Shown piece after piece: positions 1-64,000 of a stretch of 64,000 nucleotides of DNA. The notes beneath the pieces are model-generated. The model did no database searches. It saw only the letters and a program-made list of their open reading frames with translations, and was not told the DNA's origin. Within the stretch, counting starts at the first letter, position 1, and every line of letters starts with the position of its first letter. The DNA is taken from NCBI GenBank assembly GCA_010015655.1, contig ML976656.1, positions 1,173,385 to 1,237,384 of the forward strand, in the 5' to 3' direction. Source of the stretch: Bimuria novae-zelandiae CBS 107.79. Lineage: Eukaryota > Ascomycota > Dothideomycetes > Pleosporales > Didymosphaeriaceae. The position numbers and the translations under genes are program-made.

Positions 1-2
1 GG

Positions 3-116
3 CAAGGTGATGAGACACTCAGGCAGTATATGGCCGAAAAGCTTCATCCTACCTACTTTATGCGCGTTGCAGAGCTCTGCGAGGACGCAGGTGGCCAGAA
101 CAACTTTACAGCATAA
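3..116 (+). CDS. C-terminal end of an unrecognised gene (truncated by window edge)
   Basis: An open frame enters from the left edge and ends at TAA 114-116, giving 37 codons of ordinary-looking protein (…YMAEKLHPTYFMRV… then …EDAGGQNNFTA). Base composition is balanced and no RIP-type stops occur, unlike almost everything to the right. I do not recognise the family. It could be the 3' end of a host gene or of a transposon gene; the piggyBac element begins only 135 bases downstream, so the gene's 3' flank is interrupted. Bases 117-250 hold nothing I can name. Confidence 0.45.
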   Translation, partial: QGDETLRQYMAEKLHPTYFMRVAELCEDAGGQNNFTA

Positions 117-250
117 TTAGAACATCTTATTTGGGTGTATTTGCTTATACTTTAGATGGAATCAAGATACGCGACTTTTAAAGTTGCTACCCCTGCAGGA
201 ATCCCTGCTGCACGTGACGGCCGACTTTATTGAGATTACCCTTTGTACTC

Positions 251-2548
251 TATCCCCCGCATAGCCAACATCGCCCTGGCACGGGCCACATCTTATTAGC
301 CAATTAGATGCAAATACATCAAAACACTAAATGTTTGTTGTCATGTAGGCAATTTTTGTTTGCCAGCCAAAACACGCCTTTTTTAAAAGCTTTTATATAT
401 GCAACTATGCCTAATTGTACAGCGCTATTAAGTAATAATACTAACTTCATAAAATATATAAAGTATAGCCTAAAGGCAGGAGATTTGCCTAATTTACCTA
501 CTTAGCTACTACCCTTATAGCAATCGCTTAAAATTAATAATTTATATACTTTTAGACGCGCTCTCTTACCTAACTATATAGATTTTAACTTTCCTATTAC
601 TTTATTTAACTTATTTTTTAATGTAGGCGTCGTTAATTAGATCGTATACTATACAAATTAGCATGCTAAAAAGCTTTAGGCTAACGCGCCCTTAACGCCT
701 AACCGCCGTTAATAGAAACCTACCTCTCTAAGCGAGCTATATACGTACTTCGCCGTTATTATTTATATAGGCGTCTACTAGGAGCCCTTGCTTATTAAAT
801 ACTAGTAAAAGCTTCATAAGACAGCGCCTCGGCATAAGATTAATTACTACATGTTAAAGGAGAGATAGCAGTAGCTTAATCGCTACTTATACTATATAAA
901 GGTTAACTAGAGCTTTAAGTCTCCCTTTAGCCAAGTGTAGGATCTCTTAGAGACGCTCTACGAGCGTAGCTTTAAGTACTAGGCGCCTAGCGTATACCTC
1001 TATATTAATAAGGTAATTACGAGATTTACAGGCCGCGCAAGCAAGATTATAATAATAAAAATAAAGCTTACGCCTAAAGGCTTTAAGATCTAGTGCTTAG
1101 CTAATAATAGAGTAATTCTAAACTAGTTATTTTATGCTAGAGGGCGAGGGCCTATTAACTTACTTAACTTACCTGCTAACGCGCTAGCTTTTACTCCTAT
1201 AGAGTTAGTTCCTATTACTCTTATACTCGCCGTAAACGCTGCTGGCTAGCGCCTCTTTCCGCCAAATCTCTATATTATATAGGACGATAATCTCTTTAAC
1301 ACTATCCCTATGCTTAAATACCTTAGATCTAAAGGCGTAGGCTACGCTGGGACAGTCCGCACGATAAAGATAACAATAGAGAAGATTTTTAAGGCGATAG
1401 TAGAGGCAGAATTATAGGTAGAGGCGCTAGCTATTAGCACTTATACGTAGGTAAAGCTCTTAAAGGAGCGCTTTAATAGCGACCTAATAAAACTTAAAAC
1501 ACACTATACGCGCAAGCTAGAGTGGGGAGATACTTACTAGGCGCTCTCGTAGAGTCGGCAGGTGCTTTAGGTAGCTTGGAGAGACAACCAGGTCGTTCTT
1601 TTTGCCAGTACTATCGCTGAGCGTGAGTACTTTGCCCTCAACACCATGCTAATGCTCCGCTGACGATAGTCGCCACAAGTAACTTAGGTTATTATAAAGC
1701 TCCGCCGACGCTCTAAGATAGCTCTAAATAACAAGAAACTTTTTAAGAAAGCCTTTAGTAGCGAGCCTCTTAAGTTACTAAGTATCCTTTAGATAATAGA
1801 TAACTATAATTACTATAAGAGCGAGGTTAATTGCTTTAACTAAATAAAAAGCTACTACTTTGTTTAGCAGGTCTGCTAGCGTACCTAGCGCCCGCTCTAG
1901 TACTTTCTGCTAGATCTAACGCTTAATAATTACTACAGGCTCTCCTTGTACTCCTCTCGCGACTCCGCTAAACGCTCCGGCCATAAGAAGTTCCTATACA
2001 AGCTTATTAAACAGCTCTTTGAGCGAGGTGGCCGCCCTACTCGAGGCTCAAACAAGCGTGAGCGACCTGACGACGTACTCGCTAGCGGAGAGGGCAACTT
2101 TAGTAGCTTATATATATCTATAAAGCTGTTTGCGAAGGGCAAAAGCTGTGTTAATTACGCGATAGCTAGACGTATAATTAATAAGAAGCTCTAATCCCGG
2201 ACACTTCTAGTATAAGTTATAGGTAATATAAAGTTATTTTATAGCTCTTAACGCCTATCGCGTACTTATTATAGCTATACGCTTTGCTAGCTGCCTTTAT
2301 ATAGGCTAGAAGTTAATGCTAAGTGCTAGGCAGAGCACCTCCGCCGGCATTAAATAATTAGGTTAACGGACATAAAAGCAAGCTTAACTATCATGTAAAC
2401 CTATCTTAAAGCCCTTAGAGATGCAAAATCTATGCGAAGTTACCCTACAGAGGCATAATTCTTGGTGTTCTGCCGGGTCGGAGCAATTCATCCGATTGGC
2501 CCTCAAATGGTGGCCCGTGCCAGGGCGATGTTGGCCATGCGGGGGATA
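251..2548 (+). mobile_element. piggyBac-type DNA transposon 1 (RIP-degraded)
   Basis: Inverted ends of 39 bp, 251-289 and 2510-2548, differ at one base and begin TATCCCCCGCAT. The same terminal sequence, slightly diverged, ends the second piggyBac copy at 33019. The interior encodes a decayed piggyBac-type transposase on the plus strand. Length 2298 bp fits the class. Family members normally duplicate TTAA on insertion; I see no TTAA at either side, so either the true ends lie a few bases outside the conserved block or the site has decayed. The right end sits 10 bp from the next element. Confidence 0.75.
308..2358 (+). pseudogene. piggyBac-type transposase, broken by stops
   Basis: The frame opens at 308 with a product collinear with the better preserved minus-strand copy at 32495-33001: both contain …FIKYIKYSLKAG / …FVKYTTYSQKAG followed by LPT, then a WKPTS-[L/V]-x-E block and a Y-I-G-V block typical of the piggyBac N-terminal half. 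TAG/TAA codons follow from 505 onward. A less mutated stretch, 1946-2194, encodes the C-terminal part (…KLIKQLFERGG…), after which Cys-rich remnants (…SCVNYAI…, …YTLC…) look like the C-terminal zinc-binding tail. DDE residues cannot be verified through the decay. No function is expected. Family assignment rests on block order and the two-copy comparison. Confidence 0.7.
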
Positions 2549-2725
2549 AGTAGTGTTACCTTCGGCCATCCGGGTTCTTTTCAGTCACGTGTTAACTCTA
2601 ACCTAAAACAGAAGCCTCCGAAGTCGCGCCGGGGGCTCTTGCCCGCGCCTGACGTCAACACCAACATCTCTATTCATCCACGATACCTTCCACCAAATCG
2701 ACCGCACACGTCTATATGCGTCGCC

Positions 2726-4330
2726 ATGAAAACCGCTGGAGCTTCAGACCTTCCTCTACCAATCCGTGCCCTTATTGTAGGGTACAGGCTGCAATTTCGG
2801 TGCAGCTGGGTCGAGATTTCCCAGAAGCTCGGATGTCACCCATCGACGGCGTAGAAGTTCTACGAACGTACGCGCGACCTTGCCAACACAGAGGATCTTC
2901 ATGCCCTACTTTCTGTCCTTGATCCTATACAACATCACGGCCCTCAGCCATTCATTGCGCCTGGCTCCGAAGCCTCTAATGAAGTACGCAGTCAGATCCT
3001 CCACCATAATACCTAGCACCGCGCCGACGCTGTTAATTACGAGCGCAGAAAACAGGGCAAGAGTTAACTTAGCAACACCTTTATCACAAGGATAGCTCTA
3101 TAACAAGAACACGTCGACGGCGACCTAGAGCACCCCTAGGTAATAAAGAGACGTTAGCGTCCTCGAAAAACGCTCCTTACGCCTAACAATATACAAGCGC
3201 GACTAAAGTATTGCGACGCGCTTAAAGACCTAGCAGGGTGTCAGATTGGAAGGGTAATCTGATAAGATGAAAAGATGATAATTGATTGAGATGAATTGAG
3301 GTATGAATTGTGTGTCCTTGTCTCTAAGAGGTCTGGGACTTTGCCTTTTATCTTTGGGTTGCCTGCCTAGATATCCCTTGCTTTATTCCTTACTTCATCC
3401 TTGCTTCATTCCTTGCGTCATTCCTTGCCCGTTGAGCGAGGGCGGAATGCAAGGGCGGAATGTACGGGCGTAAGTGCGCCAGCCTCCTTGCAGATGCAAA
3501 GGACCATGTAATCGGACACAGGGATACTACTTAACAATGCCATGCAGCTTAATAATGCAGGGGTTAAGAAGCTTACTAAGGTTATACTTATTAGCGTTAA
3601 CGAGTACTGCGTCGCCTTTAGTAGCTCTAGCAACAAGCTACTCTCTATAATAAAAGGTAAAGATGCCTATAAGCAGGCATAAGCTATTAAGGGTATTAAC
3701 TTTAGTCTTATATAATAAGCTATTACTTACTTATACCTGACACGCGCGCAGCGTTTGTAAGTTATATAAAAACCTAAGACCTAGGAGTTTATAAAACACT
3801 TTATAAATAACTTAAGAAGAAACTAGAGCTTATTAAATATATAGTTATAACGCAGCGTTGTAATACTATTAAAAATCCTAACTTAATTAAGTATAAGTTA
3901 TTATAATAAAAGAATTAAGAAGTTAACGCGCATAATAGTTAATTACTAGCTAGCTAAAAGAAATGCTGTCGCCGCTAATTTACGCCTAAGAGGCTCTTTA
4001 AAGTAGAAAGTTTTAGTCATAATAATGTAAAGGGAGGCCTTAATTTCTGCTAGTACGCATTTCGTGTATATAAAGAGCTTCTGTTTCCATATTATAAAGC
4101 TGTACGCGCGTAATACCCAGGCTATAAAGTCGTAATTACTAAAGACTCTGCCTCACCCTATATAAAGGCGCGTAAATTACTAAAGGCTAAGATCGCAGAC
4201 AAAGGTATTCTCTTTATAGATTAGCTATTAAACTTGCTAGATTTATACCCTGTTGAAGACCTATAAAGGGGGCATAAAATAAGACTTAAGAAGCTCTAAT
4301 TTAGTATTTCTAATAAGTGTAAGATTATAA
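2726..4330 (+). pseudogene. Tc1/mariner (DDE) transposase, broken
   Basis: ATG at 2726 opens MKTAGASDLPLPIRALIVG…, followed by a helix-turn-helix style segment (…CSWVEISQKLGCHPSTA). The first in-frame TAG follows directly, and the same frame then reads on for about 120 further codons with occasional TAG/TAA. After the 3239-3742 interruption, Tc1-like blocks reappear: near 4235-4265 the frame reads LLNLLDLYPVEDL, the decayed counterpart of the family's 'SPDLNPIE' block holding the last catalytic acid. Family assignment is by motif order; no intact reading frame remains. Confidence 0.6.
3239..3742. repeat. possible solo LTR or other insertion inside the mariner element
   Basis: The segment starts TGTCAGATTGG and ends ACCTGACA, so its ends are TG…CA with 6-bp inverted termini, as in LTRs. 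It interrupts the transposase frame. Its first 320 bases are unmutated, carry (A/T)GAT-rich runs and a stem around 3418-3465 built on GGAATG(C/T)A, and resemble promoter-proximal LTR sequence; the last 200 are RIP-like. The flanking five bases (CAGGG and CGCGC) do not match, so no target duplication supports it. A truncated or rearranged insertion is equally possible. Confidence 0.3.
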
Positions 4331-4660
4331 AATAATACTATAATAATTAGATAAAAGCTTTCTAATAATAAGACTCTAGTTTTAATACTATAACTATTAA
4401 GACTATAGCTATTAGTAATTACTTATAGCTAGCCTGGCGATGTCGCAACGCTAACAGCACTAATAAGTTTAGTAAATAGTATATTAAAAAGTGCTCTAAA
4501 AGCTCTCTAAGTTAATACTTATACCGTTAATTCACCTTATGTTCCAAGGGCATGTGTAGAAAGTAGAGGTTTAACTTAGTAAACCCCTGTTTTTGGTATC
4601 CCTATAAGGAATAGTCGCCAAGAATTAGGTGACTGAAAAGAATCCGGATGGCCGAAGGTA

Positions 4661-5013
4661 GAACTAGTATTTAATCCTAGCTTCTATAAGCGAGTAACCA
4701 CGTGTTCCTTTTCCTACCACGTGCTATCGTTACATTATACCTTTATAATATTAAGTTAATAAGATCCCTATAATAGTAGAAATACCTTTATTTTATCGTA
4801 GCTTAGTGTAGAGAGATGCCTATAGAGCTATTTAAAAAAATACCTAGTAGTAGTAGTAGTAGTAGTAATATTCTTATAAAACAGGTACTACGTAGAAGTG
4901 TAGACTCATTTAAAAAAAAGCTATTCGTGTACTATATTCATATATATTAAATAGTTTTCTAAACAGGCTTAACTATAATAAGAAATCCTTGTTTCTTAAA
5001 AAATAAAGCTATC
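4661..5013. other. AT-rich spacer with MITE relic and (AGT)n microsatellite
   Basis: 4661-4735 resembles the right half of the MITE at 39822-40036 (shared TTTAATCCTAGC-like and ATAAGCGAG segments, then CCACGTGTTC and a terminal …CGTTA). 4843-4868 is a run of about eight AGT units. The remainder is AT-rich and no coding remnant is recognisable. Confidence 0.5.
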
Positions 5014-5414
5014 TGTTAAAACCTAATAAGGTACCTGGTCTTAGAAAGTTAAAGGTCGGTTCTTGAGTAGACGTACTTACTAGGCAGGAAAGGGGGTATT
5101 AATAACTTGCGCTTGTTAATAGGGCATTAGTGTTAAAGTTGTTAGATATTAAATTAATAATAGCCTAAGTTAAATCTAAACAATAAATTATTAAATAGGT
5201 TAAACACGAGTATAATAGTTTATACTTAGGTTTTTATATATTATAGTGCTGTCTGCTCGCTGGTAAGCGCTGATAAATAAGCGCTCTCTAAAGAACAGTT
5301 AAGTAACTTAGCGCCCTATAGCGTAGTTAGCTATAACTAGCTATTCCTGGTAAATAAAAGTAAGGTGTAGGTACAAAACCGGCATAGCCTTCCTTTAGAT
5401 CCTGGATCCTAACA
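5014..5414 (-). repeat. Gypsy LTR (family X), diverged 401-bp copy
   Basis: Read on the minus strand the block starts TGTTAGGATCCAGGATC and ends TTTTAACA. It is homologous throughout to the 440-bp LTRs at 6906-17917 and 55649-56088. Immediately outside its start lies TTATCCCCC on the plus strand, i.e. a purine run AGGGGGATAA reading into the LTR, as expected of a polypurine tract, so it is best read as the 3' LTR of the minus-strand gypsy remains to its right. Flanking pentamers CTATC and TTATC also nearly match, which would suit a solo LTR; I cannot decide between the two. Confidence 0.65.
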
Positions 5415-6905
5415 TTATCCCCCTATTATAGCGATTCGTCCCTAAATTGCGTGCTTAGGTTTTATTTTTATTATATAAGTATAATCCCGCTTTTAGGTCT
5501 AACTTCTTATTTAGCCTTATTAACTTTATGTATTAATTTAACGCCTATATCTTATTACTTACTTTAAGGTTGAAAGGTAACTCTTTCGTATCCTAACGTA
5601 CATTTTAATACTTTTAAGTAACCTTTAGCTTTAGTTTAGCATTTACACGAATATTAATAAGCTTTAAAATTATTATGAATATATAAAGGTTTTCTTTATT
5701 ACTTAGAGGCTTATTAGGCCAATCTAGCTTATAAATGTTGTATCTATAGTAAATCTAAAAGGGTGTAAACCCTATTATAAAATAGTAACTATTATTATAT
5801 GCATATTCTATATATAAGACCTATGATGCCTAATTATCCTGCTCTAAGTTGCAAAAGATGCAAAGGTACTATTTTAAAGTATAATTTTACTATTTAGTCT
5901 ACCTATTAGTTTAAGGATGAAAAACTAATATTAAAACGTATTTTAAATTTAAATGGTAATAAAAAGTATTCTAATACTTTGCTTGCATTATTAGATGTCT
6001 GTTAAATAGTATAAGCTATAGATTACTATAAAGCCGTATAACTTTATAAATCTAGGTCTAAGCTAGGTTAACGCTACTTTAGTTTATCCTTATAAGTATA
6101 TAATAACTAATTTTTTTTAATATTAGGTAATAATAACTAAAATAGCGTTGTAAATAACTCTACTAAAGCGACTTAGGGGCAGGTCTATAATAAAATCTAT
6201 AATTACGTACTACTATAGTCTATCCAGGATAAGTAGTAGTTAAAGAAATCTATATAGTTTATAAACCTTCGCGGTGGACTGTTAATAGCGCTTATAATTA
6301 TAAGCGTAATTTATAACGTCTTTAGCTATCCTGCTTTATACGTACTTACGCTATACGCGCTTAATGGTCTTATTTATACTAAAATAACTTAATAAAAGTC
6401 TATTATAGTAATTTTTTATTTTAGCGGACTTTTTTTTACTGTAAAGTGTAACAGGAACAATCGCTCGTCGACACGAGAACCCTTGGCCAGTCAAGACAGG
6501 ATTCGAGATCATCCGAAAACCGACACTCATCCGTATCGGACCAATTTCGGATCTATCAGACCGATGGGGAACTACGAATCCGATTCGGACCTATTTCGGA
6601 TCCATCAGACCGACGGTCAACCTATGGCAGTTATGTGCTAGCTAGCCATCTGGGAAGAGGTGTATTTAGAGGAGCTTGGGGCCTTTGTAGTTCAGTACCT
6701 TTTCCGTATCCTTTCGTACCAGGCCTATAGGCACTTAATTCATTCGAGGCTACATTCTTATACACGCACTCCCACATGCCTCTGCTAGGAGATACGCCAA
6801 CATCGATCCTTTGAGTGACCTGCGCCGATACATAAAGGGCTATAGTAGCTTTCTTAGGCGCTTAGTAAAGCTTCTAAGAACTTCTTGCCTTAAGGTGTTA
6901 CTATT
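5415..6905 (-). pseudogene. Gypsy-1 integrase region (3' part), RIP-degraded
   Basis: The minus strand is collinear with the better readable plus-strand integrase at 34800-35850. Shared blocks include the counterpart of QRYW…KLYRLL, the …TIDFI… segment near 6190-6240, and …HKVNKAK…EVR near 5515-5560. A near-universal gypsy tail of the RDESL type followed by a purine run lies at 5415-5455. The 386-bp LTR-like unit 6447-6832 sits inside. At 6905 the sequence meets the family X LTR, and about 530 bp of RNase H region present in Gypsy-2 are absent at the junction with 17918. All frames are broken. Confidence 0.6.
6447..6832 (+). repeat. 386-bp LTR-like unit, copy 1
   Basis: Begins TGTAACAGGAAC and ends GCGCCGATACA, with a perfect 5-bp target duplication TAAAG (6442-6446, 6833-6837). 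Two further copies of exactly the same length lie at 36724-37109 and 38861-39246. The copies differ from each other by only a handful of C/T or G/A changes. TG…CA ends with 5-bp duplications point to a solo LTR. No internal retrotransposon accompanies any copy. Confidence 0.85.
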
Positions 6906-7036
6906 TATTAGGATCTACAATCTAACATAGGGACAGCGAACTAATTTATACTTGGTTACGACGCGTACGCGTGAGGACGTCCTTGTACTTGCTAAATGCG
7001 TCGTTAGCGCTTAGAGGGTTACGTAACTGCTCGCTA

Positions 7037-8897
7037 ACGTGTTCGGCAAGCGAGTGGATCAGGCAAGCGAGCGGATCAGCCCCATCGCGCGTCGCGTACA
7101 TCACTTACTCTTACTACCCACGATGTATATAATAAAAGCTGCAATGGTATCTATCTGGTTATTTGACGCCTAGGGCACGTACGGGCGTTATGCTCAGTTG
7201 AAGAGCACATGCTGCACTCGCGTAGTGTACGCTTTTGCGGTTGTGTGTGAGGCGTACGTAACTCGGGCGGCACACCTTCAACATGGACTCGCTCCACCAA
7301 CCCGCGGCTCTGTACAATATCCTGGCCATCCTGAATAGACAAAATACCTTCCTGTGCCATAGTTCTACGGCGCCATACTTGTTTCCGTTTTTGACGAGTA
7401 TTTTCAGCTCGAAGCGCGTTAACCTCAACCTCAAGAATTGCCTTCTCGTACACCACCTTCTCAAAGCCCTTTAGCAACTGCCCAAACGCGCGATCTGTTG
7501 GCGAATGGGATGCATCTGTACGAAGCCTGCGTTGCTCTTTGATATGGCCTGCCTGGCGTTTGATTTCAGGTAGCGTTCGAGGTGTTTTTGACTCCCACTC
7601 TAAGTCCTCTGTGGGCTGGGGACTAGGTGTTCGTACGATGGGGTTTAAGCCTTGAAGGACGCGTTCAGGGTCGTATGGAACAAGCCCTGTTGCCTGGAAA
7701 CCACTCTGAATGTTTTTCGACGTTATAGCTGTCGTATGGGCTGTATAGTAGGCCTCCAGGAACTCGTCTTTTGTAATATGGTTTATGCCAAGCCTTATCT
7801 TCCCCTCTACCACTTTGCCATATGCGCTTTTAAGAGGGCTAAAGCAGCCCACATCAAGCGGTTGTAGTAGGTGAGACGAGTGGGCAGGTAGACAAAGCGT
7901 AACAATAGAGTTCTGTACGCAGAACTCCTCAAACCGGCCTGAGTGGTGGCTGCCATGCCCATCCATTATAAGAAGACGCTTTACGCCCTTTGTACGAGCC
8001 TTTGTGTGCTTATCAAAGTGCTGGATCCATTCGTACCCAATCTTATCATCTGTCCAACCGTTCTCACTTACAGCAATCGCCCAATCGTGTGGTAGATTAC
8101 TGTTGGCGTACCAAGTTGCTTGATGGAGTTTCGCAGCAAGAATAACTAAGGGTGGAAGCGCCCAACCTTGAGCATTGATACCATGCACGATAGTAACCCA
8201 TTCACGATTACCAGGTTGAATAGTCTTTTTACGACCCTTTCTCTCTGCCCTTGTAACAATTTTTAAGGTCGATATAACACCCATCTGAACGCCAGTCTCG
8301 TCAAAATTGTATGTGTCCTCATCGAGTATCCCGTGCTTTGCTTTCGTGTTTCGTACGAGGTCGAACCACTGCTGGACAGTAATAGGATCCTCGCAAAGCG
8401 CGCGCTGATAGTCGTACTTGCAATTATATATTATGCAAAGCGTGTCATTGCGTTTAATATAGTTTTTAACCCACTTCTGACCAACAACCGTGGGCTTTAG
8501 ATCGCCTCGAGCCGAAAGGATAATATCTGCAATTTCTCGTACAGTACTGATTCGGGGAGGGAATCCTTGTGCGTCAAGATTAAGGATACGTTGAAGTAGG
8601 ACTTCCTCTTCGGTAGGAGTTAGTTTGCGGGATGCTGGCCGAGTATCGCGTTGTGGAAGGACACCGTGGGCGCGTCTGTGTAAGGTAGTGTAAGGAACGT
8701 TGTACGAGCGAGATGCTGCTCGTAGAGATTTAATTCGACCTGAATTGTACGCTTGAATAGCTAAAGAGAGCTTTCCTTCAAGTTTTGGTTGCTGAGAAGA
8801 ATTCATGTTTTGTTATTGCTGTTAGAAGGTGCGCGTACGCGACGCGCAATGGGGCTGATCCGCTCGCTTGCCTGATCCACTCGCTTGCCGAACACGT
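7037..8897 (-). mobile_element. Intact pogo/Fot1-type DNA transposon
   Basis: Inverted ends of about 63 bp (7037-7099 and 8835-8897) differ at one base and begin ACGTGTTCGGC. TA target duplications are at 7035-7036 and 8898-8899. Each end contains a 17-bp box, GGCAAGCGAG(T/C)GGATCA, twice in direct repeat. Length 1861 bp. There is no RIP-type decay, in contrast to its surroundings, so it looks like a late arrival. Its right-hand TA is also the left-hand TA of the next element at 8900. Confidence 0.95.
7151..8806 (-). CDS. Pogo/Fot1-family transposase with C-terminal zinc knuckle
   Basis: A complete 551-codon frame starting ATG 8806. Residues 10-50 fit a Psq-type helix-turn-helix (…AASRSYNVPYTTLHRR…), and 62-125 the Tc5/CENP-B type second DNA-binding domain (LTPTEEEVLL…WVKNYIKR). 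A DDE_1 endonuclease follows: D169 in YNFDETG, D282 in LLIMDGHGSH and D318 in LLQPLDVGCF, a DD35D spacing. Residues 440-475 look like a coiled coil. The tail carries C531-x2-C534-x4-H539-x4-C544, exact retroviral-type zinc-knuckle spacing. The enzyme would cut and paste DNA at TA sites in the nucleus, acting on the inverted ends that frame it. The start leaves about 30 bp to the inner edge of the right inverted repeat. No stops or missing catalytic residue are visible, so activity is plausible but untested. Confidence 0.93.
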   Translation of the reverse strand: MNSSQQPKLEGKLSLAIQAYNSGRIKSLRAASRSYNVPYTTLHRRAHGVLPQRDTRPASRKLTPTEEEVLLQRILNLDAQGFPPRISTVREIADIILSARGDLKPTVVGQKWVKNYIKRNDTLCIIYNCKYDYQRALCEDPITVQQWFDLVRNTKAKHGILDEDTYNFDETGVQMGVISTLKIVTRAERKGRKKTIQPGNREWVTIVHGINAQGWALPPLVILAAKLHQATWYANSNLPHDWAIAVSENGWTDDKIGYEWIQHFDKHTKARTKGVKRLLIMDGHGSHHSGRFEEFCVQNSIVTLCLPAHSSHLLQPLDVGCFSPLKSAYGKVVEGKIRLGINHITKDEFLEAYYTAHTTAITSKNIQSGFQATGLVPYDPERVLQGLNPIVRTPSPQPTEDLEWESKTPRTLPEIKRQAGHIKEQRRLRTDASHSPTDRAFGQLLKGFEKVVYEKAILEVEVNALRAENTRQKRKQVWRRRTMAQEGILSIQDGQDIVQSRGLVERVHVEGVPPELRTPHTQPQKRTLRECSMCSSTEHNARTCPRRQITR

Positions 8898-8899
8898 TA

Positions 8900-10788
8900 C
8901 TCGCCCCACACGCCAACCGGAGGTTGGCCCTGCGCAGCCCAACGTAACTTCGCAGCCTAACGTAACTTTGTATAGAGAATCAAAATTAATCTAGTCTTTT
9001 AACAGCGTAGACTTTAATTATATAGGCTAATATACAGTAGAGTTAGTGTAGCAAGTAGGGCAGGATCTACAGTCATCTCTCTAAGAGATAGGACCTATTA
9101 GGGCTAATTTTATAGGCTCTGCAAGTAGGCGTCCTTATACGTTTTTATAGCCTTTTAAGTAACCTTTTAAGCCTTAAGCTCTATACGTTAATTAATTACT
9201 TATTACGCTACTTTAACGGTTACTACGCTACTTTTTTATACTAGCTTTTTATCTTTAATTTACCTTTTTTAGCGTTATTAAGCTGCTATAGTAATATTTA
9301 TAAGGTCGCGCTAGGCCAGCGCGAGACTATTAATTAGTAATTACAAGCTTTCTAGGAATTTTATAAGCCTCCTGCTTAATATATTGCTTCTCTCTAGGGC
9401 GCGCGACATTTTTTGATGCTGCCGCTAATATGCTGTAGGTGTATTAGCGATAGGGCTCGAATTAATAGCGGATAGAACTAATAGGGATGGCGTCTGGATA
9501 GGTGCTAGCAGCTTTATATAAACAAGCTCTAGATTAAATAGAAAGATCCTAGCTTTTTCTTAGGCGCTTAGGATTGTGCTGCGCTTAAATATATCTATCC
9601 TAATCCTATAGATCGTATGTAGAAATTTGACTTTGTTAAAGTCTGTGCAGCCAGTTCGGGTGGCTATTTCTATAGCCTTTTTATAATTCTGCTTTAATAG
9701 CTAAAAATAGACGACGTCTAGAGGCTGCAGATAATGTAATAAATATAGTAGTAGTAAGAAGGGGAGTATCTTATAATTATTATAGAACTATATAAACTCG
9801 ATAGTAAGGTAGCTACTAAATTTATTAAATATAAGTAATTACTATACGCCTTTTTAGCGCGCGCGCGTTTATATTTTAAAGAACTTTAGCTACTTTATTA
9901 AGATAGAGTTATTAGCGTATCTTAATATTAATATAGCGATTATATAGCTATTAGGCAGCGCTATATTTATATACTAATAATAAAAGTAATTAACAGCCTG
10001 TACGATAAGTATAGGTTTAAGCACCTCTTTATTACTAGAGATTAATTTAAAACTTATAATATAATCGCGCGACGTCTCTAACGCAGAGACATAAGGATAA
10101 TTAAACTCTATAGTAATAATCTATTAATTACTACTAACGCCTGTGCGGAAGCTGGTTTCGTCCATATTATAGGTGTCTAATAGGGTAACGCCGTAGGTGT
10201 ATATCACCTTTTTAAGCTTAATAAAATAATAGCTATAAGCTTTAAACGTCGCTATTACTATACGATTAATATGCTACGACTTCTGCTTTATGCGGCGATA
10301 GTCTAGATTTCTTAATAGCCATCGCGATAGCTAGTCCTTACTAAGTAAGGAAGCTCTGCTATTAGGGTGCGCGCGATTAAGGATATATTAAGTAGCACTT
10401 TTTAACTATAGTATAAGGCATAGCATGCTAATAGTGTCGTAGCGACGTATATATAACTTTAGCGCTTTATCCTAGGTCTCTGAGAGTCGTAGATTCGTGC
10501 CGCTGCGGTCATGGCGGCTGATCCGGCCTCTAGCGCGCGCTCGAAGTCGCGAAACAGGCACGCTCTATTCGCGTGCTGCAGCTGCAAAATTAGGTATTTC
10601 TAAGCTTGAAAAACTAGAGAGATAATTAGAGATACGCTACTTAATTTTATAGCTCTTACTATAATATTTAGGCATAGTTATAGGTTATTTATTAAGAAAA
10701 TAGAAAAATCCGCGACAAAAAGTTATATTAGGCTACGAAGTTACGTTGGGCTGCGCAGGGCCAACCTCCGGTTGGCGTGTGGGGCGAG
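8900..10788 (-). mobile_element. Pogo/Fot1-type element, second family (RIP-degraded)
   Basis: Inverted ends begin CTCGCCCCACACGCC (8900) and end with its complement at 10788; TA is at 8898-8899 and 10789-10790. Inside the end is a perfect hairpin CCAACC-GGA-GGTTGG, then a box GCAGCC(C/T)AACGTAAC repeated twice. The interior is decayed; the minus strand near 10140-10215 reads VTLLDTYNMDETSF, the first catalytic block of Fot1-type transposases. Length 1889 bp. A second copy begins at 63541. Confidence 0.8.
9000..10560 (-). pseudogene. Fot1-type transposase, broken
   Basis: The clearest remnant is NMDET (first catalytic Asp) around 10150-10190 on the minus strand. Flanking frames are filled with TAG/TAA. 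A GC-richer patch at 10495-10580 probably lies near the N-terminal region. The limits given are those of recognisable interior rather than a defined start and stop. Confidence 0.5.
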
Positions 10789-10991
10789 TAGAGAGCGCTT
10801 ACTAAAGAGCGATCTAAGGAGAGCGCTCTGCTAAAAGCGCTTACTAATAAGTAGCCTTAGGTTAGTATATAAGAACGTTAAACATAGCCTTTCTATACTC
10901 GTATTTAACCTGTTTATTAATCTACTATTTAGATTCTACTTAGGCTTTTGTTAATTTATTTATAACTTTATCTTGCTTATAATACTTATAA

Positions 10992-11246
10992 TGTCCGTAT
11001 GCAGTACGGGCAGCTACCTAATACGATGTCTTAAGACAGGTGATAATGGTTATGTAATACCGCACAGGCAAAGGCACAGACCATAGTCTCCGTGCGCGAG
11101 CATTAATCCTTATAACCCCCTTTCCTCCGTACGTAGAATAGACAGACAAGACTTGAATACCAGACCCTTTTCTCACCCGTACCATCGTACAACTATCTAG
11201 CCCTATCATATCGCGATATGCTTGGCTTAGTATAGCCTATTTAACA
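10992..11246 (+). repeat. Copia 5' LTR
   Basis: Starts TGTCCGTATGCAGTACGGGC, a short stem (CCGTAtgcagTACGG), and ends ATTTAACA. Differences from the 3' LTR are few and nearly all transitions. The primer-binding site just downstream could not be identified, probably because of mutation. Confidence 0.9.
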
Positions 11247-12379
11247 CTAATTAGTGGTTAATTGTCTCTACGCCTCACCCGCCTAGAGAGTTAATCATAG
11301 ATTAGCAAGAGTAAAGACGGAGACTACCTATACGGGAAGTGTAGGCTCTGTTTTGTTACTAAAGTATTAGAGGGATTTAAAAGCTTTAGAGATTAACTTG
11401 CGCCTTATACGATACGACACTCGCCTTACTTGCTAAGAACGTACTATACGCGACAAAAGAAGATAGTGCGCATTGCATAATAATAAAACACGTACCGCAT
11501 AATATAGACCTGGTATACTACCTTAAAAATAACTATATTGTACGATACAACGTGACGTAATAATAATGGCGCCAAGCATCCGAGCTTAAGCCTAACACAC
11601 TGACTAGCCTAATACACAAGACGGAATTTAAGAAATATATACTACTGCGTAAAACCCCGCGCAAAGCTCGCACGCTACTATAACTTAAGAGGAGGAGGAC
11701 AAGCTATACTAAGAACTAAGTAATAAGACTGGCATCCCCGTACGAACACTACGGAGAGACACAAGTTTAAGATACCTCGCACTAACGTTTACTATAAACG
11801 AAACGTCAAGTAAAAAGAAGCTTATATCGTACGCTATCCTAGCTCTTGTAGAGCTAGGTGCAACACGCTAAAGAGGAAAAGACTTCCTTACCTACTATAA
11901 AGAGGATTTTTTATATTAGTTATATAAATAATTTAGCAACCTCTCGCGCGTAGTTAAGAGGGAACTCTATATACTCCTTATAAATAAGGGAATTACTGTA
12001 ATTACGCCTAGCTTAGACCGTGATAACCAGGCATAGAAGCTCCACACTATCGCATAAGGACTCTGCACTATACAGGGACCTAAAGGTACTACTTCGTTAG
12101 GAACTCCACACGTACAAACTATTAAACGAGAACAACCTACATACGAGCCAGCGCCACAAACCACCGCGACTTCTACTCTAAGGGCACACACAACCTCTAC
12201 GCAGAGAGCCCTGTACGACCTATATACATAAGACTAGCAAAAGGGGCGTCAGAGGGAACACACTACGGAATACACCCATCCACACGGATAGGAAACACTC
12301 CATACTCCCCCGCACGAACAAGATACGTATAGAAGTCTAAGGCCTTAATCGTAACTATAGCAGTAGTTCGCACGAGCAG

Positions 12380-15300
12380 CTTTATAACTATATAAAATAC
12401 TAATATAGAAATAAATTATGCTATTTTAATAAATATATAATCTACTGTCCGCGTACGAAGTACTAAACGAAAGAATACCACTAGACAAGATCGTGCAATT
12501 CTAGAAGACCTAGAAAAAGGAGAATAACTACTCTGGCAAGCTATATAATATCTTATATAATAAAGCCTAGATCTTTATTAAGCTTTGCGTACGACTAGAC
12601 ATTTTAGAAAGCTAGTATTTAGCCCTTTTCCCAGATATACTAGAAGGCCGCGCGAGCGCCTACTATATCTATAATATTGGACCTGGACAAACCTGGAAGG
12701 CTCTGTACGACTAGATTAATAGGCACTTTAACACCTTAGTTAACTATAATTAGTATTAAATAGACTAGACAACTATAACCTTCGCACGATGTAAACACGA
12801 GAACCCTAATAAGTCCTTACATAAAGTCCTTAATATAATAATTAATAGACTAACCCTCGCACAAAGGGCTATAGGACTATTATTTAAGGGCTAAGTATAA
12901 CTATATACGGCAGTTGTACGAGCATGTAGAGGGCAACTAGAACTTAAATAGGCTATGTTCTCTATTAAACCTACGTGCGAAGTACTGTTCGGAGACCTTT
13001 AAACAGCACTATAGATTATAATAGATAGGCAAGCTAACTAGTACGTACAAGACACGCACGGAACGTACTACACCGATAAACGATACACAACTACCACCCG
13101 TATACCCTCTCGACCTACGTACGATAGCAGGCCTAGAATGCCGTACTAGAACTCAGGCCTATCGTACGCACGACCACGAAACGCATAACGCGGAAGAAGT
13201 AATAGTATAAAAGGGAAAAAGTGCTTTATGTGCAAAAAGAAAGAATATTAGTCCTTAAACTATCCTTGTACAGATAGATTAAAAGCCAAACGATAATACA
13301 TTTCCTCGTATAAAAAGAGACATGACCACACGCTAACCTATATAAAAGTCTTAGCCTATATTGTAGAATACGAAGGATATTCTAATAGCGAGGCTAATAA
13401 CCTTATAGATAGGAATAATAACTTTAATATTAACGATTATGGCGAAGAAGCTATACATTTCCTTATAATAGCTACTTACCTACACCGTACAACTAGCAAA
13501 GATATCTATAGCGAAGAGACTAACTAACGTGTAGACTAGTTTATTATTAAGAATTAATACCGTATAAAGTACTAGGGAGAACTTTAGGACACAGGCGTAG
13601 CAAAGATATCTACTATTAGCAAGTCTTAATTAGAAGTATACCTAAGGGAGAACCCTCGTACGAAGGTAGACTAGACCCTAAAGGTAATAAATATTTCCTT
13701 TAGAGGCTAGAACCTATAGAGTTTACTAGGGACCGTACAAATAAAGAACCTAGTTAGTAGAGTTACCTACTATATTCTTAATACCCTTATACTATTCTTA
13801 CTATCCCTAGCAGACGCCGACAGGCTAGGAGCCTACTATAATAACGTCCTTAACGTTATTGTATGGAAAGACGGTTTAACTGTACCTGTTGTACGGAAAT
13901 GGGGACACCTATTCTTTAATACAGGCCAAGATAAAGCAATCTCGTACTTTATAGAGACAGAACTCCGACGCCTATATCGACGCTTTGGACACCCCTGTAT
14001 AGAGAGACTCTATAAGATGCTTACTACTGCTAGACACGAAGTTAACCAATCCGTACTAGAAGAGATTAAGAAGTTCTGCTATTACTACTAATTACACGAC
14101 CCTTCTTTACAATAATTTAAGTTTTCTATTAAAGATAATACGCACTTTAACTACGAAGTGGTAATAGATATCGTATAGATTAGCGATAAGAACGTACTAT
14201 ACGTTATTAACGTAGGCTTCTAGGTAGTAATCTTTTTAAAATCCCTATTCGCACGAGACACCTAGGACGCGCTATGTAGATGCTAGATTAACGTCTATTA
14301 AGGACCTCCAGACTATATTATATATAACCTAGGAACCAACTTTGTATCTAAAGACTTTAGGAATCGTGCGAAGATAGTTGGAGCTACATATCGCCAAATA
14401 CCTGTAGAAGCACACTAGGCAATAGGCAAAGTAAAATAAGCCCATGCACCTCTACGTCGTACGTACAATATTATTTAAAGCGAAGTTTAGGATAGTACGG
14501 ACAATAAATCTATACTATAAATAGCTATTAAGGCTCTTAATAATATAGCAGATCTAAATAGCCTTATCTTAACGCTCCTAGTCTTTAAAGCGTACCTAAG
14601 GATTAATCTAGATTCCCCCTATCACCTAAGATTATTGCACGAGCCCACGCGATTTAAAAGGCTACGCGAATACTCTATGTAGAGAGGGCAAAGGTGAATA
14701 TTAACCGCGTAATAAATACTTGCAAGGGACCTACTTCGCACGAAGTTCTTAACCTGCCACTATAAAGTAAAGTAATAATCTAGAGGGAGAAGAAAGACTA
14801 GACAGGCCCGTATAGAATCTAAAGTATTACTAGTAGAGAAAGTTACAGTAGATTTAGGTAATAGACCCTTAACTATCTAATGTACGCACGTTAAGCTATA
14901 TTACCGTATAAAAGAACCTTAACCTACTAAAGATAACGACTATGTCGTGAAATAACTAGTTAAATAGCTATAGATACGCAGAAGAGGTAGACTAAGGAGA
15001 AACCCTATATAATATAATACCTCGCAAAGGGAAGCTCCGCACAAGACTATAAAAGATTATTATATTTAACACCTTACGTAGAAGGAAAGAGACGCGTATA
15101 AACTCTCCTTAAGGCTATAATAGGAAGGAGTAATTATAACCCTAAGAGCACCCTTTAAAGAATTAGACTATATAGAGATAGACGCCCTAATTATAAACGG
15201 AATATTTAAGATTTACAAGTTTAACCTAGAGATCTACATTAGCTAAATCTTTAACCTTTGTCTTGTACGAGAAATAAAAGGCAAATTAACTTAGCTATAC

Positions 15301-16660
15301 AAAAAGTTACGACTTGTCCTAGCTAGACACTCTAATAAGGAAAAGGAAGAGATCTTAACATAGTTACTAATAATCTAAAGAATAAGCTAGAGGCTTATTC
15401 TTGCGTTAGGCCTAACTTTAATTACCTCGCACGACATGTATTACGAAAGTTGCGATATTACACAAGCGTACGTATAGTCCATAGACAAGCTACTTTGTAC
15501 GATATAGGCAAAACTGCTAAAGGAGCTAGTAAACGTTTTTCTGCCTAATACTATACTACGTATTGTTAAGCCACTATACGGAGCAGCCGAATCAGGACTA
15601 TATTAGTTTAAAACCTACTACAACTACTATAGAAACGTACTTAAGATAACTTCTTCTTCGTATAACCTATGCCTACTTAGCACGAATAAAGGACTACTAA
15701 CTTTTAGCCTTACTAGAATGTAAATAGATAATACGCTTAGCATCGTTACCCCTAGTTTCTTATAAAGGGAAGAGGAGGAACTACGAAAAGCTAGTTTTCG
15801 TATAAAACTAAAAATAATCCTTTCGCACGAGTAAAGCCTTAAGTTTAATAGTAGACAAATTCTACTAGAAGGAGACACTATTATACTTACGCAGAAAGAA
15901 TAATCTAGCTAACTCTATATAATTAACTTAAAGGCTATTGACGCACCATATTAATATATTATATAGAGAGCAAGAGGAGCATATATTACCTTAGTCTACT
16001 AACTAGAGGTAGTATTTAATCTATCCGCCGCCGCACAAGTTACTAAACTAAAGGATATAGATATCTCCTACCTTAACGCATGACTTAAATGGCAAATCTA
16101 AAACTTTGCACAAGGACTTACGTTTATCCTATTAAATCTTGCTTGTGCGAAACTATTTATCTTCACGGATAGTTTATTCGCGAATAATAAAGACCTAAGC
16201 TTATAGCTTAGATTTATAATTATGTTAGCAAATGAACACCGTACGGAATAGGGGAATAGTTTTAGAATTAAAGGCAACATTATACATTAGAACTTAGTTA
16301 AATATAAGCAAGTTACACGAAGTGTACTTGCTAGCAAGCTATATAGAATAGTTAGTAGCTTTAATAGCGTAATAGCGTTAAGTACAACGCTAAGACAGGT
16401 CGTACGAAACCTAGACCTGCCACCTATTCCTATAGTTATCTGCACTGACTCGAAGTCGCTATATAATTACCTTATTAAACTAGGTATAACGAATAAGAAG
16501 AGACTTATAATTAATATTATGTCGCTTCGTGAATCGTACGAAAAGAGGGAGATTAATAAAGTTTACTAGATTAATAGAAAAGACAACCTAGTAGATGCGT
16601 ATACAAAGAAGACTCTAAATACTGCCTTAGAGAAGCTTATCTCTATAAACTAGCTCTAGA
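12380..16660 (+). pseudogene. Copia gag-pol, broken by RIP-type stops
   Basis: Domains appear in order on the plus strand. A gag core reads …FPDILEGRASAYY… (about 12625-12670), with LYD followed by TAG where Trp is usual. A zinc knuckle KKCFMC… lies at 13216-13265, its later His/Cys positions lost. An integrase segment runs about 13950-14480 with …YRRFGHPCIERL… and …DYIIYNLGTNF… . The reverse transcriptase has PLYGAAESG near 15570-15600. A terminal RNase H-like block has …ICTDSKSLYNYL… near 16440-16480 and …NLVDAYTKKTL near 16590-16620. Stops are chiefly TAG at Trp/Gln positions, as RIP produces. No product is expected. Confidence 0.85.
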
Positions 16661-16948
16661 TCCAGGTTAAAGCATTCGTGGACAGAATTAACCCCGTATA
16701 GAATAGAATAGACACCGTCTAAGACACATCGGACCCCGTACGATACAGGGAAGCTACTTCCGTATAATAATACATGATTAATATTATCTTCCTTCTTCTA
16801 TCTTCTTCTCCATTCATTCGCACGTATGTATTATTATAGTTTCTTTTATTACTCTCCTTATCGCACGAGCATTTCTGAAAAAAAAGGGTAATTAGAAAGA
16901 AGATAATTTCTTAATTATAACAAAAAAAAAAAAAAAAAAACCCAGCAC

Positions 16949-17470
16949 CTAGTCATGGTGCCCGCACCGAGCACCACGGCTCTGCCAGACGCAGGAGCCA
17001 CACGCCCCCCCCTGGAAGTCCGCCACCGTGCGGCACTCCACGAAGGGCAGCGCCCCAGGACCGCCGCCGCACCGCTGCGGGCATCCCGCACGCAGAACCC
17101 CCCGGCTCTGCACCAGCACCGCACGGAAGTATCCCTCCCGACGGATGATCTTGGCGACAAAGAGCGCCAGATTAGTGCCCGCAGGCACAAGGACGACGAT
17201 GTCTTGCGAGGGCGCCAGCGCCAGCGCCATCTCATCATCCTAAGAAAGAGTTAGTATTCCGTACGGAGAAGAGAGGACAATACTCAGGATGCGTACGTTG
17301 ACACAGAGGCCCTGCATCAAACGCCGGTTTCCCGGCTGCCCAGTGGGCAAGACGATGCGCAGGCGTCCGCCCGCAGGCGCGGCAACAACGTTGCCAAAGA
17401 GGCCGGCACTGCTAGGAGGAACTGCGCACATGGCCACCGGACGGGGAAGGGACCCCCTACCAAGGGCTGC
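16949..17470 (-). CDS. Captured host-gene fragment (Cys-rich, DUF3716-like) inside the copia element
   Basis: A GC-rich block bounded by an A18 run at 16921-16938. On the minus strand an open frame from about 17470 to 17297 can be joined, in phase, across a 57-bp intron (17296-17240). The intron has GTACGC at its 5' end, branch-like TACTAAC (17256-17250) and TTCTTAG at its 3' end. Exon 2 continues to a TAG at 16949-16951 and encodes MALALAPSQDIVVLVPAG…, then a Cys cluster: C50-x3-C54, FVEC66, GGAC77-x2-C80, ARC89. That pattern resembles the small fungal domain called DUF3716, of unknown function; I am fairly but not fully sure. No RIP-type stops occur. The fragment is antisense to the copia genes and lacks a clear start codon, so it is probably a passenger piece, not a complete gene. 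Confidence 0.55.
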
Positions 17471-17529
17471 CTACATGCATGCTTAGGAAAGGTACCGTAC
17501 GAGCCAAGGAGAAGATCTAAGTAACACCA

Positions 17530-17542
17530 CAAAAAGAAAAAG
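17530..17542 (+). other. Candidate polypurine tract of the copia element
   Basis: AAAAAGAAAAAG lies eight bases upstream of the 3' LTR start at 17550, in the place and orientation expected for the plus-strand primer. Confidence 0.5.
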
Positions 17543-17549
17543 TTGCCAG

Positions 17550-17804
17550 TGTCCGTACGCAGTACGGGCAGCTACCTAATACAATGTCTTAAGACAGGTG
17601 ACAATAGTTATGTAATACCGCACAGGCAAAGGTATAGACCATAGTTACCGTGCGCGAGCATTAATCCTTATAACCCCCTTTCCTCCGTACGTAGAATAGA
17701 CAGACAAGACTTGAATACCAGACCCTTTTCTCACCCGTACCATCGTACAACTATCTAGCCCTATCATATCGCGATATGCTTGGCTTAGTATAGCCCATTC
17801 AACA
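17550..17804 (+). repeat. Copia 3' LTR
   Basis: 255 bp, starts TGTCCGTACGCAGTACGGGC and ends CATTCAACA, followed by the TATAA duplication. It preserves the CCGTACgcaGTACGG stem better than the 5' copy. Confidence 0.92.
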
Positions 17805-17917
17805 TATAACTTATTAATACGCGTGAGCTATTAAAACCCCTTTCTTATCTTATAGTACTCTTACCTAAGAACTAACCTTAGCTCCTTTAGGACCAGCTAC
17901 CCCTTCGAGACTTAACA

Positions 17918-18519
17918 CTAGCTTTCTTAAAAAGAAGTTAATAGGACACTAGTCTGACGTACTATCCTTATTAGGAACTAAATAGCTTAAAATAGCGCTA
18001 ATAGCCTTATCTAAGGCGTCTATTTTAACATGTATCTATCACTTATATTTAAAGTACGCTAAAATTAGCATTTTAAAAAAGGTGTTATAAAACTTTGTAA
18101 ACGCTTTTTTACATATAGGGCTAATATTAATTTTAGCGCTTTTATTCCGCCTTATAGCTAGCCTACCCTTGGCGCTATGAGGCGCCTTTTAGGTTAATAT
18201 AGTTAAAGGCAATGCTAATTAGGAGAAATACTTAATAAACTACTTATAGTAATTTGTAAAATTAAAAAAGACCCTAATATTACGTATATATTACAGTATA
18301 GGCTAGTTCTAGATAGCTTTAACCTAAAACTTATTAATTTAAAGGCCTTTGAAGAAAATAATAAAGCTAAAGTACTGTATAAATTTTATGTGCTAATCGC
18401 ACTTCTTTAGGTTAATAAAGAAGTTTACTTTATGTAAACGTCCTAGGACCTTATAAATATAACCCTTATATTTCTTTTTAGTATTAAAGATAATTAATAT
18501 ATTATTAAAGTATATTATA
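17918..18519 (-). pseudogene. Gypsy-1 reverse transcriptase end and connection region
   Basis: The minus strand matches the plus-strand Gypsy-2 sequence at 33680-34260 nearly base for base apart from transitions (for example the …TCAAAGGCCTTTAAATTAATAAG-like and AAGTATTTCTCCTAATTAGC blocks). From 18519 leftward it reads the end of the YxDD box region and …KVLGRLHKVNFF… . It joins 20266 once the insertion 18520-20265 is removed, and stops against the family X LTR at 17918. Confidence 0.7.
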
Positions 18520-20265
18520 ACGTATTCTACATGCGAGCTGCACACCCGGACGAGCTACGCACTTTTTCTTAGCAACACTAACTTATACTTCTTAATTATT
18601 ACTATTACTATTAATACTATCTAAAATAATCTACTAAAGATAATATCTAATTTAGAAGATAGCTCTTTAGCCTTTTAGCAGGTTCGCACGTTATATCCTA
18701 GCTTATTACACTTACTATAAAGCCTTTAGCGCTGCGTGCTGCTCTCTCTACTATCCTTCCTACCAGTTTACAAGCGCTGTCTCTTCGCAGGAAGCTCTTT
18801 TGTAGCTACTAGTTATAGTCCTTCTGCAGCAAGTAGTGTTCCTCCAGCCTATATACGTGTCCTTTTACGTGATTTCCACTTTGTGTAAGCTACATTTACC
18901 TCCTTAAGCTCTCTCATTTAGGCCTTTATTAGCTTAAACTTATATGCTCTCTTCCATGCGCCTTTTATAAATAATAGTAATATTTTTTTACTAGTGTTAG
19001 AGATCTTTAAATAATAATTAAAAACTTTTTTAATACAAAGGTAGATTATATATTAATTATATATTTAATTAATTTAATACTAACTATAGGTTAAAAAATA
19101 CTAAACTAGCGCTACAAAAGATTTCTTTAATTTTTTTTAATTAACGCGTTAAACGCGTTAATAAACGCGAGAAAGTACTTAGTTTTAGTAACATAATTAA
19201 TATAATTTTATATTAACTACTTAACTTAGCGCGAGTACGCCTTCTTTAGTAGTAAAAAATAACCTATATATAGTAGCTATAGGGTATGCGATTAGTGCGG
19301 CGGTATATAAAAATAAATAATCTTATTATTCTTATAATACTACTTAAAAGTAATAGAGCTATGGCTCTTATAGATATCTATAATAAATAGCCTATATATG
19401 CCCCGTATATGGCGCTTTATACATGCGATAAAATGCTTAATTTACGTAACTTTAAGCCTATTTATTATTTAGTTATTTTTAGTATACTAGCTAGTAAAGA
19501 ATATCTTTACCCAAAAGATAATAAAGGGTAAGATCTTTTACCTTACGTCATTAATACTTAGTATTATTAATATTTACTTCCTATTACCTTCTTGTATTTA
19601 ATTTAGCCTCCTATATCTCTTAGAGCTAATAATAATCTTTTAGCTTATTAAAATTACTCCTATTATAAAATAAGACTTATTAAAATTCTATATATACTTA
19701 TCCTGTATACTATACTTTGCCTTTATATTTTATATAAGTTAAAACTAATTTAATATAATAGTAAGATGCTTGTATAGTATTCTTAAGTAATCTAGCTTAT
19801 AATTAAACTTTATTATAAGCTTAGACATACGCTTAATAAAGCTTAATAGTTAGTATTCGCTAACTTAGCCTTAGTTAAGCGTAGCTAGTAGAGTATCTAC
19901 TATATTTTAAACCTACGTAAGAATTATAGGATATTCTTGCTTAATAAGATTTAAGATACACTAGATAATTATGTCCTACCCTAACTTTATAAGCTTTATT
20001 AAGTTTAGTTACGTTTTAACGCGTAGGAGGACACTAGCGCGTCTATTACGTAGCGTAGATTTAGGCGTATTATACGTGGCAGCAGCGCGTTAGACTAACT
20101 AGATTTAATTATTAGAAATAAATTACAAGGTAAACTATATATTTGCTTCTTGCGAAACAGATTAACTTTTATTTTATTAAGCTATTATACGTTAATTGTA
20201 AGTTAGCGTGGGCTTGCCAAAAGCGCGTAGCTCGCCTGGGTGCGCAGCTTGCATGTGGAATACGT
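18520..20265. mobile_element. Pogo-type TIR element (heavily RIP-degraded)
   Basis: Ends ACGTATTCTACATGCGAGC at 18520 and the complement of ACGTATTCCACATGCAAGC ending at 20265, with TA at 18518-18519 and 20266-20267. A related box (GCGAGCTGCACAC / GACGAGCTACGCAC) occurs twice in each end. Length 1746 bp fits a transposase-bearing element, but I could not fix the coding strand. It is inserted a few bases from the YxDD-box codons of the Gypsy-1 reverse transcriptase. Confidence 0.75.
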
Positions 20266-21187
20266 TATAAGTTATAGTAATTAGTCCTGCTAGCACTTAT
20301 AAAATAAGCTACTAAAACTAAACAAGAGCGTTAGTTCAGCTAAAAGGTATAACTATATACTTAAAATAGCTATAACGTATATAGAAGGCAGTCTTTTATT
20401 GTCCTCTTTAATAATATAGACACGATAATAAACCGTTTATAAATTAAGTTTAGTATAGATTATTGCTTTTACAAGGCGATCTAGTAACTCTATAATAAAT
20501 AAAAGAGTACTATAATTTCTAATCGCAATTTTAATTAGACCTTTATAATCTATATAAAGCCTAAGTAAGCTATCTTTTTTTTTACAATGAGTATTAGCGC
20601 ACCTACCGGGGATTTAGACTATTTTATCTGTTTGTAACTAAAATACTCCTTAATATACTTCCTTAAGACCTTAAGTTTAGTTACTAAAAAGAGATATATA
20701 AGGTAATGTAAATCAGAAGTTCCCGTTTCTAAATTAATTTATAGATTAGTTACTTTATAGGTAGCTAGCTAGTACTTTAAGATATTTATATAGGGTAAAA
20801 TTTATAAAGTTAGCGTACCTTTTTAATAATAGCAAATCATTACGCTTAATTAGGCCGTTTATATCTACTTTATTAATAACACTAACCGAGAAAATATAAA
20901 CTATAATATAGGGGTCGTGCGTAGTGCGCTTAAACTTATTAGTATTCTTTATCACTATCTATTTAAAAGAAGCATTTACTTTTTAGAATACTTTTTTTAA
21001 AAAGACACGCCTAATTATAATATTAGCTTTTAAAACTTTTTTTATCAAACTAAGATAAGTTTAAAAAACCTTAAATTAAGGGAAATCTATTATTATAAAT
21101 CAGATACTTTAAGTATATTTATGGTCCTAAGAGTTAGTCAACATTATGTTAGTAACTACTATACTATATATAATTATATTAAACCTA
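20266..21187 (-). pseudogene. Gypsy-1 reverse transcriptase, N-terminal part
   Basis: The minus strand carries the RT entry block …KKK…LRLYIDYKGL (about 20600-20540), then …IYTKLNL… and …YRVYI…KED… toward 20400. Upstream, 20955-20755 encodes …INGLIKRNDLLLLKRYANFINFTLY, collinear with 33040-33165 of Gypsy-2. Stops are TAG/TAA throughout. The TA-flanked element at 21188 interrupts it. Confidence 0.75.
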
Positions 21188-23034
21188 ACGTGATTCACCA
21201 CCGAGCGGGCCAACCCCACCGAGCGGGCCAACTTTGCTAAATGCAGCCCACCTCCAGCTTATACCACAATGCCATCACAACATAACGCGCAATAACCTTA
21301 TACTAAAAGCGCACTATAGCTTACTATCTAAGCTATAATTAAAAATCGCGATAAGAGTAAAAGACGCGTTATTATAGCCTTTAGCGTGCCTCGAATAATA
21401 GTATAATAATAACGTTAAGGAGCCCTCTCTTAACGCGATTACAAGCCTAACTTAAAGAAGCTAACTAAGCTAGAGGAGGAGGCTCTAGTCTAACGTATAC
21501 TTAAGCTTAACTAGCGAGGAATAGGTGTAATAAGGGATATAGTCTAAGATATAGCTAATAATCTACTTACTAAGCGCGGTAAATAGCCTATTAGTAAGCA
21601 CTAGATAGACAGGCTTAAAACGCGTACGCTAGAAATTAAGCTTTAAAGAAGCTATCTATATAATTATTAGCAAGCCCTAAACGAAGATCTACGTATTATA
21701 ACGCCCTAGTTCGAGCTAGTTACTAATACTAAGGCTAAGTATGGTATCGCTAATAACGACACGTACAACTTTAATAAGACAGGCTTTATAATAGGGGTAA
21801 TATAGGGTTAGATAGTCTTTACAGGCTCTAAGAAGCGAAGCAACCTAAAAAAGATTTAACCTAGTAACTATAAGTAAGTTACTAATATCTAAAGTGTTAG
21901 CGCTAAAGGCTAGGCTTTACTACCCTTTCTTATTTTCCTTAGTAAGGTTCTAATTACGTCCTGGTTCTATAATCTACCCTAAGACTAAGTTATTAAAGTT
22001 AGTCTTAATAGCTAGACGTTAAATAAGCTTAGCCTTGCCTAGCTAAGGCACTTTAATGCCTATACTAAGGCGCGTAGTTTAGGTACACACTAGCTACTAA
22101 TTATAGATAGTTACAAGAGCCACTGCTCACACAAATTCCACAAATACTATAAGGAATAAAAGATTATTATTCTTTATATGCCTCTACACTCATCACACCT
22201 TTTATAGCTACTTAATGTAGGTTATTTTTCGCCTTTAAAGCGGGCGTATAGTAATAAAATTAGTAGCTTAGCATAGTACAGCACTAAGTAGATTAAAAAG
22301 GAGACCTTTCTACTAGCCTTTAAAGTAGCTTTTAAAAAGGTAATAATAAAGGCGAACATCTACGCAGGCTTTAAAAGCGCTAGATTAGTCCTATATAACC
22401 TAAAGGCGGTATTATTAAGACTTAATATAGTTCTTTGTACGCTAACTCCACCTAACGTAAAGGATACCTTATAGAAATTAAAAATACTAAGTAACCTCCG
22501 CGAGATAAAGGCTTAGTTAACGCTAGTTCGTAAGCGTGTATAGAAGTATAGAGATTTACTAGTTTCTCCGCTTCTTAGAGCTATTAAGCAGCTTAATAAA
22601 GGTGTTATATTAATAGGGCACGAAATAGTATTAATATAATAAAAAATAGTAAGGCTTTATAAGGTAGTAAAGATAGTAATAAAGGTAAAAAGTTAAAAGA
22701 GGAAGTATATTCAGGCAGCTAAGACACTTACAGTAGGAGAGGTAGTCGATTTAATAGCTAAAAAGAATAGTAGTAGGCAAAAGGAGGGTGAAGAGTCTGC
22801 AAAGAGGGTGCGTGGGCAGAGGCGCTGCGGACGTTGCGGCGAAGCTGGCCACAACGCTCGCACCTACGCAGTAGAAATTATAGATGCATCTAATAGCGAT
22901 AAGTCTAAATAGTATTTCTATGTTCTGCGAATTATAGTAAATTATAGTAGTGTTGTAGGAGGCGCTTCGCAATAGACTGACTTTTAAAAAGTGGCCCGCT
23001 CGGTGGGGTTGGCCCGCTCGGTGGTGAACCACGT
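21188..23034 (+). mobile_element. Pogo/Fot1-type element, family B copy 1
   Basis: Ends begin ACGTG(A/G)TTCACCACC; TA is at 21186-21187 and 23035-23036. The box CCACCGAGCGGGCCAA occurs twice in each end. Length 1847 bp, identical to copy 2 at 47892-49738. The plus strand shows …DTYNFNKTGF near 21755-21790 (first catalytic Asp of YNFDETG mutated). Confidence 0.9.
21330..22910 (+). pseudogene. Pogo transposase with C-terminal zinc knuckle, broken
   Basis: YNFNKTGFIIG (about 21765-21800) is the first DDE block. The second is recognisable near 22100 (…IDSYKSHCSHKFH…), with the expected LPLHSSHLL-like block near 22180-22205. The tail 22780-22870 is unmutated and reads RVRGQRRCGRCGEAGHNART then Y, i.e. 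C-x2-C-x4-H-x4-Y, where the last Cys appears lost through one G-to-A change. The architecture matches the intact transposase at 7151-8806. Confidence 0.75.
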
Positions 23035-24562
23035 TATTTATAGATTACTCTAATAAATAGTCTAGTAAAATTACCTTTAGCTTTATCCTGTTTATTAGCT
23101 TAGTAGAGAAGAGGTTTAAGGCTAACTCTAGGTCTATAAGTATATTAACTTTACCCTTATTTTTAATTTTAGCTTTAAAAGTAAGTATACCTTTAGGCTA
23201 ACTAAAAACCTAATTAAATAATTAGCTATTATTCTTTGCCTTCGGGACCCTAATAATATAGCTAACTAGAATATTAGTACAAGTAATAAGTATAATTATT
23301 ATATTTTACGCTTTTTACCTTTTCCTAATAAGCCGCGTTTTACTTTAATAAAATTAGCTGAGACTAGCTTATCCTTCTTTAAATAGTCGAGACTTATATA
23401 ACTAAGCTAGTTATAATAATAGAAAAATAGCAGGGTAGATATACCTTTAGTGCTAAAAGTTACTATACTACGCCCTTTAGCGCCTTTTCGCGACTTAGTA
23501 AGACCCTTAGTATATTTTAAAAGTCTTAAAAACTTTTTTACTTTTTGTAAGTAATTGTTAGAGTCTTTTAACTATGTTAATGGTCCTTGATTTGCTTTTA
23601 GAGTAAATAAATATTGCTAGAACATAATAGCTTTTTTTTAGCGACTATATCTTACGAAGAGTTTTTTAAAATTACTAATTAACCTTTAATATAATAGCGT
23701 AAATAGCTAATATAGTGAAGTACACACGTTAGCTTATCCTTTTTTATAGTTTAGTCTAACTTTCTCTATAATACTTAGATATATTTTAATAGTTTAGATA
23801 ATAACTAGCCTAGCTTTTATAAATACTCCTTAAGGGTATTATAGACTTATAGTTAACGCTAAAAAGAAGTTCTTAACGTATTAAGTATTTTCTCCTTTAA
23901 TACGTCTTAATTCTTTTGCGAATTATAATTCTAGCTACGTTAAAATGCCGCTTTAGAATTCTAACTAATATAAAAAGTCTTTATTATATAAGTAATAGTA
24001 AACTTTACCTTTCTCTTCTCAGTAGGAAATGGATTAATAATTAATGAATTTAACGTTTAGAATTATCTTTTTAAAGGTTAAAGTCACGTAATTTTTTTTT
24101 CTAATATATATATATATAGTGCTTTAAGAGGAGGAGATCGCATGGCAGATGCTAAACTCGCCACTATAGGCTAAATAGCTACTGTAAAGGTCTCTAAAAA
24201 TAGCATTTTAGTTACCTTGTTTATATTAATAATATATACCCGATTTTTTATAGTTATATATTTTTAAGCTAAACGTAAGTTTTCTTAATAGTTTACTATA
24301 TTATAAAACTAATTAATATTAGTAAGGTAAGCGTCGCGCCTAAAGTAACTATTAGGGTTAAAATAATACTAAAAGGGCCTATCTACACCCTAACAGGGCT
24401 AGCAAATACGTAAGAGTTCCTTTAAATAAAAGGTTTTGAAACTAGATAGTTTTAGGCATTCTATAGTTTATTAACTTTATTTTTTATTAAAGTTAACTTT
24501 AATAGGTACATCTTGCTTAGAATAGTCTTAGATAGTAAAAGCATAATAAGTCTTTAGACATA
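23035..24562 (-). pseudogene. Gypsy-1 gag and protease region, broken
   Basis: The minus strand near 23200-23040 reads …KIKNKGKVNILIDLELALNLFS…, the protease block in which 'DTGA' would be expected (here mutated). Upstream sequence to 24562 is compatible with gag but too decayed to read domain by domain. A short unmutated stretch lies at 24125-24165. Confidence 0.55.
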
Positions 24563-24563
24563 T

Positions 24564-24577
24564 CGTGCACTGGACCA
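24564..24577 (-). promoter_or_regulatory. Candidate tRNA primer-binding site of Gypsy-1
   Basis: On the minus strand TGGTCCAGTGCACG follows the LTR end by one base. The initial TGG would pair with a tRNA CCA end, and the segment is unmutated in a decayed neighbourhood. I could not name the tRNA. Confidence 0.5.
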
Positions 24578-24578
24578 C

Positions 24579-24790
24579 TGCTATAAATACAAAGTAATTT
24601 AAATATAAGAGGATAGGTAGGGTAGGTAGTATAGTAATAAGATAAAAAATAAAGCGGTTATATTTAGTATAAGAAAGAAGAGATAAATTATTATTAAGCC
24701 TCCGCTTAGATAGCGTTAGCTATATACCTTGAGTCATCTAATCCTGCTAAGTCAAGCTCTTGGTCAGTCATATACAGCCGTGGCGTGACA
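24579..24790 (-). repeat. Gypsy-1 5' LTR (about 212 bp)
   Basis: On the minus strand it starts TGTCACGCCACGGC, the typical opening of chromovirus-like fungal LTRs, and ends TATAGCA just before the primer-binding site. Bases 24725-24790 are unmutated. No second copy of this LTR was found with certainty; 36315 onward may be a decayed one. Confidence 0.6.
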
Positions 24791-26690
24791 ATTACTATAA
24801 TTATATCAAGTTTTTTATTGTAGTCTTTCATTATAATTTTAGCGTTATATTAATATAACGAAATAATTTAATAGCTTATCTGCACTCGAGCAAAGTAGCA
24901 AACTTTTAAAAATACTATACTATACTATTTTATATTCTAAGACTAACGCCTTGCAAGGCATAATAGAATAACACTAATTACTTTAGTTAAATATCTAGCT
25001 ATATGTATCAATAAGAGAAAGAACGAGAAGTAATACCTACCTAAAATAAGTAGTAGGCTATTACTACATAGTCTATAAATCCTCTAAAGAGTAGTCTACG
25101 TTGTAATTCGCAAGCTCGCGTTAGCCTAGTGTAGAATCGCTTTAGAGAAGCTACTAAGCTTCTAGATAACTACCTATACGTATTCTATTTTTACTACAGG
25201 CTTATTTTTTAATACCTATTAGTAAAAACTAATAAAATAAACTAAGGTATTAGGATGAAGTACCTTACAAACTACCTAAAAACTAAGTATTATTCAAGTA
25301 ATATAGTGCTTATTTATAATTTAGGATCTACCTCGCTTATAATCTATTGACCCTAAAATAGAAATACGCTTGTTAAGCTTTTAACTTATTCTACTTTAGC
25401 CTTTAGGCGAGAGCTTGTCTATGTAGTAATTAATAGTAATTAGTCCTTTTAAATAATTTAGTAACTCTCGTTTTAACACTTTATCTAATCCCTTTAGCTA
25501 TTCGCTATAGTAACTAGCTATTATAAAATTAGAATTATATTTAAGAAATAATCTCGCTTCGCTAAAGCATCTATTCTTATTAATCTTAACTAAATAACTA
25601 AAATTTTAATTATATTAGATAAATAAATTGCTGTAATCCACCTTAGCATCCTTATAATTAAGGGATACTATATTACCCGCAACTAGAAGCTTTAAAAAAA
25701 GCTGGTAGATTTTATCCCTATACGCGGGAAATAAATAGTCCAAAATAAGTAATAGGTCTTCTCTAGGTTCTTTTAATAATAAACATAATATAACGCCTTT
25801 TAGCTATTACTAGTAATAATGCTTGTAATATTGGTACACTTGCTTATACTCTACAAAGAAGTTACTAAAGGGGGATGTCAATTAGGGCTATAAAGAAAAT
25901 ATTATCCTATATATAGGCTATATTATTAATCTTATTATCTAAGATATTACTAAGCAGCTTAAGCTAGTAGCGTCTAACGAGCTTATAGATAGTAAGAGGT
26001 TATAGAGACGCTATATTTAAGACATTAAGACGTAAATATTAATTCCTAATTCTTTTTATAAAGTACAAATAATGTTATTACATACTTTTATTATATGTTA
26101 AGTAACTAACAGCTTTTAGTAATTCATATTACTATTAACGCATTACTATAACGTTATATGCGTTTTATTACTACCTAGTAAATTATATTACCTAAGAAAT
26201 AATTATTAGTTATCCACGGTATAAAAACATAAGTTAATATTTCTATTAGTAGTTTCATAATTAGTCTATTTATGCTTTTTTTCTTAATCTTATTAATAGC
26301 GCAGGAGGTAGTTCCCTTTTAATAAAACTATTTTATTTACTTTTACTTTTTATGCGTCTCTTTCTTCGCTCTAGTAAGCTATCTATAATATTAATAGTAA
26401 TGTTAGAGATAGAGTTAGATGCGTTAAATATAAAATTATTAGTTATAATAGTAAAAGTTATTACTTAATCTCGAAAAGTAGCGCTTTCCTGTAGTAGCTT
26501 ATTAATATCTTATAATAAACAACCGTCGTTTGATCGTGTAGCCACTAGGCCTAGAGCTAACTAAGATTATAAGGTAAGCTATTCTATAACCCTTGTCGGC
26601 ACAAGGAGCGCGTGGGAGAGGCTATAGTTGCTAGTTTTATTCTTATTCACTACTTATTATACAGGTCTAATCTAAACTGCAACCCGCGAC
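24791..26690. other. AT-rich stretch, no gene recognised
   Basis: No coding remnant, paired ends or tandem repeat could be supported. One purine run at 25865-25872 reading into TGTCAATTAGGG (25873) has the form of a polypurine tract plus LTR start, but no partner LTR was found. Confidence 0.4.
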
Positions 26691-26699
26691 TAGTAGTAT

Positions 26700-28330
26700 C
26701 TATTAGTAGCTTTAGTTTTGCTAAGGCGCGTATTTATTGTCTAGATTTAGTACTAGCGGGAATTCTAATTTTTTAACTCTAGTAATTACGTGGCTGGGTT
26801 TTATTAAGAAATAGCATAATTCTAGTTTTAGAAATTATAAAATATCTAAGATAAGACGCTTCGGTTAGCTAGGATAGGCTATAGAGTAGATATAGCTTAA
26901 TATAGACCTCTAAGTTAATTAAGAAGGTATTAGGCCTAATATACTCTTTACTCCTATAGGTATATTATATTTAACTAGTATTAGTTTCGATTCTTATCTT
27001 GCACTCCCTTAATAATACTAGATCTTTTCTACTTTTTAAGCCTTTATCTCTCGCGTAATTTATTTTAACTTTTTCTTAACTAGACAATATTGCGAGTGAC
27101 TATTAGGGGGTGGTTTTATAACGCTATTAGGTTTAAGCTTATCTAGTAGAACTAGTACTAAAGAGTACTTGTACTACTCGCGATACTTAAATATTTTATA
27201 GAAACTAGTAATATAATTTTTAGGTTTAATCTTAAAGAAGCGGCACACAGTAATTACGTGTTTATAAGGAATCTAATAATCTTAATATAAAAAATACGAA
27301 CACTTTTAAGCCTTAAGCTATATAAGGTAAGCATTTTAATTTCTTAGATTTACTTAATATATAATTATAACGAAGGTTTCGTGTTCCTCAGAAGTTAGAA
27401 TATATTAGCTACTATCCTTAATATCTTTCAAGAAATAGGCTATAGCATAGTTAGTATACTTTTAATCTTCTTATAGGTTATAACGCCTTTTGTAGAACTT
27501 TAATATTAGGAAAGTCTATAGGTAATAAAGCAAATAAAGGATTTGTAGGTTGTAAGCTTCTATCTATGCGCTATTAATTAACTTACGATATTAAAATATA
27601 TTTATCTAAACTATAGGAAATTAATTAGTGGTGCGTATAATATTGCGTAATTCTCCCTATTAATCCAATCTATGTAGCGACGTGCTGGAGCGGAGAGAGA
27701 CTTAGCCTAGTTAAAATAAGCTTTAAATTTAGCTTTAGTATTAACTAAGCACGTAGCTTAAAATAATTTCTTGACTTTCCTTCTTAATCTTAATTTATTT
27801 TTTATATTTTCCGCGAGATGTTGTGTGTAGTAATAGTAAAAAGCTTTAGGGAATTTTTTTAAAATAGCTAAGACTAGCCCTTTCGCTTAATTATTAATAA
27901 TAGTAAAATACTTAAAATTACTACGTTTCTTCTCTATTATGTCTAGGCTGTCTAAAAAGATATTCCCTAAACTTTTAAAGAAAGTTAAGCTACGACTCTT
28001 TAGACTTACTTTTAGTAAATCCTTATATTAATAGCAGAATCTCCTTATTAGAGAGTTAAGGGTCGTTATAATAAGAAGAACTAGGTTATTATTAGATTTT
28101 ATATATATACTATTAATATAGATAAAACGCTAAAAATACTAAAATGCATATACACAAGCTCGTGGTGCGATATAGTACTATTTAAAAGATTTATTATTAT
28201 CCTTAAAGATTATAGCTTAAGCCCTTAAGGTAGTATAGTCTCTATTATTAGAATCTGTTTTTGAGTTAAGCCTATTATCTATTATAGTCTAGAAACAAGA
28301 GGATATGTTAAAAAGACTTTTTACGTCTGA
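26700..28330 (-). pseudogene. MULE (Mutator-like) transposase, broken
   Basis: The minus strand preserves the MULE order. Around 28150-28080 is …APRACVYAF…, then …NNLVLLIITTLNS…; near 27900-27840 …AKGLVLAILKKFPKAFYYYYTQHLAENI…, the DRQKGL / CxxH-type region; near 27720-27660 …AKSLSAPARRYIDWINREN; near 27320-27040 the decayed SWIM-type tail …KHVITVCRFFKI… …YREYYKYS…. Several long frames are open between stops. Terminal inverted repeats were not identified, so element limits are unknown. Confidence 0.7.
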
Positions 28331-28431
28331 GAAAGTATTTTCTAGACCTACGTTTTTACGTATGAGAAAGTATTTTCTAGACCTACGTTTTTACGTCTGA
28401 GAAAGTATTTTCTAGACCTACGTTTTTACGC
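28319..28431. repeat. Three 35-bp tandem repeats
   Basis: Unit starts at 28321, 28356 and 28391 (TTACGTCTGAGAAAGTATTT…CTACG); the second unit has one C-to-A change (TCTG to TATG). A partial fourth copy, TTTTTACG, closes the array. The period is not a multiple of three. It lies at or just before the 5' end of the MULE coding remnant. Confidence 0.9.
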
Positions 28432-29900
28432 GTTACACTTACTTATAAGATATTTAATTTAAGTTTTAAAGTTTCCTAGTAATCTAAATTTAAAGTAGTC
28501 TTAGTTAAAAGATACTCTTAACTATATTTGCGTGCTATTAAGTAATAAACTTTATAGAGTATAATGCTTTTTAATCCTAATAGGAACCAGGGTCATAGGT
28601 ATAAGGTTCTAATCTGCAAAGTCCAAAGTAGTTAAATTGCTTTATATAACTAATTTAAATAAAAAATTTGTAACCAGTATTCTTGCTAAAATAGTATTTT
28701 ACGTAGAATCGTGTCGGGTTGCTATAAGTTACTTAATAAGAAAGCCTCTAGGTAACTATAACGCTAAGAACTAGATATCTTGCAGCATTAATTATTACAA
28801 ATATATATTTAACGTAAAGATTATTAAGCTAAGAGGTTACTATTAAAGGTCCTTATAATTACTACTTACTACTTAGGGTTAGTACTGCGTGTTCTAATAA
28901 TAGAACGCGTCTATATTAAGATTGCAACGGACGTGTTTCAATCTATCTAGCGCCAATAGTAGATAAGTTAGGCAATTTATAGAATGATGTTATTTTGGGT
29001 AGAAATAGTGGTAGTTTGGTCCTTTTCCGCCGCACGGCCATATTGGTGGTAGTGTATTGGAAACAGTGGTAGATGGGGAATTATTACGCCAAGAAGTAGT
29101 AAGGCGGTCTTTTGCCGTATAAAGAATATACTTATTATACTAATTACTAAGGTTAGTGTTAAGCGCGTTTTTAATATTACTAAGGATATAATTAGCGATT
29201 AGATGCACAGGCTTTCTACTTAAATAATATGGTAAATTATAATTATTTAGGCCTTAATTACTTATAAGGCGGACGAAGGACCTATACTACTAGGAGTAAA
29301 AGTAGTATTATAAGTACTACTACTAAGTAACAACGAAGGGCCTTATAATAAAGTTAATAATCTACTAAACCTACTAGTGCTTCCAGAGCCCTTTGAAGAA
29401 AATGTAAAAGGAGATACTAAAGCAGAGGTAGAGGTACAGGTAAGGAAGAGAAATAATAACACCATTTATAAAAGCGTTAGAAGCTTAATTACTATTAGGA
29501 ATAAGTACTCTAATTATTAGCTATTATAATTAGGTTTTGAATTGTATATCGTATTCAAATATTGCTTAATACTATAAAGCTACCATAGCGTTTTATTACA
29601 ATATTAGACTATTATAATTCCTCCGTAACGCTTAGACAACTCTAGCCAAACCCTAACCTAACGTATAGTTTACCCTAACCTAACCTATACCCGCGCTAGT
29701 TTAACCTAACCTAACCTATAACCCACGCACAGACTAACCCAATCCAACCCCTAACCCAGCCTGGGTAGATACCAACCCATCGACCAGCCTAGACCGGACC
29801 TTAATAATTTAAGTAATAATAGAATAAATTAAAACACTATAAGAGACCTTCTAACAGGCCTAGTAGGCTTAATAAGAGTCCTTTTAATAGTCTCTCTAAT
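28432..29900. other. Spacer with an unmutated GT-rich patch
   Basis: AT-rich, with no gene recognised. Bases 28960-29100 are unmutated and contain GTGGTAG three times. The telomere-like block at 29646-29758 is listed separately. Some of this may be the leader of the gypsy whose gag begins near 29930. Confidence 0.4.
29646..29758. repeat. Interstitial telomere-like repeats (CCTAA-rich)
   Basis: CCCTAACCTAAC-type units occur at 29650-29662, 29692-29704 and 29702-29718, then degenerate into AACCCAATCCAACCCC and CTAACCCAGCC. The repeats are imperfect and mixed 5- and 6-base, unlike a fresh terminal array. Confidence 0.6.
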
Positions 29901-29929
29901 AGTCTCTCTAATAGATACACACCTAGTAT

Positions 29930-30925
29930 TAAGCTAATATAGAGGCTCTACGTAAGGAGCTTATCTTGCTAAAGAAGTCTATTCGCTTTACTAACTCCCC
30001 TACGTTAACCCCTGCTATAGAGACGTTAGAGCCCTTTATAATACTATTTAGTAATAGCTTAATGACTATAAAAATTATTTGCCTAAGTAATAGACTACTT
30101 AATCCTCCTATATTTATAGGTAAGAAGAAGGAACTCCCTCGATTTATCTCTTAATTACATATAAAGCTAGAGGGTAATATAGACTACTACCGTACTAAAT
30201 GCGCTAAACTAATATACGCCTACTTGTAATTAGACTGTGACCTAGCTATGCTTACTAACTTAATAATTAAATTAAATATTATTATTATAAAGAAGCTAAT
30301 CGCCCTCCTCCGTACAAATTATAATAGTCCTAAGAAGACTCTATGAGCCTAGAGTAAACTTAATAATTTAAAGTAAGGAAAGTAACTTTTCTTAAGCTAC
30401 ATTATAAAATTTAGATATTGTATAACAATACTTAACTTAATATAGAGTTATAGATTAATATTTTATAGTAATTACTATTAGATAAACTTTATCACGTAAT
30501 AGTAAGAGCTCAAATTCTATTTAATATTTATAACTACGCTAACCTTATTTTATAATATAATAATAACCTTTAGTACCTACCTATACGTTCCGCTACTAGC
30601 CATTATACGCGCGTAGGGACTGACCGCTAAGACATTAATAAAACCCGTACGCTATAAAGCTAGATACTTTAGGTACTTAGCTATCTAATAGGAAAACAAA
30701 CTACTATTAAAAGAAAGAATTCTACTTTAATCATAGGGTATATAGTCATATTACGAGAAATTATCTAAAGAAGAGAATATAGATACGAGCTATAAAGCAA
30801 AAGGTCCTAAATAGATAATTGTTATTCTTGAGGCAAGAATTTAATAATTCCTTACTAATTAGCTTTTAATTTTTATAATCCCCTTAATCGTAATCGCGCT
30901 AATACCCTTTACTAAAAAACGCACG
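29930..30925 (+). pseudogene. Gypsy gag remnant
   Basis: The plus-strand frame 29966-30154 (…NPPIFIGKKKELPRFIS) continues across one stop into LHIKLEGNIDYYRTKCAKLIYAYL, then …ALLRTNYNSP… and a …KLNNLK…F… block. This is the usual retrotransposon gag core order (pFxG…eL..Fl.qL). It is interrupted by the hAT-type MITE at 30934. It may be the 5' part of Gypsy-2. Confidence 0.65.
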
Positions 30926-30933
30926 ATCCTAGA

Positions 30934-31352
30934 TAGGATGGTAAATGGGTTGGGTCGCAGGGGCCACAGTTGGGTCTGACTAAGCAGAACACCAAAATTC
31001 TAAACTTTAAATTAAATGTAGGAGCTATTCTTATCCAATTTTAATATAAGGTATACATATATATAAGTTATATAACTCTAAAAAAAACCAATATCTTATA
31101 TTTATTTTAGAGAGAAATCATCTTTCAGTAATATTTTACGTATTTTTTTAGGATCCAGGACTTAATACAGTATATAATTTTTAAAAAATTTAATATATTA
31201 CTATTAAAATTCATATACACCTTATATTACAATTGCATAAATATAGCTCCTCTATTTATAAAGTTATGGAAAATTTAAAGTTTATAATTTTGGTATTTTG
31301 CTTAGTCAGACCTAACTGTGGCCCTTGCGACCCAACCCATTTACAAAGCCTA
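30934..31352. mobile_element. hAT-type MITE, 419 bp, near-palindromic
   Basis: Perfect 8-bp target duplications ATCCTAGA at 30926-30933 and 31353-31360. Inverted ends start TAGG, then GTAAATGGGTTGGGTCGC, and match for about 75 bp with a few transitions; weaker inverted similarity continues for about 200 bp per arm. There is no coding capacity. TAGG ends with 8-bp duplications are typical of the hAT superfamily. Confidence 0.9.
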
Positions 31353-31360
31353 ATCCTAGA

Positions 31361-31780
31361 GATAAGCAACTTAATAAAACTACGCTAGATATAAGTCTTA
31401 ATAAGTCTTAATAAATCTATAAACTACTTTATTAGGAGCAAACTAGGAAAGACAGATAAATATCCTCTATATAATTTAGTAAAGTAGTACTAAGTAGTTA
31501 GTAACTACCCTAGTTAATACTAAAGCTATAAAATTTAGCTTTATCTATTAAAACCTCTCGCGTAACCTAAAACTACGTCTATAGCTACTACCCTACGTTA
31601 TATAATACCTATTAGATTTAATGAAAAATAACAAAAAAAACAGATAGATTACGTATATAGCTAGTATACGCCTTCTTTTAATATCATTACGTAGAGTAGA
31701 TTGAGCTCTATGTAATAACTATAGATTAATATTAATTAATCATTAGATGGCTCTAGATATATATGTATTATATAAGGCCT
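31361..31780. other. AT-rich stretch between MITE and piggyBac 2
   Basis: Probably continues the gypsy gag/protease region on the plus strand, but no domain could be read. The left end of the second piggyBac element was not found here. Confidence 0.35.
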
Positions 31781-33001
31781 AACTATAATATAGAATAATT
31801 AGAATTTATAGTTAGATGCTGCTGGGAGCGCTGCCCATATATAAATAGCGTGCCTACTATTAATAGTGCTACTCTTAGCTCTCTAGAATCTAAACTAAAT
31901 ATAAATTTTAACCACGGCGCTAATATTGCCGCGACCCAGTGCCCTACTACCCTATAACTAAAAAGTAGGCTTAAACACGATAGCTAGCGTAGAAAATCTA
32001 AAGAGATTATTATCTTATATAAAAATATAGAGATTTAGTAAAAAGAAACTCTAGCTGGTAGCGTTAATAGTAACTATAAGAGTAATAAAGACTAATTTTA
32101 TAAAAGTAAAAGCTGGCGTATTAGCTAGTAGCTTAAGTAAGTTAATAGGTTCTTTCCGTTTAGCATAAAGTAACTAATTTAGGATTACTTTATTATTAGC
32201 TAAATACTAGATTTTAAAACCCTCTAGCGTAGGCTTTGTTTTAATTACTATAACCTTACTTACCTGCCTAGTAAACCTAGCAATTGCTTTGTTAACGGAA
32301 AAATAAACACCTGGCGCCTAGTACTTAAAGCAGCGCTTATAGAGCGTCTTTAAGAGGTCCTACACTCTACTAGATAGTGACTTAAAGCTTCAATTAACCT
32401 TAGTACAGTATAAGTAATAATCTAGCTGCTGCCACCTACTTTTTAACATATAGCGATTGATCTTATGCCGAGGCGCTGTCCTATGAAGTTTCTCCTAATA
32501 TTTGGCAAGCGAGGGCTCCCGGTGGACGCCTATATAAACAACGATTGCGAGATAGGTGTAGAACTCTGTTACGGATGTAGGCTTCCAGGTATGGCAGCTA
32601 GGCGTCGGGGACAGCTCATTGCGGAGCTGTTCAGCGTGCTGATTCGTATGGTGTACGATCCGGTCGAGGACATCTGCATCAAAAAAGAGGTCGAAGAAAG
32701 CTATAGATAAGTCGAGATCTACACCTTCAGGTATCAGCGTAGCCCCTGATTTACGTGGGTTGACAATATCCAGAGGTTGCCACTCAGATGGAGGCTTAGT
32801 CGGCAGGTCAGGAAAAACACCAGCTTTCTGGCTGTAGGTCGTGTATTTTACGAAGTCAGCATGGTTGCAGATGCAGGAAGGTGCAAAATATGCGTGTTTT
32901 GGCTGGTAAACGATATTTGTTAACATCACGATACATGTTTTGGTGTTCCAGAGCATTATCATCTTATTGGCCATCAAAAGGTGGCCCGTGCCAGGGAGCA
33001 A
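31780..33001 (-). pseudogene. piggyBac-type transposase, N-terminal half well preserved
   Basis: The 168-codon open stretch 33001-32495 contains …AGVFPDLPTKPPSEWQPLDI… then …AFFDLFFDADVLDRIVHHTNQHAEQ… and …WKPTSVTEFYTYLAIVVYIGVHREPSLAKY, the classical N-terminal half of piggyBac transposases. Beyond a stop it continues through …APRHKINRYM… and …SVNKAIARFT…, where 'VDE' with the first catalytic Asp would be expected, and …KIWYLANN-like sequence. The true initiator is uncertain. Confidence 0.8.
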
Positions 33002-33019
33002 TTGACCATGTGGGGGATA
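31780..33019 (-). mobile_element. piggyBac-type element 2 (right end intact, left end not found)
   Basis: The right inverted end 32981-33019 matches the 39-bp ends of element 1 (GTGGCCCGTGCCAGGG…GGGGGATA). Directly beyond, at 33020, gypsy sequence homologous to 20925 begins, which fixes the boundary. Homology to element 1 extends at least to about 31800. The segment 32460-33019 is essentially free of RIP-type change; the rest is decayed. Confidence 0.75.
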
Positions 33020-36000
33020 CGCGACCCTTATGTAGTAGTTTATACTTACTTAGTTAGCGCTATTAATAAAATAGTCGTAAAAGATCTCATTAGGCGTAAT
33101 AATTTACTATTACTAAAATGGTACGCTAACTTTATAAACTTTACCTTATATACAAATTTTAAGGTACTAGCTATCTATAAACTAACTAATTTATAAATTA
33201 ATTTAGAAACGGGAACTTCTTCTCTACACTAGCTTATGTATGACTTTTTAATAACTAAACTTAAGGTCTTAAGAAAGTGTATTAAAAGTAATTTAGTTAT
33301 AAATAAATTAAGTAGTTTAAATCTTTTATAGGTGCGCTAATGCTCTTCGCAAAGAAGAAGGTAGTTCACTTCAGCTTTATATAGACTATAAAGGCCTAAA
33401 TTAGATTACAATTAAGAATAATGGTACCTTTTTACATATTATAGAGTTGTTAAATTGTCCTACAAGTGGAAAGATCTGTACTAAGCTTAATTTATAAAAC
33501 GTTTACTATTATATTTATATTGCTAAAGAGGACTAATAGAAGACTGCGATTTATACGCGTTATAGCTATTTTAAGTATATAGTTATACCTTTTAGCTTAA
33601 TTAACGCTTTTACTTAGTTTTAACAGCTTATCTTATAAGCGCTGGTAAAACTAATTAATATAATTTGTATTATATACTTTAATGATATATGACCCTTTTC
33701 TAATACTAAAGAGAAACATAAAGATTATATTTATAAAATTTTAGGACGTTGACGTATGGTAAACTTTTTATTAATCTAAAAAAGCGTAATTAGTACATAC
33801 GGTCTATAAAGCATCTTAGCTTCATTATTACTTCAAAAGGCCTCTAGATTAATAAGTTTTAGATTAAAGGTATCTAAAATTAGCTTATACCGTAATATAT
33901 GCGTAATATTAAAGCCTTTATTAGCTTTATACATTATTATAAGTAATCTATTAAGTATTTCTCCTAATTAGCGTTACCTTTAACTAAATTAACTTAAAAG
34001 GCGCCTAATAGCGCCTAGGCCGGGCGAGCTATGAAGAGAAAAAAAGCGCTAGGATTATTATTAGCACTAAAAGTAAAGAAGCTTTTAAATAACTTTATAA
34101 CGCCTTTTTTAAAGTGCCGATCCTTACGCACTTTAAACACAAGAGATAGATATACATTAAATAAACGCCTCTAATATGGCTATTAGCGCTATTTTAAGCT
34201 AATTAGTCCCTAACAAAGATAGTACGTTATACTAGCGCCTTATTAACTTCGTTTTAAAAAAGTTAGGTGCAGCGGAGCTTAACTATAATATATATAATAA
34301 GGAGCTACTCGCTATTATTCATTATATTAAACACTAGTAGTATTATCTATTAGGTATATGCTTTAAAGCTCTTACAGACTATAATAACTTACACTAGTTT
34401 AAAAATAAAGAATTTATTATTATAGTAGATATATGTGTACCTTGTGCTTTCTAAGTATAGTTTTATGATAAAATACTAAATAGGCTTAAGTAACCTAGTT
34501 GATGCGCTATCTTGCTATTTAGACTATATACTTAACACTAAATAAGCTAAGTATAAATAGAATAAAGCTTCTATGAAGCCTCTCGCGGATACACTTAGTA
34601 AAACACTAAAAATAGCTTAAAGAGTTATAATTATAACTATATTTACTTAATTATAGTTAAACTATATTCGCAACTTAAAGCTTATAAGAGAAATTTAAGG
34701 GTTTAAAATGTAAAATTTAAGTTTTTTTAAAAAAAAATAATAAATCTTTATACACCCTAGTTAGGGCCGTAGGTAAAGAATTTAAAACCTTTAAGTTTAA
34801 TAATAATACTTCAAGGTAAGAAGCTCCCAGGGACTATACTAAATACTTAAAGAGGAAGTCTACTACCATTAGAAAATTCTATAATAGACTATTATTAGGT
34901 TATTTTAGTATAAGTAAAATCCTTAAGCGCATATAGCGCAAGTATGTATAAAGTAGTATAATTAGAAATATTGTAGATTATATTTATAATGACCAGCGCT
35001 ATTGATAAGCTATTATAAAGATTTATAAACTATATAGGCTTCTCTAGCTACTACTAATCCTAAATGGTCTATAGCAGCACGTAACTATAGATTTTATTAT
35101 AAATCTACTCCTAAGTTACTTAAGCAGAGTTGTTTATAATGCTATTTTAGTTATTATTAACTAATCTTTAAAAATAGCTTATTACGTATCTATAAGGATA
35201 GACTAGGATAGCGTTAACCTAACTTAAACACAAATTTATAAAGCTATATAGCTTGATAATAATCTAAAGTCTATACTATTTAATAGCGGTCTAATAATAC
35301 GATCGAAGCATTAAGACAATTTTTATTATTATTTAAATTTAAAATACGTTATGACGTTAGCTCTTTACTCTTAAACTAATAGGTAGACTAAATAGTAGAA
35401 TTATACTCTAAAATAGCATCTTTGTATTTTTTACAGCTTAAAGCAGGATAATTAGGCCCTATTAGTCTTATAAATAAAATATACGTATAACAATAGTTAC
35501 TATTTTATTATAAGATTTACACCCTTCTAGGTTACTATAGATATAACCTATATAAGCTAAATTAGTTTAGTAAGCTAAATTAGTTTAATAATATAAATTA
35601 GTTTAATAAGCTAAATTAGTTTAATAAGTTAAATTAGTTTAATAAGCTAAATTAGTTTAATAGGCCTTTAAGTAGGAAAGAAAACCCCTATGCGTTTTTA
35701 ATGGCTTTAAAGCTTATTAATATCTATGTAGATACTAAATTAAAGCTAAAAGTCACTTAGAAGTACTAAAAGGCAGTTTAAGAAAAAAAGTTACCTTTTA
35801 ACTTTAAAATAGGTAATAATGTATAAGTATTAATTCAACACATAAAGTTAATAAGGCTAAATAAGAAGTTAGACTAGAAGAAGATTATATCAGGTATAGT
35901 TATAAAATATATAGGTAATCCTGCTATAGCATACTAGATAGACCTCCCTAGCTTAGGGAGATTTTACCCTATTTTCTATTTATCCTTATTAGAACTATAT

Positions 36001-36240
36001 GCTCTACGTGGCTTGTTACTATATAATGTGAAGCCTATTAAAGACATATTACGCTAATATAGCAATAACATATATACTATAGAATAAATTATTACTACGT
36101 AATAGGTATTAACTAGAGCTTAGGAGTATCTTATTAAATAAGAAGGATACCTTAAAAAGAAAAACACTGAAGAGCCTAGTACCTTTATAAGTAGTAAAGC
36201 GTAAAAAAAGTACAAAAAAAAGTTTAAAATGTTTTGAAGA
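33020..36240 (+). pseudogene. Gypsy-2 pol (reverse transcriptase, RNase H, integrase, chromodomain), broken
   Basis: Plus-strand domains in order. RT starts with ALMLFAKKK… near 33330-33360 and LYIDYKGL near 33380; a decayed YxDD box (IYFNDI) lies near 33675-33690. RNase H shows ELNYNIYNKELLAIIHYIKH near 34275-34335 and LTDYNNLH near 34370. Integrase runs from …QRY… near 34990 through TIDFI… near 35085, AILVII… near 35145, the SKHxDxFYY block near 35305, and …TNRxT… near 35375. Further on is a …RIHPVFH-like block (near 35955) and a chromodomain EYLIKxEGYLKKKNTEEPSTF near 36125-36190. The chromodomain marks a chromovirus, which would target heterochromatin. Stops occur throughout. Confidence 0.85.
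35553..35662. repeat. 18-bp tandem repeat, about six units
   Basis: The unit AAGCTAAATTAGTTTAAT is repeated with small variations, within the integrase C-terminal part of Gypsy-2. RIP and slippage could both have shaped it; no function is apparent. Confidence 0.85.
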
Positions 36241-36314
36241 CGCTTAGTTGTTATCATGCTTACGTAAAAGTCTGAAGGCTAGGGTTCTCATCTTAAAAAG
36301 CAAGGGGTAGCTAA

Positions 36315-36330
36315 TATTATGTATAATTAG
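36315..36330 (+). repeat. Possible start of the Gypsy-2 3' LTR
   Basis: A purine-rich run AAAAAGCAAGGGGTAG ends just before TATTATG, which would be the RIP form of TGTCACG, the start of the LTR at 24790. Similarity fades within a few tens of bases and Gypsy-3 pol sequence is readable by about 36400, so this LTR is truncated or misread. Confidence 0.3.
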
Positions 36331-36379
36331 TTAAAGAAGTTATTATATGGTTTATAACTACTATATATCTTATGCCACG

Positions 36380-37837
36380 ATAGGCAAGATACTTAAAGGT
36401 ACTTAAATAATATAAGTTTAAAATTATATATATACTAAGTAAGGAAAATAGATAAGTAGACGCCATTAGCAGGCGCAACGACCTTATAGGAGATAAAGTA
36501 AAGCCCTATTCTATAATACTCCAATAGAATAAAGATAGATCTTTAAAACCTATAGCAGAACTTAAATACCTCCTCGTAGTTATATAAGAAGTACCTAAGA
36601 AATAGTAAACTAAAATTATATAATAATACTATAACACTATATACTATATACAGACACCGAAAAGCTAGGAAGATAATAGAACTTGTTTAATAAAGCTACT
36701 TCTTCAAAAGAATAAAGGAGGTATGTATCGGCGCAGGTCACTCAAAGGATCGATGTTGGCGTATCTCCTAGCAGAGGCATATGGGAGTGCGTGTATAAGA
36801 ATGTAGCCTCGAATGAATTAAGTGCCTATAGGCCTGGTACGAAAGGATACGGAAAAGGTACTGAACTATAAAGGCCCCAAGCTCCTCTAAATACACCTCT
36901 TCCCAGATGGCTAGCTAGCACATAACTGCCATAGGTTGACCGTCGGTCTGATGGATCCGAAATAGGTCCGAATCGGATCCGTAGTTCCCCATCGGTCTGA
37001 TAGATCCGAAATTGGTCCGATACGGATGAGTGTCGGTTTTCGGATGATCTCGAATCCTATCTTGACTGGCCAAGGGTTCTCGTGTCGACGAGCGATTGTT
37101 CCTGTTACAAGGTAGTAATAAAGTACATTTATAAATATATACATTACTAACGGAACTAGCACGTTACTTATCTTAAGTATAAAGAAATATAAAGAATCTA
37201 GGTACTAATAGCACTATAAAAAGACATTACTATAGACTTTATAACTAGACTACATAGGTAAAAGATCTAGCAAATAGAACGAGCTATAATTCTATATTAG
37301 TGATTATTTATTAATTTACTAAATACATAGAATTACTACTGTACTAGAACATAACTATAACTAAAAAACTTATATTTCATATCTAATATTAACTTATACA
37401 ATACTATAGTATTTTAAAGATAATTATTAGTACTGGAGATAAGTTTTTTACTTTTAAACTAATAAATAACGCTTATAGCACTTATTGGAACGAAACGAAA
37501 CCCATTAATAGCTTATTATTTATAAATAGATAGATGGACAGAACGTATAAATTAGATAATTAAGACGTAACTACGCATGTAGGCTACTATAATAACTAGA
37601 AGAATAACTAAATTTCCCTATTATTAATAGTATAACTAGCATATAATAATAAAGTATAAGTAATAATAGGATTTACACTATTATATATAAACTACGCAAG
37701 ATACCTATATCTCTTTAACTAGATATTTCCTACAAATATTAGGATAGAAGAAGCTATTAACATGGCAGAAACTTTAGAGAAAACACATAAATAGCTCTAA
37801 GCAAACCTCGAGAACGCTAATAATAAGTAATTTCTTA
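36380..37837 (+). pseudogene. Gypsy-3 RNase H end and integrase, broken
   Basis: Plus strand: YKFKIIYILSKENR (about 36415-36455), the end of RNase H, then AISRRNDLIGDK near 36470-36500 and …PIAELKYLLVV… near 36550-36580 in the integrase lead-in. After the 386-bp unit 36724-37109, …YNSILVII… (about 37280) and …IIISTGDKFFTFKL… (about 37420-37460) are the integrase core. Near 37690-37790 …YARYLYLFN… and …EEAINMAETLEKTHK… follow. The family differs from Gypsy-2. The frame continues at 42157 once the two pogo elements are removed. Confidence 0.75.
36724..37109 (-). repeat. 386-bp LTR-like unit, copy 2
   Basis: Reverse orientation, target duplication AGGTA (36719-36723, 37110-37114). The sequence is almost identical to copies 1 and 3. 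It is inserted in the Gypsy-3 integrase. Confidence 0.88.
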
Positions 37838-38860
37838 ACGTAATCCACCAGCAAGCTGGCCACCCCACCAAGCTGGTCATCCCACCAAGACGCGTCCATC
37901 ACATCAGCTTTCTATCGCGATAATGCCACAACCACGTCCTTTACAGTCTTTAAAGGAAGGTAGGATTAATCTAGCTATTACCTCTTATAAATGTAATCCT
38001 TGTCTATCTCTTTGTCACCTTGCTACGTCTTTTAACATTTTATGATTAACGCTATAGACGCACCTATATAATATTATACTAAAATATAAGACAAGACTAC
38101 TAAATTAAAAGCTACACCTTATAAAGGAGTAGGCCCTATTAGAATAGATCTTAGACCTTAACTAACGCAGATTTCTACCCTAGATTATTAATATACGTAA
38201 GATAGCTAACTATCTACTTGCTATGCATAGCTAGATCCCTGTAATATGCGTCACCCTATATAACGCCGCTATACATCCCTAAAAGGAACGAGTAACGATA
38301 GCTATCGTTACAAGGCATAGGATAGTATATATAGGCACCGTAACAATCCCTACCTTATAGCTTATAAGTAAGAACTAAGTATTACGATTTATTAAGGCTT
38401 AGCTAGACCTATAAACTAAATAATTTAAAAGCTTCTATAGCTAGCGCGCGCTATAAGGACCCTATTAAGATCTCTATCTAGTATAAGCTTATAGAGGAGA
38501 CACGATCGACATATAGCTTACTAGATATAGATATCTATAATTTTAATAAGAAAGGCTTTATGATAGGGGTCGCCTCTACGTCTAGAGTAGTAACTAGCTT
38601 AGATACTATAGGGAGGGCTATATTTATAGCCTAGTAATTAAAACTATATTATAATAATTAAAGCCGTCTGCGTAGCTAAGTAGTCTATACTACTTTTTAT
38701 TATTCTACTTCGTAAGCTCTACTAAGCTAGCTAGTATACTAACTTATCTACTAGTTAGGTACTAGCTATTAGTAATATTAGCTAGATAATAAATAAATTA
38801 GGGCTTATTTAGCTAAAGTACTTTAATTAGTATATAAAGTTTTATATACTAGGCACCTAG

Positions 38861-39246
38861 TGTAACAGGAACAATCGCTCGTCGACACGAGAACCCTTGG
38901 CCAGTCAAGACAGGATTCGAGATCATCCGAAAACCGACACTCATCCGTATCGGATCAATTTCGGATCTATCAGACCGATGGGGAACTACGGATCCGATTC
39001 GGACCTATTTCGGATCCATCAGACCGACGGTCAACCTATGGCAGTTATGTGCTAGCTAGCCATCTGGGAAGAGGTGTATTTAGAGGAGCTTGGGGCCTTT
39101 ATAGTTCAGTACCTTTTCCGTATCCTTTCGTACCAGGCCTATAGGCACTTAATTCATTCGAGGCTACATTCTTATACACGCACTCCCATATGCCTCTGCT
39201 AGGAGATACGCCAACATCGATCCTTTGAGTGACCTGCGCCGATACA
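38861..39246 (+). repeat. 386-bp LTR-like unit, copy 3
   Basis: Target duplication CCTAG (38856-38860, 39247-39251). It differs from copy 1 at about four positions, all transitions. It is inserted within the decayed transposase of family A. Confidence 0.9.
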
Positions 39247-39821
39247 CCTAGTAGCTACTTATTTTAAATAGTTATAGTAGCTATGCTGCCTCTAAGTTTA
39301 ACTGGTATTATAAAGTATATAATATTATTAGTCTCTATTTACCTGCCTACACGAGCTTCCTCTTATAACCTCTAAATATTAGCTATTTCTTACTTATTAA
39401 GATAGTGTACGGATATAAGGTAGCTAAGCTAGCTGGCTAAAGTATTTATTATATAAATAAGAAAGTGTTCCTATTAATTTACCTAAGTATACATAGGGCT
39501 GTCTTTTTAGAGCAGAATATTAAGGCTAGCTTTTAAGCGATAGGGCTAGTGCTTCCTTATCTAGATTAGGTCCTCTTATGCCTGACTGTAGTTAGGACAC
39601 TATTACTACTATAAACTGTTGCTAAAACAGCATAGACAGCTAAGACGCCTTACACTACTACTTAGGTTAAGTAGCAGGCTAGGCTTATACGTAATTATTT
39701 ATAATAATAGTCTTAGAGCCTTATAAGCTAAGCTATTACGTAGCTTGTTAAAAGCTATTAGCTTATAATAAACTTCGTAATAATCTTAGTAGAAGAAAAT
39801 AGAAGGCTATAAGTAGCTGTA

Positions 39822-40036
39822 ATGAGGTAAGCGCCCCGCTTACTAAGCCAATACTATGTGACTTCCTCACCTGCACCAAAAGGTACGCACGAGAATACTT
39901 AAGCCAAGTATTACTCGTATAGTATAATATATATAGGATATGCTAGGGTCAGCCACTAGCGCTAGTGTTTGATCCTAGCCTAGCCGGAACCTCTATAAGC
40001 GAGAGAAGGCCACGTGTTCGACCGTGCCTACCTCGT
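39822..40036. mobile_element. 215-bp TA-flanked MITE
   Basis: Short inverted ends A(C/T)GAGGTA(A/G)GC at 39822 and 40036 with TA at 39820-39821 and 40037-40038. It is absent at the matching place in the related element 40392-42154 (near 41810), which supports a discrete insertion. GC-rich and unmutated. A relic of the same sequence lies at 4661-4735. Confidence 0.65.
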
Positions 40037-40391
40037 TATAGTAGCTAACTATTCTTATAAACAAAGGCAGGATAGGTGCAGATAGTATATTATTTTTAGA
40101 GGAGCGTTATAGGCTAAGGAAGGTTAAAGGCTAGCTATAAAGGCTAAAAGGATAGTTTGGCAGGTCGAGTAGAAGGACCGTGCAGGATAATTACGAGCAC
40201 TATCTACATATAGTAACTACTACGAGTAAGGCTATAGAAGGATTTAATATACTTAAAGATTATAGTTATTATATTAATTTATTTATCTTAAATTTAACTA
40301 TTACGTATTAAGCTATCGTGCAGAAAGCCACGTTAGTTTTAGTAGGGTGGCTAGCTTAGAGGGTTGGCCAGCTTGCTAGTGGATTACGTTA

Positions 40392-42154
40392 ATGTGTTGG
40401 ATTAGTAAGCTACGCAGATTAGTAAGCTACGCACCCTACTAAAATCGCGTAACGCGTCCTACATAATTGACTATATCATAAGGCTAGTAGCCTATATAGC
40501 CCTTATAAGAAGGTAAAATAAGCCTTATAATTATATCTTATTAGAATAAATTAGTGAAGTCTATACGCGCGCTAGCAGTAACCTATAATATATTAAAATT
40601 AATACTATAGACGCACCTTCGAGGCGACTAGCTAAAATATAAGATAAAATTACTAAATTAAAAAGCTACACCCTATAAAGGAGTAGACTCTACTAGACTA
40701 GATCCTTGATTTTAACTGACGTGGTTTTTTACCATATATTATTAATATATGTAAGATATCTAACTATTTACTTACTATACGTGGCTAGATTCTTGTCTTA
40801 TAGTTTATAAGTAAGAAGTAAATATTACCCTTTTTTTAATACTTAGCTAGACTTATAAACTAATTAGTTTAAAAGCTTTTATAGTTAGCGTGCCCTTTAT
40901 AAGGATTCTATTAAAATCTTTATTTAGTATAAGCTTATAGAGGATATACGCTAGACGTATAGTATACTTAATATAAATATCTATAATTTTAATATGATTG
41001 GCTGTATAATAGGGATTACCTTTAAATTTAGAGTAGTTACTAGCGTAGACACTATAGGTAGAGCTATACACGTAGAGCTAGGTAATTAAGACTAGGTTAT
41101 AATAATTAAAGCTATCCATATAGCTAGCAGGTTTACACCATCCTTTATTATCCTATTTAGTAAACTCTATTAGGCTAGTTAGGTACTAGCTAATAATAAT
41201 AATAACTAAATAATAGATAACCTAAGGCTTGCCTAGCTAGAGTACTTTTATTTGTATATAGAGTTGTATATAGTAGGTACTTAAAAACTACTTATCCTAA
41301 ATAGCTATAGTAGCTATACTACCCCTTAGTTCTAGAAGTATCATAAAATATATAAAATTATTAGCCTTTTATAGCCTCCAAATATTAATTATTTCTTACC
41401 TCTTAAGTTAGTATACGGATATAAAGTAACTAAGCTAGCTAGATAAGGGAGAGTTCCTATTAATTTACCTTCGTATATAAAGAGCTATCTTTATAAAGCA
41501 GAATATTAAGGCTAGCTTTTAAGTAATAAGGCTAGTGCCTTCTTGTCTAAATTAGGTCCTCTTATGCCTGACTATAGTTAGGATACTATTACTACTAAGG
41601 ATAGCAGTAGGCATTAAGGTAGTATAGATAGCTAAGACGCCTTATACTACTACTTAGGTTAAGTAGTAGGCTGGGCTTATACATAATTATTTATAGTAAT
41701 AGTTTTGAAGTCTTATAAGCTAAGCTATTATATAGCTTATTAAAGATTATTAGCTTGCGATAAACTTAATAACTCTCTTAGTAAAGGAAGTTAAGAAGCT
41801 ATAGGTAACTAATTATTGCTATAGATAAAGGCAAGGTAGGTAGCGATAGTATATTACTAAAGGAGGCGCTCTATAGGCTAAAGAAGGTCGTAGGCTAGCT
41901 ATAGAGGCTAGAAGGATACTCTAGCAGGTGGAGCAGGATAACTAATTACGATAATAATAAGTACTACGTACGTATAGTAACTATTACGAGCAAGGCCATA
42001 AAACGACTTAGTATTCTTAGAGATTATAGCTATTATATAAATCTGTTTATAGAAAATTTAACTATCGCGTTATTAAGCTATCGTGCAAGAAGCTACGTCG
42101 ACTTTGGTGGGATGCGTAGCTTACTAATCTGCGCAGCTTACTAATATAACACGT
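40392..42154 (+). mobile_element. Pogo/Fot1-type element, family M
   Basis: The right end reads (complement) ACGTGTTATATTAGTAAGC; the left end starts ATGTGTTGGATTAGTAAGC, a C-to-T variant. TA is at 40390-40391 and 42155-42156. The box ATTAGTAAGCTACGCA is repeated twice in each end. Length 1763 bp. The plus strand shows NIYNFNMIGCIIGI near 40975-41015, a decayed first catalytic block. Confidence 0.85.
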
Positions 42155-42156
42155 TA

Positions 42157-42900
42157 TAATAACAAAAAAAAGTGGGATAAAGCATATTTACGTATAAAAA
42201 ATCTTTAAACCTAAAGGAAGAAGCACAAGATACTAGATTATATTAAAGTTAGACTATTATTTATTTTTAAATAGATATTACTAATTAACTATTAATTAGA
42301 ACAACTGCTAGTCGCCAAAATACACCTAGTATTTTATATAGACAAATTAGAACCTGCAGATCTTAAGATACTAGTTAAGACTACCTTCCTATAGCTAGAT
42401 AGAGGAAGAAAACGAATTTAAAGTTAAATACATAAATACTATAATATTAGGATTAGCCACGCACATACCTTACTAAATAGAAAAAATACCTATATAGCAA
42501 AAACACCTAAGAACTAGAAGAGAATCTAAATAACTATTAGTAGATGATTAGTAAATTCCTATAAAACTATCGGAACCTAAAATAAAGGGAAAGGGAAAGG
42601 CACTAAAGATATACTATTAAGTAAGTCTAACGTTAACTACATTCTAATAGAATAATTAACTATAATATTTACACTAGAATAGTCTATTATCTTAGCATTT
42701 ATATCCTCCCCTTTTGTAGCTATTTTTTTAGTAAAATATAACGTCTTCTTATGAGCACGCTCTTTAGCTTAAGCTAATATTCTTTTACGTAATATTTACG
42801 CAATTACTGTAGCTAACTCCTTTTTATCTACATCTACCTTATTTATATACTCCTCTTAAGTTTATATAAAGAAGCCTAATTTATGTTTATATAAAAATAA
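42157..42900 (+). pseudogene. Gypsy-3 integrase C-terminal part
   Basis: It continues the plus-strand frame from 37835: …KKVG…IFTYKKSLNLKEEAQDTRL near 42170-42235 is the usual region after the integrase core. Later sequence is acidic/basic mixed and decayed. It is cut at 42900 by Copia-Z and resumes at 55406. Confidence 0.55.
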
Positions 42901-43104
42901 TGTGGAAGAAAAATAGAGCTGGATAGTATATTATTTATAGATTAAAATGTAGTTCTAATATTCTAATAACATATAAAAAGGTAGCTATAAGAGCTATGTT
43001 TTATACTACTTATTTAGCCTAACATCACCCTGCTTATATAACTTACCAAGTCAAGTTCTATAATCCTATAAATTAAGTTTATTTAATAATAAATTCTTGC
43101 GACA
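42901..43104 (-). repeat. Copia-Z 3' LTR
   Basis: 204 bp with ends TGTGGAAG…TTGCGACA on the plus strand; aligns end to end with 55197-55400. Confidence 0.88.
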
Positions 43105-43857
43105 TACCCCCTAGCTCTAAGAGCATTAAATAGTACCTTTTTAATAGCACTAAAGCTGCGTAATCTAAATAGTAAGACGCTTTAGGCTATTAGTACGTTA
43201 TAAAGTAAAAGATAGAATAAGTTACCAAGCAGCGCTTTTACTTAGCGTAGTATATAAAACTAAGTATATAAGTAAGGTAAATAAAAGCGTTGCGCTTATA
43301 CTATTTACTCTTTAACTTATTTACTCTACTTATAGCCTTTGCGATTATTATAGCTCTGATTTGCTTACTTTTCCTACTTTACTAATTTTAGAACAACTCA
43401 TATTATTATATTATTATAGTAACTTACCCTTATAGCATCTAAGCTCTAATGATTCCTTACTTTTCTTATTATTTTAGTAATTTACTAACGCGCGTTATAG
43501 GCTAGCTTTACCAAAAAGAACCTTATAAAAGAACAGCTTTAGGCAAGCTACTAGTACGCGCGCGCATGCTATAAAAAATTATTTTTATAACTCTAACTTA
43601 TACTTTAAAAAGCGTAATAGGCTACTTAAAGTGCCTACTTACGCGCCTATACTTCTTAGTAATAATAAATAACGTAGTAAAGATAAGCCTATACCTCAGC
43701 CTAAGCCTAAGCCTTCTTCTTTTAATCGTAGTTTTAAAAATAATGTAACTTAAAAAATCTTTAGGCTGTATTAACTTATAGTAGTTACAAAAAATCATAT
43801 AATAAGTTCTTTAGCTATATTAAGAGCGCTTAAGAGTTATTTTAATAATAAGTACTA
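43105..43857. other. Copia-Z 3' region, unassigned
   Basis: With 45710-46300 this makes about 1.3 kb between the RNase H end and the 3' LTR, more than copia elements normally have. On the plus strand 43590-43760 reads a fairly open frame (…NRLLKVPTYAPILLSN…, …PIPQPKPKPSSFNRSFKNN…). I do not recognise it; it may be an acquired segment. Confidence 0.35.
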
Positions 43858-45709
43858 ACATAGTTTATAAGCGAGCTGTCAGTATAAGCGAGTGGTCACC
43901 CCACCAACTTTTCATCGCCTTTATAGTGACTTAACACAACAACGCGATATAATAATTATATACAATTGCCGTTATAGATTAAGTAGTATCTATAGTACGC
44001 TTTACACACGTTCGCGCGTTATGCCTAGTCTCTCTGCAGCGGCTACAGCGCGCTAAAGCCTGCTAACTAGCACTTAATTGCGCCCTACCTTAACGCGTTT
44101 CGCTCTCTAGCTGCTGCTTAACGTCCTTTTAAGTAATAATCTCCTCTGCCTCTGCCTTTGTAAGGGTGCCTTATTTCTGTATCCGCTTCTTTTGTCGCTT
44201 TCTTCGTGATGTGGCTACCCTATTTACCTGTTTAAGCCTCGCGATCCGATCGCGCATAAGCGTACTCTTATAAGCTATTACTTTAGCGCCCTTTTTAAGC
44301 TAATTAAGCGCTATAATAATAGAAGCAGGTAATAAGCTCTTATATTTTTAAATCCTATTACGTATTAAAGTTAATTAAGCTTCTAGCTCGCGCGCGTTAC
44401 TTAGTATTTTAGCTTCTTAAAGGGTAACCTCTAGCGCAGGCGGTGTAGGCATGCGAAGCTTTACATTAAGCTTTAATATTACCGCCTCTAGATCGTGTGG
44501 GACTAGGCTAGCGCCTTAAAAGCTTACGTAGATATTCTCCTTTATAATTAATTACTTATAGGCTGCGTAGAAGGCTGGTAAGAACTCTAGCTTTGTAATA
44601 TAGCTAATGTGGTCGCGCATTAGGCTCTCGATCTAGCGACTATACGCGCGCTTTAACGGCGAGAAGCAGCCTATATTAAGTAGCTATAGAAGGTGCGACG
44701 AATATGGCGGTATATAAAGAGTATAAATATTATTCTCTTTGCAAAGCTACTAAAATTTAAGCAAGTTATAGCTCTTATAACTATTAAGTATAAGTAGCTA
44801 GCGCGCGCCTACCCTACGCTCTACTATATGCTTAATAAAGTGTCTTAGCTACTCTACTCTAAGCTTATTAGTAGTCTAGCTATTATCGCTTACTGCAAAG
44901 GCCTAGTCGCGCGGTATATTATCGTCCTTATACTAGGTAGAGAGGTAATACTAGCTAGGGAAGATAATAAAGGGCGGGATTACCTACCTAGTAGTGTTAA
45001 TTCTATAGATTACTATAGTCTACTTATAATTGCTTAGCTAAATAGCCTTTAGCCTGCCGCGTCTCTTTAAACCTGTAATAATAAGCTAAGACAATATCTT
45101 GCCCATTATAAAGCCAGTCTCGTCGAAATTGTAGGTATCCTGATTACAGATACCGTAGGTAGCTTTGGTACGCGCTACAAGGTTGAACCACGCCCTAATT
45201 ATCTCTAGATCCTTACATAGAGCTCTCTGTCGATTGTATAGCCAATTAAATCGTGTAGTAAGGCGATCTGTTCGCTTGACAAAGTTGCGCGGCCATAGTT
45301 AACCGACCTGGCTAGCGCTGCGCTTAGCGAGTAGCTTATCCGCCATATCTCGTACAGCACCTAGGGTAGGCGCAAACCCTCGCGAATCCAAATTAAGTAT
45401 ATGCCTGATAATCACCTCCTCTTCTAGCTTAGTAAGCTTTTTTAATTTAGGCTAGTAATCACGTCGCGCAACAATTCCTGCGCGTTAGTTACGTAGTGTA
45501 CTTTAAGAGACATTATAGATCGCTACAGCGCGTTGTTCGCTTTAGATCTGGTCTTAATTAATTGCTAAGATAGCTAGAAGAATATCTGCTTCGTTATAGA
45601 GTATTTGAGCAGGAGGTGGTTGAGCCATTATTGAAACAAGGTAATGTATTGCGAAAAGTTTGGTGGGGTGACAGCTCGCTTATACTGACAGCTCGCTTAT
45701 AAACTACGT
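43858..45709 (-). mobile_element. Pogo/Fot1-type element, family C
   Basis: Ends (complement of right) ACGTAGTTTATAAGCGAGC and left ACATAGTTTATAAGCGAGC; TA is at 43856-43857 and 45710-45711. The box GCGAGCTGTCA is doubled in the right end. Length 1852 bp. Confidence 0.88.
44000..45628 (-). pseudogene. Pogo transposase (family C), lightly broken
   Basis: ATG at 45628 opens MAQPPPAQILYNEADILLA…. The second DNA-binding domain LTKLEEEVIIRHILNLDSRG… is nearly intact, followed by …WPRNFVKRTDRL… and …DTYNFDETGFIMG near 45135-45080 with the first catalytic Asp present. Only about five stops, mostly TAA/TAG at Gln/Trp positions, occur in the first 200 codons. It is the least decayed of the degraded pogo genes here, and parallels the intact protein at 7151-8806. 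Confidence 0.8.
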
Positions 45710-46299
45710 TATAAATATATTATAAAATCTAGCTACTATTAGCGCTATAGCTTTAGCTATCTTTACTTTTTTAATATAAGTATTTTACAGCTCTATTTTA
45801 CAATTTTACTTATTTAAAGTAGTCGTACTACTTATAAGCTTATTATAGCTTACTTTTTTTTTTTAGAATTAGAACTTGGAGGGATATATCTTTCTAAGTT
45901 TTATTCAATTTTTATACTAATTACTTATAGGGGTGTAAGGTAAAGAAGGCGCGTACTACTGTAAGGGTAATACTTAATTAATATAACAGCGTTAATGAGG
46001 ACGAAAAGCTTACTATTATTATTAAAGTACTAATTACTAACAGGCGCGCTTATACTATAAAGCTAATAAAATAGCTTATAAAACCTATAATTAACTAAAT
46101 AGTGAAAAGTCTTGTTTAGTGCTCTAGCGCTTAATACTTTTAATTTTTCATATTTTATAATCTGCTATTTTATACTTTTTAAGTTTAGTTACCTTTTAAA
46201 ATATTTATATATTTACTCTACAAGCGCTTTTATTAACCTATTTATAGGTATATCGCTTATTTTAAGGGACTTTACTTTAGAAGAGCTTTTAATATATTT

Positions 46300-47891
46300 C
46301 TAGCCTAGCTAAAGGTTCTTAATATTAACGTAGCGCAGGCTAGTAATAATTCTCTTATTTTTACTTACTACTAGTCTAATTATTTATATATTTATTATTA
46401 TAGTAGATTTTCTAGGCGTCGCTTAAAACGAGTCTAATCTTTGTAAATAACGTTTATAAAGCTATTACTTCTTTTCCTACGCGCTTAAGAGTAATTAACT
46501 TAGCTTCTATTATTAAAGTAGTAATAGTAAGTTAGTAGACTGCTTTCTATGCAATCGCACCCTTAAAAAGTATTGTTACGTAGCTATAGGATAATTACCG
46601 CATATCTAGGTTATTAGCAAAAGATATATTCTTATCAAGAAGTAGCTTAGAGGTTAAGGAGCTTTTGTAGAGTATAGCTTCTTAGTAAGAATTATATAGA
46701 AAGATAATAAGACGCTTAATAGCGCTTAAATAATCTTTACTTAAGTTAGTTAGGAAGAATAAGAGCTTTAAGGCTATAAAAGCAATATTTAGGCGTAATA
46801 TAACCGCAGTGTAGAGTACTAAGCTAATATACTTTTAGTAGGCCTTAATTTCCTGCTTAGATGCTCTACCTAAATTTTTTATAAGCTTTATAAATAGTAG
46901 AGGCGTCTTTAGAAAGTGTGTAGTTTTAGCTAGGTTAAACTTTTTTATAATCTTCTTAATATATATATTATATGTAAAAGTAATTGTCCTAGCTTCCTCA
47001 TCCCTAATTACGTAAACCTCTAAAAATTATCCTATAGGACCGCGTTTCTTTAGGTTATACTTGCTTTTAATATGCTTAATAATTGTAAAATTATTCCTTT
47101 TAGCATCCCTATAGCATAGGGGAAAGATATTATCTATATAGAATAGTATAAAGATTCTACGCTCTTTATTAATAAATAAATAAATCTTTTTTTTTACAAA
47201 GTATAGAGCCCAATATTAAGTAAAATACTCGAGAATTCCTAATACTAAAGTAGTAATAAATCTTATATGCTATCCTAGGCTTTTTAAACCTATTTAATAG
47301 TTTATAGAGCACTAAGTTACTCTTATTAATAAGGGTATTAAAAACACTTCTAATACGTTAAACTATAAGGTCTTTAGATTAAACTAAGCTACTATTATAA
47401 TAGTAGTTCTAAAAGACCTAGTAGTAAGAATGACAGCGTAGATAGAGCAGGTTAAGTTAATTTACTATAGGTCTTTTTTTATAATAATATAAGCTTTACA
47501 CTTAGCGTAGAAACTATCTTTATTATACTTATAAGTAAAGTCCTACTTTAGTAGGAGTAGGCACTCGTTTTATAAATCCTATAGAATTTTTATTTTATTT
47601 TTATTTTTAATAGCGTAGCGATCTCAGCTTCCTTAAAGAGCTACCTATACTTATTAAAAAAAAGCTATTTATGTATTATTAGTAAAAAGTAAGAGCTCGC
47701 CTCTATAAAAATAAGCCTTTAAAATTAATACTAGTGCCTTATTTAACAGTGTAGCTTTAAGTATTATGTTTAGAGTAATAAGTTCCCTATAAGCTTCTTG
47801 GTCTTTTACAATACTAGAAAGAAAGGAATATAGGAAATTAAGCTATTTCTTATTATTTAAGAACTTAATTCTAGACTTTTTAATTATTATA
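46300..47891 (-). pseudogene. Copia-Z reverse transcriptase and RNase H, broken
   Basis: Minus strand, from right to left: …LIRVT…CSINY…GLKSLG… near 47330-47230, then RRIFILFYIDNI near 47165-47125 (YVDD counterpart). Next come …KRGPIG-x-FLEVYVIRDEE near 47045-46985 and …YIKKIIKKFNLAKT near 46965-46915. Beyond are …TAVILRLNIAFIA… near 46820-46780, where TRPDIAFA is usual, and the RNase H-like block …NNLDMR-x-LSYSYVTILFKGAIA near 46625-46545. Many stretches are open, with stops at Trp/Gln sites. Confidence 0.85.
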
Positions 47892-49738
47892 ACGTGGTTC
47901 ACCACCGAGCGGGCCAACCCCACCAAGCGGGCCACTTTTTAAAAGTTAGTCTATTGCGAAGCGCCTCCTACAACACCACTATAATTTACTATAATTTGTA
48001 GAATATAGAAATACTATTCAGACTTATTACTATTAGATGCATCTACAATTTCTACTGCGCAGGTGCGAGCGTTGTGGCTAGCTTCGCCGCAACGTCCGCA
48101 GCGCCTCTGCCCACGCACCCTCTTTGCAGACTCTTCACCCTCCTTTTACCCACTACTATCCTTTTTAGCTATTAAATTAACTACCTGTCCTACTATAAGT
48201 GTCTTAGCTGCCTAAATATACTTCCTCTTTTAACTTTTTACCTCTATTACTATCTTTACTGCCTTACGAAGCCCTGCTATTTTTTATTATATTAATACTA
48301 TTTCGTGCCCTATTAATATAACACCTTTATTAAGCTGCTTAACAGCTCTAAGAAGTAGAGAAACTAGTGAATCTTTATACTTCTATACACGCTCACGAAC
48401 TAGCGTTAACTAAGCCTCTATCTTATAGAGGTTACTTAGTATTTTTAATTCCTATAGGGTGTCCTCTACGTTAGGTAGAGTTAGCGTACGAAGAACCACA
48501 TTAAGTCTTAATAACACTACCTCTAGGTTATATAGGACTAATTTAGCGCCTCTAAAGCCTGCGCAGATATTCGCCTTTATTATTACTTTCTTAAAAGCTA
48601 TTTTAAAGGCTAGTAAAAAGGCTTCCTTCTTAATCTACTTAGTGCCGTACTATGCTAAGCTACTAATCTTATTGCTATACGCCTGCTTTAAAGGCAAAAA
48701 ACAACCTACATTAAGTGGCTATAAGAAGTGTAATAAGTGTAGAGGCATATAGAGAATAATAATCTTCTATTCCTTATAGTATTTATAGAATTCGTGTGAG
48801 TAGTAGCTCTCGTAATTATTTATAATTAGTAACTAGTGTGCACCTAAACTACGCGCCTTAGTATAGGTATTAAAGTGCCTTAGCTAGGCAAGGCTAAACT
48901 TATTTAATGTCTAGCTATTAAGACTAACTTTAATAACCTAGTCTTAGGGTAGATTATAAAACTAGGACGTAATTAGAACCTTACTAAGGAAGATAAGAAA
49001 GGGTAGTAGAGCCTAGCCTTTAGCGCTAACACCCTAAATATTAGTAACCTACCTATAATTACTAGGTTAAATCTTTTTTAGGTTGCTTCGCTTCTTAGAG
49101 CCTGTAAAGACTATCTAACCCTATATTACCCCTATTATAAAGCCTGTCTCGTTGAAGTTGTACGTGTCGTTATTAGCGATACCGTACTTAGCCTTAGTAT
49201 TAGTAACTAGCTCGAACTAGGGCGTTATAATACGTAGATCTTCGTTTAGAGCTTACTAATAATTATATAAATAGCTCCTTTAAAGCTTAATTTCTAGCGT
49301 ACGCGTCTTAAGCCTGTCTATTTAGTGCTTACTAATAGGCTATCTATCGCGCTTAGCAAGTAAATTATTATCTATATCTTAGACTATATCCCTTATTACA
49401 CCTATTTCTCGCTAGTTAAGCTTAAGTATATATTAGACTAGAGCCTCCTCCTCTAGCTTAGTTAGCTTCTTTAAGTTAGGCTCGCGATTGCGTTAAGAGA
49501 GGGCTCCTTAGCATTATTATTATACTATTATTTAAGGCACGCTAAAGGCTATAATAACGCGTCTTTTACTCTTATTATAATCTTTAATTATAGCTTAGAT
49601 AGAAAGCTATAGTGCGCTTTTAGTATAAGGTTATTGCGCGTTATATTGTGATAGCATTATAGTATAAGCTGGAGGTGGGCTGCATTTAGCAAAGTTGGCC
49701 CGCTCGGTGGGGTTGGCCCGCTCGGTGGTGAACCACGT
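47892..49738 (-). mobile_element. Pogo/Fot1-type element, family B copy 2
   Basis: Same 1847-bp length and ends (ACGTGGTTCACCACC…) as 21188-23034, in opposite orientation; TA is at 47890-47891 and 49739-49740. Inserted in the reverse transcriptase of Copia-Z. Confidence 0.92.
48020..49600 (-). pseudogene. Pogo transposase (family B copy 2), broken
   Basis: The minus strand carries …DTYNFNETGFIIGVI near 49175-49130, and the zinc-knuckle tail (complement of 48060-48150) is again unmutated. It reads …RVRGQRRCGRCGEA… but with Gly-His changed toward Ser-His and a Cys retained near the end. The pairwise relation to copy 1 is close, with transitions on both sides. Confidence 0.75.
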
Positions 49739-49740
49739 TA

Positions 49741-52103
49741 GATATTTTATTAATTTCCCTATCACCCCTTCCCGTTCCAAGATTATCAGGATCTTAGTAA
49801 CGCTATTAGTAAAAAATATAAAATATAAAATCTTATACTTAACACTTACACTACTTTTAAGTAGGTAGCAATAGTTCTGCTTCTTGCGATAGTTTAGAGT
49901 CTATTATACTAACTAAAAAGGTATTTATAAAGCTTGTTTACTTAAGTTAGCTTAATTACCTATTTCTAGTAGGCCTGCTATACTATTAGAGTACACTTTT
50001 TATAGGCTACTAGTCTAATTATTTTTTACTAAATTTAATAGTATAGATAGTATTTTTAGCGTAATAAAATCTAAGAAATTAGATTACTAATTATAAATTC
50101 TTAACTACTTACTAGCCTAGCTAGTAGCTCGCATACTTTCTATCTAGTTAGTTAAGCTTTACCTTAGTAAGCTATTCTAACTCTAGCTCTTTTAACTAGT
50201 TTTACTTTTAAGCTCACGCTTAGTAGGCGTTTTTAAGTCTTTATTACTTAATTACTTACTAAGTTATGGCTTAAGATACTTAAGGATATTATTAATCTTA
50301 CTATTATAGAGAATATTAACGAGCACTATTACTTCTACTGCACTAATTAAAAAATTTTTATTATTTAAATTATAAAACTATAATTTATTTCATATTATGT
50401 TACGCATTAAAATAACCTAGTTAAGCACTAGCACCTATATTCTAAAGGTATCAGAGGTTTTATAGCTTAGTAAGTAGCTAATATATTTTTTTTGCATTAT
50501 TTTAAAGTGGCGCTCATAACGACTAGCTACGTAATTTGTATTTAAAAGATATACGTAATAGCTGTAAGTAAAAAATACTACTTTAATTTAGATTTAGATT
50601 TACAAATACACTTCTTACATTTTCCAGTTAATACTATATAAAGTGCTAATTAAACGAAATATTTAATATTATATTAGGTAAGCCGGAGCGCCGTAAAGAA
50701 AGTTAAGTTATATTAATAAAATACGTAGCTACTTTGATTACCTTAGGCAGGAGTTTTTCTTTAAGAAAATGCGTACTAAATACTATGTTTAGTACTTCTA
50801 TAATTAACTTTAGATCTACGCGCTCCGCACTACTATTAGGCTTATAAATAAATAAGGAGTTATATTAATACTAATACTAAGCTTCTTAGTTCACTATTTC
50901 ATGGGCTTTTTACCTTTTGGTAGGCGCGTCGTAGTGTTACTCTTTTAGTAAATTATTACTACTTTAAGCTTATAGCGCGTCTATAAGCACGCTATAAAGA
51001 TCTTTTAAATTTTTTACAGTAGATTTATAATATACAGAGTAGGTGTAGAGCTTCCTACTATATTTATCTTTGAAAACTATTACCTAACGCTCGTTAAGCC
51101 TTCTATTAGTATAATTAAATAGGTCTTAGGACACGTAAAGTTATAGTTTTAAAAAGTATTTTATAGCCTCTTGGAGACAACCTACATAGCTTACGTAAGG
51201 GAGAAATATTTATAGTAAATTTCTTAAATTTCTTAAATTTATACGTTTCTTGCTCTTTTTATAAGCGCTTTTAAAAAGTCTTAACTTAAGTAACTAGAGC
51301 GCCTGTGTTAGACTTTAAAAGAGTCTACCATAGGGTACGTTATATAAAAGTTATAGATTTTATAAGGAGTAGTTAGCACGCTTATAATAGTTATAGGGTA
51401 ATAATTAAAAAGTTATATTTAATAAAGGTACGGTTATACTTATAATAAAGCGTAGCTAGCATAATACTGTACTTAAACGTTCTAATATAAAGAGTATTAT
51501 TTAAACTAAAATACTAAACGTCTGACTTACAAAGGCAAACTTTAGAAATGATATTTACGTTATAGTTTATTATAATAGTAACGTTTAATAAATTTAGATT
51601 AGTATAAGCACTATCTTAATTATTAAAAATATTTTAAATACTTTAGTACCTCTTCTAAGCATAGGAGAAGAGGTAGTACTAGCCTTAATAGTCTTGTCTA
51701 TTTAATATTTCTTAAATATCATAAGAACAAGCATAATGATATTATTTATTAAGTATGAAGCGCCTTTATTATTAAATATAGTGGTTTTAAAGAGAGGGTA
51801 AGCGTTAAAATTTGTAATAAAATATATACATTAAAAGCCTTCTCAAAGCTTATAATTATTAGGTTAATTACTATAGCTAAGATATTACTCAAAAAGTTAA
51901 TATAGGTGGGGCTTTCTTTAGTAACTATTATACTACCCTTTACCTACTTTTTAGTAAGTAACTTACGCAACTTAGTATACTTTAGCTACACAAAGCGCGC
52001 TAGAAATATTTTTTTTAGCTTTTATAAAAAGGGTGATAAGCTATTTAAAATATAAACTAGTAATAGTAGTTTGTAAGCACTTATATAAGTCTAAATACTA
52101 GTA
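49741..52103 (-). pseudogene. Copia-Z middle part (presumed integrase), heavily decayed
   Basis: Position between the gag side and the reverse transcriptase places the integrase here on the minus strand. I could not read a convincing HHCC or DDE block, so the assignment is by position only. Confidence 0.35.
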
Positions 52104-53941
52104 ACGTACTCCACCAGCAAACCCGACAAATCACCGAACCTGATAAAAATGCCAAGACCCCACCTATCCTCTAAACTATAATGTCTCCACCAAACAACGC
52201 ATTATTACTAGCACACGAAGGCTAAATATAGCTTGCTATTTTGGCTTATAATACTAGCTAATTTTAAAGATATTAAGCTATTACACGCGCGTATAATGTT
52301 AAGCACTATACTTTATTTAAACGCGTATATAAAGTACCTTTTTAAGCTAAAATACGCGTAAACTATTATAAACTTACTCTAACTAAAGATTATATAATTA
52401 TTTAGACTATTTTTAATTTTAACGCGCGAGGATTTGCACCCTAGCTTTATAAAGTAGCAGGTATAGTATATAAACTACTAGCGGCACGTGGTGGTACGCT
52501 AGTAAGTAAAAACTAGCTAAAAAGATTTATAACACGTTCTATTAAGCTTAAAATAGCTTTTAGTTAAGAAAAGGATTACTAGAAAATCTAGAGTTAATTA
52601 TTGCGTAGTTTAAGCTTTTCCGCGATATAATTATTAAGTATAGCATTAATAATAATAATATCTATAATTTTGACAAGACTGGCTTCTAGATAGGCTTGAT
52701 CGGGTCTATGAAAGTCGTCACAGGTTCAGAGAGACGTTCTCGACCGGCTCTAGTTCAGCCAGGCGATCGTGAGTGGGTCACGGTGATCCAGAGCATTTGC
52801 GCCGCGGGACATGCGACCCCGCCCTTCATCATCTACAAAGGGCGCGTCCACATCTTAGCATGGTACGAGGAAACAGCCGTCCCACGCGACTGGAAAATCT
52901 CGGTCTCTAAGAATAGATAGATAAATAACGAGCTTAAAGTTGCGTAGATAAAGCATTTTAACGCGTACATAAGCACGCGCTAGGTAAAGTTATAAAAGCT
53001 ACTTATTTTAAATAACTATAAAAGCTATTAGTCTTAAGTCCTTAAAAATTATTACCTAAAACGTATAATTTTTACGCTTTATATACTTACGCACGTATTA
53101 TAAATTTTTTTAATTACATAATGTAGTCTATTTTACGCCTTTAAAGCTAAAATATTTATAGTATATTTAAGCCTTAGCGCGCTAGCGCGTTTACTCTATT
53201 AATAAAAAAGGCTTCTTACTCACCTTTCGCGACGTCTTTTTTAAAGTATTTACTTTAGAAAACTATAGGAAAGTATTTAAGGTATTTAGTATTATTCCTC
53301 TTAACCCTATAGTAGTATTAGATTGCCTAAAAATATAATTATAGATCTTATTACTGGTTACTTTCCTAGAGTTATCTTAGTAGTCTAAGACTTTAAGTAA
53401 TATAGGTAAACTTAGCTCTTAGTTAAAGCTAGTAATAGAATATATTTAAAGATCTTTTATATTTATTATTCTAAGGCTTATATAGCTTACTAAGGGTGCT
53501 GAAAACTTTATATACTAGAGCGTATTTATAATAAACTAACTTATAAAGCTGCGCGAGTAAATTAAAATATTAACTTAATAAAAAATATAAAAAAAAAAGT
53601 GCGTGTAGTAAGGTAGCACTATAAAGTATAGTAAGGTAGTAAACTAGGTTACTATAAGTCTATTAGATAAGGCAAGTTTATTAAAGAAGGCGCAAGGTAT
53701 TAGTGCCTTTATAAAAGTACTATTGACTTAACGTTGCTATAGCATATGTAAAGAGACAAGGCATAATACGCGGACTTATTAAAATAATTAAGTAGTTTTT
53801 TTTTTTTACTAAGATATAAATAAAGATTACTTATTTTCTAGCCTTTCTAATCTCCTTAGCAATGATGGCGATTAGTAAGTTAGGTGTGCTAAGACTTTTT
53901 GTCAGGTTCGGTGATTTGTCGGGTTCGCTGGTGGAGTACAT
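52104..53941 (+). mobile_element. Pogo/Fot1-type element, family D
   Basis: Ends ACGTACTCCACCAGC at 52104 and (complement) ATGTACTCCACCAGCGAAC ending at 53941; TA is at 52102-52103 and 53942-53943. Paired boxes CAGCAAACCCGACA and CACCGAACCTGA(C/T)A lie in each end. Length 1838 bp. Confidence 0.87.
52400..53500 (+). pseudogene. Pogo transposase (family D) with a RIP-free island
   Basis: NIYNFDKTGF near 52660-52690 is the first catalytic block. It is followed at 52693-52917 by an unmutated GC-rich run of about 74 codons, MIGSMKVVTGSERR…REWVTVIQSI…WKISVSKNR, which matches the corresponding stretch of the intact transposase (…TIQPGNREWVTIVHGI…AIAVSENG) in order and content. Both sides are then AT-rich with frequent stops. 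Confidence 0.8.
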
Positions 53942-53943
53942 TA

Positions 53944-55196
53944 GTAAAATTCTTTATTATATAGGTAGCCTTTTACTTAACTTTTATATGATAATTGCGG
54001 CGCTTATTTAGCTTTATTATTTAGTTATAAGGAGCTCTAGCTACCTAGTATTATAAAAATTACTAATGTAGATAATAGCCTCGCAGCGTGTAAATTTAGA
54101 TAAAAAGAAGAAGTTCTTCTTATTTATATTAATATAAGCTCTAGGTCTTCTAAAACAAAGCGCCTCTTTATATCTAACTACTAAGTATAAGCCTTCTTTA
54201 GTGCTATCTTTTACGTAATAGTAGTTAAAAAGTCTATTACGGCAATTTATTTTCTAATTTCTAGGATCTTGTACTGCTCTACGAGAATATAAAAGTATTT
54301 TACTAAAGTTTATTCTATTTTACTAAGCCTTTTTAAGTAGTGTATAATAATTAGAGTAGGTTTAGTTAAGCGTAGTAAGGCTAGATAATGTAAGCTCCCC
54401 CTTTAAGAATTTAATAATTATTTATAAGGAAGAATTCTGTTAATTATTAATACTTATTATAGTAGGTGTTCAGAACGAAGGATTTATAGTCTTCATTACT
54501 TAATTAAAAATACTCTAAACGCGCTAAGCTTTAGTAGTGTACTTAGATAAGTGCGCTTTAAAACTTATAACTTTATATTAGTATTAGTAAAGAGTTTTAA
54601 AACGTTACTTTTTACGCTTTTTTTATTCGCTGTATAGTTTTTTTAGGGCTCTTTTTAGTAGCCTAAGTAGTATTAAATTATAAACTAGGCACAGCGCTAT
54701 AGCCTATTATCTTAGTATAATTAGTAAGAGTGTTTATAAGCTTATTAAGCTCTTTTTCCCTGTCCTCTTTCTCTAAGGGTAGTAGGTATTATAAGAGTAT
54801 TAGTACTATAATTATAAGATCCTTAGTAATTATAGCGGCTAGGTTTACGTAGTTTAAATACTTTACTAAATTAATAAGAACCTTAATTAGGTAAATTATA
54901 CTAGCTAGCTTTTATAATTAGTTAAGCGCAAGACGCCTGCTTGGAAAGCAGCATTAGCTATTTTAAATCTTTGCCTACTTACTTACTCTAATAGTAATAG
55001 AGCTAATTATGTAAAGAAAAGAAGAAAAGGTAGAGTTTCTATAAAAGCTCTTATATAATTTTCAAGAGCTATAAAGGTGGATAATAAAGCTATATAAAAA
55101 GATTTAAACATAGATTAAAAAAATCTAAATAATATATCTAGTAATAAATAGCGCAAGAAGAAATAGCCTGCTTTCTGAAAATGCCAGGCTTATAAC
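53944..55196 (-). pseudogene. Copia-Z gag region, broken
   Basis: The minus strand around 54760-54600 reads LNKLINTLTNYTKIIGYSA… then …TKKSPKKTIQRIKKA…, a lysine-rich gag-like segment downstream of the 5' LTR. The zinc knuckle was not identified. Confidence 0.45.
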
Positions 55197-55400
55197 TATG
55201 GAGGAGAAATAGAGCTAGATAGTATATTATTTAGAAATTAAAGCATAGTTCTAATATTTAAATAATATATGAAAAGGTAGCTGTAAGAGCTGTGTTTTAT
55301 ACTAATTATTTAGCCTAATATTATACCGCTTACATAACTCACTAAGTTAAGTTCCATGATCCCATGAATCGAGTTCATCTAACGACGGATTCTTGCGATA
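55197..55400 (-). repeat. Copia-Z 5' LTR
   Basis: 204 bp; ends TATGGAGG…TTGCGATA are the RIP forms of TGTGGAGG…TTGCGACA. Followed by the AATAA duplication. Confidence 0.88.
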
Positions 55401-55405
55401 AATAA

Positions 55406-55648
55406 TTTATGTAAATATACTCAGCATACTTTAAATTAGCAACTAGCATAACGTAATAAACGTAATTCCTAAGATAATGATGAGCATAAGGATTTTCTGT
55501 AATAGTATTAGCACTAAGGATTTTCTAAGAGAGTCTATATGCATAATACGAACTAATAAATAAGTAGTAGGTAAAATTAATAGCTTACATAAGTAATAGA
55601 TATTAAGACACGAAATTTAAAAATAAATCTAAGAAAGAGGGGAGGTAA
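55406..55648 (+). other. Gypsy-3 3' untranslated part with polypurine tract
   Basis: Resumes Gypsy-3 after Copia-Z. AAGAAAGAGGGGAGGTAA at 55631-55648 abuts the LTR start and has the place and form of a polypurine tract. Confidence 0.55.
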
Positions 55649-56088
55649 TATTAGGATCTAGGATCTAATATAGGGATATTAAACTATTTTATATCTAGTC
55701 TTAGCGCGTACACGTGAGGACACCCTTATCCTTGCTGACTACGGTGTCGGCGGCTAACGAGAGTCAGGTAACCACTCTCTAGCGAGCGCTCTAGGAAGAG
55801 TGCTCTAGGGAGAGCGCTTGGGAAAGAGCGCTCGCCAGCGAGTAGCCTTAGGCTAGTATATAGGAACGTCAAGTATAACCCTTTATACTCGTGTTTAACC
55901 TATTTATTAACCTATTATTTAGATTTAACTTAGGATTTTATTAACTTAATTATAGTTTTATATTATTTTTAATACTAACGACTTATTAATACGCGCGAGT
56001 AATTAATACCCTTTACCTACTTTAATATTGCTCTCACTTAAGAACTAATCCTAGACCTTAAGGACTAGCTACCCCGAAGGGCTTAATA
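55649..56088 (+). repeat. Gypsy-3 3' LTR (family X), 440 bp
   Basis: Starts TATTAGGATCTAGGATC and ends GGGCTTAATA, RIP forms of TGTTAGG…TTAACA. It aligns over 440 bp with the split copy 6906-17917 and more distantly with 5014-5414. GAGCGCT-type repeats occur at 55780-55835. Confidence 0.75.
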
Positions 56089-57010
56089 ATTAAATCCTTG
56101 GCTTAGCGCCTATACGCCTTCCTTAACGACGAGAAACACCCTATATCTAGTGGCTATAGGAGGTGCGACAAATACAGAGATAAATAGAGAGTAATACTCT
56201 AATTATTCTTATAGTATTATTAGAATTTAAGACAGTTATATCTTTCGTAGCTATTAATGCTAAGTAGCTAATAGCTACTAATAATACGCCTTTTATATAC
56301 GTGTTAAAGTGCTTTAGCTACTATAAATTAAGCTTATTTATTATTTAGCTATTTTTAGAGATTTTAAAAATCTAGTCACGAGGTAGATCCTTCTTCTAGT
56401 ACTAATTCGAGAGGTAGTACTTACCCTAGAAAATAGTAAAGGGCAGAATTACCTATTTTATTACGTTAATACCTTAAATAACTCCTAATTACCCTACTAA
56501 ATACCCTTTAGCTATTTTTAAAATATTTAGAGCCTATAATACCTACTTTAGTTAATATTATGCCTATTATAAAGCTAGTCTTATTAAAGTTATAAGTATC
56601 CTAATCAAGGATACTATGCTTAGCTTTAGTATTTTTCCACAAGCTAGAACTAGCCTTATATAACCTTAGTATCCCTTACAGAGGGCTCTCTTATAATTAT
56701 ACTTTTAATTAAACTTAACCTTAAGCTCTCTAGCTAGCGCTTTATAAAGTTTATAGCCTAGTTTTAATTAATAGGCTTATAGCGCTACTTAGCTAATAAA
56801 AAATTACTTATATTTTTAATAGTAGTAAACTGGTAGGAAATCCTCCCGTATTTAGGTTAAGTATATACTAAATAATTATCTACTCTTCTATTTGAAAGAG
56901 ATTTATGAAGTTAGGGGTATAGTTACGTTAAAAGGTGATTCTAGCACGCTATCTACTTAGTAAGTTTAAAGTAATATTATAAATAGCTATAGCGCGTTAC
57001 TAACTTACTA
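56089..57010 (-). pseudogene. Pogo transposase (family K), truncated and broken
   Basis: The minus strand shows the counterpart of DTYNFDETGF near 56600-56565 (…TYNFNKTSFIIG-like). At its very end, near 56165-56110, it reads SHLL, stop, PLDIGCFSSLRKAY, the last catalytic block, after which the sequence ends at the LTR junction. The C-terminal third is absent. Confidence 0.7.
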
Positions 57011-57037
57011 TTACGTCGTATTTAATTAGGCTGGTAA

Positions 57038-57148
57038 TGGGTCAGGGTTGGGTTAGGGTTGGGTTATATTACATAAGAACCCAATCCTAACCTAACCCTA
57101 ACCTAACCCTAACCTAACCCTAACCCGAGCTTAGTAACCCTTAACCTA
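57038..57148. repeat. Inverted telomere-like repeats
   Basis: The left arm 57039-57066 reads GGGTTGGGTTAGGGTTGGG; after about ten bases the right arm 57077-57127 is CCCTAACCTAA alternating through roughly four periods of 11 bp. The two arms are complementary and facing. The block lies between the 5' end of the family K transposase and its right inverted end. Confidence 0.8.
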
Positions 57149-57326
57149 TTTACTAGCCTATATTTACTAGCCTAAAGTGTAAGCTGTATATAAACGTTTT
57201 TTAATTATAGTAGCTAATTAGATAGTTAAGACATCACGTTATACTATTATTAATAGTATATTTTAGTAGGGTCTTAGTAGAGTAATGCACTTGCTTGTGT
57301 GATGAACTCACTTGTAAAGTACGTTA

Positions 57327-60300
57327 TATATAAACCTCTTTTAAATAAGAAGAAAAAAGCTAAAATCAGGCCAAATTTACTTCTTTTAACCCTTCTGCGT
57401 TTTTTTTTCTTTTTAGAGTTCTTAGCTAATCTGGCTACGGGGCTTCTAGATGCTCCGCGTGGAACTTCTCCAGCGCTGTCTTATAGTTCGTGAGGTTCTG
57501 TACTAGTTCCTACGTGTTATAGCCCTCTACCCATCCTTCCCACTTCACTAGGTACTTGTACTAACGCCTAATCTTTTATAGGTTTTTAATTACTTTAATC
57601 TTATACTCCTTATCCTTAAATTTAAGTTAAGTTTTTAGCTCGGCGTCTAGTAGTGCTAGTTTTAATAATAACTTATAGAAGACTAGGTGTATACGTGTAT
57701 TTATAAGTAACTATAGTTTAAAATTAACTAGTCCTTTAAGCTCCTAAATTTTAAATAGTCCTTTTTAATTATTATTTAATTTCTTGCTTAGCTATATTAT
57801 CTTAACGTTTTTTTATAAGAGGAGAACTCTATCCCCCTTCTTAAAAGTTAGTCCCTTAATTCTTTTCTTATTTGCCTATTTTACTATTTACTTATTACGT
57901 TATATAATATTTCTACGTAGCGTTTCGTGTAGGTCATGCATAAGTCTAGCTTTATTAGCTGCGTCTTTCGCAATGCTCTAGATGTCTAACGGATCCCGTT
58001 AAGTCGTCAGTTCGCATCCGTGATTGGCATAGTACAGCGAATACCCTATAGTCGCCAATCTTGTGCTATTGTATGCTAGCTAGGCTATTAGTAATAGCTT
58101 AACCTAATTATCTTAAAGCTTATTTATATATATCTAGAGGTATTATTCTAACGTCTAGTTTATTTACTTAGTTTAGCTATTTATTTTAGGATAGAAGCTT
58201 GTCGTGAGCTTATACTTAATTCCTAATTTAGCTATAAATATAGTCTAATATAATAATATAAATATCTTAGCTTTATCTGTAATAAACTTATCTAGTTATT
58301 TAACCTGTAATATTAATTCTTATTTTATTATATAAGCCAATTCTTCTACTAATATAGCTTCTTTAATTAGTATAAACCTTAATTCCTTAGTTAGTTAATA
58401 GATTATAACTAAAATTAAGTTATAGGATTCTTTATTTCCTAGTGCTGATAATGCTAGTAGTTTTATAATAAAGTCTATAGTTACGCTAGACTATGGTCTT
58501 AGGGGTGGCTTTAGTAGCTATAAAAGGCTATAGGGCTTATATCTCTTAGCCTTATTCTTATAATAGGCTAAATAGTTACCTAGAACCTTTTATACTGCCT
58601 AGCGTAGCCTAGGGATAGCATATTTATTTGCGATTTAACGTGTTATTTTAGTAATTTTTAGGTGTCTTTAGTCCTTATCTTTATATAGCTTCTTAATTAG
58701 CAGCGGAGCTACTTACTTACTAATTTAAATTTAGTTTTAATAGTCTTATGCTATTAATCTTATAGCTTTATAAAAGTTATATACTTAGTAATTTTTGTTT
58801 ATAAGCCTTTCGTAGTCCTGTATTCTATCTATAGCTAGTCTATAATAGGTAAAGTCTACGCGTTGCACCTCTAGTGCTGGCGTAAGCTATATCTTATTAT
58901 AGCGAAGGGTTCCGTCCTTTACATAGGTTAAGATTATAATATAGTTACCTTTATTATTCTCTTTTATAAAATCTAATTATTTACTAAGCGCGTCTACTAT
59001 AGCGTTTACGTTCTTTAGTAGATACGTAATATAAAAGTTAAATACTACTATTTATTTAGACTATCTAGCCTATTATTAATTAAGCTTTTTAGTTGTTATA
59101 AAGCGCGTAAGATTAAGGGAAATAAAAAATTCTTTTATCTAATATTTAGCTCCTTTAAGTTATACTTTTTACTACTTAAAGTAGTTAATGATTACTAGTA
59201 GTTCTTTATTATAAATTTTATAATTAAGCTTTACTCCTAAAAGCTTTCTTACGTAATAGAAGACTAGTCTCTATTTCCTGTTATTATATTTTTTATAGTA
59301 GTACGGCTTCTAGCGCATAATCTAATACGTCTATATAGATATAATATTGCCATTCTAGGTTATATATCTATAGTAGGGGTGCTATTAGGAATAAGCGCTT
59401 TAGCTATTTAAAAGCCTTTCTCTCTACTTCCTATAAAGGTCGCTATTTTCCTGTCTTTATAAGTTCCGTTAGTAGAGCAGTGACCTTAGAGTAGTTCTTA
59501 ATAAATTTATAATAAAAGTTAGTAAAGCCTAAGAAGGATTAGGTATCTTTTACTAATTTTAGTAGTAATTATTCTTTTATTATTATAATCTTTTTAGATC
59601 TATTTTAACACCTTCCTAGGATATTACAAATCCCAGATATTCCGTTTCTGTGACGTGAAATTCACACTTCTGAGGGTGTAGGAGCAATCTGTACTCTTGT
59701 AGCTTTTATAATACCTTGCGAACATGTTCCTTGTGTTCTTCTAAAGTTCCGCTTAAGTATATTAATATATTATTAAGGTATGCCGTGCAGAATACGTCTA
59801 AGTATTTATATAATACCTAATTTATTAGTTCCTAAAAGGTTGCTAGTGCGTTAGTTAGCCCTATTAGTATAACTATATACTTAAAGAGGCTATATCGCGT
59901 ATAAAATACTATTTTCTACTTATAACTTTTTATAATTTAAATCTTATAGAATCTATCTTAGATATTAAATTTCGTAAACTACTTAGCTCCTTAGAGTTAA
60001 TTTATAAGCTCTATTATTAGTAGTAATAAGTAGTAGTTCTTAATAGTTACGGCGTTTAGCTATTTATAATTTATATAAAGTCGTAGCCTGCTATCTTTTT
60101 TTATAAATAAAGAGTATAGGGAAGGCTATAAGGCTCTAATTAGGTTTCTACTTCTTTAAGCGTAGGTTCTTTTATATTAGCTCTTTTAACTCTTTCTTTT
60201 ATTTATAGGTAAGGGGCCTTAGGCGTTCTAGCTATAGTTTAGCTTCTTTTACTAGTAGTATTTTATAATCCTACTTCTTATATTTAGGAAGGACGGTTTC

Positions 60301-62930
60301 GTCGTGTTCCTTAAATAAGTCTATAAATTCCTAGTATTCTTTAGGTAGACTTAGGTTATTTAGGACTATTTTAGCCTTTTAGACCTATATATAGTGCACT
60401 TATTTTAGGTGTTACTTTAAGATCCTGTCTATCTTGTAGACTAATATCTTTTATATCTTAGATAATTAGTTTCCCTTTCTTATTTAAGGTTTCTAAAGGG
60501 TCTCCCTTCCGCCTAGGCTCTTCTAAGCCGCTAGTAGATTCTAGGGTAAGATTATTTATTTAATCTAGTCTATCCGTAGATTATGTTGCTCTAGCTATTT
60601 ATATCTAATAATGGCTTCGATGTCTCCTATCTCTATAATAGTAAAAACATGTTAGCTCTCTAGGCTTTTTATATTAACTTATATTAGCGCCGTCTCGAGG
60701 CGTAGCTAACTATTACTATACCCCTATAATTAGGTCCTGTTCGCGAGTCCTATTTATAGTAGTAATCTTTTATTATAATATAGTATATTATATTTTTTAA
60801 CTACTTAAAGGGTAATTAGACACGCGTCTACCCCTAAGTTAATAAGTATTATAATATAATACCCGTGTACTATAATATTTTTAATTAAGTGTTTCTTAAC
60901 TTAGTAAGTATTTATTTAATAAGCTATAATAATTACACTATTACTAGTGTAGCTTATTACTTAGTAATAATTTAGTTTTTTAAGTCCTTAGACTTGTTCT
61001 AGACCTCCCACGAGGCCTTTATATCTTAGATTTAACCCTTAAGTTAGGCTAGTTTCGAGACTTTCTTAATTTTATACTATTTATATTATTATTAATATAG
61101 CGTATAAGTCTCTTTAATCCTATTAGATTTATATACTCCCTAATTTATATATTGCGGGTAATTTAGAGTAAGGCATTTGTTCTAGGCTAACGTATTATGT
61201 CTTAAGTAGCTATTAAAGGAAGTTACCTCTTCCTATAGACTTAAGTGCGCAAAGTACTATAGGTTATATTAGTTTTATTTAATTAATATATATTTTTTAT
61301 TTCTTCCTAGCTATATGCTTCCTATCGTGGTATTAGTATTATAAGGGTCTAAGCCCTAAGGGAACTAGCCTATCTTAAACTTTTATTATCTATATAACTT
61401 ATAGGTAATATTAAAATATTAGTACTAGTTATTCTACTTATAGTGCTTAGCCTAATAAACTAAAAAGTATTTATAATAGTTATTAGGCACGTTATACTAG
61501 CTTTTTTTTAGCCTATAGTACTTTAAGCTTCCTAAAAAATAGGAGGCTTTAACTCTAGCCTTAGAGTGCTATTAGCATCCTTTTCGCGTGCATTACTACT
61601 ATTTGGCATGTGCATGTTGTTCTTGTATCGTGATCTGGCATAGGTAATGTTTCGGGGGCCCTATAGCTTCTTGGCAAGCCAATAGGCGTCCCATGCATGT
61701 GGTCCTTGGACGATTACCTTCGTCTCGCATTGAGATAAGTGGTGCAGTGTACTGCTGCACATCCAACAGGTGTCGTCTGCCAGTCGCTGGAAGATCTGGT
61801 ATTCCTGGAGGGTCTTTCGCTCCTCCTCCCACTCGATTGGTTCCGGGATCTCTTGCGTGAGATCCACCTCGTCGGCCTCTGCCGGCGTGAGGGTGGCCAT
61901 GGCTACTCGTAGGAGATTAGTCGTATTAACCTTAGTCTCCTGGCATTCGCAGTCTCTGGCGAAGTGGCCCTGCTTGCCACATCGGAGGCAGGCTTTGTCC
62001 TTGAACCTCCGTTCTCGCTCTTCCTGCGAGATGCCGTTTCTGCCCTGGTAGCCTCTCTTAGGCTTGTACGGCTGTTTTCCTTTGCCGTTCTTTTTCTTGT
62101 ACCAGCGGGCTTCATCGGTCATAATGACATCTCCGTCCCTGTCTCTTCCTAAGGGTCGGATACCGGTTTCTTTTCTAGAGAGTAGTCGGGTGCTATGCTG
62201 TTTTTCTAGCTTTCGCTTATATAGGCAATTATCTACTTTAATAGCATTATTTATAAGTTTTTTTAGATTATCTATTTTTCCTTAGTAGACTAGTTTATCC
62301 TTAACTATTTTCTTTAGTCTATTATAGTAGGTAATTATAAGTAGGGCTTCTCCCTATTTATTAAGTTCCGCCACGATTTATTTAAATTCTAGGGTATAAA
62401 GTACTACTAATTTTTCTTAACGTAGGCGTTAAAGGCGTATCTTAACTTAATATTTTTTATTAATTATGCTAAATATTTCTTTTATAGCTTTATAAAAAGA
62501 TTTTTAGTCCTTAAAAGCGTCCTTAGTAGCGTCTAAGTTATAATCCTCTAGTTTGCTATTCTTAAGGAAGTTATTAATTATTAGTCTTACTTATATAGCT
62601 ACCTTATCTTACATATTTATATAGGTAACTAGGATTTTATTTTATTCTATCTTAAACTTTTCTAAGTTATAATAAATAAATAGTTTTATTTGCGTTAGGA
62701 ACGTTCCTAAGTAATCCTTTCTAATATAAAGTTTAGGCTTAAGAACCTTTAATTAGTACTTTATATCCTCCTAGGTGCTTATCTTCTTACTTATTTAGTT
62801 AATAATTTCCTAAAGCTAGGCTATTTAAGCTATTTATTTAATAACTATTTTTTCTAGCGTCTTTTCTTTAGGCGCTAAGACAAAGGTTATTAAACTAAGT
62901 CTTACTATTATACTATAGGGTAGTTAAACT
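57327..62930 (-). pseudogene. Gypsy-4 gag-pol with chromodomain, broken mosaic
   Basis: Minus-strand domains from right to left. Gag lies about 62900-62130. Zinc knuckle ACLRCGKQGHFARDC is at 61993-61949, inside an unmutated frame 62122-61661 ending …WLAKKL. Protease is expected about 61300-60700. RT spans about 60180-59590: …LFIKKDSRLRLYINYK…, then AYLNNILIY near 59780, then …KCEFHVTETEYLGFVIS near 59665-59620. RNase H and the integrase lead-in follow, then the integrase patch LAYNSTRLATIGYSLYYAN near 58080-58020. The chromodomain YLVKWEGWVEGYNT-x-E…NYKTALEKFHAEH is near 57560-57450. Several patches (57415-57545, 57960-58075, 59625-59760, 61560-62180) lack RIP-type change between long decayed stretches. 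Type: chromovirus-like gypsy; no 3' LTR is present. Confidence 0.85.
61661..62122 (-). CDS. Preserved gag C-terminal segment of Gypsy-4 (CCHC zinc knuckle)
   Basis: 153 uninterrupted codons from ATG 62122. A basic stretch (…KKKNGKGKQPYKPKRG…) leads into C45-x2-C48-x4-H53-x4-C58, then an acidic segment (…LTPAEADEVDLTQEIPEPIEWEEERK…), and a second Cys pair DTCWMCSSTLHHLSQC that imitates another knuckle near residues 118-132. It binds nucleic acid in family members. It is a piece of the decayed Gypsy-4 gene; the start is the first in-frame Met after RIP-type stops, not a native start. Confidence 0.75.
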   Translation of the reverse strand: MTDEARWYKKKNGKGKQPYKPKRGYQGRNGISQEERERRFKDKACLRCGKQGHFARDCECQETKVNTTNLLRVAMATLTPAEADEVDLTQEIPEPIEWEEERKTLQEYQIFQRLADDTCWMCSSTLHHLSQCETKVIVQGPHAWDAYWLAKKL

Positions 62931-63406
62931 GTTATAAGGCTCTTACACCTTATTTTAATCTAAGTTAAAGTCATAAGGTATTATAGTAATTTATAAATTA
63001 TTTAATAATATAAATTAATGCGATACTTAGCGTAAGGCTAAATAATTTAATTTTATAATAAAGTAAGATAACTATTAGTTTATATAGGAGAACGTACTCG
63101 CACAAAAGATATATAAGTTAACTATAAGGAAGGAAATAATATAGAAGAATCTACTATACTATATACTGGTCTATTTCTTCCTCTGCCTCTAGGTAATCTG
63201 GCCCCCTTAGCAGATTACCTTAGTTTAAAGCTCTTAGCGGATTACCTTAATCTAAAGCTACTATTAGATTAGGGTTACGTAACTCTAGCTAATATAAGCG
63301 ACCCCGCGAGTCCTCGCGGGCTAGTTATAGTATAATCTTATCCGCCTCCCCCTATTTATCCTTGTCTATAGTTGTGTTACTATCCAGGTTTCCTGAGCTC
63401 GTAACA
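62931..63406 (-). repeat. Gypsy-4 5' LTR and leader (inner limit uncertain)
   Basis: On the minus strand the LTR starts TGTTACGAGCTCAGG at 63406. It contains a perfect short hairpin CCCGCGAG-TC-CTCGCGGG (63303-63320) and a repeated GG(T)AATC(T/C)GC(T/C)AAG motif at 63195-63250. Where the LTR ends and the leader begins was not determined, because no partner LTR is present in the window. Confidence 0.5.
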
Positions 63407-63540
63407 CTTAACAGAGGGTGGGGAGGTATATAATAGGCTACGCCTAGTTATTGCCTTAGATCTTTAACTCTCGGTTATGCAAACCTTAGATATCTAAGTT
63501 TGACGCTTAAAGCTTAACTTCGGACTCCCTATCGAATATA
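63407..63540. other. Spacer
   Basis: 134 bases of mixed composition, moderately mutated; a purine run AGAGGGTGGGGAGG lies at 63412-63425. No feature assigned. Confidence 0.4.
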
Positions 63541-64000
63541 CTCGTCCCACATGCCAACCGGAGGTTGGCCCTGCGCCGCCCAACGTAACTTTATATTAAG
63601 AATTAAAATTAATCCGGTCTTTTGACAGCGTAGACTTCAATTATATAGACTAATATACAATGGCGTTAGTGTAGCAAGTAGGGCAGGATCCACAGTCATC
63701 TCTCTAAGAGATAGGACCCATCGGGGCTAATTTTGTAGGCTCTGCAAGTAGGCATCCTTGTACGTTTTTACAGCCTTTCGAGCAACGTTTAAGCCTTAAG
63801 CTCTACACGCTAATTAATTACTTATTACGCTACTTTAATAGTTACTATACTACTTTTTTATGCTAATCTTTTATCTTTAATCTGCCTTTTTTTTAAGCTA
63901 CTATAATAATATTTATAAAATTGCGCCTAGCTAGCGCGATACTATTAATTAGTAATTATAAGCTTTTTAAGAATTTTATAAGCCTCCTACTTAATATATT
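63541..64000 (-). mobile_element. Start of a second copy of the 8900-10788 pogo family (cut by window end)
   Basis: Left end CTCGTCCCACATGCC, TA at 63539-63540, same internal hairpin CCAACC-GGA-GGTTGG. 460 bases are collinear with 8900-9390, differing mainly by transitions, with each copy retaining bases the other has lost. Confidence 0.85.

Follow-up and report, generated by a model that had tools for sequence, protein, structure and literature searches.

An antisense, intron-bearing DUF3716 gene carried by a mobile, probably Ty1/copia-type LTR retrotransposon of Bimuria novae-zelandiae

LTR retrotransposons, including maize Bs1, have transduced cellular sequences (as cited in PMC11963269), and the genes transduced by retroviruses usually lie in the same sense as gag-pol (PMC11963269). 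An exception in orientation is found in the Retand Ty3/gypsy elements of plants, which carry an antisense ORF, TRP28, for which the excerpted text of PMC11963269 reports no similarity outside transposable elements. Multiplication of gene pieces within mobile elements has also been described in the Pleosporales, where transduplication in Pyrenophora tritici-repentis involves DNA transposons with histone H3-like pieces (PMC3538342). Among 317 Pezizomycotina genomes, GalEa elements, which are 5.4–7.0 kb long, occur in a third and FunCo1 in ~40%; a word search of the excerpted text of that survey gave no mention of antisense, captured, transduced or host genes (PMC5445492).

Here we describe an LTR element in a 64,000-nucleotide stretch of DNA (the window) from Bimuria novae-zelandiae CBS 107.79, a Pleosporales ascomycete whose 77.4-Mb genome, in 191 contigs, is the genome searched throughout. 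The element falls within the GalEa size range (PMC5445492) and carries a DUF3716 gene as an antisense, intron-keeping passenger that is mobile. As in Retand, the extra gene is antisense to gag-pol, lies between pol and the 3' LTR, encodes a domain of unknown function and is found in recently moved non-autonomous members (PMC11963269). The two systems differ in that Retand is a plant gypsy element with TRP28, whereas the Bimuria element is fungal with DUF3716, and in that the excerpted text on Retand mentions no intron whereas the Bimuria passenger has one of 57 nt (PMC11963269). Like Bs1 and others, the Bimuria element holds a foreign gene within an LTR element, but in contrast to retrovirus-transduced genes this gene is antisense and comes with an intron and upstream sequence (PMC11963269). 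It shares with the P. tritici-repentis case the multiplication of gene pieces in a mobile element of the Pleosporales, although that case does not involve a retroelement (PMC3538342). On these comparisons, we would class it as a gene-carrying LTR element whose layout appears closest to plant Retand, insofar as that system is described in the excerpted text (PMC11963269). Literature searches found, among the matches listed, no description of an antisense DUF3716 passenger element, and no paper naming DUF3716. Our observations on the Bimuria gene concern one subfamily in one genome.

The element is bounded by two 255-bp LTRs in direct orientation on the plus strand (TGTCCG...TTAACA, positions 10992–11246; TGTCCG...TCAACA, positions 17550–17804) and by identical copies of a 5-bp target site duplication, TATAA (10987–10991 and 17805–17809); direct LTRs, TG...CA ends and a short target duplication are the hallmarks of an LTR retrotransposon. 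The LTRs differ at 10 of 255 positions, nine of the differences being transitions. The plus-strand region that follows the 5' LTR (11247–16735) is a decayed gag-pol, probably of Ty1/copia type, with no long frame; its longest plus-strand stop-to-stop frame is 123 aa, and its pieces match nothing in Pfam over any cut-off. In a direct tblastn comparison with two RVT_2 elements no match fell below E 0.3, and an RVT_2 search of the genome gave none at this element (150 of 1053 candidates scored). A 92-aa RNase H-like piece of pol (16291–16566, plus strand) has 32 homologous proteins. Two of the 22 tested match, weakly, the stretch that follows RVT_2 in locus L059 of the same genome (best E 4e-4, computed on this one 4.6-kb subject), none of the 22 matches locus L058, and none of five RNase H-like fragments exceeds a Pfam cut-off. 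Through these fragments, the element is probably, if with weak support, of Ty1/copia type.

The first-pass annotation had singled out a GC-rich block between the decayed pol and the 3' LTR, and the GC content bears this out (64% at 17000–17499, compared with 34% at 16000–16499 and 27–41% at 17500–18499). We find that the block belongs to an insert (16744–17494) flanked by two exact copies of an 8-bp direct repeat, CCGTACGA (16736–16743 and 17495–17502). Related elements at nine of nine loci read (L031–L038 and L041) are empty, passing from pol to the LTR side through one copy of CCGTACGA, intact or altered by transitions; this count omits L039, L040, L042 and L043, where the matches stop short. 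The block is thus not the ordinary 3' sequence of all related elements. An 18-A run had been taken as one border of the block; it is a run of 19 A on the plus strand (16922–16940) that lies inside the insert, ~180 bp to the right of the actual left border at 16743/16744, and it is this long in the window only, the sister copies C42, C106 and C23 having 8–9 A. The exact 8-bp repeat is compatible with either a target duplication or microhomology. A separate motif, CCGTACGG, was considered as over-used and set aside as weak, with 2 occurrences in the window compared with 0.2 expected, a number reached by 3 of 100 shuffles.

On the minus strand, the insert has two exons, annotated at 17297–17431 and 16949–17239 (the latter including the stop codon), separated by a 57-nt intron (17240–17296) with GTACGC, TACTAAC and TTCTTAG signals. 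These splice in phase to give 141 aa, as had been proposed, whereas the unspliced frame runs into a TAG at the acceptor; the pattern GTANG-(25-60)-TACTAAC-(3-14)-YAG fits only two places on both strands of the 64 kb, one of which is this intron. The product is identical to the public gene model BU23DRAFT_625445 of the same strain (P0001). A cysteine pattern like that of DUF3716 had been noted by eye, and the profile search agrees: residues 85–139 (16958–17122, minus strand) match DUF3716 (PF12511) over profile positions 1–58 of 59 with E 1.8e-7 and 31.4 bits, above the curated cut-off of 22 bits.

The window gene is nevertheless incomplete relative to its sisters. An internal deletion at 17411/17412, of 481–538 bp depending on the sister copy compared and lying between imperfect repeats, has removed the original start codon, a GT-repeat and the near upstream region. 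Because ~0.5 kb has been lost, the annotated start is a chimaera, with ~17412–17431 of exon 1 derived from upstream of the gene and not from the original coding sequence. The gene is whole in C42, where it encodes 149 aa from an ATG adjoining the GT-repeat and is preceded within the insert by ~0.5 kb of upstream sequence. C106 likewise keeps the start and the upstream region, and its frame is as in C42 until the assembled sequence turns, within passenger exon 2 (L016 7087–7150), into 47 consecutive C followed by 16 N, likely an assembly gap. The earlier view of a gene piece holds for the window copy; the gene is whole in C42 and, up to the gap, in C106. The intron is kept in all six copies that reach it, with alterations to the splice signals in two: the acceptor is mutated in C182 and the branch site reads TACCAAC in C106.

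Searches for related proteins reveal a real family. Homologues of the product are found in other genera from E 4e-42, and a profile search (best 7994 candidates by shared words scored) gives at least 37 relatives at E ≤ 0.01, for 29 of which PF12511 is precomputed; the named genera are Colletotrichum, Xylaria, Nemania, Pyricularia, Lasiosphaeria, Polyplosphaeria and Bimuria. An alignment of 30 relatives reveals an invariant QSRG and five nearly invariant cysteines. Like other DUF3716 proteins, the passenger has a C-terminal Cys-rich domain over the curated cut-off, whereas its subfamily differs from the domain alone in an added N-terminal part and an IRREGYFRAxLVQSRG-like motif, which contains the invariant QSRG, ahead of DUF3716. 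The putative product would be a small Cys-rich protein, perhaps zinc-binding. The AlphaFold model (mean pLDDT 80, pTM 0.77) has no match at E ≤ 0.001 among 64 Foldseek matches in the PDB (best 1.1), and the profile matches PDB chains at best with E 0.57, so that the fold gives no function. Three metagenome homologues (P0003, P0006 and P0022) have extra residues, the first a V, exactly at the position of the Bimuria intron; given their resemblance to a read-through intron, the intron is probably old. In several relatives (P0008, P0011, P0016, P0026 and P0028) the protein has a tail rich in acidic residues or Gly and finishes in a few hydrophobic and acidic residues (for example PMVIE or IIVLD), features absent in Bimuria; these short ends resemble a SUMO-interaction motif.

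The gene sequence occurs at seven places in the genome (the window, C42, C106, C23, C148, C12 and C182), and a protein search of the genome recovers all seven and one further place, C123. The passenger sits at the same element position in other copies, as anticipated if it moves with the element. Two LTRs could be read, in the stretches examined, at four of the seven places, each of which has its own 5-bp duplication (TATAA in the window, TACAC in C106, TTTAG in C12 and GATGT in C182), from which we conclude that the gene moved with the element. C148, C12 and C182 (loci L017, L018 and L019) have one internal deletion in common, from ~13334 to ~16992, which places them in a non-autonomous derivative; this too has moved, and it retains a truncated passenger. 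Two other places, C19 and C108, have right-hand parts of the insert alone. A genome search with the LTR (17550–17804) found matches to the LTR alone, with 96–98% identity, at 32 of the 40 scored places (149 candidates), and five of the gene-bearing places besides the window match at 89–94%; the 32 are candidate solo LTRs, which may be too short to attract RIP.

The block had also been described as RIP-free, which is true of the exons and less so of the non-coding parts of the insert. Most of the changes that separate the copies are transitions, although transversions are more frequent in the left part of the insert (2–6 of 11–15 differences), and backbone differences are commonest at CpA and CpG. 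In these copy comparisons, the rows for the segment after the insert plus the LTR take in some sequence past the LTR, and the C23 comparison at 15815–16190 (~60% apparent difference) was left out as a misalignment over an insertion. When C42 is compared with C106, 3 of 165 CpR sites differ in the exons and 33 of 158 in the non-coding insert (p 1.5e-8), with 35 of 78 in the pol end and LTR. Two simple sources of the contrast were considered and rejected. Sequence context does not account for it, since stratification by trinucleotide gives 27.6 exon changes expected from the non-coding rate compared with 3 seen; nor does copy number, in which the non-coding parts do not exceed the exons, the upstream part of the insert being found at 6 places and the left part at 4, all in these elements or the remnant C19.

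Scoring RIP-type changes in each copy against the majority of the other copies resolves the long copies from the short ones. Exon and non-coding counts are, respectively, 1/142 and 4/52 in the window copy, 1/157 and 20/145 in C42, 1/156 and 3/134 in C106, and 1/70 and 1/23 in C23, so that in the four long copies pooled such changes are ~10 times rarer in exons (4/525) than in non-coding sequence (28/354). The three short copies with broken genes have 11/148 and 8/115 (C148), 18/152 and 7/115 (C12), and 65/153 and 22/121 (C182), for a pooled 94/453 and 37/351. C42 supplies most of the contrast: without it, the long copies have 3/368 in exons and 8/209 in non-coding sequence (p 0.02), and neither C106 nor C23 is significant alone. 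All of these p-values are too small because the copies share ancestry. The long copies differ in their exons by 6 nonsynonymous and 5 synonymous changes, or 4 and 5 once two that lie at the edge of a break or gap are set aside, where the possible CpR changes number 99 nonsynonymous, 8 stop and 60 synonymous; these counts provide no firm test of selection. Within a single insert, exons can be set against intron and upstream sequence for RIP damage, both where the gene is whole and where it is broken, which offers a natural test of selection on a passenger gene in an element that the host is mutating; the pattern suggests, without proving, that the exons of the long copies have been spared as under coding constraint. 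Selection on the present copies is counted against by the window copy, which has lost its start and yet has exons as clean as those of C42.

Based on these observations, we hypothesize a single insertion event, in which an entire DUF3716 gene entered a probably Ty1/copia-type element backwards, between pol and the 3' LTR, and brought along its intron and ~0.5 kb of upstream sequence. The intron, the upstream sequence and the flanking 8-bp repeat together suggest capture as DNA and not from mRNA. The element would then have copied the gene through its own sense RNA, in which the intron reads as antisense sequence lacking its splice sites and so would be kept through every round. In the working picture that we propose, the gene would be transcribed from the minus strand by its own upstream region and then spliced, and the low RIP damage of the exons suggests a product useful, now or recently, to the element or the host. 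We assign this explanation as a whole a probability of about 0.58, with the splice-site changes in C182 and C106 counting against it. Retrocopied genes as a rule lose their introns. The Bimuria element is a clear instance of a retrotransposon that has moved a gene together with its intron, in reverse orientation, and so sidesteps that rule.

The passenger may instead have been captured and spread while doing nothing, uneven RIP having damaged the backbone, present in many copies, more than the insert, present in few. C106 is as this predicts: 31 of its 255 LTR sites differ, every one by a transition, yet hardly any damage is seen in its insert, in coding and non-coding parts alike, so uneven RIP accounts for part of the pattern. 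The genes that are truncated or broken in the window, C148, C12, C182 and C23 also speak for passive carriage. Such carriage does not, however, fit the contrast within the C42 insert, where exons and non-coding parts have a similar copy number, or the deficit of exon changes between C42 and C106 after stratification, and the exons of C182 demonstrate that this sequence can take heavy damage. We therefore treat a passive hitchhiker as possible, if on balance unlikely.

Independent insertions in the genome share one gene at one position, and gene-free relatives exist, both as expected of a transducing retrotransposon, for which a cellular parent gene would also be expected. A search for a host paralogue with the same intron had been proposed; the protein search of this genome found neither this nor a close cellular parent, the nearest DUF3716 gene being that at C123 (35% identity over 55 aa, E 0.02). 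A DUF3716 family search of the genome gave four places, three of these elements and the too distant C123; it overlooked four of the seven places that carry the gene, and so is not exhaustive and is weak evidence. The C123 locus (L023, C123:155131-155298, minus strand) looks like an ordinary DUF3716 gene, has an open frame of 246 aa and is the sole other DUF3716 place found. A search of viral contigs for the source gene gave no match. Of the proposal that a cellular gene was captured in reverse, the antisense gene and its absence from the empty relatives stand, whereas the cellular source, a host gene, is unproven; the passenger may be of cellular or foreign origin, or it may have belonged to mobile elements for a long time as an accessory gene.

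The last of these origins implies a different history, in which the gene is an old possession of the copia lineage, comparable to TRP28 in plant Retand elements, and recombination between the two 8-bp repeats removed it from the apparently empty elements. The absence of a close parent in Bimuria and the spread of relatives over seven named ascomycete genera agree with this, as do proteins identical in part on contigs of different length, which hint that DUF3716 relatives are mobile in other fungi: P0023 and P0024 of Lasiosphaeria are 100% identical over 141 aa and P0019 and P0027 of C. spaethianum over 93 aa, each pair on different contigs, and 20 contigs are given for P0008 of C. tabaci. Against it, all nine empties read have one clean join in common, and the family search, with the weakness noted above, found C123 alone beyond the three elements. 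A tree of the element backbone is poorly supported and does not settle whether the insert was gained rather than lost, and transversion and indel markers are uninformative, the long indel among them reflecting the point where two short loci stop aligning. Loss from an ancestral gene-bearing lineage seems to us rather unlikely. We are more doubtful still of the broader notion that DUF3716 is a working antisense accessory gene of fungal retroelements, a counterpart of the Retand ORF that would be kept by selection against RIP, transcribed from its own promoter, spliced and recurrent in elements of Colletotrichum, Pyricularia, Xylaria, Lasiosphaeria and the Pleosporales. Were it true, the product may aid the element or dampen host defence, and if the relatives are element-borne too, a family without a function would become an accessory gene of mobile elements.

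A further alternative is that the insert is itself a small hAT-like DNA transposon that brought the gene into a copia copy. The exact 8-bp CCGTACGA, single in the empties, is the length of a hAT duplication, but the insert ends, read by eye, have no terminal inverted repeat beyond TAC/GTA and so lack what defines a hAT element, no free copy of the left or upstream part was seen among its 4 and 6 places, and the recurrence of CGTACG-like words within the element makes microhomology possible; we consider such a vehicle improbable. A chance GC-rich stretch without a gene is refuted by the Pfam match and by the homologues in other genera.

Two other repeats lie in the window. At 21186–23036, 50-bp inverted repeats that are 94% complementary, 1.75 kb apart and with ends near TA give what looks like a small DNA transposon, and at 8898–10790, 83-bp inverted repeats that are 90% complementary and 1.7 kb apart mark a possible second DNA transposon.
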